The notes under the pieces were generated by a model. That model did not search any database and was not told the origin of the DNA. It was given only the letters and a program-made list of their open reading frames with translations. A stretch of 57,233 nt of DNA, taken from the NCBI GenBank assembly GCA_029062895.1, contig JAIDPF010000029.1, positions 1 through 57,233 on the forward strand. Direction: 5' to 3'. The translations under genes and the position numbers were made by a program. How positions within the stretch are numbered: position 1 is the first letter of the stretch; each line of letters begins with the position of its first letter. This DNA is from Lachnospiraceae bacterium. GTDB taxonomy: Bacteria; Bacillota; Clostridia; Lachnospirales; Lachnospiraceae. Below, one piece after another: positions 1 to 57,233 of the stretch.

Positions 1-88
1 TTTTCAAAATACGACATTCCAGTTGCCCGTCTGTGAGAATTGTAAGATTATCCCAAGGGTACCAGCGCGCCGTCTTCGTCTTTTCCAT
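1..88 (-). CDS. Possible 5' end of the next gene, RNase E/G-like, runs off the window
   Basis: A third minus-strand frame is open from an ATG at 86-88 to the window edge, giving 29 residues that include LTILTDGQLECRILK. It overlaps the end of the preceding gene by 41 bases, with GGAG four bases before the ATG. The TIGR03936 gene is commonly followed by a ribonuclease E/G gene in Clostridia, and an early 'ILxDGxL' stretch fits the start of that family. The fragment is too short to be sure. It could equally be a non-coding 3' flank. Confidence 0.3.
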   Translation of the reverse strand, partial: MEKTKTARWYPWDNLTILTDGQLECRILK

Positions 89-770
89 AGATCTCCAGGC
101 GAATAATCCGGTCAGATACAAGCCTAAGGGAAAACATATCCGACAGAGCCTCCAATACGGCTGCCGGTTTTATATTTCCATCACTGCCCGACTTCAATTT
201 CATGAAAAGCATCTGATCTTCCCGTTGTTCCAATACGAAAATTCCGGGACGGATATCTTCCACGGAATTCTTTTTTCCGGTTTCCTTTGTTATGAAGATC
301 TCTTTTTGCGAAAGGAACTGCTGCAGCATCTCATCCGTCAACGTATGAGATCCTGTTTCACCGTCAGACATGATATCTTTCTGGCTGACCGTCTCCCTAT
401 TCCCATAACACAGATGAACAAGATAATCGGCGGCCGCAACGCTTGCCATGGCATTTTTCGCGCCTTCCGGCAGAACAGTTGCTGATACCACCCGGATTCC
501 GTCTGCCATTACATCATTTAACTGACCGGTTATGGTTTCACAATCCTGATAGGACAAAACATCAATATCAAAATAATCCCCCCGCGTTTCCATAGATACG
601 CCGAGAGGATAGGCAAAGGACATGATCTGATGCGGATTAAATCCTTCGCTGTACCTGATATCGATCCCGGCACGCATGATGGCCTTTTGAAAATAACGCA
701 TCATATCCAGATGCCCGATATAACGCACCGGACCGGTACGTTCAAATTTGATACGCAATGTTGTACTCAA
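48..770 (-). CDS. TIGR03936 / DUF2344 radical SAM-associated protein
   Basis: This 240-residue protein belongs to the DUF2344 family, recognised from its N-terminal pattern (RIKFERTGPVRYIGHLDMMR) and the SEGFNPHQIMSFAYPLGVS stretch. Its biochemical role is not established. It nearly always sits beside, or is fused to, the B12-binding radical SAM protein encoded just upstream here, so the two probably act together. I place the start at a TTG (768-770) because an AAGGGA sequence lies seven bases upstream. A longer frame to 827 lacks a good ribosome binding site. There are 69 bases between the two genes, and they are probably cotranscribed. Confidence 0.8.
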   Translation of the reverse strand: MSTTLRIKFERTGPVRYIGHLDMMRYFQKAIMRAGIDIRYSEGFNPHQIMSFAYPLGVSMETRGDYFDIDVLSYQDCETITGQLNDVMADGIRVVSATVLPEGAKNAMASVAAADYLVHLCYGNRETVSQKDIMSDGETGSHTLTDEMLQQFLSQKEIFITKETGKKNSVEDIRPGIFVLEQREDQMLFMKLKSGSDGNIKPAAVLEALSDMFSLRLVSDRIIRLEIYGKDEDGALVPLG

Positions 771-839
771 AATTATTTCCCTTTCTATACTTTTGGCTGC
801 GCCGTATATGTCACGCAGCCACCTCAATTCCGCATTGCC

Positions 840-2714
840 TCAATTCCGCGCGCTGATACAGATCCCACACTGATAGGAAGCCGCTCCACATCCGCTACAC
901 TGTTCACGGCAGTTTGGCGTGATTTCACCCCTTTTGGCATGTTCCCATTCGCGCAGTAGATACCGTTTCGTCACACCGCAGTCAATAAAATCCCACGGAA
1001 AAACCTCGTCCGCCGCTCGCTCCCGTAAAATATAAAATCTCCAGTCGATCCCCTGCCGTTCAAAAGCATCCATCCACCAATCATGATGGTACTGCTCTGT
1101 CCATGCATCATACATACATCCATGCCGGTACGCATCCAGAATCACCTTTCCGACTCTGCGGTCACCCCGTGCAAGAATTCCTTCCATGATGCTTGTCCCT
1201 GCTTCATGCCAATGGTAAGAGATACTCTTTTTATTCAGTTTTTCCATGATGCTGATTTTGGTGAGCCTCGCCTTTCTCACAAATTCATCCATCTCGTTCA
1301 TCGATGCCCACTGGAATGCCGTAAAAGGTTTTGGAATGAAAAAAGAAGTGCTCGCCGTAATCTGTATTTTGCCCTGCCTTTTTTCCTTCGGAACCGTTTC
1401 ATAATAGAGTGCGGCAATATCATTACAGAGTTCTGCGATTGCCATAATATCCTCATCCTGTTCCTGCGGAAGCCCCAGCATAAAATATAGCTTTACTTTG
1501 TTCCAGCCTCCCTCAAACGCCATCTTCGCTCCATGCAGAATATCCTCTTTCGTCAGTCCCTTATTGATAACGTCGCGCATCCTCTGGCTTCCAGCTTCCG
1601 GCGCAAAGGTCAGGCTGCTCTTACGTACATCCTGTACCTTGTTCATCACATCTAAGGAAAAGGCATCGATCCTGAGAGACGGCAGGGAAACATTGATCTT
1701 TTTTGCGCTGCATTCCGCAATCAGATATTCCAAAAGTTCCTGCAACCCGGTATAATCACTGGTGCTTAGAGAACTTAAGGAGATTTCCTCATAGCCGGTA
1801 TTTTTCATCAGTTCACCGGCATATTTTTTTAATGTCTCTACACTTCGTTCCCGAATCGGCTTATAGATCTGTCCCGCCTGACAGAAACGACATCCGCGGA
1901 TGCAGCCGCGCTGCACCTCCAGTACGATACGGTCCTGCGTCGCCCGGATAAACGGCACAATAGGTTTTAACGGATAGTAAGCTGCGTCCAGATCAGACAC
2001 CGTCTCCTTACGAATGACCTTCGGAAGATCTTCATATTTCGGCATCATACTTTGAATCGTTCCATTCTGCGCATAAGCAATGGTATATAAATTAGGCGCA
2101 TAGATCCCTTCAAGCCTTCCGGCACGGTGCAGAAATTCCTCTCTGGAAACTCCTTCTTCTTTACATGCAAGATATAAATCAAATAATTCCCTGTATCTGG
2201 TCTCTCCCTCGCCAACATAGATCAAATCAAAAAAATCAGCAATGGGCTCCGGATTATAGATACACGGCCCGCCGCCGATGACAATGGGATCCTCCAAAGT
2301 TCTGTCCTTTGCCAATAAGGGAATACCGGAAAGCTCCATCACCTGCAGCACATTGGTATAACACATTTCATACTGCAGCGTAAAACCAAGAAAATCAAAC
2401 TGCCTGACCGGCTCCTGGCTTTCTAATGCAAAAAGAGGGATCTGTTCCTTTCGCAGGATTTGATCCAGATCCACCCATGGTGAAAAGACACGCTCACACC
2501 ATACATCTTCCATTTCATTAAACATACCGTATAAGATCTGCATGCCAAGATGCGACATACCGATCTCATACACATCAGGAAAACACATGGCAAAGCGAAG
2601 CTTTACCTGTGTTTTCTCCTTCATTACGCTGTTCAATTCCCCACCGATGTATCGGGCAGGCTTTTCAATCTTCATCAATATGTCGTGGCCAAGCGCCAAT
2701 GATCTTTTATTCAT
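840..2714 (-). CDS. TIGR03960 family B12-binding-domain radical SAM protein
   Basis: The product has about 624 residues. The N-terminal half is a cobalamin-binding-type Rossmann region (FAMCFPDVYEIGMSHLGMQI), followed by the radical SAM cluster motif CIRGCRFC (CxxxCxxC) that binds the 4Fe-4S cluster. The C-terminus has a second cysteine group (CREQCSGCG...CGIC) typical of TIGR03960. The substrate is unknown; a tRNA or rRNA modification role is often suggested for this family. The family normally begins shortly before EKPARYIGGE, which favours the ATG at 2714. A GTG at 2741 is an alternative, and neither has a strong Shine-Dalgarno sequence. It lies 36 bases after hisIE. Confidence 0.85.
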   Translation of the reverse strand: MNKRSLALGHDILMKIEKPARYIGGELNSVMKEKTQVKLRFAMCFPDVYEIGMSHLGMQILYGMFNEMEDVWCERVFSPWVDLDQILRKEQIPLFALESQEPVRQFDFLGFTLQYEMCYTNVLQVMELSGIPLLAKDRTLEDPIVIGGGPCIYNPEPIADFFDLIYVGEGETRYRELFDLYLACKEEGVSREEFLHRAGRLEGIYAPNLYTIAYAQNGTIQSMMPKYEDLPKVIRKETVSDLDAAYYPLKPIVPFIRATQDRIVLEVQRGCIRGCRFCQAGQIYKPIRERSVETLKKYAGELMKNTGYEEISLSSLSTSDYTGLQELLEYLIAECSAKKINVSLPSLRIDAFSLDVMNKVQDVRKSSLTFAPEAGSQRMRDVINKGLTKEDILHGAKMAFEGGWNKVKLYFMLGLPQEQDEDIMAIAELCNDIAALYYETVPKEKRQGKIQITASTSFFIPKPFTAFQWASMNEMDEFVRKARLTKISIMEKLNKKSISYHWHEAGTSIMEGILARGDRRVGKVILDAYRHGCMYDAWTEQYHHDWWMDAFERQGIDWRFYILRERAADEVFPWDFIDCGVTKRYLLREWEHAKRGEITPNCREQCSGCGAASYQCGICISARN

Positions 2715-2750
2715 CTTGTATCCATTCAACCTATCCTTCACAATCCCGCA

Positions 2751-4043
2751 TTATCTTCTGGCAAGTTCTCTGGTAATCTCTTCCCATGAAACGCCTTTTT
2801 CCGCCATCAATACCATCATATGATACAGAAAATCAGAGATCTCATATTTGATTTCTTCTTTATCCGGATTCTTGGCAGCAATCACAATTTCCGTCGCTTC
2901 CTCGCCAAGCTTTTTCAGAATTTTATCAATCCCTTTATCAAAGAGATAATTGGTGTAAGAGCCTTCCTTCGGATGTACTTTTCGGTCAAGAATAACATCG
3001 TAAACATCCTCAAATACTTTTAAAGGATCCGTATCGATACACTCTCTTGCAATGATCTCCCTAAAGAAACAGCTATGGCTGCCGGTATGACAGGCCGGAC
3101 CCACCTGAGACACTTTGGCTAAGATCGTGTCTTTGTCACAGTCTGCCGTTAAAGATTTTACAAACTGATAATGCCCGCTGGTCTCACCTTTCACCCACTG
3201 TGTCTTGCGGCTTCTGCTGTAATAGGTCATCCGTCCCGTCTTGACTGTAGCTTCCAGCGCTTCCTGATTCATATATGCCACCATCAGAACTTCCTTTGTG
3301 CGGTATTCCTGAACTACAACCGGCACCAGACCATCGGAATTTTTCACTAATTCTTCCCAAGATATCTTTGCGTCAAATCCATTAACCCTGATCCCCTTCT
3401 CGGAACAGAATGCTTTCATAGAATTGATATCTTTTGCATTATGATTGACCACATCCCCATAGATGCCGTCAATTTTTTCTTTTCCCAACATCCCTGCAAT
3501 CATATCCGGCATGGCATCTGCCATCGGAACGATCAACGGCAGTTCTGTTGCAGCCATGCATTCTTTTAATGTGCCCACACCTGCATGCTCAATCAATACC
3601 AATTCCGATACATATTCATTCATGATCTGTCTTGTACGTTCGATTTGATCCGCACAGTCGATACAGGCAAAGAGTTTCTCCCTGCCAAACCGTTTTGACG
3701 CTTCTTCCGTCAATTTGATATTGCTGTCCTTGGCATAATTAAGACCGGCCTTCTGACATCCTGCATACAATAGTTTTTTTACATCCTCAAACCTTTTGAC
3801 ATTGCCGGCAGCCATCACCGGGATCTCAACAGCATCAATGATCCGCTTGATCATGCCGATCGCCTGCTCATGCTCTTCATCGTCCTCTGACATATCAAAT
3901 ATGATGATCTCATCTGCATTATTATTAGAAAAATCGGCGGCAAGCTCCTCCGGATGTTCTGCAATGACTGCCTTATCATGCAGTCCCTTTACTGCCTGTC
4001 CATGATATAAGTAAATTGATGCGGTAAATTTTTTCTGCTCCAT
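2751..4043 (-). CDS. hisIE: HisI-HisE bifunctional enzyme with an N-terminal HisA/HisF-like domain
   Basis: This 430-residue protein catalyses histidine steps 2 and 3: phosphoribosyl-ATP pyrophosphohydrolase and phosphoribosyl-AMP cyclohydrolase. Residues 1 to about 222 form a HisA/HisF-like half-barrel domain ([33 protein letters not shown]). Residues about 228-335 are HisI with the metal-binding TADCDKDT and HTGSHSCF motifs. Residues about 345-430 are HisE ([15 protein letters not shown]). In the barrel domain the first-strand catalytic Asp of HisF (D11) is aligned with Tyr11, while the second (near D129) is kept, so the domain is probably non-catalytic. Ordinary HisIE is about 200-220 residues. 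It follows the GGDEF gene by seven bases. Confidence 0.9.
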
Positions 4044-4050
4044 AGTAATA

Positions 4051-5721
4051 CTATACCCTTCCTGATTTTGTTTCTTCTTTTTTCAGTTCCTTTTTATTCT
4101 CATACATTTTCTGATCCGCAGCCTCCACTGCAGAAGAAATATCACTTCCTCCGTCAAAACACACATAACCTAATGCAATGATTAACGGAAATTCAAGCGA
4201 ATTTGTCTGATTAAACTCCATGATCATTTTATGAAACCGATCCGCATAATCTTCAGCATCAACGATGCTGTCTGTCAGGCAGACAAATTCATCCCCGCCG
4301 GTACGATAGCATTTGCCGATCTCACCAAATACGGATGCGATGACATCTGCCCCAGCTCTGATTAATGCATCTCCGCTCTGATGCCCAAAGGTATCATTCA
4401 CGTATTTTAAATTATTGATATCAAAAACAAATATCGTTAATGCCCTCTTTTTCAAAGCCTCAAGTCTTTCATCGTAGGCAGTACGGTTGCCGAGACCGGT
4501 CAGTCCATCCTCATAGGCAAGATGGGCAATAATGTCCGACTTCATTCCCTTCCTCACCATAGCTACAACATATATAAGACTCTTAATGCAGAGTGCCATG
4601 ATATATATAAAAAGCGCGATTCTGGTGTAGAAAGAAGAATCACTGATTCCGCCCAATTTATGTCTTATGATATCCGTGATCCAGGCAACAATAAACAGCA
4701 CCATACATATCGCCAAAGGGATATCACTTCTGCTCCGTTCCGGATTTTTATAGCACCTTATAAAATTGGCATATATAATCAGTAACGCTCCTATCCCGAT
4801 GGTGGTATGCGTCAGCCACAATGTAACATGAAAATCATATAACCCAAAGAAATGCAGAACACAGCAGACCGTAAAATTAAGCACCATTATAAATGCGTAA
4901 AGCGGGGCAAGGAACCTGTTTTTCTTATCCAGATCAGCCTTAAAATAAAGCACAAGCGGAAATGCGATCAGCATCAGCGTCATGCAGGTCAGATTATGAA
5001 AGACACCCGCATTTTGGGACGTAAAGAGCTGTAGTATATTTAACTCAGATAAAGACCATAAGGAGGCAAAGAAAGCAAATGTTCCCAGATAAAGCAGTTC
5101 TTTCGGCAGTCCCTTGACCAGTGACGCAAAAACAACATACAATAAGACCAGAACCGCGCCCAGAGTCATCAACAGCACGCAAAGCGTCATATCCAACAAC
5201 CGTTCAGATAAGACAAGACGCATTGCACCGGTAATCTGCCCGATATACACTTCATTAATATACGCGCTGTTATCGTCATAGCTGTCCATGAAACTGATCT
5301 GTATCATCTTGGAGGCATCTTCTTCCTCAAGAGGAATACATGCCCAGTCTGTTCCCGAAGTTTTTCCATAGATAACCGAATAGCCTTCTGAAATATTCTC
5401 CGATCGTATCTTGCCATCTACGGATACGGTATAATAACCATTTCTATATTGAAACCACAAACAGTCCCCCATCCGAAGCCGCGCCGGTAGAACCGCATAA
5501 AATGAATTCTGAAAATGGTCAGAATCGGGATGCTGCAGATCAGCAGTCTTTGTCATCCCCATATCAGAATACCACTGATCAGAAAAAGGAATTGGCTCAG
5601 GTTCTTTCTCAGCCGTAAGAAAAGTTATCAAAAAGATCAACAGAGTCAGAGCAGCACCAAACGCGTAAAAACTAAAACAGATTGTCGCACTGTCTTTTCT
5701 GATTTTTGTTTTCAACTTCAT
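4051..5721 (-). CDS. Membrane diguanylate cyclase with 7TM sensor and GGDEF domain
   Basis: About 556 residues. A first membrane helix ([23 protein letters not shown]) is followed by a roughly 140-residue extracytoplasmic domain, about seven further helices of 7TMR-DISM type, and a C-terminal GGDEF domain. The signature GGDEF is intact at about residues 475-479 ([10 protein letters not shown]), preceded by DGLTGLGNR, so the enzyme should make cyclic di-GMP from GTP. I start at the ATG at 5721 because AGGGAG lies seven bases upstream. A GTG at 5727 is too close to that site. It lies between hisB and hisIE with short gaps, so it is probably expressed with histidine genes. The ligand sensed is unknown. 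Confidence 0.88.
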
Positions 5722-5765
5722 CAACACACTCCCTCTGTTCTAATCTGCTTTCTATCGTATCCAAT

Positions 5766-6350
5766 TTATAACTTTCCTTTTGTGCTAAGAACGTCCTTCA
5801 CCCGCGGGTCCATTGTCGTCGCCATATCCAGCGCCTTGGCAAATGCCTTAAAGCATGCTTCTATGATGTGGTGGGAATTTGATCCTGAAATCTTTTTTAT
5901 ATGTATATTCATTCCGGCAGAATAGGCTACCGCATAAAAGAACTCCTGTAATAATTCCGTTTCAAAATAGCCACAGCGTTCTGACGGTATTTCACAATCA
6001 AACTGCAAATACGGTCTGCCGCAGAAATCAATGGAACAAAGAACAAGCGCATCATCCATAGGCAGAATAAAATAACCGTATCTTGCCATACCCTTTTTAT
6101 CTCCGGCAGCTTTCGCAATCACATTTCCAAGGACGATCCCTGTATCTTCCACCGTATGATGACCGTCAACAGACAGATCTCCATTTACCGTAACGTCCAG
6201 ATCAAAAAAGCCATGCCTTGCAAATCCCTCCAGCATATGATCAAAGAATCCAATCCCCGTCTTGATATTGGACTTTCCACTGCCGTCCAGGTTAATGGAC
6301 ATCTTAATCTCTGTTTCCTTTGTCTTACGTTCTATTTTAGCTGTTCTCAT
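5766..6350 (-). CDS. hisB: Imidazoleglycerol-phosphate dehydratase HisB
   Basis: A 194-residue monofunctional HisB, the usual length for the enzyme without the phosphatase domain. It dehydrates imidazole glycerol phosphate to imidazole acetol phosphate. The metal-binding histidine and acid motifs are all visible: GFFDHML near residue 34, DGHHTVEDTGI near 62, and NSHHIIEA near 162. A GGGGGAT sequence lies just upstream of the ATG. It sits between a lipoprotein gene and the GGDEF gene in the histidine cluster. Confidence 0.95.
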   Translation of the reverse strand: MRTAKIERKTKETEIKMSINLDGSGKSNIKTGIGFFDHMLEGFARHGFFDLDVTVNGDLSVDGHHTVEDTGIVLGNVIAKAAGDKKGMARYGYFILPMDDALVLCSIDFCGRPYLQFDCEIPSERCGYFETELLQEFFYAVAYSAGMNIHIKKISGSNSHHIIEACFKAFAKALDMATTMDPRVKDVLSTKGKL

Positions 6351-6373
6351 CTCTATCCCCCGTTCATTATATA

Positions 6374-7918
6374 TTAATTACCAAACAGATCCCTTGCCAA
6401 TTCCTCAAAATCCTCATCTGACCAGTCATCAATATCCATACCATAAAAATCGACCATTAAAAACTCAAGGAATCCGTCATCAACATACGCGATCAATAAA
6501 TAGGTACATTCATCATCCGACCTTGTCCTGCCGTCATCATAAGTAAAAGATTCTTCCGCAAGGATCAGAGCGCTTCCGTAAAACGCAGTACCGACCACTC
6601 TAAAGTCGCAATCATAATCCAGATAACCATTTTCCTCAATATATTCCCTATCGGAGTCATCTACGCTTTGCCCTCTGGCATAAGCAGTCGCATAAGTATA
6701 TAACGGTTCATACGCCTCATTGCAGATAAAAATATAACCACCGTCTTCATTGACTAAGAACATATCTCTCCCATCGTCAGAATATACATTTAGGGCAGAG
6801 TCATAATACCATGGAGCACTTACGTAGACATCGACAAGTTTTTCACTCGATGCATCGCATTTGTTTAAGGTATAGTATTCTTCATCCTCATATTCATTCG
6901 GGTCTGTTTCAACCGGATCTGTTTCGATCGGATCGTCCCCGATGCTACCCATGAGATCGTTGATAGCGGGCTTTATTTCTATCGCATTGTCTATCACATC
7001 ATCCGGAACCTCTACTTCTGTATCATTGATATCAGAAATCACTGCGGAAAAATATAATTCTAAAAAAGAGAGTTCCTCGATCTCCTCCATGATGCCATAA
7101 TCATCCAGACCGGTACCCTTTACTATCTGCTCTACCAGACCGTAAAGATCTGTATCAGATGCATCCACCTCAATTTTTACCGGATAGCCGGTATCTTCGG
7201 AAATATAACAAGTAATATCCATAGAGATACACTTAAACAAGGCATGCCAATCAATATCTAAATTTATGCCTGCCCCTTCAAACACTTCAGCCATTTCTTC
7301 AAATGCTTCAAACGGATCATCGAAGTCGCTCTGCGCCGGCTTAAAAAAAGCTGATACATCATCTCCTTTGACCGTAGCAGTAATCACATAGCACTCTTCG
7401 CCTTCTACTTTTTCAGTATCTTCGGCAAGTTCTCCATCCTCTTTCAAAACATCCATCAACGCCTCTTTGCGCTCATCAAGCTCAGCTAATGCATCGGATT
7501 TTTCAATTTCAAAATCCATTTCCATCTTACACCATGTGTCCGAATACTCATCGTATAGATAATACGTCATCGGTCCGTCATGAAATACCATATATCCCTT
7601 AAACTCCGAACGGTCTTTCCCCATGGAATCCTCATCCACAGTCATCTTACCATCAGCATAGCATATCAGATCGCCTTTTCTGCCAAGACCGGAAATCTGT
7701 CCCTCACTGTCTAAACTTATAGAGACCTCGGAACTGTCTCCCTGTATAGTCGATGAAATCTCAATATTTGCCTCTATCTCCATTGTCAGAGACTCGATCT
7801 CATTGTCAAACATGCCATCGACAAGAGATTCCACTGTCGGTTTTGGTTTACCGCAGCCTGTCAGCACTACCAGAGAAAGAACTAACGCTACCGCAAGCTT
7901 CATCAGCTTTTTTTTCAT
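6374..7918 (-). CDS. Secreted lipoprotein of unknown function
   Basis: The 514-residue product starts with MKKK, a hydrophobic stretch and a lipobox (LTGC, lipidated Cys22), so it should be anchored to the outer face of the membrane. The mature part is strongly acidic and rich in Asp and Glu. Its N-terminal half has the beta-rich look of LppX/DUF6612-type lipoproteins (IEANIEISSTIQGDSSEVSIS), which is only a resemblance. A low-complexity IETDPVETDPNEYEDEEYY linker separates this from a C-terminal domain of about 160 residues. AGGAG lies nine bases before the ATG. It lies inside the histidine cluster between hisD and hisB, 23 bases before hisB, with no obvious link to histidine synthesis. Confidence 0.75.
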   Translation of the reverse strand: MKKKLMKLAVALVLSLVVLTGCGKPKPTVESLVDGMFDNEIESLTMEIEANIEISSTIQGDSSEVSISLDSEGQISGLGRKGDLICYADGKMTVDEDSMGKDRSEFKGYMVFHDGPMTYYLYDEYSDTWCKMEMDFEIEKSDALAELDERKEALMDVLKEDGELAEDTEKVEGEECYVITATVKGDDVSAFFKPAQSDFDDPFEAFEEMAEVFEGAGINLDIDWHALFKCISMDITCYISEDTGYPVKIEVDASDTDLYGLVEQIVKGTGLDDYGIMEEIEELSFLELYFSAVISDINDTEVEVPDDVIDNAIEIKPAINDLMGSIGDDPIETDPVETDPNEYEDEEYYTLNKCDASSEKLVDVYVSAPWYYDSALNVYSDDGRDMFLVNEDGGYIFICNEAYEPLYTYATAYARGQSVDDSDREYIEENGYLDYDCDFRVVGTAFYGSALILAEESFTYDDGRTRSDDECTYLLIAYVDDGFLEFLMVDFYGMDIDDWSDEDFEELARDLFGN

Positions 7919-7986
7919 CTTTCTTCTCCTAAAACTGTATGGTCATTCAAACTACTCTTTTTGCGCTTTTTAATTATGAAATCCAG

Positions 7987-8081
7987 TTTACATAACTCTT
8001 CGTTAGCACACCGATGTTCCAAAAACATCATAAATGAAATCATTTTTGGAACATCGGTGTGCTAACTTCAAGTTATGTAAA
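7987..8081. repeat. Covarying hairpin element, copy A
   Basis: A near-perfect inverted repeat in the 230-base gap between hisD and the lipoprotein gene. The inner arms are 24 bp and perfect (8002-8025 with 8043-8066). A three-base symmetric internal loop separates them from outer arms of 11 bp (7987-7997 with 8071-8081). The 17-base loop is CATCATAAATGAAATCA. A second copy lies at 19911-20007. The two stems differ at four base pairs, every one compensated, while loop and outer arms are nearly unchanged. No U-tract follows, so it is not a typical terminator. The rest of the gap is AT-rich with nothing else recognised. Confidence 0.9.
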
Positions 8082-8148
8082 ACTTCACTCCAATTCCTAA
8101 TAGAATATATTATACAATGTGCCTATTAAAAAAGCAAGGCAACGCAAA

Positions 8149-9444
8149 TTACCCTTCTGGGAAGCGCACCTGTATGGAATTGGCGTGTGCCGTCAACCCT
8201 TCCTGCTTTGCAAAAAAGATAATGTCTTTATGTGCCTTTTCCAATGCCTCGTAAGAGTATGCGATAATACTGCTTTTCTTCATAAAATCATCCACATTCA
8301 GGGGCGAAAAGAATCTTGCCGTTCCATTGGTAGGCAGGATATGATTGGGTCCCGCAAAGTAATCCCCCAGCGGTTCCGAGGAATACTGTCCCAAAAAGAT
8401 TGCCCCAGCGTTCTTGATCTTTGTCATGACTTCATATGGATCTTTTGTAAGGATCTCCAGATGCTCAGATGCAATCTCATTTGCTGCTTCAATTGCATCT
8501 TCCATTGTATCCGCTACAAAGATTATTCCAAACTGATCTAAGGATTTTTGAATAATTTCAGAGCGTTCCAGTTCTTTCGCCATCCGTTCCACTTCCTTCA
8601 ACACTTTTTCTGCAAGTTCTGAAGATGTTGTAATCATAATAGCAGATGCCATCTCGTCATGTTCCGCCTGAGATAACAGGTCGGCTGCCGCATATAAAGG
8701 ATCCGCCGTCTCATCGGCAAGTACAAGAATCTCGCTGGGCCCCGCCACCGAATCAATGCTTACCTGACCAAAAACCGCTTTTTTTGCAAGGGCAACAAAG
8801 ATATTGCCCGGACCGCAGATCTTATCTGCTTTGGGAATACTCTCTGTTCCATATGCCAATGCCGCGATGGCCTGCGCCCCACCAGCCTTATAGACTTCGT
8901 CAACACCGGCAATCTTTGCAGCCGCCAGTGTGTTAGGATTCACCTTTCCGTCCCTTCCGGGCGGTGTAAGCATGACGATCCGTTCTACTCCGGCAACCTT
9001 AGCCGGAATAATATTCATCAACACTGAGGAAGGATATGCCGCTTTGCCGCCGGGCACATAGACTCCGGCAACTTCCAACGGCGTAAATTTCTGCCCTAAC
9101 ATCGATCCATCCTCTCTTGTATCGATCCAGCTGATCCGTTTTTGTTTCTCATGAAAAGTGCGGATATTCTCTGAAGCCCTTTCCAGAACGCCGATAAATT
9201 CCGGCGGAACCTGCGCCATCGCCTCCGCGATCTCTGCCTCCGTCACCCTGACATTCTCTTTGGAAATCGTAACATGATCAAATTTTTCCGTATATTCAAA
9301 TAACGCCTCATCTTTGCGCGTTTTCACGTCCTCCAGAATCTCCCGGACAGTTTTTTCATATTCCTCAAAATGATTCGTACTGCGTTTCTGCAGCATCTCC
9401 TTTAGTGCGGTTTTATTTTCTTGATTTAAACGTTCAATACGCAT
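8149..9444 (-). CDS. hisD: Histidinol dehydrogenase HisD
   Basis: A 431-residue enzyme that oxidises histidinol to histidine in two NAD-dependent steps. Family hallmarks visible are VPGGKAAYPSSVLMNIIPAKVAGV, KADKICGPGNIFVALAK, DSVAGPSEILV, the zinc-site region SQAEHDEMASA, and the C-terminal GPNHILPTNGTARF. The ATG at 9444 is chosen because GGGAGGGAG lies about seven bases upstream; the frame stays open to 9495 without another ribosome binding site. It directly follows hisG, with the ATG 57 bases after the hisG stop. The covarying hairpin copy A lies downstream. Confidence 0.95.
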   Translation of the reverse strand: MRIERLNQENKTALKEMLQKRSTNHFEEYEKTVREILEDVKTRKDEALFEYTEKFDHVTISKENVRVTEAEIAEAMAQVPPEFIGVLERASENIRTFHEKQKRISWIDTREDGSMLGQKFTPLEVAGVYVPGGKAAYPSSVLMNIIPAKVAGVERIVMLTPPGRDGKVNPNTLAAAKIAGVDEVYKAGGAQAIAALAYGTESIPKADKICGPGNIFVALAKKAVFGQVSIDSVAGPSEILVLADETADPLYAAADLLSQAEHDEMASAIMITTSSELAEKVLKEVERMAKELERSEIIQKSLDQFGIIFVADTMEDAIEAANEIASEHLEILTKDPYEVMTKIKNAGAIFLGQYSSEPLGDYFAGPNHILPTNGTARFFSPLNVDDFMKKSSIIAYSYEALEKAHKDIIFFAKQEGLTAHANSIQVRFPEG

Positions 9445-9500
9445 TGACAGGCTCCCTCCCAGTAATTTATTTTCCAATGTTGATCCCAAAGGCACGTTTT

Positions 9501-10148
9501 CTATTTCACCAGCTTCTTTAGTTCCCCGATGATCTTACGGATCCGCTCATTCTCCATCCGCATACTGACCTGATTGACAATCATTCTCGCGGACAGCGGG
9601 CAGATCTCTTCCAGAACTTCCAAACCATTTTCCCTTAATGTGGAACCGGTCTCTACAATATCAACGATTACATCCGCCAGACCAACGATCGGTCCCAGTT
9701 CGACAGAACCATTTAATTTAATAATATCAACCGTCTGAAACTTCTGATTATAAAAATAATCCTTGGCGATCCGCGGATACTTGCTGGCAACCCGGATCAT
9801 CTCATGATGCTCCAACAGTTTCCGCGCAGATGCAGGTCCGCAGATGCACATTCTGCATTTTCCAAAACCAAGGTCGAGCACTTCAAATGCGCGCCTGCCC
9901 TCCTCCATGATCGTATCCTTGCCGACCACACCGATATCTGCTGCGCCATATTCCACATAAGTCGGAACATCCGGTCCCTTGGATAAAAAGAATTTTAATT
10001 TCAGTTCTTCATTCACAAAGATTAGTTTTCTTGTATTTTTATCATGCATCTCCTCGCAATTGATTCCGATCTGCTCCAATAATCCCAATGTTTTATCCGC
10101 AAGTCTCCCTTTCGTCAACGCGAAGGTGAGATACCGTTCCTGTTTCAT
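9501..10148 (-). CDS. hisG: ATP phosphoribosyltransferase, short-form catalytic subunit HisG
   Basis: HisG joins ATP and PRPP in the first step of histidine synthesis. At 215 residues it is the short form, which lacks the C-terminal regulatory domain and needs HisZ as partner; hisZ is immediately upstream. Recognisable segments are LTFALTKGRLADKTLGLLEQ, GAADIGVVGKDTIMEE and the PRPP-binding region VDIVETGSTLRENGLEV. AGGGACAGG precedes the ATG. The gap to hisZ is 25 bases. Confidence 0.95.
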   Translation of the reverse strand: MKQERYLTFALTKGRLADKTLGLLEQIGINCEEMHDKNTRKLIFVNEELKLKFFLSKGPDVPTYVEYGAADIGVVGKDTIMEEGRRAFEVLDLGFGKCRMCICGPASARKLLEHHEMIRVASKYPRIAKDYFYNQKFQTVDIIKLNGSVELGPIVGLADVIVDIVETGSTLRENGLEVLEEICPLSARMIVNQVSMRMENERIRKIIGELKKLVK

Positions 10149-10173
10149 GTTGCCTGTCCCTATGTCCTTTCCA

Positions 10174-11361
10174 TCATTCTATGATCATCTTCACCGAAGC
10201 GGCATGGTGTTTTGCCGCATTCTTCTTATAATCTTCCTCGGTTTTCCCCTCCGTATAAGGGATTGCCGCCGCCGCAATGCCTTTCCCGCGATACTCTATG
10301 ATCTGCTTCATCGCTTCTTCCCGGTGCGTTTCATCATAGACAAACCAAACCGTCTGTTCCTGAATCTCAGGTGTAAGCTTCTGCGCCGTCAGAGCGCTCA
10401 TAATATCGTCTAACAGGAACACGCATCCGATGGATGGCGCTTCCTTGCCGAATCTCGTCAGCAGACCATCATAGCGTCCTCCCTTCACGACCGCATCCCC
10501 AACTCCATACGTATATGCTTTAAATATAATGCCGGTATAATAATGGAATTTAGAAAGCATTCCAAGGTCAAAAGAAATATATTTTGCCAGTCCGTACCGT
10601 TTCTCCATCAAATCATAAACCTGTTCCAGACGTTCCAACGCAAGCAGTGACCGTTCATTTTTTATTTTCGCTTTTAAGGCATGAAGCTCCTCTATAGAAC
10701 TGATCTCTGACGCCTCAAGAAGCAGCTTGACCGTTTCCTCCGTCACCTTATGCATCGTCAGAAGTTCTTCCGCGCCAAAGTAATTCTTAGCGGAGATATT
10801 GCTTCTAAGTTCATCCAACGTTTCATCAGAAAGCGCCGCTTCCTCACAGAGCCCCTTAAAATAATTCATCTCGCCGATGCTGACCTGAAATTCTTCAAAC
10901 CCACAGGCTCTCAAACCATCAATGACCATGCAGAGCATTTCCGCATCCGCATCCACCGAAGACTCTCCGATCAACTCTGCGCCTAGCTGTGTTGTTTCTT
11001 TTAATTTTCCCTGCAGCGCCGAGCCATTGGTGAATACATTGCCCTCATAACTAAGACGGATCGGCACTGCATCATCCATAAAATATTTGGCGGCACATCT
11101 TGCGATCGACGGGGTAAAGTCTGGGCGCAGTACCAACGTATTGCCTTCCTTATCGAAAAATTTATACAATTCCCTTGAAGGGGTTGTTCCGACTTCCCTG
11201 CTGAAAATATCAAAGAACTCAAAGGTCGGCGTCTGAATGTCCTCATATCCATATAGGGAAAGACACTTATGAAGATCTTCTTTCACCTTCCTCTTTCTTG
11301 CAAGCTCCATTCCATAAATATCCCTGACACCCTCCGGTGTATGTATCATTCTGTTTGTCAT
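10174..11361 (-). CDS. hisZ: ATP phosphoribosyltransferase regulatory subunit HisZ
   Basis: A 395-residue paralogue of histidyl-tRNA synthetase that lacks tRNA-charging function and forms the hetero-oligomeric, histidine-sensitive HisG-HisZ enzyme. HisRS-like motif 2 (REVGTTPSRELYKFFDKEGNTLVLRPDFT) and a late KGGRYDGLLTRFG motif are visible. The assignment to HisZ rather than HisS rests on the adjacent short hisG and the divergent C-terminus. The ATG at 11361 has GGAGG six bases upstream. It is the first gene of the histidine operon, about 50 bases from a promoter at 11412-11440. Confidence 0.92.
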   Translation of the reverse strand: MTNRMIHTPEGVRDIYGMELARKRKVKEDLHKCLSLYGYEDIQTPTFEFFDIFSREVGTTPSRELYKFFDKEGNTLVLRPDFTPSIARCAAKYFMDDAVPIRLSYEGNVFTNGSALQGKLKETTQLGAELIGESSVDADAEMLCMVIDGLRACGFEEFQVSIGEMNYFKGLCEEAALSDETLDELRSNISAKNYFGAEELLTMHKVTEETVKLLLEASEISSIEELHALKAKIKNERSLLALERLEQVYDLMEKRYGLAKYISFDLGMLSKFHYYTGIIFKAYTYGVGDAVVKGGRYDGLLTRFGKEAPSIGCVFLLDDIMSALTAQKLTPEIQEQTVWFVYDETHREEAMKQIIEYRGKGIAAAAIPYTEGKTEEDYKKNAAKHHAASVKMIIE

Positions 11362-11411
11362 TTCAATCCTCCATGAACCATACCTTTCGGTAATCCGCAA
11401 AACACTTTAAC

Positions 11412-11440
11412 AGTATAGCATATCTATCCATAAATTAAAA
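11412..11440 (-). promoter_or_regulatory. Probable SigA promoter of the his operon
   Basis: On the minus strand TTTTAA (11435-11440), a 17-base spacer and TATACT (11412-11417) precede hisZ. TGC directly before the -10 gives an extended -10, which compensates for the weak -35. The distance to the hisZ ATG is about 50 bases, leaving no room for a T-box leader. Confidence 0.6.
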
Positions 11441-11469
11441 TCCTAAAAGTGAACACGCAAAACTTCCTA

Positions 11470-12489
11470 TCACCAGAAATATTCCGGCATCGGACATTCG
11501 ATACTTATGCCGGATATCCCGCCGGATTTTTCCGGCAGCTGCGGAAAGGCAATCCTTCCGGCATGGAGCATCTGCACTTTCTTTATGCTTCCATCCGGGC
11601 TCCGGTAAGGATGCCCTCCATATTTAAGATCGCCCGCAAGAGGATGTCCAATGGAAGCCAAATGTGCTCTGATCTGATGTGTCTTGCCGGTGATCAGCTC
11701 CACCTCTAACAAGGTAAACCCATCTTTATGCTCCAAGGTACGATAGTTCGTCTCAATCTTTGAAACGTCACTCCGATACTCTTTAGGGATTTCTGCCATG
11801 TCATGATATACTGTCACCTGATTGGACTGTCGGTCTTTATATAAAAATCCCGCCATATGATCCATAGTCGCATCTTCGTTACTCCCTGATGTCTGAAGTT
11901 TTCCTTCTACCACCGCATAATAATATTTCTTAAGTTTGTGCTCTTTGATCATATCAGTCACCAGACGGCTCCCTGCATACGTCTTAGCTCCGATCACGAT
12001 ACCGCTGGTGTTGCGATCCAAACGGTTACAAACAGATGGTCGGTAATGTGATAGTTCCACAGACTGCCCTCCTGCTAGAAGATATCCCGTAATCCATTCA
12101 TTTAAGGAAATACTTTCCGGCTGATCCTGCTGACTCAAGACGCCCGCCGGTTTATGAAGGAAGATCAGATCATCCGTTTCCCAGATGACCTTAATATCTT
12201 TTAATTCCCGGTATGCTTTCCCATAGATCTTTAACATATCGTTACTTCTCGAAAGATCTTTGCATACCGCTCCTTTCATTTCCTCAAATGTCTCATCGGA
12301 AAAAAACACTCTGATCGTATCCTGCGCCTGCAGCAGTTCTTTCCCTTCCGCCTTTTTCCCGTTCAAAACAATATTTTTCCGGCGCAGCATTTTATATAAA
12401 AAGCCTGTCCCGGCGGCACGGAAATATTTTTTTAAGAATTTGTCCAGACGCTGTCCGGCGTCTTTTTCCTGTATGATGATCTCTTTCAT
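11470..12489 (-). CDS. RluA-family pseudouridine synthase with S4 domain
   Basis: A 339-residue RNA pseudouridine synthase. Residues 1-65 form an S4 RNA-binding domain (DAGQRLDKFLKKYF, RRKNIVLNGKKAEGKE). The catalytic domain follows, with the family motif RLDRNTSGIVIGAKT carrying the catalytic Asp, and a late GKTHQIRAHLASIGHPLAGDLKYGG segment typical of RluC/RluD. The target uridine, probably in 23S rRNA, cannot be told from sequence. The start has no clear Shine-Dalgarno sequence; the upstream stop is only 10 bases away, so translational coupling is likely. Confidence 0.9.
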   Translation of the reverse strand: MKEIIIQEKDAGQRLDKFLKKYFRAAGTGFLYKMLRRKNIVLNGKKAEGKELLQAQDTIRVFFSDETFEEMKGAVCKDLSRSNDMLKIYGKAYRELKDIKVIWETDDLIFLHKPAGVLSQQDQPESISLNEWITGYLLAGGQSVELSHYRPSVCNRLDRNTSGIVIGAKTYAGSRLVTDMIKEHKLKKYYYAVVEGKLQTSGSNEDATMDHMAGFLYKDRQSNQVTVYHDMAEIPKEYRSDVSKIETNYRTLEHKDGFTLLEVELITGKTHQIRAHLASIGHPLAGDLKYGGHPYRSPDGSIKKVQMLHAGRIAFPQLPEKSGGISGISIECPMPEYFW

Positions 12490-12499
12490 AACACTTATA

Positions 12500-13132
12500 T
12501 TACAGTGACAGATTCAGCATCAGACGAAGGATTGCCTGATCTGCTTCCCTATTCTCCACTTTCTGCTCTTTTAATTCCTGCAATCTGCTTATGTACTTCT
12601 CCTGTTCAGAGAAGATCTTTATTGTAACATTTTTGTGACCATTCTGCTTTATCATGATCCGAATATGATCTTCCGCTTTTTTATAATCAAATTTTTCCCA
12701 ATCAGCAATACCAATCAGTGTTTTATTATGACAGCACATGGACAGAATCGGATAATCCTTTTCCTGACTGGTCATATAGAGATCATACACAACAAGTAAA
12801 AGATCCTCCGCTCCAGCATCCGTTTCCTCCTGATCATGATCCTTTATGTCTTTCCCATCAGGAACAACGATCTCCTGTACCGCATCATATAATCTCTGCG
12901 GGCAGCTGTACTTCTTCGCCTTGTTAAACATGATACAGGTGATCAGCTCCTTGGCTGCCGGCAAAAGACCTAATACCGCTACAATCGTCAGAAGATTATT
13001 TTTCGTTCCAGTAATAATAATCCCGATCAATAAGACCCCAAAGGATGACGCAAAAATAATCAGCGTCTTGATCAGTTCCCAGTGCATCTGTTTTTCTAAA
13101 TACCCAAAATCCCCTTTTATAATCCTATTCAA
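12500..13132 (-). CDS. Two-helix membrane protein of unknown function
   Basis: The 210-residue product has a short cytoplasmic start, two adjacent membrane helices at about residues 20-65 (LIKTLIIFASSFGVLLIGIIIT and LLTIVAVLGLLPAAKELIT), and a soluble C-terminal domain of about 140 residues with an acidic loop (DHDQEETDAGAED). I do not recognise the family. The start is a TTG with AGGAAAGGG about 14 bases upstream. It lies between an SDR gene and a pseudouridine synthase gene. Confidence 0.65.
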   Translation of the reverse strand: MNRIIKGDFGYLEKQMHWELIKTLIIFASSFGVLLIGIIITGTKNNLLTIVAVLGLLPAAKELITCIMFNKAKKYSCPQRLYDAVQEIVVPDGKDIKDHDQEETDAGAEDLLLVVYDLYMTSQEKDYPILSMCCHNKTLIGIADWEKFDYKKAEDHIRIMIKQNGHKNVTIKIFSEQEKYISRLQELKEQKVENREADQAILRLMLNLSL

Positions 13133-13179
13133 TGAAATGTTCTTATCCCTTTCCTTATACTTTCATAGTGCTGTAAGCA

Positions 13180-13941
13180 TCAATAAAACAGCCTCAGCAC
13201 AGCATCCGGCATCCACTTCGCGATCCAGTAAAGCATGCGAATCGTTCCACCATAGATCGACATCTTTTTTCCCGCTGCCGCATCGATCATCGCCTGCCTG
13301 ACAACAGCCCTTGGATTTGCCATAAAATATTTTTTAAATGGTTTCATTCCCTGATACTGCTCAGCTCTGGTAAAAAACGGGGTATTGATACAGCCGGGAC
13401 AGACGGTCATTACCCGGATACCCAATTTTTTCAATTCCTTACCAATGGCTCTTGATAAGCTGAGTACATAGCTCTTGGTCGCCGCGTAAACAGCAAAATC
13501 CGACTGCGGTAAAAACGCGGCCGCCGACGCCACATTGATCATCATGGAACCGCGATGCATATATGGAATACTAAGCTTTGTCAGTACCGTCAGCGCCTCG
13601 CAGTTTAACCGGATCATCCCCCTTAAATCCCTCGTATGCATCCGTTTGAAACTGCCAATCATCCCATAACCGGCACAATTGATCAAAAGTTCAATCTCCG
13701 GATCCTGTCGGATCAACAACTGTTCTATATAAAACATATCTTCCTTTGACGTCAGATCCGCCGGGACTATTCTGCAGGGAATCCCTGTATGACTGGTAAT
13801 CTTTTCACCCACGATCTTAAGATTCCTTTTGCCGCGCGCCACCAGCCACAATTCATCAATGTGCTTCCGGTAACATGCCGTATATAGAGCAAACCATTTT
13901 CCGATTCCCGATGATGCTCCCGTAATCAATGCGATCCGCAT
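13180..13941 (-). CDS. Short-chain dehydrogenase/reductase
   Basis: A 253-residue classical SDR. It has the NAD(P) glycine motif TGASSGIGK at residues 7-15, the NCAGYG motif near 87, a catalytic serine region (NVASAAAF) and the active-site YAATK (YxxxK) near 150. The C-terminal tail (RMLYWIAKWMPDAVLRLFY) is hydrophobic and may bind membrane. The substrate is unknown. An AAAAGGAGG sequence precedes the ATG, inside an AT-rich tandem repeat at the end of the preceding gene. Confidence 0.88.
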   Translation of the reverse strand: MRIALITGASSGIGKWFALYTACYRKHIDELWLVARGKRNLKIVGEKITSHTGIPCRIVPADLTSKEDMFYIEQLLIRQDPEIELLINCAGYGMIGSFKRMHTRDLRGMIRLNCEALTVLTKLSIPYMHRGSMMINVASAAAFLPQSDFAVYAATKSYVLSLSRAIGKELKKLGIRVMTVCPGCINTPFFTRAEQYQGMKPFKKYFMANPRAVVRQAMIDAAAGKKMSIYGGTIRMLYWIAKWMPDAVLRLFY

Positions 13942-13952
13942 AAAAAACCTCC

Positions 13953-13995
13953 TTTTAGTTTTTAAAAACTTTAGTTTTTTAAACTTTTAGTTTTA
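13953..13995. repeat. AT-rich tandem repeat, three copies of about 16 bp
   Basis: Three copies of a TTTAGTTTT-containing unit with a period near 16 bp span the end of the rsuA-like gene and the ribosome binding site of the SDR gene. The unit is part palindromic (AAACT/AGTTT). The repeat encodes the final Lys-Leu-Lys-Val of the upstream protein. Its effect on expression is unknown. Confidence 0.7.
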
Positions 13996-14680
13996 TAATT
14001 TCATCTTCCGTCAGCTTCCGATATTCTCCCGGCTTAAGCGTCTCATCCAACACAAGTTCTTTCATAGAGATCCGCTTCAGATAAACCACCCGGTTATCCA
14101 GCGCCTCAAACATCCGCTTGATCTGGTGGTATCTGCCTTCGTGAAGCGTTACATACACATGCTGCGGATGAGAAGTAAATTCTAAAACTGCAGGCATCGT
14201 CGGGTCTTCATCTCCAATGTCAATCCCTTCCTGAAACTTTCTGACTGCATCTTCCGTCACTTCTTTTTCCAATTCCACATAATACCGTTTATCAACATGC
14301 TTTGACGGCGATAACAGCTGATGAGACAATTCGCCGTCATTAGTCAGCAGCAGAAGTCCCTGGGTATCCTTGTCCAGTCTCCCAACCGGGAATAAATCAC
14401 CGGCATAAATCTCATCAATATAGGAAAGTACGGAACGCTCACCTTTTTCGTATGTTGAGGAAACGCAGCCTGCCGGTTTGTATAGCATGATATAATGATA
14501 CTTTTCATAACTTACAGTCTTTCCATCTACCGCAACCTTCGCTGTTTCTTCCTCCAGCTTGTATTCCGGACTTTTAATCACTTGTCCGTCCACCGTCGTT
14601 CTGCCGGCGCGGATCACTTTCTTGACCTCCTGTCTTGTGCCGTATTTATTTATTGCCAGAAAACGATCCAAACGCATCAT
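13979..14680 (-). CDS. RsuA-family 16S rRNA pseudouridine synthase
   Basis: A 233-residue enzyme with an N-terminal S4 domain (RLDRFLAINKYGTRQEVKKVI) and the RsuA/RluB-type catalytic motif GRLDKDTQGLLLLTNDG carrying the active-site Asp. The segment EGRYHQIKRMFEALDNRVVYLKRISM is typical of this branch. It probably modifies 16S rRNA, by analogy with RsuA (U516). GAGG lies ten bases before the first of two consecutive ATG codons. It is divergent from the ylbJ-like gene. Confidence 0.9.
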   Translation of the reverse strand: MMRLDRFLAINKYGTRQEVKKVIRAGRTTVDGQVIKSPEYKLEEETAKVAVDGKTVSYEKYHYIMLYKPAGCVSSTYEKGERSVLSYIDEIYAGDLFPVGRLDKDTQGLLLLTNDGELSHQLLSPSKHVDKRYYVELEKEVTEDAVRKFQEGIDIGDEDPTMPAVLEFTSHPQHVYVTLHEGRYHQIKRMFEALDNRVVYLKRISMKELVLDETLKPGEYRKLTEDEIIKLKV

Positions 14681-14734
14681 AAATTGGTTTCCTCATCTCA
14701 TATATTTTATCCAAGAATATTATGGAATATTATC

Positions 14735-15736
14735 ATGCCCGGTCGTTCTTTATCCAAGCGTTTTACATCGTCCATGTCCTGTCAGAATATGATCCTGCTC
14801 GTATGCTGCTTCCTATTGCTTGCTATTCTGCTCTGTTTTCCCGGTACGGCGCTACCTTTGATCCGAGAAAGCATACTGATCTGGTATCAGAGCCTTCTGC
14901 CCACATTGTTCCCGGCAATGATCCTGTCCAATATCATTCTTTATATTTTTTTAAATATCAAAAAATACCGTTTCCGCATCCCGATTCTGTCTTCCGTTTA
15001 TCACTTGGATTCTTATGGCTGTCTTGTCCTGCTTCTGGGATTCCTATGCGGCTTTCCCATCGGAGCGTATCTCTGCGCGAAACTGGTCAAAGAGCAGCGG
15101 CTCAGTCATAGGCAGGGTCAATATCTTCTTGGCTTTTGCAACAATCTAAGCCCTGTTTTTCTGATCAGCATCTATTGTCAATTGTTTCCTGTGCTGCCCA
15201 AAATTCCGGTACTGCTTTTGTTTTATGGGATTCCCTTGGTCTACGGTGGCATCCTGTCCCAATGGTCCATCCGCAGCCGGTCAAAAAAAGATACCCATGA
15301 TGCAGCAGTCATCCTTCCCCAACTTCCATCCGGCGATCAATCTGGCAGAAGTATTACGGAAATGATAGATTACGGCATTACTGACGCTCTCTCCTCCATC
15401 GTCAGGCTGGCAGGGTATATCATTTTTTTCCGCTTATTGCTTCTTCCTCTGCGGCTTTTGGAATTTGATCAGACATACGGCCTGATTCTGGGCAATCTGA
15501 TTGAAATCACCTCCGGGGTCCAGACTTACAGTCAAGATGCCGGTGCGTCGAATATCTATGACATTCTGGTTCATACTCTGCCGTTTATGACCTTCGGCGG
15601 CATCTGCTGTATCGGTCAGACGATCTGCATGATCAGAGATTCCGGATTGTCCATATTAGTTTATGTGCGTGATAAAATATTGCAGAGTGTATTATTGATT
15701 ATTATTTTACGTTTGTCACTTCCGTTTTTCGGATGA
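14735..15736 (+). CDS. YlbJ-like sporulation integral membrane protein
   Basis: A 333-residue polytopic protein with about eight hydrophobic segments. It resembles YlbJ/SpoVV, a spore-envelope transporter needed for dipicolinic acid uptake in Bacillus. The recognisable stretch is YQSLLPTLFPAMILSNIIL, with later GFPIGAYLCAKLV and FCNNLSPVFLIS in the place of family motifs. The ATG at 14735 has only a weak GGA upstream; the frame is open further 5' but that part overlaps the divergent pseudouridine synthase gene. It is one of few plus-strand genes here and ends at a bidirectional terminator. Confidence 0.75.
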   Translation: MPGRSLSKRFTSSMSCQNMILLVCCFLLLAILLCFPGTALPLIRESILIWYQSLLPTLFPAMILSNIILYIFLNIKKYRFRIPILSSVYHLDSYGCLVLLLGFLCGFPIGAYLCAKLVKEQRLSHRQGQYLLGFCNNLSPVFLISIYCQLFPVLPKIPVLLLFYGIPLVYGGILSQWSIRSRSKKDTHDAAVILPQLPSGDQSGRSITEMIDYGITDALSSIVRLAGYIIFFRLLLLPLRLLEFDQTYGLILGNLIEITSGVQTYSQDAGASNIYDILVHTLPFMTFGGICCIGQTICMIRDSGLSILVYVRDKILQSVLLIIILRLSLPFFG

Positions 15737-15748
15737 AATAAAGTACAA

Positions 15749-15775
15749 GAAACCGGTTTCGTGGAAACCGGTTTC
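15749..15775. terminator. Bidirectional terminator between convergent genes
   Basis: Two copies of the self-complementary 12-mer GAAACCGGTTTC (15749-15760 and 15764-15775) are separated by three bases and can fold into one 12-bp hairpin. It lies between convergent stop codons at 15736 and 15785, with moderately T-rich sequence beyond. Confidence 0.75.
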
Positions 15776-15784
15776 CGATATCTT

Positions 15785-16405
15785 TTATTCTTCTATTTTA
15801 GAACCCAAAAGCTCCTGCTTATTCACAGCCGGTGATTTCTGCACAGGCGGATTCAACTCGTCAAGATTGGACTGCACCTCATCCGCCACCCTATTCAAGG
15901 AATCCATCAGCTTTGTAGTATTCTTGGATGTTGCATCAAGACACTGATATATGATCTGGTGCAGATTTGCAAGCATATCCGAAAGATACTTCTGAGCCTG
16001 CTCTTTATAGTCATTTGCTTCTGCCTGTGCCTGATCAACAAGCTGCTGTCCCTGTTCATATGCTGCCTGTACGATATCATTGGCAAAATTATTCGCTCTG
16101 GATACGATCTCATTGTCACTAACCAGCTGATCTGTCTTTTCCTGCGTCTTTTTCAGCATATCCTGCGCGCGCATCGTTGCGTCACGTTCTATTTCTTCTT
16201 TATTGCTGATGATCTTACGATAACGTTCTACTTCTTCCGGAACCGCTTTTCTTAACTTTCTAAGAAGGTCCTCCATCTCCTCACGATTCACGATCACCTT
16301 ACTTGGAGAAAGTCTTGATGGTTTACAGTTATCAATATAAATCTCTATTTCCTCAATAACTGTCTCTATCTCACTTGTAGTCTTATTTCCACTTATTCTT
16401 GCCAT
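15785..16405 (-). CDS. Coiled-coil protein resembling ATP synthase subunit B/H or DivIVA
   Basis: The 206-residue soluble protein is nearly all charged helix, with a coiled coil from about residue 50 to 175 (EEVERYRKIISNKEEIERDATMR, QAQAEANDYKEQAQKYLSDML). Such proteins are often labelled vacuolar H+-ATPase subunit H or DivIVA-like by similarity of the coil alone. There is no membrane anchor and no evidence for an ATPase role. It follows coaD, so it may be cotranscribed with rsmD-coaD. Its function is not known to me. Confidence 0.65.
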   Translation of the reverse strand: MARISGNKTTSEIETVIEEIEIYIDNCKPSRLSPSKVIVNREEMEDLLRKLRKAVPEEVERYRKIISNKEEIERDATMRAQDMLKKTQEKTDQLVSDNEIVSRANNFANDIVQAAYEQGQQLVDQAQAEANDYKEQAQKYLSDMLANLHQIIYQCLDATSKNTTKLMDSLNRVADEVQSNLDELNPPVQKSPAVNKQELLGSKIEE

Positions 16406-16459
16406 CCTTATGAAAACTCCTTTCCTTCGGCCCGATCCGGATCCGGTCTGTCATGGCTG

Positions 16460-16951
16460 CTATCCATTAATCTCTTGATATCTTTTGTAGATCTTCTCCA
16501 TCACAAACGGAGGAACGCATTGCGACACGTCTCCTCCAAAGCTGGCAATCTCTTTTACTGAGGAAGAACTAAGATAGGCATACTCCAAACTTGTTGTTAA
16601 AAATACCGTGTCAAGCTCTCCACCTGATAACTTACGGTTCGTCTGTGCGATCTGTAATTCATATTCAAAATCAGTAATGGCACGCAGCCCCCTGATTGCA
16701 ATATGGACATCAATCTCCTTGGCATAATCAATCAAAAGTCCACTAAAAGACGTAATCTTTATGTTGCCGATATCTTTCGTAGCTTCCTGTAACATTTTAA
16801 CACGTTCATCAGCGGAAAACAATGGACTTTTTGCTTTATTGTTCAAAACACTGACCACCAATTCATCAAACATCGTTGACGCACGATGAATCACATCCAG
16901 ATGTCCATATGTTACCGGATCAAAACTCCCGGGATAGATCGCCTTTTTCAT
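16460..16951 (-). CDS. coaD: Phosphopantetheine adenylyltransferase CoaD
   Basis: A 163-residue enzyme that adenylylates 4'-phosphopantetheine in coenzyme A synthesis. The nucleotidyltransferase motif is [15 protein letters not shown] (TxGH), and the late [18 protein letters not shown] matches the family's ISSSxxK segment. AAAGGAG precedes the ATG. Its start overlaps the rsmD stop by one base (TAATG), so translation is coupled. Confidence 0.96.
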
Positions 16952-17505
16952 TACATCTCCTTTTTTCTAAGAAATACGTGCTTGTTAGATTTATAGATCT
17001 TCTCTTTGACCAACTCGAACCCAAGTTCAGCGCAAAAGGAAAAATCCTCATCCTTCGTTTCCTCTATGATCAACAGGGTATCTTCCGTTACAGCCTTGCT
17101 TCCTGCCGCCGCCATAAGGAGCATTCGATGATATCCCTTCTGATAAGGCGGATCCGCAAATACTACATCTGCCGGTTCATGAATGCTGTACTGCAGCGCC
17201 GTCACCGCATCCTGTTTTAACACCATGGCATTTTCCATCAGCTTTGTATGTTTCAGATTCGCTTCAATACATTCAATGGCGTGCCTGTCATTCTCAACAA
17301 AATAAGCTTTCTTCGCACCTCTGCTGAGCGCTTCGATTCCGATGCCGCCGCTTCCGGAAAAGAGATCTATAAATACGCCTCCCGGCACATCATTTTGTAT
17401 CATATTAAATAACGTTTCCTTGATCCTGTCCGTTGTCGGGCGTGTATCCATACCTTCCGGCGTCTTTAATTGTAAACTTCTTGCTATTCCTGCTATGACC
17501 CGCAT
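16951..17505 (-). CDS. rsmD: 16S rRNA (guanine966-N2)-methyltransferase RsmD
   Basis: A 184-residue SAM-dependent methyltransferase. It begins [18 protein letters not shown], has the SAM-binding [20 protein letters not shown] motif, and the catalytic DPPY in [13 protein letters not shown]. RsmD methylates G966 of 16S rRNA. The rsmD-coaD pair is a conserved arrangement in Firmicutes. A good promoter lies 30-58 bases upstream. Confidence 0.95.
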
Positions 17506-17534
17506 AACTGACCTCTTTTATATTCATTTCCATC

Positions 17535-17563
17535 AGCTTACCTTATCCACCATAAAATGTCAA
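17535..17563 (-). promoter_or_regulatory. SigA-type promoter for rsmD-coaD
   Basis: On the minus strand a consensus TTGACA (17558-17563), a 17-base spacer and TAAGCT (17535-17540) lie in the gap between the parC stop and the rsmD start. Confidence 0.65.
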
Positions 17564-17569
17564 TGAAAA

Positions 17570-19807
17570 TCAATATTTGGGTTTCGTTCCTTTTGTATCC
17601 CTGTTTGCTGTACGCATTCTGCTTAGATTCAGATGTTTCTCCTTATATTCAATAATGACATCTTCTGTTCCCTGAACGATATAAGCTGCCTCCAGTTCTT
17701 CCTTGTCCGTGATCTTCATTCCCCGGACGCCCACCGCAGCCTTCTTTTTCTCAGGCACCTCTTCCGCGTCGATCTTTAGGAAATATCCCGCTTTCGACTG
17801 CATCACAAGTTCTTTTTTCTCATTCATCGGAGAGATCAGAAGTACCTCATCCCCATCAAGCAGTTTTGATGCCGCCACAACACGCTTCGCCACGTCAAAT
17901 TCTCCGCCATCTACCACTTTAAGCATTGCCTTCCTTGTGACAAATAATAATCGGTAGAGATTTAATTCCGACTGGGAAGCCACATAAATAATATCTTCCT
18001 TCTGGGAATCATAGCTGCTGACATTATCGATCGGCACTCCCTTATCCCGGAATTTTCCAAAGGGGAAATCCGCCGTCTTAATGGAATATAGCATACCCGT
18101 ATTGGTAAATGCACAAATCTTTCCGGTATTCTTACAAAACACAACGGTAGGAAATTCTGCGTCGATGGTCTCTTTATTTCTCTCATAAGCAGGCACATCA
18201 ATGGTCTTACCATAACCAAAACGGTCCATCAGAAAGACAACATCCATTTCCTCCATCTTCTTTTCTTCAAAAACCGCCTCACTGGCGTTTTCAATGGCTG
18301 TCCTTCTCGGTCTGCCATATTCCTTACGAATATCATCCAGTTCCTGAATAATGACCTGCGCCATAGAATCCCGGCGGTCTAAGATATCCTCATAACGATA
18401 GATATTGGTAGTCGTCTGCTCATATTCCTTCTTTAATGCATTGATCTCCAGACCGATCAGTCGATAAAGTCTTAATTCCAGGATCGCATCCGCCTGACGC
18501 TCCGTAAACCGAAGCATCTGCGCCATGATCTGTGACGCGTTGCTTTGGAATTTAATACCGTCGGTAATCCCTTCTACTAAGCAGTTTTTCGCCATGGCCT
18601 TATCCTTGGAGCCGCGCAGGATCTCGATGATCAGATCAATTACATCACATGCCCTAAGCAGCCCCTCTTGGATCTCTTTCTTTTCCCGCTCTTTTTTCAA
18701 CAACGTTGTATATTTGCGCTGCGCCACCTCAAACTGAAAATCCACATTATGACGGATGATATCACGGATACCCATGGTTTCCGGTCTGCCATCCACGATC
18801 GCCAGCATGTTAACACCAAAGGTATCCTCCAGCTTGGTCTTCTTGTAAAGCATATTGGTAAAATTCTCAACATCCGTATCCTTCTTTAATTCAATGACGA
18901 TACGAATTCCCTCTTTGGAGGACTGATTTGAAATATCAATTACATCTGTAGTCTTTTTATTCTCCACAAGCGCAGCCACATCCTGCAGAAATTTGGAGAT
19001 GTTCTGACCGATCATGGTAAACGGGATCTCCGTGACTACAAGGGCAACCTTTCCCGCCTTGCCCTTCTCTATTTCCACTTTACCGCGCAGCTTGATCTTA
19101 CCCGCACCGGTGCTGTAGATTTCCGCCAGCTCATCCTTATTGATCACAATACCGCCCGTCGGAAAGTCCGGCCCCTTAACATATTTCATCAGTTCTTCTG
19201 TGGAAATCTCCGGATTGCGGATATATGCCTTGGTGGCATCGATTACTTCCACCAGATTGTGCGGCGGAATATTTGTCGCCATACCAACCGCAATACCTTC
19301 CGTTCCATTTACAAGAAGATTCGGAAACTTCGCCGGAAGCACCGTAGGTTCTTTTTCCGTCTCATCAAAGTTAGGCATAAAATCAACCACGTCTTTATCC
19401 AGATCAGCCAGAAGTCCTTCCTGAGTGATCTTCATAAGCCTTGCTTCCGTATATCGCATAGCCGCCGCGCCGTCGCCTTCGATATTGCCAAAGTTGCCAT
19501 GACCGTCTACCAGCGGCAGACCTTTCTTAAAATCCTGCGTCATAACAACCAGCGCATCATAAATGGAACTGTCACCGTGGGGATGGTATTTACCCATGGT
19601 ATCGCCAACAATACGCGCGCTTTTACGGTAAGGTCTGTCATAGCGGATTCCCAGCTCATGCATATCGTATAAAGTTCTTCTCTGCACCGGCTTTAAGCCG
19701 TCCCTGACGTCCGGAAGGGCTCTTGCCACGATGACGCTCATCGCATAGTCTATATATGATTTCTGCATTACCTCAGAATACTCGGTCTTTAAGATTCGAC
19801 TGTCCAT
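17570..19807 (-). CDS. parC: Type IIA topoisomerase subunit A (topoisomerase IV ParC type)
   Basis: A 745-residue DNA-cleaving subunit. The quinolone-determining region and catalytic tyrosine are seen in [24 protein letters not shown] and [11 protein letters not shown]. It cleaves and rejoins DNA with the ATPase subunit encoded by parE upstream. I prefer topoisomerase IV to gyrase because the expected GyrA box (QRRGGKG-like) is absent: the equivalent loop reads [13 protein letters not shown]. The protein is also shorter than a typical GyrA (about 800-870) and is not near dnaA. AAGGAG lies eight bases before the ATG. The 244-base gap to parE holds hairpin copy B. Confidence 0.8.
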
Positions 19808-19910
19808 ATTGGTTACTCCTTGTGCTACTTATTTCTTCGGATCATATCATATAGATTCCGGTATTTTTGCTGTTCAATCTATCATACGGTTTAAATCTGG
19901 TTTAATTCCG

Positions 19911-20007
19911 GTTTACATAACTCTTTGTTTGTACATCTATGTTCCAAAAAAATCATAAATGAAATCATTTTTGGAACATAGATGTACAAACTTCGAGTTA
20001 TGCAAAC
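19911..20007. repeat. Covarying hairpin element, copy B
   Basis: This is the second copy of the element at 7987-8081, here between parE and parC. The inner arms are 24 bp and perfect (19927-19950 with 19968-19991), the loop is AATCATAAATGAAATCA, and the outer arms are GTTTACATAACTC with one mismatch. Compared with copy A, four stem positions differ on each arm, all keeping Watson-Crick pairing. Just downstream, at about 20008-20031, parts of the outer arm (AAGCTATGCAAA) are tandemly repeated. The rest of the 244-base gap shows nothing further. Confidence 0.9.
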
Positions 20008-20051
20008 CTCAAGCTATGCAAATCTCAAGCAAGGATCCATCTATGCTCCTC

Positions 20052-21986
20052 TTAGATGTCCAGCTGCGCTTCCCTTGCATTAGAATAGATAAATGCTTTC
20101 CTCGGCGGTACGTCGTTGCCCATTAGAAGCTCCGTCGTATCACTGGCAATCATGGGATCATCAATGCTGACTAATTTCAGCATCCTCCGTTCCGGATCAA
20201 GCGTCGTCTCCCAGAGCTGCTCCGCATCCATCTCACCAAGTCCCTTATACCGCTGCAGGGTAAACGACCCTTTGTGGGTTTTACGATATCTCGCCAGCGC
20301 AGCATCGTCATAAAGGTATTCCTCCTTGCCCTTTGACGGGATCGCCTTATACAGAGGCGGCATGGCAATATAAACATGTCCCTCCTGAATCAACTCCGGC
20401 ATAAAACGGTAGAATAAGGTCAACAGCAATGTACAGATATGCGCGCCATCCACGTCGGCATCTGCCATGATGATGATCTTGTCATAACGAAGCTTGCTGA
20501 TATCAAAATCATTGCCGTAACCCTCGGAAAACCCGCATCCGAAAGCATTGATCATCGTCTTGATCTCGGCATTGGCAAGCACTTTATCAATACTTGCCTT
20601 CTCTACATTTAAAATCTTACCCCGGATCGGAAGGATCGCCTGATATTCACGGTTTCTTGCCGTCTTTGCGCTGCCTCCAGCCGAATCACCCTCTACGATA
20701 AAGATCTCGCATTTCGAAGCATCCTTAGATCCGCAGTTGGCAAGCTTCCCATTGGAATCAAAAGAAAACTTCTGTTTGCTCAGCATATTGGTCTTTGCTT
20801 TTTCCTCGCTTTTGCGGATCTTTGCAGCTTTCTCCGCACAGCTAATCACATTTTTTAAGGTCTCCAGATTACGGTCAAAATAATGCACCAACTCGTCACC
20901 TGTGATCTTGCTGATTGCTTTTGCCGCGTCCTGATTATCCAATTTTGTTTTGGTCTGCCCCTCAAATCTGGGATCCGGATGTTTGATGCTGATGACAGCT
21001 GTCATGCCGTTACGAACGTCCGCTCCCGTATAATTGGCATCCTTTTCCTTCAGACTGCCAAGCTGCCTTGCATAATTATTGATAACCGTCGTAAAGATGG
21101 TCTTAAAGCCTGTGATATGAGTGCCGCCTTCCGCATTATAGATATTGTTACAAAAGCCAAGGACATTCTCATGAAATTCATTTACATACTGGAATGCGAT
21201 CTGTGCCTGCACGCCTTCTGTCTCACCCTCAAAATAGATCACGTCATGCACCGCTTCTTTCCCCTTATTCAGTTCCTTTACAAAGCCCCGGATACCGTCC
21301 GGCTCGTGATATTCAATGGATTCTTTTTCTTCCCCACGTTTATCTTCAAAAAGAATCGTCAATCCCGGATTCAGATATGCCGTCTCATGCAGACGGCTTT
21401 TGATATCCTCCGCCCGAAACCATGTCCTGTCAAAAATTGTATCATCCGGCGTAAAATTAATGCTTGTCCCTGTCTCCCTGGTTTTCCCGACAACAGGCAA
21501 AAGCCCGTTCACTAACTCAGTTACAGGATGTCCACCATTCTGATACTCATCCGTATAGACACCGCCATTGCGCTTTACCGTGATCTTAAAATGACTGGAA
21601 AGGGCATTAACCACAGAACTGCCGACCCCATGAAGACCTCCGCTTGTCTTATAAGAAGTATCATCAAATTTACCGCCCGCATGAAGCGTTGTCAGGATCA
21701 GACGCTCCGCGCTCATGCCTTTTTCATGCATCTCTACGGGAATACCGCGGCCATTATCCGTAATGGTGGCAGATCCGTCCTTTTCCAGTACCACATGAAT
21801 TTTATCGCAGAATCCCGCCAGATGCTCATCTACAGAATTATCTACAATCTCATATACCAAATGATTCAGACCCTTTACCGATGTACTGCCGATATACATT
21901 CCCGGAAGCTTTCTGACTGCTTCCAGACCGTCCAGCACAGTAATATTCTCTGCTCCATATGTACTGCTGTTTGTATTATTTGCCAT
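20052..21986 (-). CDS. parE: Type IIA topoisomerase subunit B (topoisomerase IV ParE type)
   Basis: The 644-residue ATPase subunit that pairs with the parC product. Visible are the GHKL ATPase motifs (YEIVDNSVDEHLAGFC, TDNGRGIP, GLHGVGSSVVNALS), the Toprim EGDSAGG and metal-binding MADADVDGAHI, and the C-terminal RYKGLGEMDAEQLWETT. The pair arrangement, and the lack of a GyrA box in its partner, favour ParE over GyrB; the two cannot be separated with certainty from this subunit alone. CGGAG precedes the ATG. Confidence 0.82.
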   Translation of the reverse strand: MANNTNSSTYGAENITVLDGLEAVRKLPGMYIGSTSVKGLNHLVYEIVDNSVDEHLAGFCDKIHVVLEKDGSATITDNGRGIPVEMHEKGMSAERLILTTLHAGGKFDDTSYKTSGGLHGVGSSVVNALSSHFKITVKRNGGVYTDEYQNGGHPVTELVNGLLPVVGKTRETGTSINFTPDDTIFDRTWFRAEDIKSRLHETAYLNPGLTILFEDKRGEEKESIEYHEPDGIRGFVKELNKGKEAVHDVIYFEGETEGVQAQIAFQYVNEFHENVLGFCNNIYNAEGGTHITGFKTIFTTVINNYARQLGSLKEKDANYTGADVRNGMTAVISIKHPDPRFEGQTKTKLDNQDAAKAISKITGDELVHYFDRNLETLKNVISCAEKAAKIRKSEEKAKTNMLSKQKFSFDSNGKLANCGSKDASKCEIFIVEGDSAGGSAKTARNREYQAILPIRGKILNVEKASIDKVLANAEIKTMINAFGCGFSEGYGNDFDISKLRYDKIIIMADADVDGAHICTLLLTLFYRFMPELIQEGHVYIAMPPLYKAIPSKGKEEYLYDDAALARYRKTHKGSFTLQRYKGLGEMDAEQLWETTLDPERRMLKLVSIDDPMIASDTTELLMGNDVPPRKAFIYSNAREAQLDI

Positions 21987-22057
21987 GACTGCATTACTCC
22001 GTTTCTGATATATTCCGTGATATTCTATAATATTTCATTGCGCCAAGCATATTAAGT

Positions 22058-22073
22058 CTTGATTTAATATTAA
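22058..22073. repeat. Perfect 16-bp palindrome upstream of parE
   Basis: GATTTAATATTAAATC lies in the divergent 340-base region between parE and the P-loop gene, about 70 bases from the parE start. It could be an operator or a chance feature of AT-rich DNA. Confidence 0.4.
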
Positions 22074-22232
22074 ATCTTATTATTTGGCATATTATGTACT
22101 GTTTTAATTTGAGCAATCAAGATATAGTATATCACTACTTACAGAATTTAGCAAATATTTTAAAATATTTCTCAATACCGCCTTTTTTATATACCACAAT
22201 AAGAATCTCCGCAAAATACTCTCTTTCCGGAA

Positions 22233-22261
22233 TTGTGTACTCGTTAAAAATAGGTTATAAT
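22233..22261 (+). promoter_or_regulatory. SigA-type promoter of the P-loop kinase-like gene
   Basis: TTGTGT (22233-22238), a 17-base spacer and a consensus TATAAT (22256-22261) lie 66 bases before the GTG start at 22327. Confidence 0.75.
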
Positions 22262-22326
22262 TGCATTCATAAGCTTTTTTGTTTGTGAAGTAAAGGAAAC
22301 AAAAATAGTATTTGGAGAAAAATAAA

Positions 22327-22905
22327 GTGAAAAATAATATTATTATTGCAGGTGTTCCAAGAGCCGGAAAAAGTACAATTTCTCATCGGCTGGCAAAACA
22401 GTATGGGTATCAACATATTAGCATGGATTCAATTATAGCAGGATTTGAAAAGTGTTTCCCTGAAACAGGGGTGAATACTTATGCTGGACTATCCTCTATG
22501 GATACATTACACTTGATTAGCGGTAAGATGGCACCTTTTGTCCGGGCAATGTTGGACAGTGGCGAATACGATGAGTTTAAAACTGGTATGGTGTTGGATA
22601 TGTACCAGCTTTTGCCAGAGGATTATATGAAGTATATCCATGGATCAAACTGTGAAATTGCGTATTTTATTACGTCTGATGTGACGCCGGAAGAACGGTT
22701 CGCAATTCAAAAAAAATATGACACGGAAAAAGATTATACCTTTTACAAATCGGATGAAGAACTTCGAGAGGGCGCAGTGTATATTGTGGAACAAAGCATC
22801 TGTATGAAAGAGCAATGCGAAAAATACGGTTTACCGTATTATGAAACTGCAAGAGATAGAGAACGAATATTCTGCCGCTTTTTTCATGACTTCAATTTAT
22901 GTTGA
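22327..22905 (+). CDS. P-loop kinase-like protein of unknown substrate
   Basis: A 192-residue protein with a Walker A motif GVPRAGKST at about residues 9-17, of adenylate/shikimate kinase style, and a following DSII stretch. The rest (YQLLPEDYMKYIHGSNCEIAYFITSD) suits a small-molecule or AAA-type nucleotide kinase, but I cannot name the substrate. I choose GTG at 22327 because GGAG lies nine bases upstream. A TTG at 22312 has no suitable site. The gene has its own promoter, lies on the opposite strand from most neighbours and is more AT-rich than they are, which may indicate acquisition. Confidence 0.75.
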   Translation: MKNNIIIAGVPRAGKSTISHRLAKQYGYQHISMDSIIAGFEKCFPETGVNTYAGLSSMDTLHLISGKMAPFVRAMLDSGEYDEFKTGMVLDMYQLLPEDYMKYIHGSNCEIAYFITSDVTPEERFAIQKKYDTEKDYTFYKSDEELREGAVYIVEQSICMKEQCEKYGLPYYETARDRERIFCRFFHDFNLC

Positions 22906-22950
22906 GATATTTTTAAGTTTATTACACCTAAAATGTCGGGGGAAAACAAC

Positions 22951-23118
22951 ATGTTTCAAGGAAAAGATCTGTTTGCACTTTTTGAGATTATATTCGTTGC
23001 CTTATTAGTACAGGGAATACGCGAAAAAAATAAAGTTAAAATAATTATTTCTTCAATCTTTTTGGCACTTCCATTGATTTTTCTGGTATGGCTACTTTGT
23101 TTATTTGCATATACATGA
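22951..23118 (+). CDS. Small membrane protein
   Basis: A 55-residue protein with two predicted membrane helices (LFALFEIIFVALLVQGI and IIISSIFLALPLIFLVWLLCLF) joined by a short basic loop REKNKVK. The ATG at 22951 has GGGGG about eight bases upstream. A longer frame from 22933 lacks a site. It follows the P-loop gene by 45 bases and is probably cotranscribed. Its function is unknown. Confidence 0.6.
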   Translation: MFQGKDLFALFEIIFVALLVQGIREKNKVKIIISSIFLALPLIFLVWLLCLFAYT

Positions 23119-23134
23119 TTCCTTATTTCTTTCG

Positions 23135-24139
23135 TCATGAGATTCCATAAGACCAGATATTTTTTATTTGATACTGAATTTCTTCGAACGTCCATCTTAC
23201 GTTGCTTCTTGCCACACAATTTGGATCATTTACCATAAATCCATCTTTATCATATCCGTATATGACGATATAATGCCCGGAGGTTGTAAAAAACCCTCTT
23301 CCCATAGCGCATATGATGATATTCCCATGATCCAGCTCTGTTCTGATATTTTGTTCGGATGAACTTATCTCCGTAGCTTTGATATTATATAGCGTTGGCA
23401 TATCCCTCATCAGCGTCCATGCCGTACCGGTTCCTTTGACATAGTATCCATTTTCCATGCTGTACCTAGCGATCTTATCCGGAGTAATCGTTTCATCCTC
23501 CGTCAGATAAAATAATACCATAGACAAACACGTTGGACCACAACCCGACAATCCTATACAACTCTCTCCATATGGCTCATATCCCCAGCGCGGGTCCCAT
23601 TGGAGAAACAGTGGAAATTCCTGTTCTTTTTCTAAAGAAGTGATCCCCTCTGCCACTCCTCTCCCGTTCGGATATCCCGCAACAAAATCCGCCATTTCCG
23701 GGTTATTTGCCAGCGCTGCAAGCAGTTCTTCTGAATACCCGGAATGATTCCGGTAAATTTCCCCAATCACGGAATTGTCCTGTGCAAGTTCTTCCAGTCG
23801 TTGCAAAACTTCCGTCTCTGTCCGTTCTACAGGCTTTTCCACTTCCCAGGAAGCAATACTTCCGTCATAATCTATCTCTTCTGGCACATACTCTTCCGCA
23901 CTGGTTTGAACAGCTCCGGTGTACTGTATTTCTATCCTTTGTACATCCATTTGTATATCATCTAAACGCGCATAGACTTTTTTGATGCATAATATGAATA
24001 TCATCAAGACAACTGCTTTGACCAAAAACAAGATCCATTTTTTCTGTTGTCGTCTCTTTCTGTATTTTGTCTGCTGACTACTCGTCCAAATATTTCTGCT
24101 GTTGTTTTCTATCCTTGTTTCTCGCATATCGTAATTCAT
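23135..24139 (-). CDS. Membrane-anchored C39-like cysteine peptidase
   Basis: A 334-residue protein with a basic cytoplasmic start (KYRKRRQQKK), one membrane helix at about residues 35-52, an extracytoplasmic linker, and a C-terminal Peptidase_C39_2 domain from about residue 170. The likely catalytic Cys is in SGCGPTCLSM and the His in TSGHYIVIYG, followed by NDPN. The FLQWDPRWGYEPYG start of the domain is typical. The substrate is unknown, and no ABC exporter is nearby, so bacteriocin leader processing is unlikely. A 13-bp direct repeat (24111-24123 and 24138-24150) brackets the first codons. Confidence 0.82.
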   Translation of the reverse strand: MNYDMRETRIENNSRNIWTSSQQTKYRKRRQQKKWILFLVKAVVLMIFILCIKKVYARLDDIQMDVQRIEIQYTGAVQTSAEEYVPEEIDYDGSIASWEVEKPVERTETEVLQRLEELAQDNSVIGEIYRNHSGYSEELLAALANNPEMADFVAGYPNGRGVAEGITSLEKEQEFPLFLQWDPRWGYEPYGESCIGLSGCGPTCLSMVLFYLTEDETITPDKIARYSMENGYYVKGTGTAWTLMRDMPTLYNIKATEISSSEQNIRTELDHGNIIICAMGRGFFTTSGHYIVIYGYDKDGFMVNDPNCVARSNVRWTFEEIQYQIKNIWSYGIS

Positions 24140-24243
24140 CCTTGTTTCTCTAATATGATTCTCCGTCTTCCGCAGCCAAAACTTTCATTATGCTAAAATA
24201 TTATCCTGCCGAAAAGATACTTTTATATGCCTTTACAGAAAAA

Positions 24244-24275
24244 GCAGAAATCTACCGCTGACGATAAATTTCTGC
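24244..24275. terminator. Hairpin terminator after the anti-sigma gene
   Basis: GCAGAAAT (24244-24251) pairs with ATTTCTGC (24268-24275). On the minus strand it is followed by CTTTTTCTGT and on the plus strand by CTTTTGTTTT, so it can work in both directions. It lies 35 bases after the stop of the minus-strand anti-sigma gene. Confidence 0.7.
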
Positions 24276-24309
24276 CTTTTGTTTTACAATCTTTCGCTAA
24301 AATTATCGT

Positions 24310-25107
24310 TTATTCCGCTCTGATCATTTCTTCCGCCATATCAAGCATTTCCTCTGCGGAAAGCGGCAGGTCAAATCCAAACATATGATACCTAACACCG
24401 TCTTTGACCCAAACAACATTCATAGACTGCTTGATCTCTATTTTACTGCTTCCGTACGCATAGTTATAATTGGGATTATCCATGTTAGCTTTATCCTCGT
24501 CAGTCAGCTCATAATCCACCGGAAGAAACTTATTGTTGATGGTGTAACACCGAAGCTCTATGCCGTCACATTCCCTTATGGCATCATAAATCAGCTCTTC
24601 GCTAAAACCCGTGTCATAAACAGCATCCTCTGCAAAGATACTGATCGAAGGAAGTCCCTCCTTCTCATATCTGAGCACCAGTTCCGAAAATTCGTATAAT
24701 TTCTGGTCTTCTTCACTAATCGCCGCCGTATTATCTACGCCTACCTCCACAAACGTATATCCATTTGCAAAGGTCTCCAAAGCATTGACATCTAAACCGG
24801 CCTTTTTTGCACAACTGTCAACCGCCGAAAAATCTGTCTGATAATCGGACGGAGCGCTGCTGCTCACATAATATTGCCCCATTTGTTCCGCCGCATAACA
24901 AACACCTCCTGCCAACAGACATACTCCCAAAGCTGCAACTGCCACTTTCTTAAAATTCCATTTCATAGATGTACTCCTTTCCTTCTTGAAAACAGTATTC
25001 TGTTTCAATATTGCCTGATCAATTTTTTCCTTCATGACCGGGGAAGCTTCTATGGTATCCGCATGGAATTTTAAAGCATTGGATATTATATTTTCTGACT
25101 TTTTCAT
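24310..25107 (-). CDS. Probable anti-sigma factor, single-pass membrane protein
   Basis: The 265-residue product has a cytoplasmic N-terminus of about 50 residues (SENIISNALKFHADTIEASPVMKEKID), one membrane helix at about 53-70 (VAVAALGVCLLAGGVCYAA) and an outer domain of about 195 residues. Its start overlaps the stop of the sigma factor gene (ATGA), the standard arrangement for an ECF sigma factor and its membrane inhibitor. No zinc-binding HxxxCxxC motif is present, so it is not a ZAS-type anti-sigma factor. The signal it senses is unknown. Confidence 0.75.
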   Translation of the reverse strand: MKKSENIISNALKFHADTIEASPVMKEKIDQAILKQNTVFKKERSTSMKWNFKKVAVAALGVCLLAGGVCYAAEQMGQYYVSSSAPSDYQTDFSAVDSCAKKAGLDVNALETFANGYTFVEVGVDNTAAISEEDQKLYEFSELVLRYEKEGLPSISIFAEDAVYDTGFSEELIYDAIRECDGIELRCYTINNKFLPVDYELTDEDKANMDNPNYNYAYGSSKIEIKQSMNVVWVKDGVRYHMFGFDLPLSAEEMLDMAEEMIRAE

Positions 25108-25739
25108 ATTGATGTTACTCCCTTTCTTTCTCTGCCAAAATTCTGGTGTGCCATGACACCTGCTTCCTCTTGCTCCAATAAATGTTTCAGATTCTTCCTT
25201 GCGGCAAAAAGCCTTGATTTCACCGTGCCTGTACTGATCCTGACGATCGAAGCGATCTCTTCGACGCTCAGTTCATCATAATAATACAGGACGATCACGA
25301 CCCTTTGTTTTGCCGGCAGCGTATTGACTGCTGTCATGACCCTGTCAGCCTCTTCCCTTGTGATCAATTGTGCCAGCGGTGAACTCCGCTCCGCAGATCC
25401 GTGCTGCATAACGTCTTTTAATTCTCTCTGTTCCCTGATCTCTTCCGTATGTTCCTCCGGGAACTCCCGTTTGCAGCGTTTTGCCGTCCGATAAGAGAGC
25501 CGGATCAGAATCTGCATCAGCCACGCTTTATATCCACTGTAATTTTTTAGCTCGCCGATGTGAAGATAACTCGTTACAAATGCTTCCTGCACGACATCCT
25601 CCGCATCCGATCGGTTTCCTGTGATCAGATATGCATTTCTGATAGCCAGATCCTTATACCTATAATACAGCTCGTCAAAGGCTTCCTTTTTGCCCTCCCT
25701 ATTCTCCTTTAACTGTATTACGAGTTCTTCATCCGTCAT
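25104..25739 (-). CDS. ECF-type RNA polymerase sigma factor
   Basis: A 211-residue sigma-70 family protein. Region 2 is visible at about residues 20-85 (FDELYYRYKDLAIRNAYLITG, DAEDVVQEAFVTSYL) and region 4 at about 140-190 (LPAKQRVVIVLYYYDELSVEEIASIV, STGTVKSRLFAARKNLK). It directs transcription of an unknown regulon and probably its own operon. The next gene encodes its likely anti-sigma factor, with the start overlapping this stop. AAGGAG lies 12 bases before the ATG, and a hairpin lies upstream in the leader. Confidence 0.9.
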   Translation of the reverse strand: MTDEELVIQLKENREGKKEAFDELYYRYKDLAIRNAYLITGNRSDAEDVVQEAFVTSYLHIGELKNYSGYKAWLMQILIRLSYRTAKRCKREFPEEHTEEIREQRELKDVMQHGSAERSSPLAQLITREEADRVMTAVNTLPAKQRVVIVLYYYDELSVEEIASIVRISTGTVKSRLFAARKNLKHLLEQEEAGVMAHQNFGRERKGVTSI

Positions 25740-25770
25740 ATTGCCGTTTTGCTCCTTATCGATTCTACCG

Positions 25771-25808
25771 CTTTTAGATGCATCTGTTTATAAGAGGCAT
25801 CTAAAAGA
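25771..25808. repeat. Inverted repeat in the sigma factor leader
   Basis: CTTTTAGATGC (25771-25781) and GCATCTAAAAG (25798-25808) form perfect 11-bp arms with a 16-base loop, 32 bases before the sigma factor start. It may be a leader hairpin or a binding site. Confidence 0.65.
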
Positions 25809-25918
25809 ACTTTGGTTCATTTTTTTATAATTTTTTTTACTTTTCGCCAAAATATACAGAAAGGCAGTCTCCAACAAAGGATAACTGCCCATCTACCATT
25901 TTATCAATTTTTCAAAGC

Positions 25919-26344
25919 TCAGCGTGCCATCTTTTCCTGTTTTACTTTTCCCGAATAAATTGCAGCCACAAACAACAATCCAAAACTTCCGAACAAGCAC
26001 ACAAAATAAATTTTCGCAAGCGGTGTCGAAGTAGATACGCCCGCTATATTTGCAAACAGTCTGCCGTTGTTCGCCAAATACGCTTTAACCATTGCTCCCT
26101 GTGGATATTGATAGGTATTATATGCATTTTCAAGCTTATATGTTTCGCCGTTGTACTCTACCATAACTTCATAGGAAACCTGACGCGTACCTATATGATG
26201 CTTTGTTTCCGCGCTTAAAACACGCACTTCAACTTCCTCATATTCAATTTCCTGCGCGTCCACCACAAACCACATGACAACTGTGGCAATCAAACATACT
26301 ACGAAAGCACACCATAAAAGATTGGCCTTCTTTTTCGTACTCAT
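25919..26344 (-). CDS. DUF3592-like two-helix membrane protein
   Basis: A 141-residue protein with an N-terminal helix (LLWCAFVVCLIATVVMWFVV), a beta-rich outer domain of about 65 residues (EIEYEEVEVRVLSAETKHHIG, YEVMVEYNGETYKLENAY) and a second helix near the end. The pattern is that of DUF3592. The function is unknown. A clear promoter lies 75-103 bases upstream, so it is expressed separately from the XRE gene. Confidence 0.6.
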   Translation of the reverse strand: MSTKKKANLLWCAFVVCLIATVVMWFVVDAQEIEYEEVEVRVLSAETKHHIGTRQVSYEVMVEYNGETYKLENAYNTYQYPQGAMVKAYLANNGRLFANIAGVSTSTPLAKIYFVCLFGSFGLLFVAAIYSGKVKQEKMAR

Positions 26345-26418
26345 GTCAGATAAGTCCCCCCCTAATCATGTCAAACAGTATGCTAATATCTCTTATCTTT
26401 TTATTCTTAACTATTTTG

Positions 26419-26447
26419 ATTATAACGCACAGGAAATAAAGATTCAA
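26419..26447 (-). promoter_or_regulatory. SigA-type promoter of the DUF3592-like gene
   Basis: On the minus strand TTGAAT (26442-26447), a 17-base spacer and TATAAT (26419-26424) lie in the 147-base gap behind the XRE gene. Confidence 0.7.
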
Positions 26448-26491
26448 ATAATTTTACGCATTTATAACTTTTCTTTTACGTCTTGTGAATT

Positions 26492-27109
26492 CTAACCTTC
26501 CTTAGACATCACTTTTTTACACCAGGATTTAGCTCCACAATGAGGACACTTTAAGTATCTCGTTGTAACAATATGCATCCCAAATGTATATGCTGCAAAT
26601 GACGGAATAAACAATTCATTGCATTTTCTGCATTTATAAAAACCAATCTTTCGTTCTCCCTCCATGGCAACTGCTATCCCTACTGCAAAAATGGCACATG
26701 CTATGGCAATTAAAACGACCTTTACAGGAAGTGCAATCACATCCGTATACGTACAGACAATCAATAGTAATGTAATAAAAGACACTGTAGATATAACGCC
26801 AATCGTAATCGTTAACGCAAACTTTGTCTTGTTTTCTTCTTTTTCTCTTATCATATTCACCATATTTTCCTCCGCTTTTTTTTGATAATCTTCCTCAGAA
26901 ACCCGCTGTCCGGATAAAAGTTCATTCACTGTAATGTCCAATTCATTACATAATGGTAAAAGCAATGATATCTCCGGAAATCCGTTTCCACATTCCCATT
27001 TTGAAATGGTCTTATCACTGATTCCTAATTTTTCGGAAAGCTGCTTTTGCGTATATCCTTTTCGTTTTCTTTCTTCTGCAATGAACTTCCCAATTAATAA
27101 CAAGTCCAT
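26492..27109 (-). CDS. XRE-family regulator with two membrane helices and a zinc ribbon
   Basis: A 205-residue protein. Residues about 5-62 are a helix-turn-helix of XRE/Cro type (RKRKGYTQKQLSEKLGISDK, TISKWECGNGFPEISLLLPL). Residues about 95-150 hold two membrane helices (FALTITIGVISTVSFITLLLI, VVLIAIACAIFAVGIAVAM). The C-terminus has paired CxxC motifs (CRKCNELF, CPHCGAKSWC) that should bind zinc. A DNA-binding protein tethered to the membrane is implied. The ATG has AGAAAGGAGGAG upstream. An imperfect palindrome in the upstream region (GTAGAAT/ATTCTAC) may be its operator. Confidence 0.8.
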   Translation of the reverse strand: MDLLLIGKFIAEERKRKGYTQKQLSEKLGISDKTISKWECGNGFPEISLLLPLCNELDITVNELLSGQRVSEEDYQKKAEENMVNMIREKEENKTKFALTITIGVISTVSFITLLLIVCTYTDVIALPVKVVLIAIACAIFAVGIAVAMEGERKIGFYKCRKCNELFIPSFAAYTFGMHIVTTRYLKCPHCGAKSWCKKVMSKEG

Positions 27110-27169
27110 ATGTGCTCCTCCTTTCTAAGGAAATTATCCAACATTTCTATTAATATTCACACCCACGAG

Positions 27170-27215
27170 GCGTAGAATATGGTGATTTTACGCGGATTCT
27201 ACCCTGCGTAGATAT
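27170..27215. promoter_or_regulatory. Possible operator upstream of the XRE gene
   Basis: In the 300-base gap between the XRE gene and the transporter gene, GTAGAAT and ATTCTAC face each other around a GC-richer centre, with several CTACGC/GCGTA matches nearby. This could be an autoregulatory site. It is suggested by symmetry only. Confidence 0.3.
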
Positions 27216-27335
27216 ATCGTTTTGAATTCACATCCCTTCCAATCCCGATTCTGATGATAGCATGGTATTGCAAAAAATTTAAGTTACTGCTAAAATTTTA
27301 TTCGGTCGAAATATTTAACGAAAGAATCTTTTAGT

Positions 27336-27341
27336 TATAAT
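27336..27341 (+). promoter_or_regulatory. Probable -10 element of the transporter gene
   Basis: A consensus TATAAT lies 67 bases before the transporter start, with a weak TTTAAC-like -35. Immediately after the expected transcription start, AATATTTGA and TCAAATATT form a 9-bp inverted repeat with a 3-base spacer (27359-27379), positioned as an operator or leader hairpin would be. Confidence 0.5.
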
Positions 27342-27408
27342 ATTTCAGAGTACCTTTTAATATTTGACTATCAAATATTCAATATATAATGAAGGGGAAT
27401 CGCCCAAA

Positions 27409-28554
27409 ATGACCTCAGACAACCAAAAACGCAACCGTATACTGGAATTTATCAAAAAAGAAACAATCCTGACCATTGCACTCCTGCTGGCGGCGGTTTC
27501 TATGTTTATCGTCCCGCCGAGTGCAGCCTATGCGGATTATATTGATTGGAATACAATTCTTTTATTGTTTGACCTGATGGCGGTGGTAGCCGGATTCCAA
27601 AAACTCGGCGTCTTTTCCATGATTGGCAGCGCCCTGCTGAAAAAGATTCATACGTCACGGCAGCTTGCGCTGATCCTTGTGTTTCTGCCTTTTTTCTTCA
27701 GTATGCTGATCACCAACGACGTTGCACTGATCACATTTGTTCCATTTGCTTTGATCATCTTAAAGCTGTCCGCAAAAGAACAGATTCTGCTGACCGTCGT
27801 TATCCTGCAGACGCTTGCCGCCAATCTGGGCAGTATGCTTATGCCGATGGGAAATCCGCAGAATCTCTATCTCTACACACTCTCAGGACTGACTCTGGCT
27901 GATTTTGTAAAACTGATGCTTCCGCTGTTTTTATTAGCGGCTGTCATTTTATTTCTTGCCGTCTTATTCATCAAAACTACGCCGGTGGAAATCGCTATGG
28001 AATCCTCTGCCAAAGTAAAGATTTCAGGATTCTCCCTGCTTTCCTATAGTATCCTGCTGATCCTTTGCATCCTGTGCGTACTGAAGTATTTCTCCCCGCT
28101 GTGGCTGACAGGCATCATCTGTCTCTATCTGGTGATCCGTGATCGCAACATCTTTCAAAAAATTGATTATTCGCTGCTGGCTACTTTTATCGGTTTCTTC
28201 ATCTTTATCGGCAATATTTCACAGATTGAAAGCTTTCGGGCAGCCCTACAGAGCATCATCGTCTCCCATGAGATTCCGGTAGCGATCCTTTCCAGCCAGA
28301 TCATCAGCAATGTTCCCGCCGCCTTACTGCTCTCCGGCTTTACAAACCAATATGCCGCTCTGATCATTGGCGTCAACTTAGGCGGGCTGGGCACACTGAT
28401 CGCCTCCATGGCAAGCCTGATCTCCTATAAGCAGATCGCCAGAGAATATCCGGACAAAAGAAGCCGGTATCTTGGACTCTTCACATTTGCCAACCTTATC
28501 GTTTTGGGAATTTTATATGGCGCGTTATTACTCCTGCCAGCTGATTTCTTTTAA
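27409..28554 (+). CDS. SLC13/ArsB-type ion transporter
   Basis: A 381-residue polytopic protein with about ten hydrophobic helices, of the citrate/arsenite ion transporter superfamily. Characteristic stretches are ITNDVALITFVPFALIIL and LGSMLMPMGNPQNLYLY in the first half, and the matching half-repeat SSQIISNVPAALLLSGF...NLGGLGTLIASMASLISYK in the second, together the two inverted-repeat signature loops. The substrate cannot be read from sequence. I choose the ATG at 27409, with AAGGGG 11 bases upstream; a TTG at 27364 falls inside the leader palindrome. The 3' end overlaps the convergent GH43 gene by 27 bases. Confidence 0.8.
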   Translation: MTSDNQKRNRILEFIKKETILTIALLLAAVSMFIVPPSAAYADYIDWNTILLLFDLMAVVAGFQKLGVFSMIGSALLKKIHTSRQLALILVFLPFFFSMLITNDVALITFVPFALIILKLSAKEQILLTVVILQTLAANLGSMLMPMGNPQNLYLYTLSGLTLADFVKLMLPLFLLAAVILFLAVLFIKTTPVEIAMESSAKVKISGFSLLSYSILLILCILCVLKYFSPLWLTGIICLYLVIRDRNIFQKIDYSLLATFIGFFIFIGNISQIESFRAALQSIIVSHEIPVAILSSQIISNVPAALLLSGFTNQYAALIIGVNLGGLGTLIASMASLISYKQIAREYPDKRSRYLGLFTFANLIVLGILYGALLLLPADFF

Positions 28555-30075
28555 TTCCATCTGTCCATTTCCCTTATACTTTAAGGTCAGAGCATAGATT
28601 CCCTCAGGTACGTCAAATATAACTGACTGTTTTGTCCATTCTTTCACAGGGGCAATTTCGATGATTCCGCATGGCTCATCCTCTGTTTCCCCGGTCTCCG
28701 TCGTCTCACCCTCCATATAAAGTTCCAATACACCTTTGCCCTCAGATCGAATGGTTGCCCCAAACACAACCTGAGATCCACCGCTGATTTTAAAATATTT
28801 ATATCGGATCAATGTTCCATCCGCAATCTCCCCGATAAACCGGTCCTCTCCCTGATGGGTACAGTTCGGAAAGCTGTCCGTATAGATTTTATTAGAGCCA
28901 TGCGGCATATGCCCATTCGTAAGATGACAGGCAATGACTGCAGGATAAACACCTTCTGCTTTCAATGCGCCATCATTCAAACCGCAGGAAGTAATCTCCA
29001 CCTGTGCAATGCTGCCATCCGATGCAATCGTAATCTTTTCAGCGCATGCCTGCCTGCTGTAATCGGATTTATGCGTAAGCCGGTGATAAAATACATACCA
29101 CTGACCATTGATCTTCTCAATACTGCCATGGGTCGTTCCTGTCATATTCAACCTGTCAGCTTCTTTTCGACCGTTCAGACCCACGTCACCATTGGAAACA
29201 ATCGTACCTCCAAACTTAAAATCCCTGTCAGGATACTTGCTGATGGCATAACACAGCTCATGATTCTGCTGTGAAGAATATATAAAATAATAGATATCGC
29301 CGATCTTTCGGATCGAGCTTGCCTCAAAAAATGGATGTTCTTCAAAATCCGTACCTTTCACCCGGTAAGGAATGATATGGCGCGCTTCTTCTTTAATCGT
29401 AAGCATATCGTCTTCCAATACAGCCTGTACCGGTCCCATAACACTGTCCTGCGTATCCAGAATTTCCTCACGGCTTTTATGAAACATCTCCTGTTCCGAC
29501 CTTATGACATCTTCACGGGATTCAAAGGCTTTCCGAAAATCTTTTGGATCGGTCAGTTCCGAGTATATCCGTTCTTCAAAATCATACTGCGTGCCATAAT
29601 AGATTCTGATCACTCCATCATCATTGATCACGCCAGGATCAAAACAGACATATTTTAACATGGGGCTCCCATCTTTGTTCCTGACATAACCAAGGTACTC
29701 ATACTGCCCTGCCGGAGAGTCACAGACCGCAACGCTAATGGGTCCGAAATATCCGCCCACGCCGCATCTGCCGGACATGCAGTAATAAAGATAATATCTT
29801 CCGTCATTTCCCCTTACCACATCCGGCGCATACATATATGGACGGTTGAGATAATCCGGGTCCTGCTCTGCACGGTAGATCACCCCTTCACACCGCCAGT
29901 CGCTAAGATCATCCACCGGAGCGGAATATACGGTATAATCCAGCATACAGAAGGTATCCCCGCCCTCCTGATCATGGGAACCGTAAAGATATACCCTCTC
30001 CCCAAACACATGAGGCTCTCCGTCCGGTATACACACATCAACTGGTAAAAATGGATTATAAACCTGTTTTTTCAT
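28528..30075 (-). CDS. Glycoside hydrolase family 43 protein
   Basis: A 515-residue protein with a five-bladed beta-propeller of GH43 type over residues 1 to about 330 and a C-terminal beta-sandwich of about 140 residues, perhaps a carbohydrate-binding module. The three acidic residues expected are visible: Asp18 in CIPDGEPHVF, Asp in YMYAPDVVRGNDGRYYLYY, and Glu in FFEASSIRKIGDIYYFIYSS. No signal peptide is seen, so it acts in the cytoplasm, probably on imported arabinose- or xylose-containing oligosaccharides. The ATG at 30075 lies 13 bases after AGAAAGG; 30087 is an alternative. Confidence 0.85.
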   Translation of the reverse strand: MKKQVYNPFLPVDVCIPDGEPHVFGERVYLYGSHDQEGGDTFCMLDYTVYSAPVDDLSDWRCEGVIYRAEQDPDYLNRPYMYAPDVVRGNDGRYYLYYCMSGRCGVGGYFGPISVAVCDSPAGQYEYLGYVRNKDGSPMLKYVCFDPGVINDDGVIRIYYGTQYDFEERIYSELTDPKDFRKAFESREDVIRSEQEMFHKSREEILDTQDSVMGPVQAVLEDDMLTIKEEARHIIPYRVKGTDFEEHPFFEASSIRKIGDIYYFIYSSQQNHELCYAISKYPDRDFKFGGTIVSNGDVGLNGRKEADRLNMTGTTHGSIEKINGQWYVFYHRLTHKSDYSRQACAEKITIASDGSIAQVEITSCGLNDGALKAEGVYPAVIACHLTNGHMPHGSNKIYTDSFPNCTHQGEDRFIGEIADGTLIRYKYFKISGGSQVVFGATIRSEGKGVLELYMEGETTETGETEDEPCGIIEIAPVKEWTKQSVIFDVPEGIYALTLKYKGNGQMELKEISWQE

Positions 30076-30147
30076 ACTAATAATCATACCTTTCTTAAAA
30101 TTTGCAAACTTTGAAGTTGCGATTAAAAATCAATATTTTTTAACTAG

Positions 30148-32205
30148 TTAAAGACAGATTGCATGCAGATCAATAAAACTCATCTCTTCCTGTTTCATAA
30201 AGATCTCATACAGCTTTTCAAATTCCTCCGCATTCTCCTGCTCGATCCGTTCAAGCACTTCCTTTGACCGCTTCAGAATCATAGCATCGGTAAAGATATC
30301 CGCCACCTGAAACTGTAGAATACCAGCCTGACGCAGCCCGAAGAAATCTCCCGGTCCCCTCTGCTTCAGATCTTCTTCCGCAATCTGAAAACCGTCATTG
30401 GTCTTTGCCAGAATCGCCAGACGTTCCTTGGCTTTCTTACTGTCATTGCCAATCACAAACATACAATACGACTGCTGGTCTCCTCTGCCGACTCTTCCCC
30501 TGAGCTGGTGAAGCTGAGCCAGTCCGAACCGCTCCGCGTTTTCCACCATGATCACGGTTGCATTCGGCACATTCACTCCGACTTCCACCACGGTGGTAGA
30601 GATCAGAAGGTCCGTCTGATGCTCCTTAAATGCTGTCATAACGGCATCCTTCTCTTTGGGTTTCATCTTTCCATGCAGCATGGCAACCCGCGCCGCGCCG
30701 GCAAACCGCTCTTTTAACTCTTCGGAATAATCTGTGACATTGACAAGATCCTCCATCTCTCCTTCTTCTACCATAGGACAGATGATATACGCCTGCCTTC
30801 CTTCCGCAATCTGTTTTAAGAGAAAGGCATACGCTTTCTCACGGTAGCTTGTATCCACGACGGCATTCTTGATCGGAAGTCTCTGCGCCGGCAGTTCCTT
30901 GATCACCGTAACGTCCAGATCCCCATATAACACCAGTCCGAGGGTTCTTGGTATGGGCGTTGCGCTCATGACAAGCACGTGTACCTCCATTCCCTTCCCC
31001 ATCAACGTACTTCTCTGTCTGACACCAAAACGATGCTGTTCATCCGTGATCACAAGCGCAAGATTATGATACACCACCGTATCCTGAATCAACGCATGCG
31101 TACCGATCACCAGATCATACTCCCCCGATGTAATTCCCGCCTTGATCAGTTTTTTCTCCTTGGAAGTCATTGATCCCGTGAGAAGAACCGGTCTGATAGG
31201 AAGATCATATTTCTCTGTCATATGTAAGATATCCTGATAATGCTGTGCAGCCAGCACTTCCGTCGGTGCCATCATTGCCGCCTGATATCCGTTGGACACT
31301 GTCATCAGTACCGCCATCCATGCAACGATGGTTTTTCCGCAGCCCACATCTCCCTGCACCAGACGATTCATCTGATAACCGGAACACAGATCCTTTTTGA
31401 TTTCCTCCACAGCCTGTTTCTGTCCATCAGTCAGGGCAAAGGGAAGTTTCGCTTCCAATGCGTCGCAGCTTCCGTCATCCTTCATCCTGTTGCAGCTCAT
31501 ATGCTTTTGTTTATTTTTTCTAAGCTCACGGATCCGCATCTGGAATAAGAAGAATTCATCAAACGCCAGCCGCTTCCTCGCCTCATAGACGCTTTCCATC
31601 GTTTCCGGGAAATGCATCTGCCGGACCGCCTTTTCTATACTGCTGAGTCCTTCCTCTCTGACAATATCCGCCGGCAAATATTCCTGTATCATCTCAGCAC
31701 AGGAAAGTACTGCCGATACCGCCTTACTGATCTTCTTATTCGTCAGGCCCTCTGTCAGTCCATAGACAGGCTGCAGCATATCCTTCCATTCCTCATATTC
31801 TTCTGTTTTCAACATTTTGGGCTGTTCCAGACGTTTCCGTCCATACTCTCCGATCCTGCAGATGCCATGTACCAGCACCTGCTTTCCCGCCATGATCTGT
31901 TTTTTCAGATACGGCATATTAAAATAAGTCAGCGTAACCTCCCCAGTACGATCCGTTACCTGAAAGGAAAGAACCGTCTTACTTCCCTTACGGAACATCC
32001 GCGGCGTACCGATGATATAGCCGGAAATCACGCAGCTTTCCCTGTCCTTCAGTTCTGCAATCGCCTTTTTATGCGGAAACATCACATAGTTTTTCGGAAA
32101 AAAGTGCAATAGATCGTTGACCGTCCTGACACCAAGCCGCGCAAACAGTTTCGCCGTATGTTCGCCGATTCCCTTGATATCTGTAATTTCCGACTGCAGC
32201 TCCAT
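30148..32205 (-). CDS. recG: ATP-dependent DNA helicase RecG
   Basis: A 685-residue fork-reversal helicase for DNA repair and recombination. The N-terminal wedge domain (DIKGIGEHTAKLFARLGVRT...FPKNY) is followed by Walker A GDVGCGKT, DEQH box, motif III SATPIPRTL and the late QLRGRVGRG motif VI. GGGGAGGATAGGG precedes the ATG. The length matches the family. Upstream is a 527-base non-coding region containing a large nested palindrome and the terminator of the preceding operon. Confidence 0.96.
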   Translation of the reverse strand: MELQSEITDIKGIGEHTAKLFARLGVRTVNDLLHFFPKNYVMFPHKKAIAELKDRESCVISGYIIGTPRMFRKGSKTVLSFQVTDRTGEVTLTYFNMPYLKKQIMAGKQVLVHGICRIGEYGRKRLEQPKMLKTEEYEEWKDMLQPVYGLTEGLTNKKISKAVSAVLSCAEMIQEYLPADIVREEGLSSIEKAVRQMHFPETMESVYEARKRLAFDEFFLFQMRIRELRKNKQKHMSCNRMKDDGSCDALEAKLPFALTDGQKQAVEEIKKDLCSGYQMNRLVQGDVGCGKTIVAWMAVLMTVSNGYQAAMMAPTEVLAAQHYQDILHMTEKYDLPIRPVLLTGSMTSKEKKLIKAGITSGEYDLVIGTHALIQDTVVYHNLALVITDEQHRFGVRQRSTLMGKGMEVHVLVMSATPIPRTLGLVLYGDLDVTVIKELPAQRLPIKNAVVDTSYREKAYAFLLKQIAEGRQAYIICPMVEEGEMEDLVNVTDYSEELKERFAGAARVAMLHGKMKPKEKDAVMTAFKEHQTDLLISTTVVEVGVNVPNATVIMVENAERFGLAQLHQLRGRVGRGDQQSYCMFVIGNDSKKAKERLAILAKTNDGFQIAEEDLKQRGPGDFFGLRQAGILQFQVADIFTDAMILKRSKEVLERIEQENAEEFEKLYEIFMKQEEMSFIDLHAICL

Positions 32206-32249
32206 AGAATACCCTATCCTCCCCTATATATTATACATTTAGATGATTA

Positions 32250-32554
32250 CGCAGGCATGCGCTTAACTATTGCTGCTCTTGTACAATAGACGCGCAGCGC
32301 AAACATGCCTGCGATGTATTGTCAATGCTGCGCAAATCATTATCTGTGCCTATGCATTGGAAGGAAATTAGAAATTCTTAACATTCCTATCCTATACCCA
32401 GCAATTTCGGAACACGATGTTCCGAAAAGGGGCAATTGAGCCATGGATGGCGAATTTGCCCCTTTTGCGTCCGTCTTCCACAACTTCAATTAGGAATGTT
32501 TAGAATTTCTTATTTCCGTACAGCAGCATAGGCACAGATGATGATTTGCGCAGC
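32250..32554. repeat. Nested imperfect palindrome, non-coding
   Basis: About 305 bases between recG and the FakA-like gene contain stacked inverted repeats: outer arms 32327-32355 with 32526-32554 (28 of 29 matched), middle arms 32363-32389 with 32491-32517 (25 of 27), inner arms 32425-32435 with 32456-32466 (11 of 11), and a small hairpin 32405-32427 (9-bp arms). To the left is another pair, CGCAGGCATG (32250-32259) and CATGCCTGCG (32304-32313). No open frame of note crosses it. It may be a structured RNA or a palindromic mobile remnant. Confidence 0.85.
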
Positions 32555-32623
32555 CTGCCGCCTCAAAATTTAAAAGACACCTTTTGACACCCGAATCCTA
32601 TTATAATATCACAAATACAATAA

Positions 32624-32653
32624 ATAAGAGCACGCCCTCTGACGTACTCTTAT
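32624..32653 (-). terminator. Rho-independent terminator of the asp23-fakA operon
   Basis: On the minus strand an 11-bp stem (ATAAGAGTACG with CGTGCTCTTAT, one G-U pair) and an 8-base loop are followed by TTATTGTATTT. It lies 80 bases after the FakA-like stop codon. Confidence 0.8.
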
Positions 32654-32732
32654 GTAGTTTCCTAAACATCCGTCCAAATTCCATTCTGCCGGAAAATGCA
32701 TTTTTTATAGATTCAAAATCATACGAAAGATA

Positions 32733-34448
32733 TTATTCAGCGGATACAATATAATAGTAAACCGGCTGACCGCCATTCTGGAACTCCACGTCAACACTAT
32801 CATATTTCCCTTGGATCTTCTCCAAAAGCGCCTGCGCGTCCTCTTCCTTGACATCCGAACCATAATAGATACTAACCAGCTCTGTTTCCCCTGTAATCAT
32901 CTTATCCAACATATTCAACATGACCTCGTCAATATCCTTGCCATTTGATAAGATACCGGAATCCCCGATGCCCATATAATCATCCTGATGGATCTCAGTG
33001 CCTTCAATCACTGTATCCCGGACTGCATAAGTAATCTGTCCCGTCTTTACCTTTTCCGTTTCCGCCATCATAGTCTCCAGATTCTCCTCTGGACTGATAT
33101 CCGGCACAAAGCTGATCAACGCAGAAATTCCCTGCGGTACATTCTTTGTGGGAACTACGATGATCTTCTTATCCTCTGTCAGATCTCTTGCCTGATTTGC
33201 TGCCAGAATAATATTTTTATTGTTCGGGAAGATAAAGATGGTATCAGCATTGATCATTTCAATCGCCTTCAGCATATCCTCCGTGCTGGGATTCATGGTC
33301 TGTCCGCCTTCGATCAGGCAGTCAACGCCAAGATTTTTAAAGATTTCTCCAATGCCTGCACCTACGGATACCGTAACAAATCCAACCGCTTTCTTTTCCT
33401 TTGGCTGCTCCTGAACCAACGCCACATTCAAAGAATCGGGAGACTGAGCCGCCGGCTGCTGTTCTGACATCTTAACCAGTTTCTCCTGATGCTCCAAGCG
33501 CATATTATCGATCTTCATATTGGAAAGTGCACCATATTTTAAAGCACGCTGAATCGCAAGACCGGGGTCATTCGTGTGTACATGCACTTTAACAACCTCG
33601 CCATCCGACACCAGAACAATGGAATCGCCGATGCCTTCCAGATACGCCTTAAAGTCCTGCTCCGTCTTAGCATTAAAAGACTTCTGCAGCAATATGATAA
33701 ATTCCGTACAATACCCATACTTGATTTCCATCTCAGCTTGTGCCTGCAAGCTCTGGGATGGCGTATTCAGCTTTCTGGTTTCACCAGCTGCTTCGGAGGT
33801 AGCAGCGTCCATCGTAAAATCGATCTCTTTCCCACATAATGCATCATAGGCTCCCTGCAGCACTTCTATCAGTCCCTGTCCGCCGGAATCTACAACGCCT
33901 GCTTCTTTCAGCACCGGAAGCATTTCCGGCGTCTGCTGCAGCACTTCATTGGCATGATCCAATATCCCCTGACCAAAAACAACCAGATCCGTTTCCCCTG
34001 CTTCAAACAGTTCGTTTGCTTTCTCCGCAACGCCTTTTGCTACCGTCAGGATCGTTCCTTCCTTAGGCTTCATAACAGCCTTATAAGCCGTCTCAACCGC
34101 TTTATCCAGACCGGCGGTAATAACCGCCGTATTTAACTCATCATGTTCCTTAATCACTTTTGTAAATCCGCGAAGAAGCTGGCTTAAGATAACGCCGGAA
34201 TTACCCCTTGCGCCACGAAGAGATCCTCCGGAAATACACTTGCAGAGTGTCTGCATATCCGGTTCATCTAGCGCATAAACATCCTTTGCTGCAGACATGA
34301 TCGTTAATGTCATATTGGTACCGGTATCGCCATCTGGAACCGGAAATACATTTAATTCATTAATATATTCTTTCTTAGCCTCCAGACTCTTTGCGCCCGA
34401 TAAGAACATCTTTGCCAAAATCTTTGCATCTATCGTCTTTACTGCCAC
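32733..34448 (-). CDS. fakA: DAK2-domain protein, FakA/YloV-like fatty acid kinase
   Basis: A 571-residue protein with an N-terminal DAK2 (DhaL-type) nucleotide-binding domain carrying the signature LNVFPVPDGDTGTNM at about residues 30-44 and SGGSLRGARGNSGVILSQLLRG. The middle and C-terminal regions match FakA, which phosphorylates fatty acids bound to a FakB partner for incorporation into phospholipid. No FakB gene is in the window. The start is GTG, with AAGGAGGAG upstream. It follows the Asp23-like gene by 15 bases, the order seen for yloU-yloV in Bacillus. Confidence 0.85.
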   Translation of the reverse strand: MAVKTIDAKILAKMFLSGAKSLEAKKEYINELNVFPVPDGDTGTNMTLTIMSAAKDVYALDEPDMQTLCKCISGGSLRGARGNSGVILSQLLRGFTKVIKEHDELNTAVITAGLDKAVETAYKAVMKPKEGTILTVAKGVAEKANELFEAGETDLVVFGQGILDHANEVLQQTPEMLPVLKEAGVVDSGGQGLIEVLQGAYDALCGKEIDFTMDAATSEAAGETRKLNTPSQSLQAQAEMEIKYGYCTEFIILLQKSFNAKTEQDFKAYLEGIGDSIVLVSDGEVVKVHVHTNDPGLAIQRALKYGALSNMKIDNMRLEHQEKLVKMSEQQPAAQSPDSLNVALVQEQPKEKKAVGFVTVSVGAGIGEIFKNLGVDCLIEGGQTMNPSTEDMLKAIEMINADTIFIFPNNKNIILAANQARDLTEDKKIIVVPTKNVPQGISALISFVPDISPEENLETMMAETEKVKTGQITYAVRDTVIEGTEIHQDDYMGIGDSGILSNGKDIDEVMLNMLDKMITGETELVSIYYGSDVKEEDAQALLEKIQGKYDSVDVEFQNGGQPVYYYIVSAE

Positions 34449-34463
34449 TGTTTTAACTCCTCC

Positions 34464-34820
34464 TTAATCAATGACGCGTACGCCTTCAATATATACGTTA
34501 ATTTTTTCTACTTCAAGACCGGTAAACTCTTCAATTTTATACTTCACATTGCTGATCAGATTATCCGTAACCGCAAGAATACTAACTCCATATGCAACAA
34601 TCACATGAAATTCCAAAGATAGTTTATTATGATTGGCGCTGACAATGATGCCATGATTGACGCTGTCCTGTTTTAATATCCGAACAAGACCCTCTTTTAC
34701 ATTGACGGACGCCATGCCTACAATGCCGAAACATTCCGTTGCAATCATGCCGGCATGCTGTGCTATGACTTCGTTATCAATCTGTATGCTTCCTAAATGA
34801 GTATCCATTGAACCCTTCAT
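34464..34820 (-). CDS. Asp23/Gls24 family protein (YloU-like)
   Basis: A 118-residue Asp23/Gls24 domain protein, recognised by GSIQIDNEVIAQHAGMIATECFGIVGMASV near the start and the late ISNVKYKIEEFTGLEVEKINVYIEGV. Family members are linked to cell-envelope stress. AAGGAGG lies six bases before the ATG. It begins the operon with the FakA-like gene and is divergent from rpmB. The 265-base divergent region has an evident promoter only for rpmB; the minus-strand side has TATACT/TATAAT candidates with weak -35 boxes. Confidence 0.88.
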   Translation of the reverse strand: MKGSMDTHLGSIQIDNEVIAQHAGMIATECFGIVGMASVNVKEGLVRILKQDSVNHGIIVSANHNKLSLEFHVIVAYGVSILAVTDNLISNVKYKIEEFTGLEVEKINVYIEGVRVID

Positions 34821-34988
34821 AGATATCCTCCTTGCCCCTGCATAATCAATATTATTATAAAGTATAACCGATTTTCATAAAAAATGAAACATAAAATTGC
34901 AAAAGATTATAAATACCGAAAATTTTCCTTTCCACAGCATAGAATAATAAAATTATCACTCATTTCCCTTATAAATTTTTAAAATCAC

Positions 34989-35017
34989 TTGCATTCCTTA
35001 CTTTTATCTGTTAAAAT
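34989..35017 (+). promoter_or_regulatory. SigA-type promoter of rpmB
   Basis: TTGCAT (34989-34994), a 17-base spacer and TAAAAT (35012-35017) lie 68 bases before the rpmB ATG. Confidence 0.7.
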
Positions 35018-35085
35018 ACGAATGTTGTGGTCAGATTTATTAAATCACTTATAGTAAAGATCATTATTTTCAAGGAGGTGTCAAC

Positions 35086-35271
35086 ATGGCAAAATGTGAT
35101 ATTTGCGGCAAGGGTGCTCATTTCGGTAACAATGTCAGCCATTCTCATAGAAGATCTAACAGAATCTGGAACTCTAATATCAAGAATGTAAAATGCACTG
35201 TTAACGGAACACCGAAAAGACTTCATGTATGCACAACATGTTTAAAGTCAGGCAAGGTAGAAAGAGTCTAA
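35086..35271 (+). CDS. rpmB: Ribosomal protein bL28
   Basis: A 61-residue large-subunit ribosomal protein. It begins MAKCDICGKGAHFGNNVSHS and has the second cysteine pair in HVCTTCLKSGKV, so it is the zinc-ribbon (four-cysteine) form of L28. AAGGAGG precedes the ATG. It is a single-gene unit with its own promoter and terminator, opposite in direction to its neighbours. Confidence 0.97.
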   Translation: MAKCDICGKGAHFGNNVSHSHRRSNRIWNSNIKNVKCTVNGTPKRLHVCTTCLKSGKVERV

Positions 35272-35295
35272 TAAGTTTCTTTCTGAACTTAAAGA

Positions 35296-35333
35296 AGCAG
35301 ATAAGAGCAGATTTCCGTCTGCTTTTATCTGCT
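35296..35333 (+). terminator. Terminator after rpmB
   Basis: A 16-bp stem with one G-U pair (35296-35311 with 35318-35333) and a 6-base loop TTTCCG is followed by TTTT. It separates convergent rpmB and the J-domain gene and may act on both. Confidence 0.88.
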
Positions 35334-35352
35334 TTTTAAATCACACTATTTT

Positions 35353-35943
35353 CTAGATACTTTCCGCATAATCAAACCGTTCCTTAAGTTCTTCATACTC
35401 ACGGTTGATCTTTAATAGTATTTCGTTATCCCCACAGATATTATCAGGATGATAGATCTTTAAAAGATCCTTATAACGTTTCTTCAAAGCAACCTGATTA
35501 TTTACCCCACGAAAAAACAGACCTGTGGCATAGACTTCCTTCCTTGCCGAGGCAGTCGCCCTGCGGAGCTGCTCGCGCTCCTGTTCTATCCGGCTGTATT
35601 CTTTCTGTATCTGCTTTTTATCCTGTTCTAACAGTTCATATCCGCGTTCTACAAGCTTCTGCTTCTGGTCTAACAGACTCTCATCCTCCCGAAGCCGCTT
35701 CCGCTGATATTCTACCTGTTCCCGAAGTTGATTGATCTCGATGGTCAGCTGCTTTTTTTCTCTGGACAACTGCTTTCTGTCAGCAGCAACTTCCTTTTTC
35801 TCTTTGCGCAGCCCTTCATAATCATTTTCAATCTGACTTTTTTCCGCCTGAAGACGTACATTTTCCATAAAAAGCTGGTGTTTTAAATTTTCCAGTTCTT
35901 CTTTTGATTTATATTCCGATAAACGTTCCGTAAACTTGTCCAT
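35353..35943 (-). CDS. Long coiled-coil protein with a C-terminal J-domain
   Basis: The 196-residue product is one continuous charged coiled coil over about residues 10-135 (many EKKQL/REQ heptads). It ends in a short J-domain with the essential HPD motif intact (KKRYKDLLKIYHPDNICGD), then a helix (ILLKINREYEELKERF). J-domains stimulate the ATPase of DnaK-type Hsp70. In standard DnaJ the domain is at the N-terminus, so this is a different architecture, with the coil probably supplying dimerisation or localisation. No dnaK is nearby. GGAG precedes the ATG. Confidence 0.78.
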   Translation of the reverse strand: MDKFTERLSEYKSKEELENLKHQLFMENVRLQAEKSQIENDYEGLRKEKKEVAADRKQLSREKKQLTIEINQLREQVEYQRKRLREDESLLDQKQKLVERGYELLEQDKKQIQKEYSRIEQEREQLRRATASARKEVYATGLFFRGVNNQVALKKRYKDLLKIYHPDNICGDNEILLKINREYEELKERFDYAESI

Positions 35944-36008
35944 GACGATAACTCCATACCCTATATTATCCCCTTATTCCAGCCGTAATCCGCCAATATT
36001 GATCATTG

Positions 36009-36152
36009 TCAGCAATGATATAGATTATAGCCTACAAGAAGCAGCGTGGCAATGATAATCAGTCCTATAAACCCATTATCCAGCAATAACATAATCAACA
36101 TCCCTATGCCTATCCAAAACAAAATACAGCCAATCGTTTTTTTCATTCCCAT
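36009..36152 (-). CDS. 47-residue hydrophobic membrane protein
   Basis: An ATG at 36150-36152 opens a frame of 47 codons: MGMKKTIGCILFWIGIGM, a stretch of Leu/Met, DNGFIGL, then a second hydrophobic segment ending GYNLYHC. Two short membrane helices joined by a DNGF turn are predicted. AGGG lies five bases upstream of the ATG, and a second in-frame ATG is at 36146. It falls in the 311-base gap between gerW and the J-domain gene, in the same direction. Short proteins of this build occur in related Clostridia as far as I recall. The role is unknown. Confidence 0.65.
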   Translation of the reverse strand: MGMKKTIGCILFWIGIGMLIMLLLDNGFIGLIIIATLLLVGYNLYHC

Positions 36153-36254
36153 GGATACCCTGATATCATACGATTATGTTATATTCTATGTGGAAATACC
36201 TCGTAAAATATCTGTTTTATCTCAATCGCTATGATACTGCCGCTCATTTCCGAT

Positions 36255-36671
36255 TTATGTTTCAGACGGTTTTATATCAGCGTCTTTTTTCTCACCAAAT
36301 GCCTCGCTGACCGCTTCATCATTGCTGATCATCCCCTCTTTTTTCGCCTTGATCTTATCGATCACTTCCGGGATCAGATCCACAATCTTCGTCAGCGTAT
36401 CCTGATTTTTCACGCTGACCAGTTTCGCGTTGCCGTTCTGGATCACAAGCACCGCGCTTGGCGACATCTTTGCGCTCATGCCGCCGGCCCCGCCGTTTTT
36501 CTTATCATTTATCGATGCTCCTGCTCCTACGCCAAAGGACACGTCAACCAATGGTACGATAATCGCGTCTCCAATCGTGGTCGCTTCTCCAACGACCGTT
36601 TTGGAACCGATCAGATGATCCATATTTTTCATCAATGAATCCATTACGTTACCAAAATTATTCTCCGCCAT
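36255..36671 (-). CDS. gerW: GerW family sporulation protein (YtfJ)
   Basis: A 138-residue GerW/YtfJ protein. Typical segments are MDSLMKNMDHLIGSKTVVGEA, IGDAIIVPLVDVSFGVGAGA, a Gly-rich loop (NGGAGGMSAKMSPSAVLVI) and KIVDLIPEVIDKIKAKK. In Bacillus it is needed for normal spore germination. AAAGGAG precedes the ATG. The upstream DUF2953 gene matches ytfI-ytfJ order. The junction contains a repeat element at 36781-36848. Confidence 0.92.
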   Translation of the reverse strand: MAENNFGNVMDSLMKNMDHLIGSKTVVGEATTIGDAIIVPLVDVSFGVGAGASINDKKNGGAGGMSAKMSPSAVLVIQNGNAKLVSVKNQDTLTKIVDLIPEVIDKIKAKKEGMISNDEAVSEAFGEKKDADIKPSET

Positions 36672-36718
36672 TTTATATTCTGCTCCTTTCTATGCAGACC
36701 TGTGGTTTACACTAATAA

Positions 36719-36738
36719 CCATGCCTTTCCATAACCTG
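36719..36738 (-). repeat. 20-bp leader repeat, copy 1
   Basis: CCATGCCTTTCCATAACCTG (plus-strand reading) is found exactly here, upstream of gerW, and at 39090-39109 upstream of the CheY-like gene. In the transcript it reads as CAGGTTATGGAAAGG followed by CATGG. Confidence 0.85.
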
Positions 36739-36780
36739 CGATTCTTGACAACGAAAAGCGTAAGCTTTTTGTTGTATGCC

Positions 36781-36848
36781 GCCGCAGGCACAATAATTGC
36801 AAACCGAATTTATTCGGTTTTGAAAAACTCTTTGATTTTTCAATCTAA
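36781..36848 (-). repeat. 68-nt double-hairpin intercistronic repeat, copy 1
   Basis: This starts six bases after the DUF2953 stop codon. It contains two hairpins: TTGAAAAA/TTTTTCAA with an 8-base loop, and AAACCGAA/TTCGGTTT with a 4-base loop (36801-36820). A sister copy at 49870-49937 differs at only about five positions. The second hairpin has a C-G pair here and an A-T pair there, a compensated change. Confidence 0.85.
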
Positions 36849-36854
36849 TCCGCG

Positions 36855-37889
36855 TTACATCTTCTGTCCTTCTTTTAATAATTTCAAAAAAGTCTTTACT
36901 TTTTTATTTAGGTAAATGCCAAGCCCATGCCAAAGGAGGACAATAAGACAGACCCTTCCTTTGATTCTTATGCTTCCCTCCAGCTTTGGCTCCCCAAGTT
37001 CTGCAGTGAAATTCGTATGTCTTGGCAGCCATGGCAGTGCCATGCCGTAATATGCCATCATGTCAGCCACTTTTGCCGGATCATCCGCTGCGTAATAAAG
37101 ATTGATCCTTGCGTTCCTCGGCCGGATGTGTTTTAAAACCTTAAAAATCCTTACCTTAAGAAAATCAATCACCCATTTGGAACCTTTTTTCTGCAGCAGC
37201 TTCGTATAATATTCCACCCTGCCAACCACCGAGGTAATTTTCTTTTCTAAACGTTCTACAGGACGTTCTACAGGACCCTCTACCAGTTCCGGCAAGGATA
37301 ACAGCATTTCTAAGAATTTTTCCGCCCAGTCCATCAGCATTTCAAAGAAATATTGGGGGAACTCCCACCAGACCTTTCCTGTTTTCTGACGTCCTTTTTT
37401 GCTCTGCGTATGTTTTTCTGACGCTTTTTCTTCACCCTGTCGGGCTCTGGCAGAAACCGTATTATCGACCGTCTCATCTTCTGACGTTTGTTTATCCGTC
37501 AACGCATCTTCCTTCTGTTCAACAGATGCTGCAGTCACATCAGGCAGCAGCTTTTCTTTCTTTCCAGCTTTTTTCTGTTCTTTTGCTGCCGCTTTTTCCT
37601 CTCTGGCAGCCGCCTGTGCCTCCCGCCGTAATTTATCGTAAATCGGAATCCCTAACACCCTGATCCTTAGGTTGACAGCTTCCCGATAGATCACTTCTAT
37701 TCTGAGAACAAGAAGCAGCCACGATACGGCGGCTTTTCCGGTCAGTCGTTCTTCCCTCCTGACATCCACACAGTATCGCCATGGACAGAACAACACCAGC
37801 AATATTATAATAAGCAGAATGGCGATGATACATAACAGTATGATACCAATGATTTTTAAAATATCTACTATAACCGCTAACATCTGCAT
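36855..37889 (-). CDS. DUF2953 domain protein (YtfI-like)
   Basis: A 344-residue protein with an N-terminal membrane helix (ILKIIGIILLCIIAILLIIIL), a charged low-complexity linker at about residues 95-170 rich in Lys, Glu and Ala, and the DUF2953 domain toward the C-terminus (ARINLYYAADDPAKVADMMAYYG, NFTAELGEPKLEGSIRIKGRV). It sits upstream of gerW as ytfI does beside ytfJ, so a sporulation-related role is likely but unproven. Its start overlaps the upstream gene by 13 bases. Confidence 0.85.
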   Translation of the reverse strand: MQMLAVIVDILKIIGIILLCIIAILLIIILLVLFCPWRYCVDVRREERLTGKAAVSWLLLVLRIEVIYREAVNLRIRVLGIPIYDKLRREAQAAAREEKAAAKEQKKAGKKEKLLPDVTAASVEQKEDALTDKQTSEDETVDNTVSARARQGEEKASEKHTQSKKGRQKTGKVWWEFPQYFFEMLMDWAEKFLEMLLSLPELVEGPVERPVERLEKKITSVVGRVEYYTKLLQKKGSKWVIDFLKVRIFKVLKHIRPRNARINLYYAADDPAKVADMMAYYGMALPWLPRHTNFTAELGEPKLEGSIRIKGRVCLIVLLWHGLGIYLNKKVKTFLKLLKEGQKM

Positions 37890-38185
37890 ATAATCTCTTT
37901 TACATTAAAATTCCCATTTTTACCAAAAGCATCCTTTAATAATCCTGCAATATATTCTACAGCCTGTTCATATGTCTCCACAATCCCAATCACATACATC
38001 GAATATTTTTTATAATATTTCTGCTTTAAAAAAATGCTGTTCATAAATTCCGGCGTATTGCTGTTACGGTTAAAATAAATGATATACACATGTTTTTTCA
38101 TCTTCCTAAGCTTCAGGCGCACCCTAAGCTCCTTTTCCCTGCCGGCGAGCCCATCGCTGACATAGATTTTTTTTGCAAACCGCAT
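37877..38185 (-). CDS. Conserved hypothetical protein, 102 residues
   Basis: A basic, soluble 102-residue protein (MRFAKKIYVSDGLAGREKEL, KKHVYIIYFNRNSNTPEFMN). I do not recognise the family. GGAGG lies ten bases before the ATG, preceded by a small hairpin that recurs upstream of leuD. The stop overlaps the DUF2953 gene start by 13 bases, so the two are translationally coupled. Confidence 0.6.
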   Translation of the reverse strand: MRFAKKIYVSDGLAGREKELRVRLKLRKMKKHVYIIYFNRNSNTPEFMNSIFLKQKYYKKYSMYVIGIVETYEQAVEYIAGLLKDAFGKNGNFNVKEIICRC

Positions 38186-38193
38186 AGCAACCT

Positions 38194-38230
38194 AACCTCC
38201 ATACCGCAGCTGCGCTGCGACTTAAATCCA
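38194..38230 (-). repeat. Hairpin plus Shine-Dalgarno leader repeat, copy 1
   Basis: On the minus strand a 6-bp hairpin (CGCAGC/GCTGCG) directly precedes ATGGAGGTT. A similar sequence lies at 48857-48893 upstream of leuD. Here it supplies the ribosome binding site of the 102-residue protein gene. Confidence 0.6.
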
Positions 38231-38253
38231 AAGAAAATGCTGGTTTTTCACAT

Positions 38254-38688
38254 TTACCAAGACTGTTCCTTGATTCGTCTGGAATATTCCTCATAGGCTT
38301 TTTCCAAAATCTGTTTCTCATTGGGAAACCTTAACAGATGATAAGCCTCATGATATTTATAATATCCCGAATCTATGAAAAATTCTTCCCTTTGGGGCTT
38401 GCTAAAATAATTGCCAGAACGCATCAAATACCAGTGAACTTCTTTTTCCACCACATCATCAGGAACATTAAACGTATATTCACTCTTCCCAATATACTGG
38501 ATCAGTTCCGCTGTAACACCTGCTTCCTCCCTGACCTCCCGCAATGCGGTCTCCACATATTCTTCCCCTTCTTCCACCGTTCCCTTAGGCAATACCCATC
38601 CCTCATATCGGTTTCGAAAGCTTTTATATAAAAGCAATATCTTCCCTTTATGTATCACGATACCCCCGCAACTGACTGCTTCAATCAT
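38254..38688 (-). CDS. NUDIX hydrolase
   Basis: A 144-residue NUDIX protein with an intact Nudix box, GTVEEGEEYVETALREVREEAGV in two overlapping pieces at about residues 36-58, fitting Gx5Ex7REUxEExGU. It should hydrolyse a nucleoside diphosphate linked to another group. The C-terminal half (HLLRFPNEKQILEKAYEEYSRR) resembles diadenosine polyphosphate hydrolase-type members, but the substrate is not assignable. AGAAAGG lies 15 bases before the ATG. It follows the CheY-like gene by 33 bases. Confidence 0.88.
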   Translation of the reverse strand: MIEAVSCGGIVIHKGKILLLYKSFRNRYEGWVLPKGTVEEGEEYVETALREVREEAGVTAELIQYIGKSEYTFNVPDDVVEKEVHWYLMRSGNYFSKPQREEFFIDSGYYKYHEAYHLLRFPNEKQILEKAYEEYSRRIKEQSW

Positions 38689-38721
38689 GATGATCCAACC
38701 ATGCCTTTCTCACAATCATTA

Positions 38722-39081
38722 TTATTCCATTGCCTTTTTTATTACATCTATGATTAGATCCACCTCATATGGTTTCGCGACAAACTCCTTTGCTCCGATC
38801 TTCAATGCCTCTACAACATTCCCCTTTTGTCCTGCCGCAGTCACCATGACTACTCTGGCCGTCCTATCCAAAGCCATAAGCTCCTTCAGCGCATTGATAC
38901 CGTCCATAACAGGCATGGTAATATCCAACGTTACAACATCCGGTTTTAATGATGTATATAGTATCAGCGCTTCCTGTCCATTAGCCGCCTCACCGATAAC
39001 CTCCATTCCCGCATCCTCCAAGATACCACGAAGCATCTTTCTGGATGTTTTAGAGTCATCTACAATTAATATTTTTATCAT
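38722..39081 (-). CDS. CheY-like single-domain response regulator
   Basis: A 119-residue receiver domain with no output domain. The conserved residues are Asp8/Asp9 (ILIVDDSKT), the phosphorylation site Asp53 (VVTLDITMP), Thr81 (MVTAAG) and Lys103 (VAKPY). The ATG at 39081 follows a GGGGATTAAT leader; the frame upstream of it is non-coding repeat. It is 52 bases downstream of the CheX-like gene, so phosphorylated regulator and phosphatase probably form a pair. No CheA, CheW or flagellar gene is in the window. Confidence 0.92.
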   Translation of the reverse strand: MIKILIVDDSKTSRKMLRGILEDAGMEVIGEAANGQEALILYTSLKPDVVTLDITMPVMDGINALKELMALDRTARVVMVTAAGQKGNVVEALKIGAKEFVAKPYEVDLIIDVIKKAME

Positions 39082-39089
39082 ATTAATCC

Positions 39090-39136
39090 CCATGCCTTTC
39101 CATAACCTGTGAATTTGCAAATGAATAAACTTTTTA
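39090..39136 (-). repeat. Mosaic intercistronic repeat between CheX-like and CheY-like genes
   Basis: This contains the 20-bp sequence shared with 36719-36738, a TTTGCAAA segment like that in the 68-nt repeats, and a 7-bp hairpin (GAATAAA/TTTATTC) that includes the stop codon of the CheX-like gene. It looks like a recombined version of the elements at 36719-36848 and 49850-49937. Confidence 0.55.
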
Positions 39137-40021
39137 TTCTTCACTAAAATGGATCTTACTGCCATAAGAAATCACCAGCATCACCGGTTTCTGTTTGATT
39201 TCCAAAGGTATCACGCCAAATTCCTTTCCCTCCAAGATTATCTCTTCATCAAAGTAGGATGGCGGCAGCAGATTGATCTCCATTCCCTGTTCACTAAGCG
39301 CTGTTGCATACAGTCCATCTATGATATTAACTACTTCTCCAACAGAATCCAACGCATCCATGTCAACTGTCTGAAAAGATTCACCTGCATAGGCATCCGC
39401 AACCGCCAAAAGATTGTCACCCATTCCTGCAAATCCTATCGTTGTCTCCAGATCGCCCTCCATATCCTGACAGGCCAATCTGTCACACGTAAACCGATTT
39501 GTCATATAAGAATCTCCCATCCAGAGATCCGTAGAGATCAGACGATTCAATGTCCTGATCGCCACACCGGCTGCCTCTTTGATCGTATCTTCATGGACAA
39601 ATGCAGGAATGATTACATCAAGATCACCATTCTTGATTCCATTCATTGTTTCCTCTGAAAAATGATGCTCATTTTGGTATTGCAGCAAGGCATCTTCCAT
39701 CTGAGTAAATGTCATATATCCTCTCTCTGTAGCGATCTGACCAAACTGCAGATACGGATTCCCCTGCAAGTCCAAAAGACGCGACACCTGTTCTAATGTC
39801 AGAAAACCGTGTTCAATGGCAATATCGCCAAAACGTTTATCCATCAACGCCTGCTTACGATTGATCTCCTCCGCTTGTTTTTCTGTCAGCAGTTTTTCCG
39901 CAACCGCGATCAATCCAAGCTTTACGCGCGTTCTGGACTGTTCTTTTCTGATATTCCGCAACTGTTCGGAAGTGATTATCTTTTTTGAAATCAAGTATTT
40001 TCCAAATAAATTAATAAACAT
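39134..40021 (-). CDS. CheX/CheC-like phosphatase with four N-terminal repeats
   Basis: A 295-residue soluble protein. Residues about 4-115 contain four ~29-residue repeats around the pattern GxIAxExGxLTxxQ (GLIAVAEKLLTEKQAEEI, GDIAIEHGFLTLEQVSRL, GQIATERGYMTFTQMEDAL), similar to GspE/MshE N-terminal modules. Residues about 150-295 are a CheX-type domain with the phosphatase signature ExxN in VGEVVNIIDG. Such domains dephosphorylate CheY. The ATG at 40021 has AAGGAGG upstream. The CheY-like gene follows directly. Confidence 0.75.
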   Translation of the reverse strand: MFINLFGKYLISKKIITSEQLRNIRKEQSRTRVKLGLIAVAEKLLTEKQAEEINRKQALMDKRFGDIAIEHGFLTLEQVSRLLDLQGNPYLQFGQIATERGYMTFTQMEDALLQYQNEHHFSEETMNGIKNGDLDVIIPAFVHEDTIKEAAGVAIRTLNRLISTDLWMGDSYMTNRFTCDRLACQDMEGDLETTIGFAGMGDNLLAVADAYAGESFQTVDMDALDSVGEVVNIIDGLYATALSEQGMEINLLPPSYFDEEIILEGKEFGVIPLEIKQKPVMLVISYGSKIHFSEE

Positions 40022-40102
40022 AACACACCTCCTTCTAACAGCTGTCAAAACAAAAATATATCTTTATTATACCGCAGATCATAGGAAAAAAAAAGCAAAA
40101 AA

Positions 40103-42883
40103 TTAATCAAAATATCTTGAAAAGATACGTCTGGCAATCGGTGCCGAATAATCCCCGCCTGTACCTGCCGCCTCCAAAATAACCGTAACTACGATCTCCG
40201 GATCTTCCGCCGGAGCAAATCCCGTAAACCATGCATGACTTCTACCATCCTTATCATCCAGATATTCTGCGGATCCTGTCTTGCCTGCCGCCGTAAATCC
40301 ATATCCGGACAATTTGGTTGCCGTTCCATGTTCCACTACTTCGATCATCATCCCGGTCAGGTAATCCGCTTCCTCCTCTGTCATGACTGTTCCGATTACC
40401 ACCGGTTCATATTGTCTGACAATATTTCCATTGACACTGGAAACATAGTCAATAACATAAGGCGTCATCATAACACCATGATTCGCGATCGCCTGCGTCA
40501 CCATATTCAAATGAAGCGGCGTAATCAGTGTCTCTGACTGTCCGATTGCGGTCTGCATGATCTCACCGTCGCTCATATCACTCCGCATACTGATATGACT
40601 TGGATTATATACCATATTGACCGGCAGGCTAGAATTGAAGTAAAGTGAGAGCAGCGTATCCGCGAATCTCTCCCGGTCTAATTCAACGCCAATGTTGGCA
40701 AAAGAGGAATTGCAGGATCTGGCAAAGGAACTCACAAAATCTACATTTCCATGCACCGTCCTATGAAAGCAGCTGATCGTCTCATCTCTATAACGAAAAT
40801 ATCCGTTACACACAAACTGATACTGCGCATAGGTATCCGGATTCTGCCGCATATATTCCAGCGCGGTAAATATTTTAAAAGTCGATCCCGGCGGATATAA
40901 CCCCTGAGTCGCACGGTTGACCAGCACAGAACTATCCTCATCCCTAAGCAGATCATCCCATATGATTGCAATTTCATTAGGATCATAATCCGGCTTGGAC
41001 ACCATCGCAAGAATCCTTCCCGTCTTGGCTTCCGTCACAATCACCGCGCCATGATACATTCCGAGGGAATCATACGCGATCTGTTGCAGTTCCGGATCCA
41101 GAGAAGTGTAAACCGAATCTCCGGGATTTTTTCTGCCCTCCCATTGGTTTGCGAGGATTTCTGGCATCGAAATACTGGAATTTAAAAGCATCATATTGGC
41201 AACCTGTTCCACCCCGGAGCCTCCGTTTGGAACATAACCGATTATATGTGCATAGACGTCCCCATAAGGATAACTGCGCTGCTGCGTACCGTCTTCCAGT
41301 TCCAATGTTTCAGCAAGCACAGTACCGTCCGAAGCATAAATCGTACCCCTGTAGTTTTCTTCCGCAAGCAGCTCCTGACGCTTATGATTATAAGAATAAT
41401 TGATGACTTCCTCCCGTCTCGCAATCGTAAAATAAACAAGATTACCACACATCAAAAGGAATAAGACGATATAGATCGTTCCCAGCCACAAGATTCCCCG
41501 TTTTCTTTTCATCTCTAAAAGAACATATAGTTCATCAACCGTCTCTGCCTCTCCGTCTTCTCTCTCCATGGCTCTTAATTCTTTCTGCCTAAGCATGGAA
41601 ACACCAAATATAATGCCGAACATCATAATCGTCGCCATAGCGGAGCTTCCCCCGTTGCTGATCAACGGAAGGGTAACACCAGTCAACGGGATCAGGCGGC
41701 TGCCACCCCCAATCGTCAAAAATGTCTGTATTCCGAGAGATATCGCAATTCCGACAGCAACCAGACGATAAAACACGTCGTTCATCCGCTGGGCAATACG
41801 TAAAAAATGCAGAACGATATTCAGATATACCAGAATCAAAAGAATACCGAAAAATACACCCATTTCCTCAGCAATTGCGGAAAAGACAAAATCTTCATCC
41901 ACAAAGGGAATCGTTTCCGGAATTCCTCTGCCAATTCCTCTGCCAAACCAGTTGCCCATACCGATTCCAAACAACGATTGTGTTAACTGGTAACCGGTAC
42001 TGTCCACATCGCTCCAAGGATCTATCCAGATTCCCACACGCACTCTGACATGGGCAAACAGATAATAGGCGGCCACGCCCGCCAAGCCTCCGACCATAAC
42101 GCCACCCAAAAGATAACGATGTTTTCCTGTGGAAGCATACACCACCGCCAAATAAATGACGCAATAGATCAACGCCGCCCCCAGATCCTTTGATGCCACA
42201 AGAAGCAATACATAAATGGCGGAAAGAAGCGCGCTTAACATCAGCCGCCCCAGACGGTTGGTCTGATACAGAAGTCCCGCAAGAAAAAAGACAAAAATGA
42301 TTTTTACAAATTCCGATGGCTGAAAAGCAAGACCAAGAATCTTCATAGAAAGTTTGGAACCATAAGAAACCGCTCCCAACGCGTAAACAAACGCCAGCAA
42401 TGCTGCACCTAAAAATCCATAGACAAAGATAAATGTCTTTGATTTTAAAATGTCCAGCTTTTTGATCAGTATCGGAATCACCAGACAAACCAAAAGGGAG
42501 ATCGCAATGATAATCAACAACCGTCTCGCCTTATCAAATGACAACCTTGCCTGAATGATAAAACCGACGCTCAGCAGAAGTTTCATATGATTCATGATCT
42601 GCCGGTTATAATTTTCATAAGCCAGCGTCATCAGTTTCTCAAAGATAAACAGTGCAAAAACCTGCGCGTAAAAAAGCACCAGATAATCCATGTCATCCGC
42701 GGAGACATAAACACAGAACATTCCCAGCGCATGGATCACGAAAACGCAAAATGCCTGTCCCCTGTAGATTCCCTTCCGGCGGTCGCCATCCTGATATTTT
42801 AATGTAATATAAGACATCAAAGTATAAGCCGCCATAAACGCGGTAAGTATATACTTTGAAATCTCACTAACAAATAAATTCAT
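40103..42883 (-). CDS. Fused SEDS glycosyltransferase and class B penicillin-binding protein
   Basis: A 926-residue membrane protein. Residues 1 to about 440 are a SEDS (FtsW/RodA/SpoVE) peptidoglycan polymerase with about ten helices, IDPWSDVDSTGYQLTQSL and the catalytic-loop region PFVDEDFVFSAIAEEMG. A further helix (RGILWLGTIYIVLFLLMCGN) leads to a transpeptidase domain with all three motifs: Ser667-x-x-Lys670 (STFK), Ser723-Cys-Asn, and Lys868-Thr-Gly. It should both polymerise and cross-link peptidoglycan. The PBP part resembles actinobacterial PbpA. The ATG overlaps the U32 gene stop (TAATG). Confidence 0.9.
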   Translation of the reverse strand: MNLFVSEISKYILTAFMAAYTLMSYITLKYQDGDRRKGIYRGQAFCVFVIHALGMFCVYVSADDMDYLVLFYAQVFALFIFEKLMTLAYENYNRQIMNHMKLLLSVGFIIQARLSFDKARRLLIIIAISLLVCLVIPILIKKLDILKSKTFIFVYGFLGAALLAFVYALGAVSYGSKLSMKILGLAFQPSEFVKIIFVFFLAGLLYQTNRLGRLMLSALLSAIYVLLLVASKDLGAALIYCVIYLAVVYASTGKHRYLLGGVMVGGLAGVAAYYLFAHVRVRVGIWIDPWSDVDSTGYQLTQSLFGIGMGNWFGRGIGRGIPETIPFVDEDFVFSAIAEEMGVFFGILLILVYLNIVLHFLRIAQRMNDVFYRLVAVGIAISLGIQTFLTIGGGSRLIPLTGVTLPLISNGGSSAMATIMMFGIIFGVSMLRQKELRAMEREDGEAETVDELYVLLEMKRKRGILWLGTIYIVLFLLMCGNLVYFTIARREEVINYSYNHKRQELLAEENYRGTIYASDGTVLAETLELEDGTQQRSYPYGDVYAHIIGYVPNGGSGVEQVANMMLLNSSISMPEILANQWEGRKNPGDSVYTSLDPELQQIAYDSLGMYHGAVIVTEAKTGRILAMVSKPDYDPNEIAIIWDDLLRDEDSSVLVNRATQGLYPPGSTFKIFTALEYMRQNPDTYAQYQFVCNGYFRYRDETISCFHRTVHGNVDFVSSFARSCNSSFANIGVELDRERFADTLLSLYFNSSLPVNMVYNPSHISMRSDMSDGEIMQTAIGQSETLITPLHLNMVTQAIANHGVMMTPYVIDYVSSVNGNIVRQYEPVVIGTVMTEEEADYLTGMMIEVVEHGTATKLSGYGFTAAGKTGSAEYLDDKDGRSHAWFTGFAPAEDPEIVVTVILEAAGTGGDYSAPIARRIFSRYFD

Positions 42884-45192
42884 TACAAAACACCCCGATT
42901 AAAATGTCCTTTCGTATATCCCTTCCATGTATCTTTTTCTATCCCCTCAGGAGCGCCCTTGCGAAACACGTTATGAAAGAACTCCATGATATGCTCTGTC
43001 TCTCCGGCATCCTCTATTGTAAATTCTATTCTGAAGGCCGCCGCTTCCCGTGCCTGATATAGTTGATATACTTCCTGATGCAGCGACAATGGAACACAGT
43101 TATAGATGGTATTAAAACAATAATGATGATTCATTAACACCGGAAATTCCCTGCCCTCCTGATCAATGATCCGCGTCATCTCTTTCGTTCGTTCACAACC
43201 GCCTGTTGTATTGACGATGCAATTGGCGCTATACATCATGGGAAGATATCCATATACTATTAATTCTCGGGCATCCTTTCTTATTGCATGGGAAAGTTCC
43301 TTTCTATTCAGTTCCAGCGGAGCAGTATAGGAAATGGCATGCTTTAATACCGTATTTTCTGCCGACTCATTCATGATATAAATCCCCTGGTCCGCCACAA
43401 TATCCTGTTTTTTGTATCTCTCCCGATCCTCATGCCGGCTGTTCTCTCCGTAACGCTCTATGATCTCCTCTGCTATCCACAGAGCATCGATACCACTGCA
43501 ATAGATCCTTTCCGGCAACATATCGTCTGTGAGACGCAGCGCTGCTTCAAACTGCTCCCTGATTCTTCTCACATCTTTCTGGCGAATCACCTCCGGCAGT
43601 CTGAGATACCACTTTTTCCGATTCTTCATCATCTGTCGGAGCAATCCCTCCACAGTATCCCGTTCCTGCTCCCTGCCGCTGTCCCCTCTTGCAGGAATTT
43701 CTTCTCCGGAAAACAGCATCAGATCTATGATTATGCCGTCTGCATAAGGGTACTTAAGAACCGTTCTTAACTGCTCCTTAGTTTTCACACCAAAGAGAAT
43801 GGCAGGCTTTTTTTCAGGCTCCTGCTGCTTATTTATATAACGATCTTCTCCCTTTGATCTATTCAACATTCTTATATTTTCTGCAGAAACATTCTCTTGC
43901 AGAAAACTTTGACGATCCGCAGAAAATACAGCCTGCTCCAACTTCTCTATAGCGGCTCTCCTCAGATCTTTTAACTGACTGACAGCCGCAAAGGATGTCC
44001 CATCATTGACAATCTTAAGTTCACAGATCTCATAAAGGGTATTGCCCGTCTTACAGATCTGTTTTTTGATATCCTCATCAGTTATGGCGCGTTTTTCGGC
44101 TCTGACCGCAACCGCGCCTTCCACCGATTCCGCATGATCCTCCAACCGTAACGTCAGCTTCATCGGTCTTCCTTGAGATACGGTGATCTCCCCCTGTATT
44201 GGATAACGCCTTCTCTCCTCCAGATAACGCCTGTGAATGTCCTCCTTTATGACATCGCTGCAACCGGCATAAGCCGGATCGGACAGACTGATCATATCTT
44301 TAGAATTATGCCTGAAATAATATCCTTCCTGAATCTCAGAACGGATATAAAGTTCTTCTAAAACTGCTCTGTCTTCCTCCGTTACTACATACTTTTCCCC
44401 ATTTTCGATCCGGTCAATCACTTTACGATAAACAGATGTAACACCTGCTGTATATTCTGCCGCTTTCATCCGCCCTTCAATCTTAAAGGAATCAATGCCT
44501 GCATCCATCAACGCTCCCATCTGATCGATAGAGCACATATCTTTCATACTGAGAAGATAGGCATCCTTTTGTCCCGGCTGGTGGTACTGCTTTCTGCAGG
44601 GTCCGGCACATCTTCCGCGGTTGCCGCTTCTTCCTCCTGCAAGACTGCTCATTAAACATCTCCCGGAATAAGCATAGCACATAGCGCCATGGATAAAGCA
44701 CTCCAGTTCCAATCCTGTTTTCTTCATCTCCCTCAGTTCCGCCAGCGACAGCTCCCGTCCCGGTACAACGCGAGTCACATGATATTCTTTCAGCCACTCC
44801 ATACCCGCAGCGGATAAAATCGAAAGCTGCGTACTCACATGAATCTCCAGTTCCGGAAAATACTGATGTAGGCATGACAGCAATCCAAGATCCTGCACGA
44901 TCACGGCATCCAGTCCCGCAAGATACAGCCTTTCAAGGATGGAAAGCGCCCTAGAAAATTCCACATTTTTTAACAGCGTATTCATGGTCAAATAAAGCTT
45001 TCTATGATACAAATGAGCATAATGTATCATTTCTATGGTTTCTTCTATGGTCAAATTTTTAGCATATGCTCTTGCGGAAAACTCTTCCGTGCCTAGATAT
45101 ATTGCATCCGCTCCGGCATTGATCGCCCCGACCGCCCCATCAATGTCTCCCGCCGGGGAAAGAAGTTCCGCTTTCCATTTCCTGCCTTGCAT
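42883..45192 (-). CDS. U32 family peptidase, long form
   Basis: A 769-residue member of the peptidase U32 family, with KAELLSPAGDIDGAVGAINAGADAIYLG at the start and the signature ELECFIHGAMCYAYSGRCLMSS followed by CAGPCRKQY. Several members are now known to be RNA- or ubiquinone-hydroxylation enzymes with Fe-S clusters, so proteolysis should not be assumed. Length suggests a YhbU-like core plus a C-terminal extension (DUF3656-like). The ATG at 45192 has AGGAGG eight bases upstream. It follows zapA. Confidence 0.88.
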   Translation of the reverse strand: MQGRKWKAELLSPAGDIDGAVGAINAGADAIYLGTEEFSARAYAKNLTIEETIEMIHYAHLYHRKLYLTMNTLLKNVEFSRALSILERLYLAGLDAVIVQDLGLLSCLHQYFPELEIHVSTQLSILSAAGMEWLKEYHVTRVVPGRELSLAELREMKKTGLELECFIHGAMCYAYSGRCLMSSLAGGRSGNRGRCAGPCRKQYHQPGQKDAYLLSMKDMCSIDQMGALMDAGIDSFKIEGRMKAAEYTAGVTSVYRKVIDRIENGEKYVVTEEDRAVLEELYIRSEIQEGYYFRHNSKDMISLSDPAYAGCSDVIKEDIHRRYLEERRRYPIQGEITVSQGRPMKLTLRLEDHAESVEGAVAVRAEKRAITDEDIKKQICKTGNTLYEICELKIVNDGTSFAAVSQLKDLRRAAIEKLEQAVFSADRQSFLQENVSAENIRMLNRSKGEDRYINKQQEPEKKPAILFGVKTKEQLRTVLKYPYADGIIIDLMLFSGEEIPARGDSGREQERDTVEGLLRQMMKNRKKWYLRLPEVIRQKDVRRIREQFEAALRLTDDMLPERIYCSGIDALWIAEEIIERYGENSRHEDRERYKKQDIVADQGIYIMNESAENTVLKHAISYTAPLELNRKELSHAIRKDARELIVYGYLPMMYSANCIVNTTGGCERTKEMTRIIDQEGREFPVLMNHHYCFNTIYNCVPLSLHQEVYQLYQAREAAAFRIEFTIEDAGETEHIMEFFHNVFRKGAPEGIEKDTWKGYTKGHFNRGVL

Positions 45193-45245
45193 TAACGGCC
45201 ACCTCCTGAGCTGTTCTATAGGTAAAATGCTGATAAATATGATGA

Positions 45246-45270
45246 ATGGCTGCCTAAAACAGGCAGCCAT
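45246..45270. repeat. 10-bp hairpin between zapA and the U32 gene
   Basis: ATGGCTGCCT (45246-45255) and AGGCAGCCAT (45261-45270) are perfectly complementary around AAAAC. No T-run follows on either side, so it is probably a processing or attenuation hairpin rather than a full terminator. Confidence 0.7.
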
Positions 45271-45295
45271 CCCTATCTCATGCCGATCCCGGCAT

Positions 45296-45703
45296 TTATT
45301 TCTTGCGATCCCTTAATTCTGTTTCCAACTGGACGATACGTTTAGCGCTTTCATGCAGTTCATCCTGCACTTGCTTAATATTTTCCCGCAAAGAATCTAC
45401 TACCATATCCTTGTTAACGATATCGTGCTTCATATCATAAAGTTCATTCTGCTTTGCTTTTATCTCTTCTTCTAACTGCCCGATCTGCCGCTTCGCCTTA
45501 AAATACTCGTCCGTAATATTGAGTTCAATCAACCGGTGCTGTGTATCACTGTTGGCATGCTTAAATGCATCCACTTTCTGATATTCTGTAATCTTATTAT
45601 TGATAAAAGAGGCTATCTTCTGAAGATGCTCTTCGCTTTCATAACCGCTTATGGTAAGCACCTTGCCATCAATCACTACCTGAACATCTGTCTTTTCCGT
45701 CAT
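45296..45703 (-). CDS. zapA: Cell division protein ZapA
   Basis: A 135-residue ZapA, a FtsZ-ring stabiliser. The N-terminal head is clear (VQVVIDGKVLTISGYESEEHLQKIASFINNKI) and is followed by a coiled coil from about residue 70. GGGAGG precedes the ATG. It sits upstream of U32, as often seen in Firmicutes, and downstream of ruvB. Confidence 0.92.
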   Translation of the reverse strand: MTEKTDVQVVIDGKVLTISGYESEEHLQKIASFINNKITEYQKVDAFKHANSDTQHRLIELNITDEYFKAKRQIGQLEEEIKAKQNELYDMKHDIVNKDMVVDSLRENIKQVQDELHESAKRIVQLETELRDRKK

Positions 45704-45749
45704 ATGATCGTTTTTTCCTCCCTAACATACTTTCACAATTACATGTATA

Positions 45750-46760
45750 TTATATATCATCACGATAAAGGTTTTCAAGTCCAAAATGACGATAAGCTTC
45801 CAAAGTAGCCATTCTGCCGCGTGGGGTTCGGCTAATGAATCCGTTTTTAAGCAGATACGGCTCATATACATCTTCGATCGTCCCCGGATCCTCGCCCAGC
45901 GCAGCCGCAAGCGTGTCAAGTCCTACTGGTCTGCCATTAAACCTTTCAATCATGGCAAGCAGGATATTGCGATCCATCTGATCCAATCCATATTTATCTA
46001 CTTCCATCAGATCCAGCGCATAGTCCGCTGTCTCTTTCGTAATAATGCCATCAAATTTGATCTGCGCGAAATCCCGCACCCGCTTCAACATACGGTTTGC
46101 AAGCCTTGGTGTGCCACGGCTTCTCCGCGCAAGTTCCAGAGCCCCATCAATCTCAATAGGTACTCTTAGTTTCGTGGCAGAATTCATAATAATATGTTGC
46201 AGTTCCTCTACGGAATAAAATTCAAGACGATGGATCATACCAAAACGGTCACGGAGCGGAGCCGTCAACAAACCAGCTCTCGTCGTTGCACCGATCAACG
46301 TAAAACGCGGCAGCTCCAGACGAATAGATTTAGCGCCGCTTCCCTTCCCCAGCAGGATATCGATCGCGTAATCTTCCATCGCCGGATACATCACTTCCTC
46401 CACCTGACGGCTCAGACGATGGATCTCATCAATGAAAAGAATATCTCCCTCCTGAAGGTTATTTAAGATCGCTGCAAGCTCCCCCGGCTTTTCAACCGCC
46501 GGTCCACTGGTGATCTTAATATTTACCCCCATTTCATTGGCGATAATGCCCGCCAGCGTTGTTTTCCCAAGCCCCGGAGGGCCATAAAACAATACATGAT
46601 CCAGAGATTCCCCACGCTGTTTTGCAGCCTCAATAAATACCTTAAGATTTTCCTTTATTTTGTCCTGTCCGATATAATCCTTTAACAATCGGGGGCGCAG
46701 TGTATTCTCAATCGCTGCATCCTCTTCGGTATATGTGGTCTCGATCAGTCTTTTCGACAT
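45750..46760 (-). CDS. ruvB: Holliday junction helicase RuvB
   Basis: A 336-residue AAA+ motor that migrates Holliday junctions with RuvA. Walker [10 protein letters not shown], Walker [11 protein letters not shown], the [20 protein letters not shown] sensor region, and a C-terminal winged helix ([17 protein letters not shown]) are all present. It lies 60 bases after ruvA. Confidence 0.97.
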
Positions 46761-46820
46761 ATCTACTGTCCTTTTCCTTTATAGCAATAGTTTCTAAATC
46801 GTTATATTTTACTACCAAGG

Positions 46821-47441
46821 TCAAAAATATTTCAACGCAACCTTTAAGAGCTGATCGGAAGAAATCGCATCCTCCCCGGACTGTACTTCCAACTCCCTGA
46901 AAGCCTGTTCCACAGCATGTTCCGCCTCTTTGCCGGAATACCCAAGCGCAACCAAGGCATCTGCCGCGTCCCGCGCTTTTGGATGCTCCATTAATGTTTT
47001 TTCCAAAACAGCCCCTGTAACAGATTCTTCAAAATCCTGTGCGTTTATTTTATCTTTCAGATCAATGATCACACGTTCTGCGGTTTTCTTGCCCACACCG
47101 GGTGCCTTTGCCAGTAGCTTTGCATCTCCTGTCATGATTGCATATCTGATATCATCCACGCTCATCACAGACAGCATGGCAAGTCCCCCTTTCGGTCCAA
47201 TGCCACTAACGCTGATCAACAGCTTAAACAGCTCCAGTTCCTCCAATGTAACAAATCCATATAGATTGATCGCATCCTCCCGGACGCTGGTATATGTATA
47301 GACCTTGACTTCTTCCCCATATTCCGGGATATCATAGATCCGTCCCGGAGAAACATATACATTATAACCTACCCCCGATACTTCCACTACAATGCGGTCT
47401 GCCGTCTTTTGAACAACAGTACCTTTTAAATACGCATACAT
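46821..47441 (-). CDS. ruvA: Holliday junction branch migration protein RuvA
   Basis: A 206-residue RuvA. It starts MYAYLKGTVVQKTADRIVVE (OB fold), has helix-hairpin-helix motifs ISVSGIGPKGGLAMLS and KAPGVGKKTAERVIIDLKDK, and a C-terminal RuvB-binding domain (DAADALVALGYSGKEAEHAV). The ATG at 47441 has GAGGGG 11 bases upstream. A GTG at 47462 inside the previous gene lacks a site. Confidence 0.96.
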   Translation of the reverse strand: MYAYLKGTVVQKTADRIVVEVSGVGYNVYVSPGRIYDIPEYGEEVKVYTYTSVREDAINLYGFVTLEELELFKLLISVSGIGPKGGLAMLSVMSVDDIRYAIMTGDAKLLAKAPGVGKKTAERVIIDLKDKINAQDFEESVTGAVLEKTLMEHPKARDAADALVALGYSGKEAEHAVEQAFRELEVQSGEDAISSDQLLKVALKYF

Positions 47442-47445
47442 GGAT

Positions 47446-47949
47446 CTAAAATCCCCTCTCACCTGTTATACTTTTCAGTCTGCTGCAACTAACCCGTACC
47501 AAAAATCCAATCAATAGACCTGCCAACATCCCCGCCATCAATAAAAACGGCATATACCACAAAATTGCCTGAAATCCCATCAACGCTCCTGCCACCAAGA
47601 GCTGACCGATATTGTGCATGATCCCTCCCGCCATACTGATGCCATATATGGAAAAATAGGGGATTCTTTTTAGTAATGCCATCACCGTCAGACTAAGCGC
47701 CGCCCCGGCAAGGCTATACAGTATCATGGACATATTTGACAGCAGAAATCCCACCAAAATAATCCGCAAGACACTGATCACCGCCGCTTCTCTGATAGAA
47801 AACAGATACATGACCAGTACGATCACAAAATTAGCAAGTCCCAGTTTGATTCCCGGAATCATAGGTACAACCGGAACCAACGCTTCCAGATAACCCATAA
47901 TAACAGCCAGAGCTAAAAACATAGCCATCCTCGCAAGACGCTTATTCAA
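47446..47949 (-). CDS. Gx transporter family protein (Hpre_diP_synt_I)
   Basis: A 167-residue membrane protein with five or six helices. The start (RMAMFLALAVIMGYLEALVP) and GIKLGLANFVIVLVMYLF are typical of the Gx transporter family, once called heptaprenyl diphosphate synthase component I. It probably moves a small substrate across the membrane. The start is a TTG with GGAAGG nine bases upstream. It is downstream of the NusG-II gene, its usual partner, and four bases before the ruvA start codon. Confidence 0.85.
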   Translation of the reverse strand: MNKRLARMAMFLALAVIMGYLEALVPVVPMIPGIKLGLANFVIVLVMYLFSIREAAVISVLRIILVGFLLSNMSMILYSLAGAALSLTVMALLKRIPYFSIYGISMAGGIMHNIGQLLVAGALMGFQAILWYMPFLLMAGMLAGLLIGFLVRVSCSRLKSITGERGF

Positions 47950-48008
47950 GTCGCTGTACCTTCCTAAACACTAAACATAGCATACATCCCTTCCTGAGCC
48001 GGGATATC

Positions 48009-48332
48009 TTACTTGATCACAATATAAAATCTATGCGGCAGACATACAACCGTATCCCCTACCCGGCTGGCAGCCGGTGTATGAACGCAGACCTGATTAG
48101 CACAGTCCGCCTCCGATACAGACACCGTTCCATCCGAGATAACAACGGTATTGTAACCATCCTCCAGTTCCACCCTGATCGTCCTCTCGTACATAAGCGG
48201 ATATCTTCCGATCTCTGTTTCATCATCATACAACACTACAATCTGTCCGTTCCCACGTCCCCATGTCATAATAAGGAAAATTACCGCCACAAGCAGAACT
48301 GCTGCTACAATGATTCCGTCAGCCTTTTTCAT
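48009..48332 (-). CDS. NusG domain II-containing protein
   Basis: A 107-residue protein with an N-terminal signal anchor ([19 protein letters not shown]) and an outer beta domain of the NusG_II family, with the paired cysteines in [15 protein letters not shown] and [10 protein letters not shown]. The function is unknown; it occurs with Gx transporters and electron-transport genes. Its start overlaps the leuD stop by 14 bases. Confidence 0.88.
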
Positions 48333-48807
48333 TGATATAATTGATCAGTCCTTCTGCTTTGATAATCTTCTGCATAAATTCAGGAAATGGCTGTCCCTGA
48401 TATTCCTTTCCGGTCGTTTTATCTGTGATCACACCGGAATCAAAATCAATCTCCACCTCATCACCGGCTTTGATTTCTTTGGCAGCATCAGGACATTCAA
48501 TGATCGGCAATCCGATATTGATTGCATTACGATAGAAGATCCGGGCAAATGTCTCTGCGATCACACAGCTGATGCCGGACGCTTTGATTGCGATCGGCGC
48601 ATGTTCTCTGGAAGAACCACAGCCAAAATTCTTATTGGCAACAATAATATCCCCTTTATGAACCTTCTTCACAAATTCCGTATCAATATCCTCCATACAG
48701 TGGGTTGCCAGTTCCGCCGGATCTGACGAATTCAGATATCTTGCCGGAATAATAACATCCGTATCTACATTATCTCCATATTTAAAAACCGTTCCCTGTG
48801 CTTTCAT
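48319..48807 (-). CDS. leuD: 3-isopropylmalate dehydratase small subunit LeuD
   Basis: A 162-residue small subunit of isopropylmalate isomerase, forming with LeuC the second step of leucine synthesis. Visible segments are [29 protein letters not shown] and [16 protein letters not shown]. The ATG at 48807 has AAAGG six bases upstream. leuC and leuD are normally adjacent; here they are 1.1 kb apart with a deaminase gene between. Confidence 0.95.
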
Positions 48808-48856
48808 AATGTTCCTTTCCATCCTTTCTTTAACTTATAATGATATATTTTCCTTC

Positions 48857-48893
48857 AACCTCCATGTCGCAACTCTGCTGCGACTCAAAACCA
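48857..48893 (-). repeat. Hairpin plus Shine-Dalgarno leader repeat, copy 2
   Basis: On the minus strand GTCGCA/TGCGAC (7-base loop) precedes ATGGAGGTT, as at 38194-38230. No gene starts at the right distance: leuD begins about 50 bases further on with its own AAAGG. It looks like a relict leader. Confidence 0.5.
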
Positions 48894-48907
48894 GATGAAA
48901 AACGCCC

Positions 48908-48931
48908 TCCCTTTTACCTTTTGTGTTGATA
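48908..48931 (+). repeat. 24-bp inverted repeat, left of the deaminase cassette
   Basis: The sequence CCCTTTTACC...GTGTTGATA matches the reverse complement of 49764-49787 at 22 of 24 positions. The pair encloses 880 bp containing only the deaminase gene. A possible 6-base direct repeat (AAAACG) lies just outside each end. The 214 bases between leuD and the deaminase stop contain nothing else recognised besides the leader relict. Confidence 0.7.
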
Positions 48932-49021
48932 AGCACCCATAAAATTTCTTCATCGTCTAATTAACCAATAAGCTGGAATTTTTAATCTTTAAAATAGAGA
49001 AATCAAATTCTTGTTTTGCTG

Positions 49022-49654
49022 TCATGTTTCTTCTGAACCTAATAAATCGCAAATATGATCATATATATCGCAATATGACGTATTATTATCAACACACGTA
49101 TCTAAGTATCTTTCTTGATACAATATAAACGCAATCTCAACAGCTCTGGGACAGTCTAATTGGAATTGTTCCAATACTATACTCATTTCTCCGTCATATC
49201 TCCGTAATTCATGGTAACCTTGCTGAACCAGCTGAACGGCCCCTAATTCGCCTTCCTCAAGATATACCTCCATGTTTTTACTTTTCATCCAGGGGTCATA
49301 GTTAATATAGTGCAAAGCACCGCAATACTTATCTTTTGCAGCCACATGAACCTTCCGAATGCCGCCCATCACAATAGTACCCATGCACATGGGACAAGGC
49401 TCCATTGTTGTGTACAAGTGATACTCTTTCAAAGAAGGATACTTTTTAATGTCGATATTTCTCATGCAATATATTTCCGCATGAGCGGTACGTCTGTTAG
49501 GATAATGGTTTTCGCAGGTTTCATTCCGGCCTGCAATAATCGTATTACCTGAGGCATCTGTGATAATGCAGCCAATCGGCAGACTTCCACTGCGGAATGC
49601 AAGCCACGCCAGTTCATATGTTTCCTTCCATTCTCTTGATAAATCTTTCCACAT
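49022..49654 (-). CDS. Nucleoside/cytidine-type deaminase
   Basis: A 210-residue CDA-fold zinc deaminase with the HAE motif (TAHAEIYCM) and PCPMC (TTMEPCPMCMGTIVMGG), of the guanine/tRNA-adenosine deaminase group. It is longer than TadA (about 150), with a C-terminal extension of about 60 residues (QFQLDCPRAVEIAFILYQER). The substrate is not clear. The ATG at 49654 has AAAAGGAG eight bases upstream. It interrupts leuC-leuD and lies between 24-bp inverted repeats, which suggests insertion. Confidence 0.85.
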   Translation of the reverse strand: MWKDLSREWKETYELAWLAFRSGSLPIGCIITDASGNTIIAGRNETCENHYPNRRTAHAEIYCMRNIDIKKYPSLKEYHLYTTMEPCPMCMGTIVMGGIRKVHVAAKDKYCGALHYINYDPWMKSKNMEVYLEEGELGAVQLVQQGYHELRRYDGEMSIVLEQFQLDCPRAVEIAFILYQERYLDTCVDNNTSYCDIYDHICDLLGSEET

Positions 49655-49763
49655 GAGTCTTCTCCTTTTCATCTTCCATACAAATTCCGATTCGTCACCT
49701 TGATTATGCCACAGCAAATTTCGGTTTCAATGTGCAACCAGTGAAATTGCCGGCGCTTGGAGC

Positions 49764-49787
49764 TGTCAACACGAAAGGTAAAAGGGA
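49764..49787 (-). repeat. 24-bp inverted repeat, right of the deaminase cassette
   Basis: Partner of 48908-48931 (22 of 24 matched when inverted). It lies about 110 bases upstream of the deaminase start, toward leuC. Confidence 0.7.
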
Positions 49788-49869
49788 CAAAACGTCTGCT
49801 TAAAACGAACTTGTTCGCTTGGCGTTTTTCGGTGTGAGACTTGTCCTTCTAACAACCTGCAAATTTGGG

Positions 49870-49937
49870 GCCGCAGGCACAATATTTGCAAAACGAATTT
49901 ATTCGTTTTTGAAAAATTCTTTGATTTTTCAATCTAA
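49870..49937 (-). repeat. 68-nt double-hairpin intercistronic repeat, copy 2
   Basis: Sister of 36781-36848 with about five differences. It contains the TTGAAAAA/TTTTTCAA hairpin and AAAACGAA/TTCGTTTT (49890-49909), with the compensated pair change. It begins within the last codons of leuC and supplies the leuC stop codon. The sequence beyond it (CAGGTTGTTAGAAGG) resembles the 20-bp leader element seen upstream of gerW. Confidence 0.85.
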
Positions 49938-51191
49938 CTGGCACGGGCACGAAATCCTGCCTGTTACCGCGCTTGCAGCTGCCACCGCGGGACTTGCCAG
50001 ATAGATCTCGCTGTTCACATGTCCCATACGTCCTACGAAGTTACGGTTCGTTGTAGATACACAGCGTTCCCCTTCCGCCAGAATACCCATATAACCGCCA
50101 AGGCATGGACCGCAGGTCGGAGTGCTTACGATGGCTCCGGCCTCAATAAAGATCTTGAGCAGCCCTTCCTCCATCGCCTGCAAATAAACTGCCTGCGTTG
50201 CAGGAATGATGATGCACCTGATCCCCTGCGCAACATGACGTCCCTTTAATACCTTTGCGGCGATCCTCATATCATCGATCCGCCCGTTGGTACAGGAGCC
50301 GATAACAACCTGATCAATCGCAATATCGCCCACCTGATCAATGGTCTTTGTATTCTCCGGCAGATGCGGAAATGCAACCGTCGGTTTTAAGCTGCTTAAA
50401 TCAATGGTGTAGGTTTCGTCATACTCCGCATCCTCATCTGCTTCGTAAACTTTATAGCTGCGTTTCGTATGTTCCTCCAGATATGCTTTCGTCTTATCAT
50501 CTACTGGAAAAATACCGTTCTTAGCACCGGCTTCTATCGCCATATTGGCAATGGTAAAGCGGTCATCCATCGACAGTTCGGCAATCCCGTCACCCGTAAA
50601 TTCCATAGATTTATATAAAGCGCCATCCACACCGATCATACCGATAATATGTAAAATGATATCCTTACCGCTGACCCATTCCGCCGGCTTTCCCGTAAGG
50701 ACAAAGCGGATTGCGGAAGGGACTTTAAACCATGCTTTCCCGGTCGCCATTCCTGCCGCCATATCTGTACTTCCGATACCAGTAGAAAACGCGCCTACTG
50801 CGCCGTAGGTACAGGTATGGGAATCCGCTCCGATGATCACATCTCCCGGCACTGTCAGACCTTTCTCCGGAAGCAGCGCATGTTCAATCCCCATTTCACC
50901 GACTTCAAAATAATTCGTAATCTCATTTTTTCTGGCAAAGTTACGAACACATTTGCAATGCTCTGCGGATTTGATATCTTTATTTGGCACAAAATGATCG
51001 GGTACCAGCGCGATCTTATCCTTGTCAAATACGCTCTGCGTATTGAACTTTTCCATCTCCTTGATTGCAACAGGGCTTGTAATATCATTGCCCAGCACAA
51101 GATCAAGATCCGCCTCGATCAGTTGTCCCGCTGTCACCTGTTCCAATCCGGCATGTGCTGCCAGAATCTTCTGCGTCATTGTCATTCCCAT
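49929..51191 (-). CDS. leuC: 3-isopropylmalate dehydratase large subunit LeuC
   Basis: A 420-residue large subunit of isopropylmalate isomerase, binding the 4Fe-4S cluster through [10 protein letters not shown] and [28 protein letters not shown] and [21 protein letters not shown] are also diagnostic. The length fits the archaeal-type short LeuC. The last residues read [10 protein letters not shown] where relatives typically have GRIxDPRE-like ends, because the 68-nt repeat overlaps the stop. GGAGG lies seven bases before the ATG. Confidence 0.95.
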
Positions 51192-51239
51192 TTTTTAACC
51201 TCCATGCTGATTCATCCTAATATTGTTTTCTTACATTTT

Positions 51240-51845
51240 TTATTTTTCTGATAACACCATTCCGGTTTCCTTTTGAAATGCATCCGCCCACTCGGAATCA
51301 CGATAAAATACAATACATTCCTGATATCCGTCGCCGGTAATATACAATCGTTTGCCATTTCCATTTTCAATAATGATCCTGTTAAGCTCAGCCGCTACAT
51401 TAAAATCAAACCAGTCATGTTCAAACGAAGCTTCCAGCGTATATGTACATCCATTCCATTCAAAACTTACCGTTCTTTTTCCCGTTCCATTTTCCCAATC
51501 TACACCACTGGTATCTTCGGTAATATTTTTAAAATCAAGTTCTCCTTCGCTAATTGCAGATACACCCAAAAGGAAATTGGTATACATCTTTTCTATATCA
51601 AATACTTCTACGTCAAAACAATATACACCATTCTCTGTAGGTGTCCATTCCCAAGTATCATAATTTGTAATGCCCATCCCCGCCTCTGTTAAAAGCATAG
51701 CCGTCTTATCATGTATTACCTCTGCCGGCATTAACCTATCATTTTTTTCAAACCGCTTTATTGACACATCTGATATGCCACTGATCCCATATTTTTCTAA
51801 TATTGCCGCAATCTCCTTATAGCTTTTTTGATTCAGATTCGCCAT
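51240..51845 (-). CDS. Hypothetical protein, 201 residues
   Basis: A soluble, acidic 201-residue protein with an N-terminal helical part (YKEIAAILEKYGISGISDVSIKRF) and a beta-rich remainder (WEWTPTENGVYCFDVEVFDIEKM, YTLEASFEHDWFDFNVAAELNRII). I do not recognise the family. AAGGAG precedes the ATG. It lies 48 bases upstream of leuC and in the same direction, so it may be cotranscribed, with no evident tie to leucine synthesis. Confidence 0.65.
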   Translation of the reverse strand: MANLNQKSYKEIAAILEKYGISGISDVSIKRFEKNDRLMPAEVIHDKTAMLLTEAGMGITNYDTWEWTPTENGVYCFDVEVFDIEKMYTNFLLGVSAISEGELDFKNITEDTSGVDWENGTGKRTVSFEWNGCTYTLEASFEHDWFDFNVAAELNRIIIENGNGKRLYITGDGYQECIVFYRDSEWADAFQKETGMVLSEK

Positions 51846-51953
51846 ATTAGTGCTTTCTCCTTCACCGTTGATAATTTTTTCGTTTCATTTAAACATAAAA
51901 ATCATATAAAGCATTATAGCACATAATATTGAAATTGTGAACTGATCGAAATT

Positions 51954-53144
51954 CTAGATAATCTGTTCAAAATCCTCCAGCCGCTGGTATAAGCGCTCCA
52001 GTTCTTTACCAAGGGAATCCAGTTCTTTTATCCGCAAGTCCGCCATACCAAACAATTCATAATTATGATTCATCACATGGGCAATCCCATTTGAAATATC
52101 CTCACCTACCTGCATCAACCCCTGAAGCTTCATGGAGATGAACCCGAGCTGCTCATCTGCCTGACCGGAGATTGTCTGTCCGTCTTCCTCCAGCTCTATG
52201 CAGAAGTTCGTCTGGTCATTGGCCAGCTTGATCGCATTTTTCGTGCGGATCACCAGCAGGGCAAGCTCATCTATCTTATCACGCATCTGCCGATCAGCCA
52301 GCTTTATTTCATCCAAGGCCGCGGATATATTCAGACTACCGCCTCCACTTCTGGCATAATCCAACGAGACATTGGCAGCATAAAGTTCCAGTTTTGACGC
52401 AATATTCTGAATATAGGCGAGTTCATTATAGATAGTTTCGATCAGTTCCATGGATTCCTTCTGCATATCATTTAATACGCCAAATGCTTCTTTCTGACGG
52501 TCTTTGTCATCCATCATCTCCTGATGGGAACTGCTGCAGCCCTGCAGTGACTCACGAATGGATTCATAATCTTCACTAAGGGATTGTCTGGAAAGTTTCA
52601 ACCTTGTTGCTGCCGCATTGCCCTCCTCCAAAAATTGCCTCATCGTTTCCATCTGTTCTGCCAGTTGTTCATAATCCATCTTCACACCATCGAGGCTACC
52701 CTTGCACCTCTTCATATGATGAGAAAACCTTGATCTGCTTTCCTCCGACTCTTGAAACAGATTATTCAGATTGCCCTCTGCAATCGACAAAGCGTCCGAC
52801 ATCCCTTCCATCTCATCCATACGTTCCGTCAGCTGCTTCGCAAATGTCTGAAGGTCTGCCGTATCTCCATAGATCCTGATCTTATCCTCGGCAAAGGCAG
52901 CTGCAAACTGATCCAGCGGCTCAAACATCTTCCTGATTCTCCGGGATATATAAAAAGTGGAAAACACATATAATATAAGATAAATGAAAAAAATACCCAG
53001 AATCTTGATATAATATCTCTGTATTTCATCTTCCGAGAGATAGAGCAATATCACACTGGCAGTGAACACAACAAAAAAAGCAATGCCAAATACCATACCG
53101 ATCAGTTGATTGATATGATCAGAAAAAGATTTTTTACTTTTCAT
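51954..53144 (-). CDS. Membrane coiled-coil protein resembling a degenerate chemoreceptor
   Basis: A 396-residue protein with two N-terminal membrane helices (LIGMVFGIAFFVVFTASVILL, ILGIFFIYLILYVFSTFYI), a short outer loop, and a long cytoplasmic coiled coil. Near residues 265-305 the run LYAANVSLDYARSGGG...ALDEIKLADRQ lines up by eye with the signalling tip of methyl-accepting proteins (LNAAIEAARAGE...DEVRKLAERS), but key residues differ and no ligand domain is present. The ATG at 53144 lies 12 bases after GGAAGG. It is between ilvC and leuC. Confidence 0.6.
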   Translation of the reverse strand: MKSKKSFSDHINQLIGMVFGIAFFVVFTASVILLYLSEDEIQRYYIKILGIFFIYLILYVFSTFYISRRIRKMFEPLDQFAAAFAEDKIRIYGDTADLQTFAKQLTERMDEMEGMSDALSIAEGNLNNLFQESEESRSRFSHHMKRCKGSLDGVKMDYEQLAEQMETMRQFLEEGNAAATRLKLSRQSLSEDYESIRESLQGCSSSHQEMMDDKDRQKEAFGVLNDMQKESMELIETIYNELAYIQNIASKLELYAANVSLDYARSGGGSLNISAALDEIKLADRQMRDKIDELALLVIRTKNAIKLANDQTNFCIELEEDGQTISGQADEQLGFISMKLQGLMQVGEDISNGIAHVMNHNYELFGMADLRIKELDSLGKELERLYQRLEDFEQII

Positions 53145-53268
53145 AAAACGTTCATGCCTTCCTGTCATTGTATAAAAGGGCCGGCAAAGATAGCCAGCCC
53201 TTCCGTCACTTCCTTCTATCATGCACTGACTGATAAGTCTAAATGCATCCCACTTTTATTGATTCAGC

Positions 53269-54303
<1,035 letters not shown>

Positions 54304-54337
54304 TTATGTATATTTAAGCAATTACTTATGCAACCGC

Positions 54338-54841
54338 TTAATTATCCAACCAGACAACATCTTTATTACCTCTTGTCAACCCGGTAATACCTGTCCTTGC
54401 CAGTTCCAGGATCTCATAACCCTCCAGAAGCTTGATAAATGCTTCTATCTTCGACTGATTGCCGGTAAGCTCAATGATCATACTCTGGTTGCCGACATCA
54501 ATAATGCTTGCCCGGAACACATTCGCAATATTGATCACGCTATCGCGCGTCTGCTCTGAAACACTGATCTTGATCAGACAAAGTTCGCGGTAAACGGATT
54601 CTCCCGGCGCCAATACCTTAATATTACGTACATCCACCAGTTTTTCTACCTGTTTTTCGATCTGATCTAAGATCTCATCATCCCCTGACGCCACGATTGT
54701 AATACGTGTATACCTCGGATCAGCTGTCACGCCCGCTGTAATGCTTTCAATATTATATCCCCGTCTGGAAAATAGTCCGGAGATCCGGCTCAGTACACCG
54801 GATGTATTATCTACCAAAAGCTGAAATACTTTTTTATTCAC
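54338..54841 (-). CDS. ilvN: Acetolactate synthase small subunit, first paralogue
   Basis: A 167-residue regulatory subunit with an N-terminal ACT domain (VFQLLVDNTSGVLSRISGLFSRRGYNIESI) and the usual C-terminal domain ending LARTGITGLTRGNK. It confers valine feedback on IlvB. I prefer the GTG at 54841, since AGAAAGG lies 13 bases upstream and relatives begin about this far before LLVDN; an ATG at 54853 is the alternative. A paralogue lies directly upstream. Confidence 0.93.
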   Translation of the reverse strand: MNKKVFQLLVDNTSGVLSRISGLFSRRGYNIESITAGVTADPRYTRITIVASGDDEILDQIEKQVEKLVDVRNIKVLAPGESVYRELCLIKISVSEQTRDSVINIANVFRASIIDVGNQSMIIELTGNQSKIEAFIKLLEGYEILELARTGITGLTRGNKDVVWLDN

Positions 54842-54935
54842 CTGTATAACCATGCCTTTCTATCTTTAAATAAAATTTTCATCCCGCAAAAATAATATTA
54901 GCAATATTACTTCCAAAAGTCAATGTATCAAAGTA

Positions 54936-55424
54936 TCAATTCTCGGATTCCATACACTTGAGCAGCGCCAGCGTCCCGGTCCTTGCCACTTCCACGATAC
55001 TGACCTGATTAAGCATCGCAAGGAGCAGCTTGATACGATCCGGAGTATCGCAAAGCTGCAGGATCATCATAGTTTTTGACATATCAACGATATCTGTCTT
55101 CATGATATCACAGATCTCCATGATCTCCTTTCGATTACTTTTATTGTATTTTACCTTAACCAGGATCAGTTCTCTGGCAATCGCCTGATGAGATTCATAG
55201 GTCTTAACTTTAATAACATCCAGTTTTTTGTTAAGCTGTTTTTCAATCTGTTCCAAAATACGCGGCGTTCCGGAACTGACGATCGTCATACTGGATATTT
55301 CCGGAGAATCGGTCTCGCCCACGGCAAGGGAATCTATATTAAAACATCTTCTGGAGAACAGTCCGGCAACCTTGCAAAGTACACCGGAACGGTTTTCTAC
55401 CAACACATTAAATATCTTATTCAT
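54936..55424 (-). CDS. ilvN: Acetolactate synthase small subunit, second paralogue
   Basis: A 162-residue ACT-domain protein (IFNVLVENRSGVLCKVAGLFSRRCFNIDSLAVGE) with the same fold as its downstream neighbour, clearly diverged. The segment ARTGTLALLKCMESEN ends it. Two different small subunits behind one ilvB suggest separate regulatory inputs or a mixed holoenzyme. GAGGAGAGGAG precedes the ATG. It follows ilvB by 22 bases. Confidence 0.92.
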   Translation of the reverse strand: MNKIFNVLVENRSGVLCKVAGLFSRRCFNIDSLAVGETDSPEISSMTIVSSGTPRILEQIEKQLNKKLDVIKVKTYESHQAIARELILVKVKYNKSNRKEIMEICDIMKTDIVDMSKTMMILQLCDTPDRIKLLLAMLNQVSIVEVARTGTLALLKCMESEN

Positions 55425-55446
55425 ATAAACTTTTGCTCCTCTCCTC

Positions 55447-57060
55447 TTATACCAGATCCATCGGATCGATGATGCACTCCATCAGGTACGATTCATCCTT
55501 TGCCAAAAATTCCTCGATCCGTTCCTCACACTCACTCATATCTGTTAAACGGCTGAATTTGATGCCATACGCTTCCGCGATCTTTTCCAGATCCGGGCTT
55601 CCCTCCAACGAAACGACGCTATACTGATCCTGATACGTAAAATGCTGGTACTGCCTTACCATGCCAAGATAATTATTTTTGATCACAATGATCTTCACCG
55701 GTACGTCATGCTGGCACATCGTTGCAAGTTCCATCAATGACATCTGAAACGACCCGTCACCGCAGACCGCAACCACCTGTTTCTCAGGGTTACCAATTTT
55801 GGCGCCCATGGCAGCCGGAATGGAATATCCCATCGTTCCCATCCCCCCGGTGGTCAGAAAGCGTCCTTTCTTTACCACATGATAAGCACAGGACCAGATC
55901 TGGTTTTGCCCTACATCGGCTACATAGATTGCGTCATCCTTCATCTTTAATGATAATTTTTTGATAAATTCTGCCGGATCCACGTAATTCTGGTCAGGGC
56001 AGCGCACGATATTCATTTCATTGCGATACTGGTTCAATTGATTTACCCATGCATCATAAAATCCATCAATCTCATATTCCAGCAAATCTTGCAGGACGCT
56101 CTTTGCCTCCCCAACGATCGGAATGGTCGCTCCGGTATTCTTGCCGATTTCCGCCGGATCGACATCAATATGCACCAAAACAGTATCCTTCATCACACGC
56201 TCCGGCTGATTGACCGCACGGTCGGCGACCCTTGCCCCGATCAGCAGAATCAGATCGGACTCCTTCATCGCCCGATTGGCATATGGTTTACCATTATTTC
56301 CTACCATGCCAAAATAATAGGGATGATCCGTCGGCATCACGCCGATTCCCATCATGGTTGACACCACAGGGATCTGATATTCCTCCACAAACGATATCAA
56401 TTCTTTCTGGGCGTCACCCAAAATAACCCCGCCGCCTGCACAGATCAGGGGGCGCTTTGCACGTTCCAATTCCTTGACCGCTTTCTTGATCTGAGGCGCA
56501 TTGCCTTTGACCGTCGGTTTATAAGTACGCAATTTTACTTCATCCGGATAATGGAAACTCTTGATTTCCTGCTGCTGCACATCAATAGGAACGTCAATCA
56601 GCACCGGTCCCTTACGCCCTGTATTCGCAATCTGAAACGCTTCCTTAAAGATTCTCGGAATATCGTTGACATTCTTTACCAGATAACTGTATTTTACAAA
56701 GGATTCCACGGCTCCGGTAATATCCGCCTCCTGAAACACATCGCTTCCCAGCAGTTCCGAACTGACCTGTCCGGTAATACAGATCAGCGGTATGCTGTCA
56801 GCAAATGCCGTAGCAATTCCGGTAATCAGATTGGTGGCGCCCGGACCGCTGGTTACGGCACATACCCCCGGCTTACCGCTTGTTCTGGTCAGACCACTTG
56901 CCGCATGCGCAGCATTCTGCTCCGTACGCACCAGGACGGTACGGATCTTGGATTCCCTGATACTATCATAAAAAGGGCAAATCGCCACTCCCGGATATCC
57001 AAATACCACTTCCACATCTTCTGCCTCTAAACATTTTATCATTGCGTCCGCGCCAATCAT
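55447..57060 (-). CDS. ilvB: Acetolactate synthase large subunit IlvB
   Basis: A 537-residue thiamine-diphosphate enzyme that makes acetolactate or acetohydroxybutyrate. The catalytic Glu is in VRTEQNAAHAASG, the FAD-linked region TSGPGATNLITGIATA follows, and the TPP-binding motif begins CGDGSFQMSLMEL and ends KIIVIKNN. The ATG at 57060 has AAAGG 12 bases upstream; a GTG at 57108 has no site. It is the first gene of the branched-chain operon in this window, with a promoter at 57129-57157. Confidence 0.96.
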   Translation of the reverse strand: MIGADAMIKCLEAEDVEVVFGYPGVAICPFYDSIRESKIRTVLVRTEQNAAHAASGLTRTSGKPGVCAVTSGPGATNLITGIATAFADSIPLICITGQVSSELLGSDVFQEADITGAVESFVKYSYLVKNVNDIPRIFKEAFQIANTGRKGPVLIDVPIDVQQQEIKSFHYPDEVKLRTYKPTVKGNAPQIKKAVKELERAKRPLICAGGGVILGDAQKELISFVEEYQIPVVSTMMGIGVMPTDHPYYFGMVGNNGKPYANRAMKESDLILLIGARVADRAVNQPERVMKDTVLVHIDVDPAEIGKNTGATIPIVGEAKSVLQDLLEYEIDGFYDAWVNQLNQYRNEMNIVRCPDQNYVDPAEFIKKLSLKMKDDAIYVADVGQNQIWSCAYHVVKKGRFLTTGGMGTMGYSIPAAMGAKIGNPEKQVVAVCGDGSFQMSLMELATMCQHDVPVKIIVIKNNYLGMVRQYQHFTYQDQYSVVSLEGSPDLEKIAEAYGIKFSRLTDMSECEERIEEFLAKDESYLMECIIDPMDLV

Positions 57061-57128
57061 AACCACAGATTTCCTTTCCCAATATAAAGATCTGATATTT
57101 TTTATCACAAAAACATTAAAACATTTTT

Positions 57129-57157
57129 ATTTTATCAAATAACTCCTGCATTGACAA
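57129..57157 (-). promoter_or_regulatory. SigA-type promoter of the ilvB operon
   Basis: On the minus strand TTGTCA (57152-57157), a 17-base spacer and TAAAAT (57129-57134) lie about 70 bases before the ilvB start. The leader is too short for a T-box. The remaining bases to the window edge show nothing else. Confidence 0.75.
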
Positions 57158-57233
57158 TAACTCATTTATTTTTACATGGCTTCTGAAAAGTCCTCTGATA
57201 TGAGCCTACTTGATTAAATTTACAATATATGGT

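What the first reader, a model, noticed from the sequence alone, without database searches (positions are those of the whole stretch)
7987..8081. Hairpin element with fully compensated stem changes between two copies
Copy A (here) and copy B (19911-20007) share an almost identical 17-base loop (16 of 17), near-identical outer arms and the same geometry: 24-bp perfect inner stem, 3-nt symmetric internal loop, 11-13 bp outer stem. The inner stems differ at four positions on each arm, and in each case pairing is kept. Conserved loop with a covarying stem is what a functional RNA or a protein-bound cruciform would show. An alternative is a palindromic mobile element whose arms are homogenised by template switching. 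Both copies lie in intergenic gaps, in minus-strand transcripts (hisD to lipoprotein; parE to parC).
Basis: seen in the sequence. Interest (0 to 1): 0.72.

Follow-up and report, generated by a model that had tools for sequence, protein, structure and literature searches.

The report
Repeated chromosomal hairpin with self-matching arms
Short DNA sequences that fold back on themselves are scattered between genes in a few related uncultured bacteria, and their two arms keep matching each other even as the letters change, which looks more like an old family of repeated DNA hairpins than like a regulatory RNA, though the RNA reading is not closed.

Summary
The hairpin occurs at 44 listed places (2 are half copies at contig ends) in this 3.07 Mb Lachnospiraceae genome and in 5 of 24 same-genus genomes, own included. 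A covariance model matched 1 of 397 sampled family genomes, the window's own. In 79 aligned copies the inner stem is 98.5% paired and 18 of its 24 pairs change on both sides. In 33 orthologous comparisons, 39 stem pairs changed with compensation and 31 on one side. The hairpin diverges 3.5-12.6% by block against 23.7% at fourfold sites of flanking genes, so it is held. G.U is no commoner than A.C (11 v 20) and both orientations to genes occur, which speaks against RNA. A weak lean to transcribed-strand G.U (15 v 10; 12 v 4 at orthologous loci, p 0.08) speaks for it. A 3-nt rewrite and an in-place inversion look like template switching. Best reading: a clade-specific, REPIN-like DNA hairpin repeat with arms kept complementary by arm-to-arm copying plus selection. 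No RAYT over cut-off in the five carriers.

The parts
7985..8083 (.). copy A, whole 99-nt hairpin in the family register
7985..7998 (+). copy A left outer arm
   Evidence: alignment
8002..8025 (+). copy A left inner arm (24 nt; family positions 18-30 variable between copies, 31-41 nearly constant)
8026..8042 (+). copy A conserved 17-nt loop; 8028-8037 can form a mini-hairpin whose closing pair covaries between copies
8043..8066 (+). copy A right inner arm
8070..8083 (+). copy A right outer arm
19910..20008 (.). copy B, whole 99-nt hairpin
19910..19923 (+). copy B left outer arm
19927..19950 (+). copy B left inner arm
19951..19967 (+). copy B conserved loop
19968..19991 (+). copy B right inner arm
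19995..20008 (+). copy B right outer arm

Best explanation
It is a clade-specific, interspersed intergenic palindromic repeat (REPIN-like) that acts, if it acts at all, as a DNA hairpin or cruciform. SHOWN: many copies per genome; inheritance at orthologous loci across species; pairing kept while letters change; divergence well below fourfold sites of the flanking genes. INFERRED: (1) a mutation in one arm is either lost or copied into the other arm when replication or repair synthesis switches template at the extruded hairpin, which gives compensated changes in one step; (2) selection (through a mobilising enzyme in the past, or a host DNA-binding factor) keeps the outer arms, the loop-proximal block and the loop, while the 13-bp middle of the stem mainly has to pair; (3) copies are now largely inherited vertically and are lost by deletion.
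For: Copies. Covariation: (261 both-sided cells; 58.7 +/- 6.6 in shuffles, 18-61 with slid partners; inner helix 98.5% paired). Orthologues: (of 792 pair cells over 33 comparisons: 716 same, 39 compensated, 31 one-sided, 1 double without pairing, 5 gaps). Of 37 compensated site changes 19 are of transversion type, which cannot pass through G.U. No overall G.U excess (11 G.T, 20 A.C, 10 other of 1944 cells in 81 copies). Footprints: copy L026 has its right internal-loop triplet rewritten to the complement of the left arm, while its orthologue L103 has the common triplet; in-place inversion with an extra foot at the L030 locus. Constraint: (outer arm 35/726, inner 31-41 25/721, loop 29/560, inner 18-30 86/858, internal loop 19/198, foot 25/198) against 1420/5991 fourfold sites and 789/3150 non-identical in the 50-nt flanks, gaps counted. 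Hairpin-free sites with what look like arm or foot remnants. Template switching as a keeper of stems is published (PMC8794818; abstract and one section seen), and compensatory changes in REPIN hairpins too (PMC3116915; passages seen).
Against: Only one polarised multi-base rewrite and one clear inversion were found, so arm copying is shown as possible, not as the main route. Against the DNA reading: one-sided changes at orthologous loci lean to A.C, which is G.U on the minus strand (15 v 4 at comparison level, p 0.02; 14 v 7 counted once a locus, p 0.19), and by transcription context 12 v 4 lean to sense-strand G.U (p 0.08); in the '--' group of 33 copies the lean is 8 v 2. No clean empty site or target-site duplication was found, so mobility is inferred from copy number. 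Tandem repeats beside the hairpin are not enriched (10 of 86 flanks v 16 of 172 controls). The very foot (positions 1-3) diverges 12.6%, so the ends are less held than the rest.
Confidence: 0.55

Rival explanations
1. A cis-acting RNA hairpin in mRNAs (intercistronic processing or stabilising element, for example an RNase III site), with classical compensatory covariation.
For: Copies mostly lie between co-directional genes (33 '--' and 33 '++' of 84). Strong covariation. Lean to sense-strand G.U: 12 v 4 at orthologous loci (p 0.08), 15 v 10 over 81 copies (p 0.42), 8 v 2 in '--' copies.
Against: Over 81 copies G.T 11 v A.C 20, so G.U-type cells of the + strand are under 1% of the inner stem; both orientations to genes although the loop is not symmetric; 19 of 37 compensations are of transversion type; no terminator-like site at either window copy; no Rfam family over its gathering score here.
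Confidence: 0.25
2. A non-functional mobile palindrome (MITE or REPIN remnant) whose arms are homogenised purely by mutation bias.
For: Copy number; a longer form with short terminal inverted repeats; very similar long-form copies; template-switch-like footprints; hairpin-free sites with remnants.
Against: Outer arms, loop-proximal block and loop diverge 3.5-5.2% while fourfold sites at the same loci diverge 23.7% and immediate flanks 25%. Detection bias is an unlikely cause: the search still listed matches of 68-76% identity, mostly reverse-strand self matches.
Confidence: 0.12
3. Concerted evolution: ectopic gene conversion among copies keeps the loop and loop-proximal block alike and moves whole stems.
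For: In one species (G016) the loop closing pair is G-C in 7 of 12 readable copies, in 0 of 95 readable copies elsewhere. Of 11 orthologue pairs tested, the changed arm equals another copy's in 2 and is closer to some other copy than to its orthologue in 7.
Against: Stems often stay locus-specific between species; in 9 of 11 pairs no other held copy has the changed arm exactly; the G-C loops come with different neighbouring letters, which needs very short tracts.
Confidence: 0.08

Closest known systems
REPINs (REP doublets forming hairpins; Bertels and Rainey 2011, PMC3116915; passages seen)
   Same: Extragenic, many copies, two conserved inverted ends, less conserved but paired spacer, compensatory changes reported as common.
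   Different: No RAYT over the model's cut-off in the five carriers; no GTAG/CGTC tag seen at the feet; here the loop and the loop-proximal stem are also conserved; copies are traced at orthologous loci across species.
Stem-loop-containing repeat families of bacteria (Cozzuto et al. 2008, PMC2267715; outline, abstract and one passage seen)
   Same: Intergenic, foldable repeat family confined to a clade.
   Different: That survey covers 40 genomes; the words compensat-, covaria- and orthologous do not occur in its held text. That ERIC, NEMIS or bcr1 belong to this class is recalled or from a search listing.
Template-switch maintained hairpins (Monttinen and Loytynoja 2022, PMC8794818; abstract and one section seen)
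   Same: One-step compensated, multi-base changes and loop inversion are discussed as footprints.
   Different: Studied there in RNA genes; here a repeated intergenic element.
TwoAYGGAY RNA (RF01731)
   Same: Also a multi-copy structured element in this genome, sometimes beside the hairpin.
   Different: Different sequence and structure; its model does not call the hairpin.

Membership tests
REPIN/REP | two conserved inverted ends with a paired spacer, mostly intergenic, many copies | tested here: met
   (the outermost three positions are the least conserved part)
REPIN/REP | RAYT (REP-associated tyrosine transposase) in the genome, often flanked by the repeat | tested here: not met
   NF047646 over its cut-off in 0 of 5 carriers and in 1 of 3 non-carriers tested; the one Y1 protein found in the window's genome is IS200-type (155.1 bits v 37.6 for the RAYT model), and no copy is listed on its contig C8. 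Three carriers are 72%, 82% and 88% complete, so absence is not proven.
REPIN/REP | unpaired GTAG or CGTC tag at the foot | tested here: not met
   feet read by eye: often GTCC on the left and TCATNGAC on the right
MITE | terminal inverted repeats shared with an autonomous transposon and a target-site duplication | tested here: inconclusive
   long form has short terminal repeats; no target-site duplication seen; no systematic search for an autonomous partner beyond Y1 transposases
structured RNA | covariation with G.U intermediates on the transcribed strand | tested here: inconclusive
   covariation met; G.U rare and no commoner than A.C; sense-strand lean 15 v 10, p 0.42 and 12 v 4, p 0.08
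intrinsic terminator | GC-rich stem followed by a U run | tested here: not met
   (the two window copies only)
Rfam families | score over a family's gathering cut-off | tested here: not met
   (only TwoAYGGAY, elsewhere in the window)

The most novel reading that the evidence does not exclude
The hairpins are docking sites, as extruded DNA hairpins, for an unknown trans-acting factor of this clade that reads the outer arms and the loop. In one species the factor's preference changed and the loop closing pair moved from T-A to G-C in parallel at several loci (7 of 12 readable copies; 3 G-C and 1 A-T at loci where the orthologues have T-A), each time with both letters changed.
Probability: 0.2. 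Interest if true: 0.7.

Novelty: new member of a known kind. Interest (0 to 1): 0.42.

Why it matters
It is a natural test bed for an open question: are compensated stem changes proof of a functional RNA, or can replication copy one arm into the other? Here dozens of copies in five species show near-perfect covariation with very few G.U cells and with some template-switch-like footprints, so covariation statistics alone would file it as a structured RNA. The constraint, with no transposase tied to it so far, also asks what host factor holds it.

Tried and rejected
Mobilising enzyme: Y1_Tnp (PF01797) is present in 15 of 35 genus genomes and in 3 of the 5 carriers, so it does not follow the hairpin; the window genome's copy is IS200-type, with one short unrelated inverted repeat nearby. 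Other transposase families were not searched.

Empty sites: the flanks of 44 non-G016 entries could be placed in the G016 stretches and 17 of them were printed; later the G000 flanks were run against G012, G016 and other held loci. Sites without a hairpin looked like remnants or were too diverged to define a boundary.

Fork slippage: tandem copies of the feet are striking at one G012 site but are not enriched overall; dropped. Viral origin: 0 viral contigs with the exact loop-block pattern; close variants would be missed.

One search used a too-loose pattern and is not used; one search crashed and was redone. Literature: searches listed no paper on this family; they cover only the held library.

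Rows dropped: of 128 places, those with N or a length other than 99 were left out; of 88 distinct 99-mers 4 were out of register (84 left); 3 nested or broken ones more were dropped (81), and 2 of these (from L071 and L035) were not given to the alignment (79). The dropped ones include the worst-paired copies, so pairing percentages are for intact copies. The orthologue counts use 21 of the 25 groups, without the rows of L154 and L147 (N inside); the four groups left out (L015, L017, L035, L037) are nested, broken or one-flank cases, but two groups kept (L034, and L080 for one partner) also rest on one flank. This favours tidy pairs. In some searches and 83 copy L151 of G016 was counted twice, so '8 of 13' there is 7 of 12.

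Full report
OBSERVATION. Both hairpins are present as described and are far more stable than shuffled sequence. In the family register they are 99 nt: outer arms of 14, a 3x3 internal loop, an inner stem of 24 bp and a loop of 17. The window is a whole contig (C38) of a 3.07 Mb, 115-contig genome. The named contigs that hold the loop block are from uncultured Lachnospiraceae.

A FAMILY. One search lists 40 separate places and adds four, two of them half copies that end at contig ends (contig lengths), so 44 places; only part of the candidates was scored, so this is a lower bound. Of 24 same-genus genomes, own included, 5 carry it, and 0 of 16 other same-order genomes. A covariance model from 79 copies matched only the window's own genome among 397 family genomes (stricter filters). 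By shared stretches the four other carriers are the assemblies UBA7481, UBA7480 and SRR14411266_bin.2 (4 of 6 sample loci each) and SRR14411253_bin.14 (1 of 6). An exact pattern found 0 viral contigs.

COVARIATION. On 79 distinct copies 95.9% of cells are paired (shuffles 86.5 +/- 0.3), 22 of 41 pairs change on both sides and 261 cells do (shuffles 58.7 +/- 6.6; slid partners 18-61). The structure came from these sequences, and the copies are related, so the controls flatter it. The inner helix is 98.5% paired; pair 25-75 shows four and pair 28-72 three Watson-Crick types with no G.U. The loop holds a further covarying pair around CATAAATG: T-A, G-C, C-G or A-T. The most conserved blocks are the outer arms from position 4 inwards, positions 31-41 and the loop; positions 18-30 vary but stay paired.

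SAME LOCUS, DIFFERENT SPECIES. In 33 comparisons at 21 orthologous loci, 716 inner-stem pairs were unchanged, 39 compensated, 31 changed on one side (15 A.C, 4 G.T, 12 other), 1 on both sides without pairing, and 5 had gaps; 14 of 21 loci show more than one Watson-Crick state at a pair. Of 37 compensated site changes 19 are of transversion type. Divergence is 12.6% at the foot (1-3), 4.8% in the outer arms (4-14), 9.6% in the internal loop, 10.0% at 18-30, 3.5% at 31-41 and 5.2% in the loop, against 23.7% at fourfold sites of the flanking genes and 25% in the adjacent 50-nt flanks with gaps counted. The comparisons share reference copies and are not independent. Of 11 pairs tested for conversion, the changed arm equals another copy's in 2 and is closer to some other copy than to its orthologue in 7.

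RNA OR DNA. If pairing were held in RNA, G.U should be tolerated on the transcribed strand. Over 81 copies there are 11 G.T, 20 A.C and 10 other mismatches in 1944 cells. By transcription context 15 are sense-strand G.U and 10 the opposite (p 0.42). At orthologous loci, counted once a locus, it is 12 v 4 (p 0.08), and in the '--' copies 8 v 2. So there is a lean towards RNA that is not significant, in a stem where such cells are rare on either strand. Context was judged by a simple ORF caller: of 84 copies, orthologues included, 33 lie between minus genes, 33 between plus genes, 6 convergent, 4 divergent, 8 at edges. No terminator-like site is at either window copy.

MUTATIONAL FOOTPRINTS. Against its orthologue L103, copy L026 has the internal-loop triplet TTC changed to AAA, the complement of the opposite arm; L015 shows a like state, GAA against TTC. 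At the L030 locus the G016 copy is inverted relative to the flanks and the G000 side has an extra foot. One search listed 2 inverted pairs against 66 same-orientation pairs with both flanks; the second (L006/L098) rests on one flank and I read it as two neighbouring hairpins. The G000 sequence has an N run near L030, so assembly error is not excluded. At the parC-parE site G012 carries tandem copies of both feet, and G016 keeps only a left-arm remnant that ends at a short direct repeat. Other likely remnants are at the L131 and L129 sites in G016 and the L014 site in G012. Tandem repeats are not enriched overall.

LONG FORM. Some copies carry longer flanks with short terminal repeats. Long-form copies sit mostly between plus genes (20 '++', 2 '--') and short ones mostly between minus genes (31 '--', 13 '++') (p 3e-6, orthologues not removed), which I cannot explain.

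KNOWN KINDS. REPINs are the closest: PMC3116915 reports conserved inverted ends and common compensatory changes (passages). PMC3733652 takes GT pairing in REP stems as support for a transcribed role (abstract and passages), a mark that is weak here. RAYT association is not met as far as tested: 0 of 5 carriers over the NF047646 cut-off, three of them incomplete. PMC8794818 (abstract and one section) supplies the template-switch mechanism. I file it as a new family of the intergenic stem-loop repeat kind that works like a REPIN, not as a REPIN.

VERDICT. Real, repeated and constrained, best read at the DNA level, with the RNA reading still open. The function is unproven.

Noticed in passing
window 32356-32524 (+), and right flanks of L012, L015, L027: TwoAYGGAY RNA (RF01731) is itself a repeat: 10 matches in G000, 20 and 17 in two other genus members (G002, G040). 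Three of the 10 G000 copies lie 54-133 nt to the right of a long-form hairpin, same strand (0.04 expected within 150 nt).
   Followed up: partly
right flanks of L021, L025, L028, L029, L032, L039, L040: A second GC-rich palindromic repeat of about 150 bp (cagttgtgcaatgcaga...ctgtgttgcgcaacgga) often follows the hairpin.
   Followed up: no
L040, L115, L151, L160: Some copies have a small extra hairpin nested in the loop-side stem, as template switching might leave.
   Followed up: partly
G016 copies (for example L153, L064, L060, L146): Loop closing pair is G-C in 7 of 12 readable copies of this species and A-T in one more, against T-A in nearly all readable copies elsewhere.
   Followed up: partly
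L111 (C50 end), L112 (C101 end): Two contigs of the window's genome end inside the hairpin, so copy counts from such assemblies are lower bounds.
   Followed up: no
G016 sites of L124 and L026: A short palindrome resembling the long-form ends without the hairpin, perhaps a separate small repeat.
   Followed up: no
long-form against short-form copies: The two forms differ strongly in orientation to the neighbouring genes (20 '++' and 2 '--' against 13 '++' and 31 '--').
   Followed up: no

Follow-up and report, generated by a model that had tools for sequence, protein, structure and literature searches.

What keeps the bases paired in two intergenic hairpins that share a loop and differ in their stems? 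The two hairpins, copy A and copy B, lie within a 57,233-nt stretch of DNA from an uncultured Lachnospiraceae bacterium (hereafter the window), and the original prediction read them either as a functional RNA or protein-bound cruciform, or as a mobile palindrome in which template switching homogenises the arms. Copy A occupies 7982-8090 in the family orientation, with the loop reading CATCATAAATGAAATCA on the plus strand. Read directly on that strand, its 14-nt outer arms (7985-7998, pairing with 8070-8083) are followed by an internal loop of 3+3 nt (7999-8001 and 8067-8069) and by a 24-nt inner left arm (8002-8025) that pairs perfectly with the inner right arm (8043-8066) around a 17-nt loop (8026-8042), which includes the mini-hairpin TCAT-AA-ATGA. 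Copy B (19907-20015, plus strand, oriented as copy A) has the same geometry and the same 14-nt outer arms, with the hairpin spanning 19910-20008, the inner left arm at 19927-19950 pairing with the inner right arm at 19968-19991, and the loop at 19951-19967. Both hairpins and their shared geometry are thus present where they had been placed, the loops are identical at 16 of 17 positions, and the four inner-stem differences that had been claimed (stem positions 24, 26, 30 and 32) are compensated in all four cases. On both strands the two copies fold with energies of -50.4 to -57.7 kcal/mol (z -11.6 to -14.4), and 0 of 200 dinucleotide shuffles fold as well.

The intergenic placement holds for both copies, and all four neighbouring genes are on the minus strand. 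Upstream of copy A is hisD (8149-9495, minus strand; TIGR00069 match) and downstream in the minus-strand direction is a lipoprotein-like gene (DUF6612; 6374-7918, minus strand), the ORF of which starts with MKKKLMKLAVALVLSLVVLTGCGK, judged by eye to be a lipoprotein-type signal. Copy B is flanked by a gyrase/topoisomerase IV subunit B-type gene upstream (20052-21986, minus strand) and a subunit A-type gene downstream (17570-19807, minus strand). Membership of a known RNA family was rejected: the sole Rfam match in the window at gathering score is elsewhere, a TwoAYGGAY RNA motif at 32356-32524 on the plus strand, which at 129.6 bits is far above that score.

We identified about 40 further places for copy A in the source genome (3.07 Mb, 115 contigs) by DNA search. 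A covariance model built from 40 copies of this genome (E <= 0.001, counting the best strand per place) found 45 places there and 114 in four congeners, namely 44 in G008, 35 in G012, 13 in G016 and 22 in G022. No place was found at this threshold in 30 other genomes of the genus, and among 40 relatives a marginal match (E = 8.6e-4) came from G025, which belongs to a different family. From these places 143 copies were extracted, comprising 43 of the 45 in the source genome (the exceptions being L040, which lacks its right arm, and L054, whose core is deleted) and 100 of the 114 in the relatives (the places left out, partial or not fetched, number six for G008, five for G012, one for G016 and two for G022). 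L042 and L051, which are truncated by contig ends, were excluded from the counts. The hairpins at L042, L051, L230, L231, L272, L273, L279, L280 and L285 are interrupted by contig ends or N runs, and draft assemblies therefore undercount the family.

The typical copy is 109 nt long. The family is short, non-coding and dispersed in many copies, and its terminal inverted repeats (GGYTTACATAACTC and GAGTTATGTAAACC) align across copies, as expected of a MITE. Among the 143 extracted copies both the base of the hairpin (TTACATAAC/GTTATGTAA) and its apex (TTCCAAAAA-loop-TTTTTGGAA) are conserved, and roughly ten intervening stem positions are free to vary but stay paired: 59 different left arms occur among 94 full-length copies, and 58 of the 94 have a perfect inner stem. 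The loop contains a mini-hairpin of the form NCAT-AA-ATGN'. Its outer pair is usually T-A, but four copies have C-G, one has A-T and eight have G-C, all but one of the eight in G016; the pair was unscorable in 21 copies outside G016 and one inside it, and two copies with a CAT-GTT-ATG-type loop, misread by the script as having an A-T pair, were not counted. Close to the apex, the left arm of L037, L049, L055, L232, L235, L236, L237, L259, L260, L267, L274 and L278 holds a nested 28-nt hairpin, which reads GAACATCTATGTTCTAACATAGATGTTC or a variant of it. The same site can carry it in one species and be without it in another, and some other copies resemble its deletion relics.

More copies and covariation were the test that had been proposed for this element, and both were found overwhelmingly. 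Across 40 copies of the source genome, 125 cells are changed on both sides of a pair (shuffle mean 31.8, 0 of 500 shuffles as high), and the covariation score is 0.270 as against 0.089 in shuffles. Together with the very stable fold on both strands, these statistics favour a functional structured RNA, where the hairpin would be transcribed in the 3' or intergenic part of an mRNA and selection for pairing would compensate the stem. The covariation test alone, however, cannot separate the RNA reading from the template-switching reading; a separation of RNA from DNA causes comes from comparison at orthologous sites. Based on flank matches, we obtained 35 ortholog sets, in which 29 of the 43 extracted copies of the source genome have at least one ortholog (three of the 29 in one mixed set), indicating that most of these copies were inserted before the species split. 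For the fixed-site comparison we took one ortholog pair per locus at 34 loci; a mixed group of five copies was excluded from this, from the transversion count and from the allele-sharing count, and copies with the nested hairpin or of odd length contributed stem positions 21-37 only.

At fixed sites the inner stem changes in matched pairs and the outer stem does not. In 723 inner pair cells there were 34 both-sided changes, 33 of them from one Watson-Crick pair to another, and 49 one-sided changes, 17 of which came from a single ortholog pair misaligned by an indel. Among 465 outer cells there were 40 one-sided changes and no both-sided change (p = 1.6e-7 against the inner stem), a result that argues against an RNA, since the outer stem is equally part of the fold. 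Replacing the misaligned pair gave 32 both-sided and 32 one-sided inner changes over the 34 loci, an equality that speaks against instant correction, so any repair of the stem is not instantaneous. An alternative set of 19 full-length pairs, without the nested-hairpin and odd-length copies, gave 24 both-sided and 15 one-sided inner changes, as against one both-sided outer change, in which pairing was not restored, and 30 one-sided. For example, copy A of the source genome differs from that of G008 at three stem pairs, all three compensated, and the G008/G022 allele of copy B differs from the allele of the source genome and G012 by three compensated pairs, with one further one-sided change between the source genome and G008. 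Each of four genomes has a stem of its own at L043 (C53:9737-9845), and none of these stems occurs at another locus.

The kinds of change that restore pairing also bear on the RNA reading. Transversions make up 14 of the 32 compensated changes as against 770 of 2520 (31%) in the flanks (p = 0.12), so that double changes did not pass mainly through G-U, and transversional ones are as common as mutation predicts. Inner mispairs in the 94 full-length copies (2256 cells) comprise 23 CA+AC, 12 TG+GT and 14 others; as wobbles these correspond to 12 on the plus strand and 23 on the minus strand (p = 0.09), and plus-strand G-U is not preferred among the mispairs. Of 77 independent loci, 68 could be classified using crude ORF calls, and although 58 of these 68 lie between codirectional genes, a figure that would suit an RNA and has no genome-wide control, the orientation of the hairpin to the tandem genes at the 58 loci is random (32 sense, 26 antisense). 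In addition, the copies gave no Rfam match at gathering score; with the threshold relaxed to E <= 1, only animal and plant microRNA models far below their cut-offs and one weak sRNA match outside the element appeared.

The clearest trace of arm copying is in the internal loop, which is fully complementary in only two of the 94 full-length copies, L011 and L019 of the source genome. At L011 the sequence AAA is the exact complement of the left arm, whereas the G012 ortholog still has the open form TTC, and thus a run of bases was rewritten as the complement of the opposite arm; L019 has no ortholog. Template switching is described as fixing stems while keeping the loop, and matched stem changes in tracts of this type are the signature given for it in the relevant passages of PMC8794818. 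The fixed-site compensation of the inner stem, the L011 and L019 tracts and the transversions all favour homogenisation of the arms by template switching. Hairpins A and B belong to a MITE-like, non-coding palindromic repeat of about 110 bp that is dispersed and confined to one clade, and we consider it likely that its arms are copied onto each other on DNA. Template-switch mutation is here deduced from comparing copies, and no mutation event was observed. A replication fork would meet the palindrome, and the nascent strand may then fold back or switch strand at the perfect inner stem, so that one arm is copied as the template for the other and a point mutation would be either erased or written into both. 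Deletion between short repeats also removes the core of some copies, and other copies may have overwritten part of the stems and loops. In transcripts the hairpin would simply form a long stem, any effect of which on the mRNA is hypothetical.

The insertion history of individual loci was read from orthologous gaps. For copy B the same gap is occupied in the source genome, G012, G008 and G022, and in a record taken to be G016 the hairpin is half deleted between CATAGATG repeats. Copy A is common to the source genome and G008; G022 matches only its right end, and G016 has neither copy A nor the lipoprotein-like gene. The core has been lost in the source genome at L044, L057 and L054, where the hairpin is present in relatives. 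Of two loci tested for presence and absence, L020 is absent from G016 and L023 from G008, with no clear target duplication at either, and deletion is an equally possible cause. No transposase with matching ends was found, a result limited by assemblies that break or carry N runs at these hairpins; the known MITE family with transposase-matching ends that the original prediction had considered was likewise not found. The assignment is to a MITE-like repeat, without proof of transposition.

The hairpin also sits within longer repeated sequence. In at least 17 of the 43 extracted copies of the source genome it is inside a larger repeat with ends TAGGTAATTGCGAAA...TTTCGCAATTACCTA, and at least ten loci of this genome are hairpin-less or core-deleted forms. 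Places with the arm motif that were read, from the first 100 of 121, were hairpins, hairpin-less short forms or isolated matches. We also noted another type of dispersed repeat, about 85 bp long and bounded by AGGTAATTGCGAAA...TTTCGCAATTACCT, at L045, L047, L050, L052, L053, L056, L060 and L063 of the source genome; in other loci the hairpin sits inside it. A recurring segment, GTTGTGCAATGCAGACCATATCATACGCCGGGTGCTTGTGCGCTC with variants, was seen downstream of some copies (L027, L033, L049 and L063), and in the right flank of L016 of the source genome direct repeats of a CCTGACAAAATCTACTTTCAGATTGTGTAATCCCTTTATA-like unit adjoin the hairpin. At L009 (source genome) and L081 (G012) the larger repeat encloses a hairpin interior of opposite orientation, an arrangement that arm-to-arm recombination or strand-switch template switching would yield.

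Template switching accounts for the pairing of the stem and does not explain the low divergence of the apex. In 18 ortholog pairs without G016, from which nested-hairpin and odd-length copies were also absent, the 35 nt of apical stem and loop carry 9 differences in 630 sites, and adjacent DNA up to 80 nt away carries 165 in 1827 (p = 5e-13), an approximately six-fold lower divergence measured against adjacent columns that came only from well-aligned windows and are therefore biased low. The variable stem (5.2%) and the outer arms (5.0%) are also somewhat less divergent than adjacent DNA (9.0%; p = 0.004 and 0.002). Pair 47:56 of the loop mini-hairpin, which lies outside the long stem, covaries (T-A, G-C, C-G and A-T), and the change from T-A to G-C is found in 7 of 12 G016 copies versus 1 of 131 others (21 of the 131 unscorable). 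At L267, G016 combines the new loop with the stem specific to that locus. The slow apex reflects either selection on the apex or conversion among copies, and the G016 loop change fits both; conservation of the apex at orthologous sites would also suit an RNA. A trans-acting factor or conversion between copies is a possible cause of the pattern of apex and G016 loop.

One reading would join a factor of this kind to template switching: a folded single-stranded hairpin would be read by a lineage-specific factor, with base and apex as recognition sites under selection at each locus, the stem free in sequence and kept paired by template switching, and the G016 apex shifting from T-A to G-C in concert across loci since its factor changed. 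If true, many sites would be evolving jointly with a protein, either a recombinase or an architectural one; we regard this as doubtful. It is unlikely that the repeat is simply a protein-recognised DNA hairpin or cruciform, whose base (TTACATAAC/GTTATGTAA) and apex bind a recombinase or structural protein while the intervening stem must only pair. The conserved base and apex around a variable paired stem are what such recognition would leave, the coordinated change in the 7 of 12 G016 copies looks as if the recognising factor had changed, and L267 joins a locus-specific stem to the new loop. However, conversion between copies would explain the G016 loop equally well and no protein emerged as a candidate: of 35 genomes of the genus 15 have Y1 transposases, but only three of the five carriers do, and the likeness of the base to a XerD arm is a tentative lead, the one likely dif site being that of G008. 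Because the apex is conserved at orthologous sites, the cruciform half of the first reading keeps a small probability; the functional-RNA half is not supported.

Gene conversion or re-insertion between copies might by itself replace whole hairpins, the arms matching as they did in the donor. Among 17 loci with compensated changes at stem positions 24-35, 9 share one or more of their alleles with other loci, so that overwriting by another copy would account for these changes equally well; TGAAAATATATG, for example, is found at 10 other loci, and the G016 loop variant is spread over several loci. At the remaining 8, which include copy B and L043, both alleles are confined to the locus itself as far as the 143 extracted copies show, so no known paralog is required as a template, although unextracted or unassembled copies could be donors. 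Single-pair changes are common, and the internal-loop tract of L011 copies its own left arm. Conversion alone is thus quite unlikely, and arm-to-arm copying and copying from other copies probably both act. On the favoured reading the hairpin is not a dedicated RNA gene, and with no compensated change among 40 in the outer stem, transversions undepleted at 14 of 32, no plus-strand G-U preference and random orientation, a functional RNA is the least probable reading and a very unlikely one.

Known mobile and recombination systems were considered as origins of the repeat. The Y1 (TnpA-REP) transposase PF01797 is absent from the carriers G008 and G012; single or broken Y1 genes occur in the carriers G000, G016 and G022, and Y1 transposases also occur in 12 non-carriers. 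Its presence does not follow the repeat, and a REPIN/RAYT origin was therefore rejected. Other alternatives are attC, dif and CTX-type sites. A dif pattern search gave one likely site in G008 and none in the source genome. The likely chromosomal dif site of G008 (C103:3189-3211, ATAAAATATATATTATGTAAACT) shares TTATGTAAAC with the base of the hairpin, a segment that we take to be XerD-arm-like; 3-mismatch dif matches in G016 are worthless, as a reversed-pattern control gives up to 2 per genome. A distant BLAST for a plasmid or phage origin gave no match in plasmids or phages (neighbours of the source genome may be omitted there), viral contigs gave no exact core match (the collection may leave out records near this genome), and a pattern scan of genome contigs for a wider distribution returned 0 (records near this genome may be absent).

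REP and REPIN elements with their RAYT transposase are palindromic intergenic repeats, as is the family described here. The present hairpin differs from them in its longer stem and in that the occurrence of Y1 transposases does not track the repeat. According to the passages on ERIC, Correia and QMITE in PMC10969869, bacterial MITEs resemble it in being about 100 bp long, AT-rich, non-coding, mostly intergenic and present in tens of copies, with transcripts that would fold into stable stem-loops. Unlike them, the hairpin repeat showed no target duplication and no parent insertion sequence, and no sequence match to a named MITE family was obtained. Stem-loop repeats of Firmicutes such as Clop-1 (93 bp, C. 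perfringens) and Bcr1 are also similar, by description only, in their low-GC hosts, lengths of about 90-170 bp, 20-100 copies and conserved stem-loop, and the source passages (PMC2267715) carry no discussion of arm homogenisation.

The relevant sections on template-switch mutation and quasi-palindrome correction (PMC8794818, PMC8604942, PMC7202029) describe what is seen here, in that the arms of imperfect repeats become identical while the loop is kept, and multi-base compensatory changes arise without G-U intermediates. These precedents concern RNA genes, yeast genes and E. coli reporters, whereas here template switching is deduced, from what orthologous sites show, for repeats dispersed through uncultured Lachnospiraceae. 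In the open-licence literature we found no description of this repeat and no report that the inner stem of a dispersed bacterial repeat behaves differently from its outer stem. The family is a clade-restricted addition to the known dispersed palindromic repeats of bacteria, the stem covariation of which is best explained by arm-to-arm copying during replication. Covariation is often counted as strong evidence of a functional RNA, and by the usual reading this repeat would pass, since it beats 500 of 500 column shuffles; yet its orthologous copies point to a cause at the DNA level. An inner stem that is compensated and an outer stem that is not, at the same loci and over the same time, provide a natural control and a caution for covariation-based RNA searches, and the family offers many replicate sites for measuring template switching in nature.
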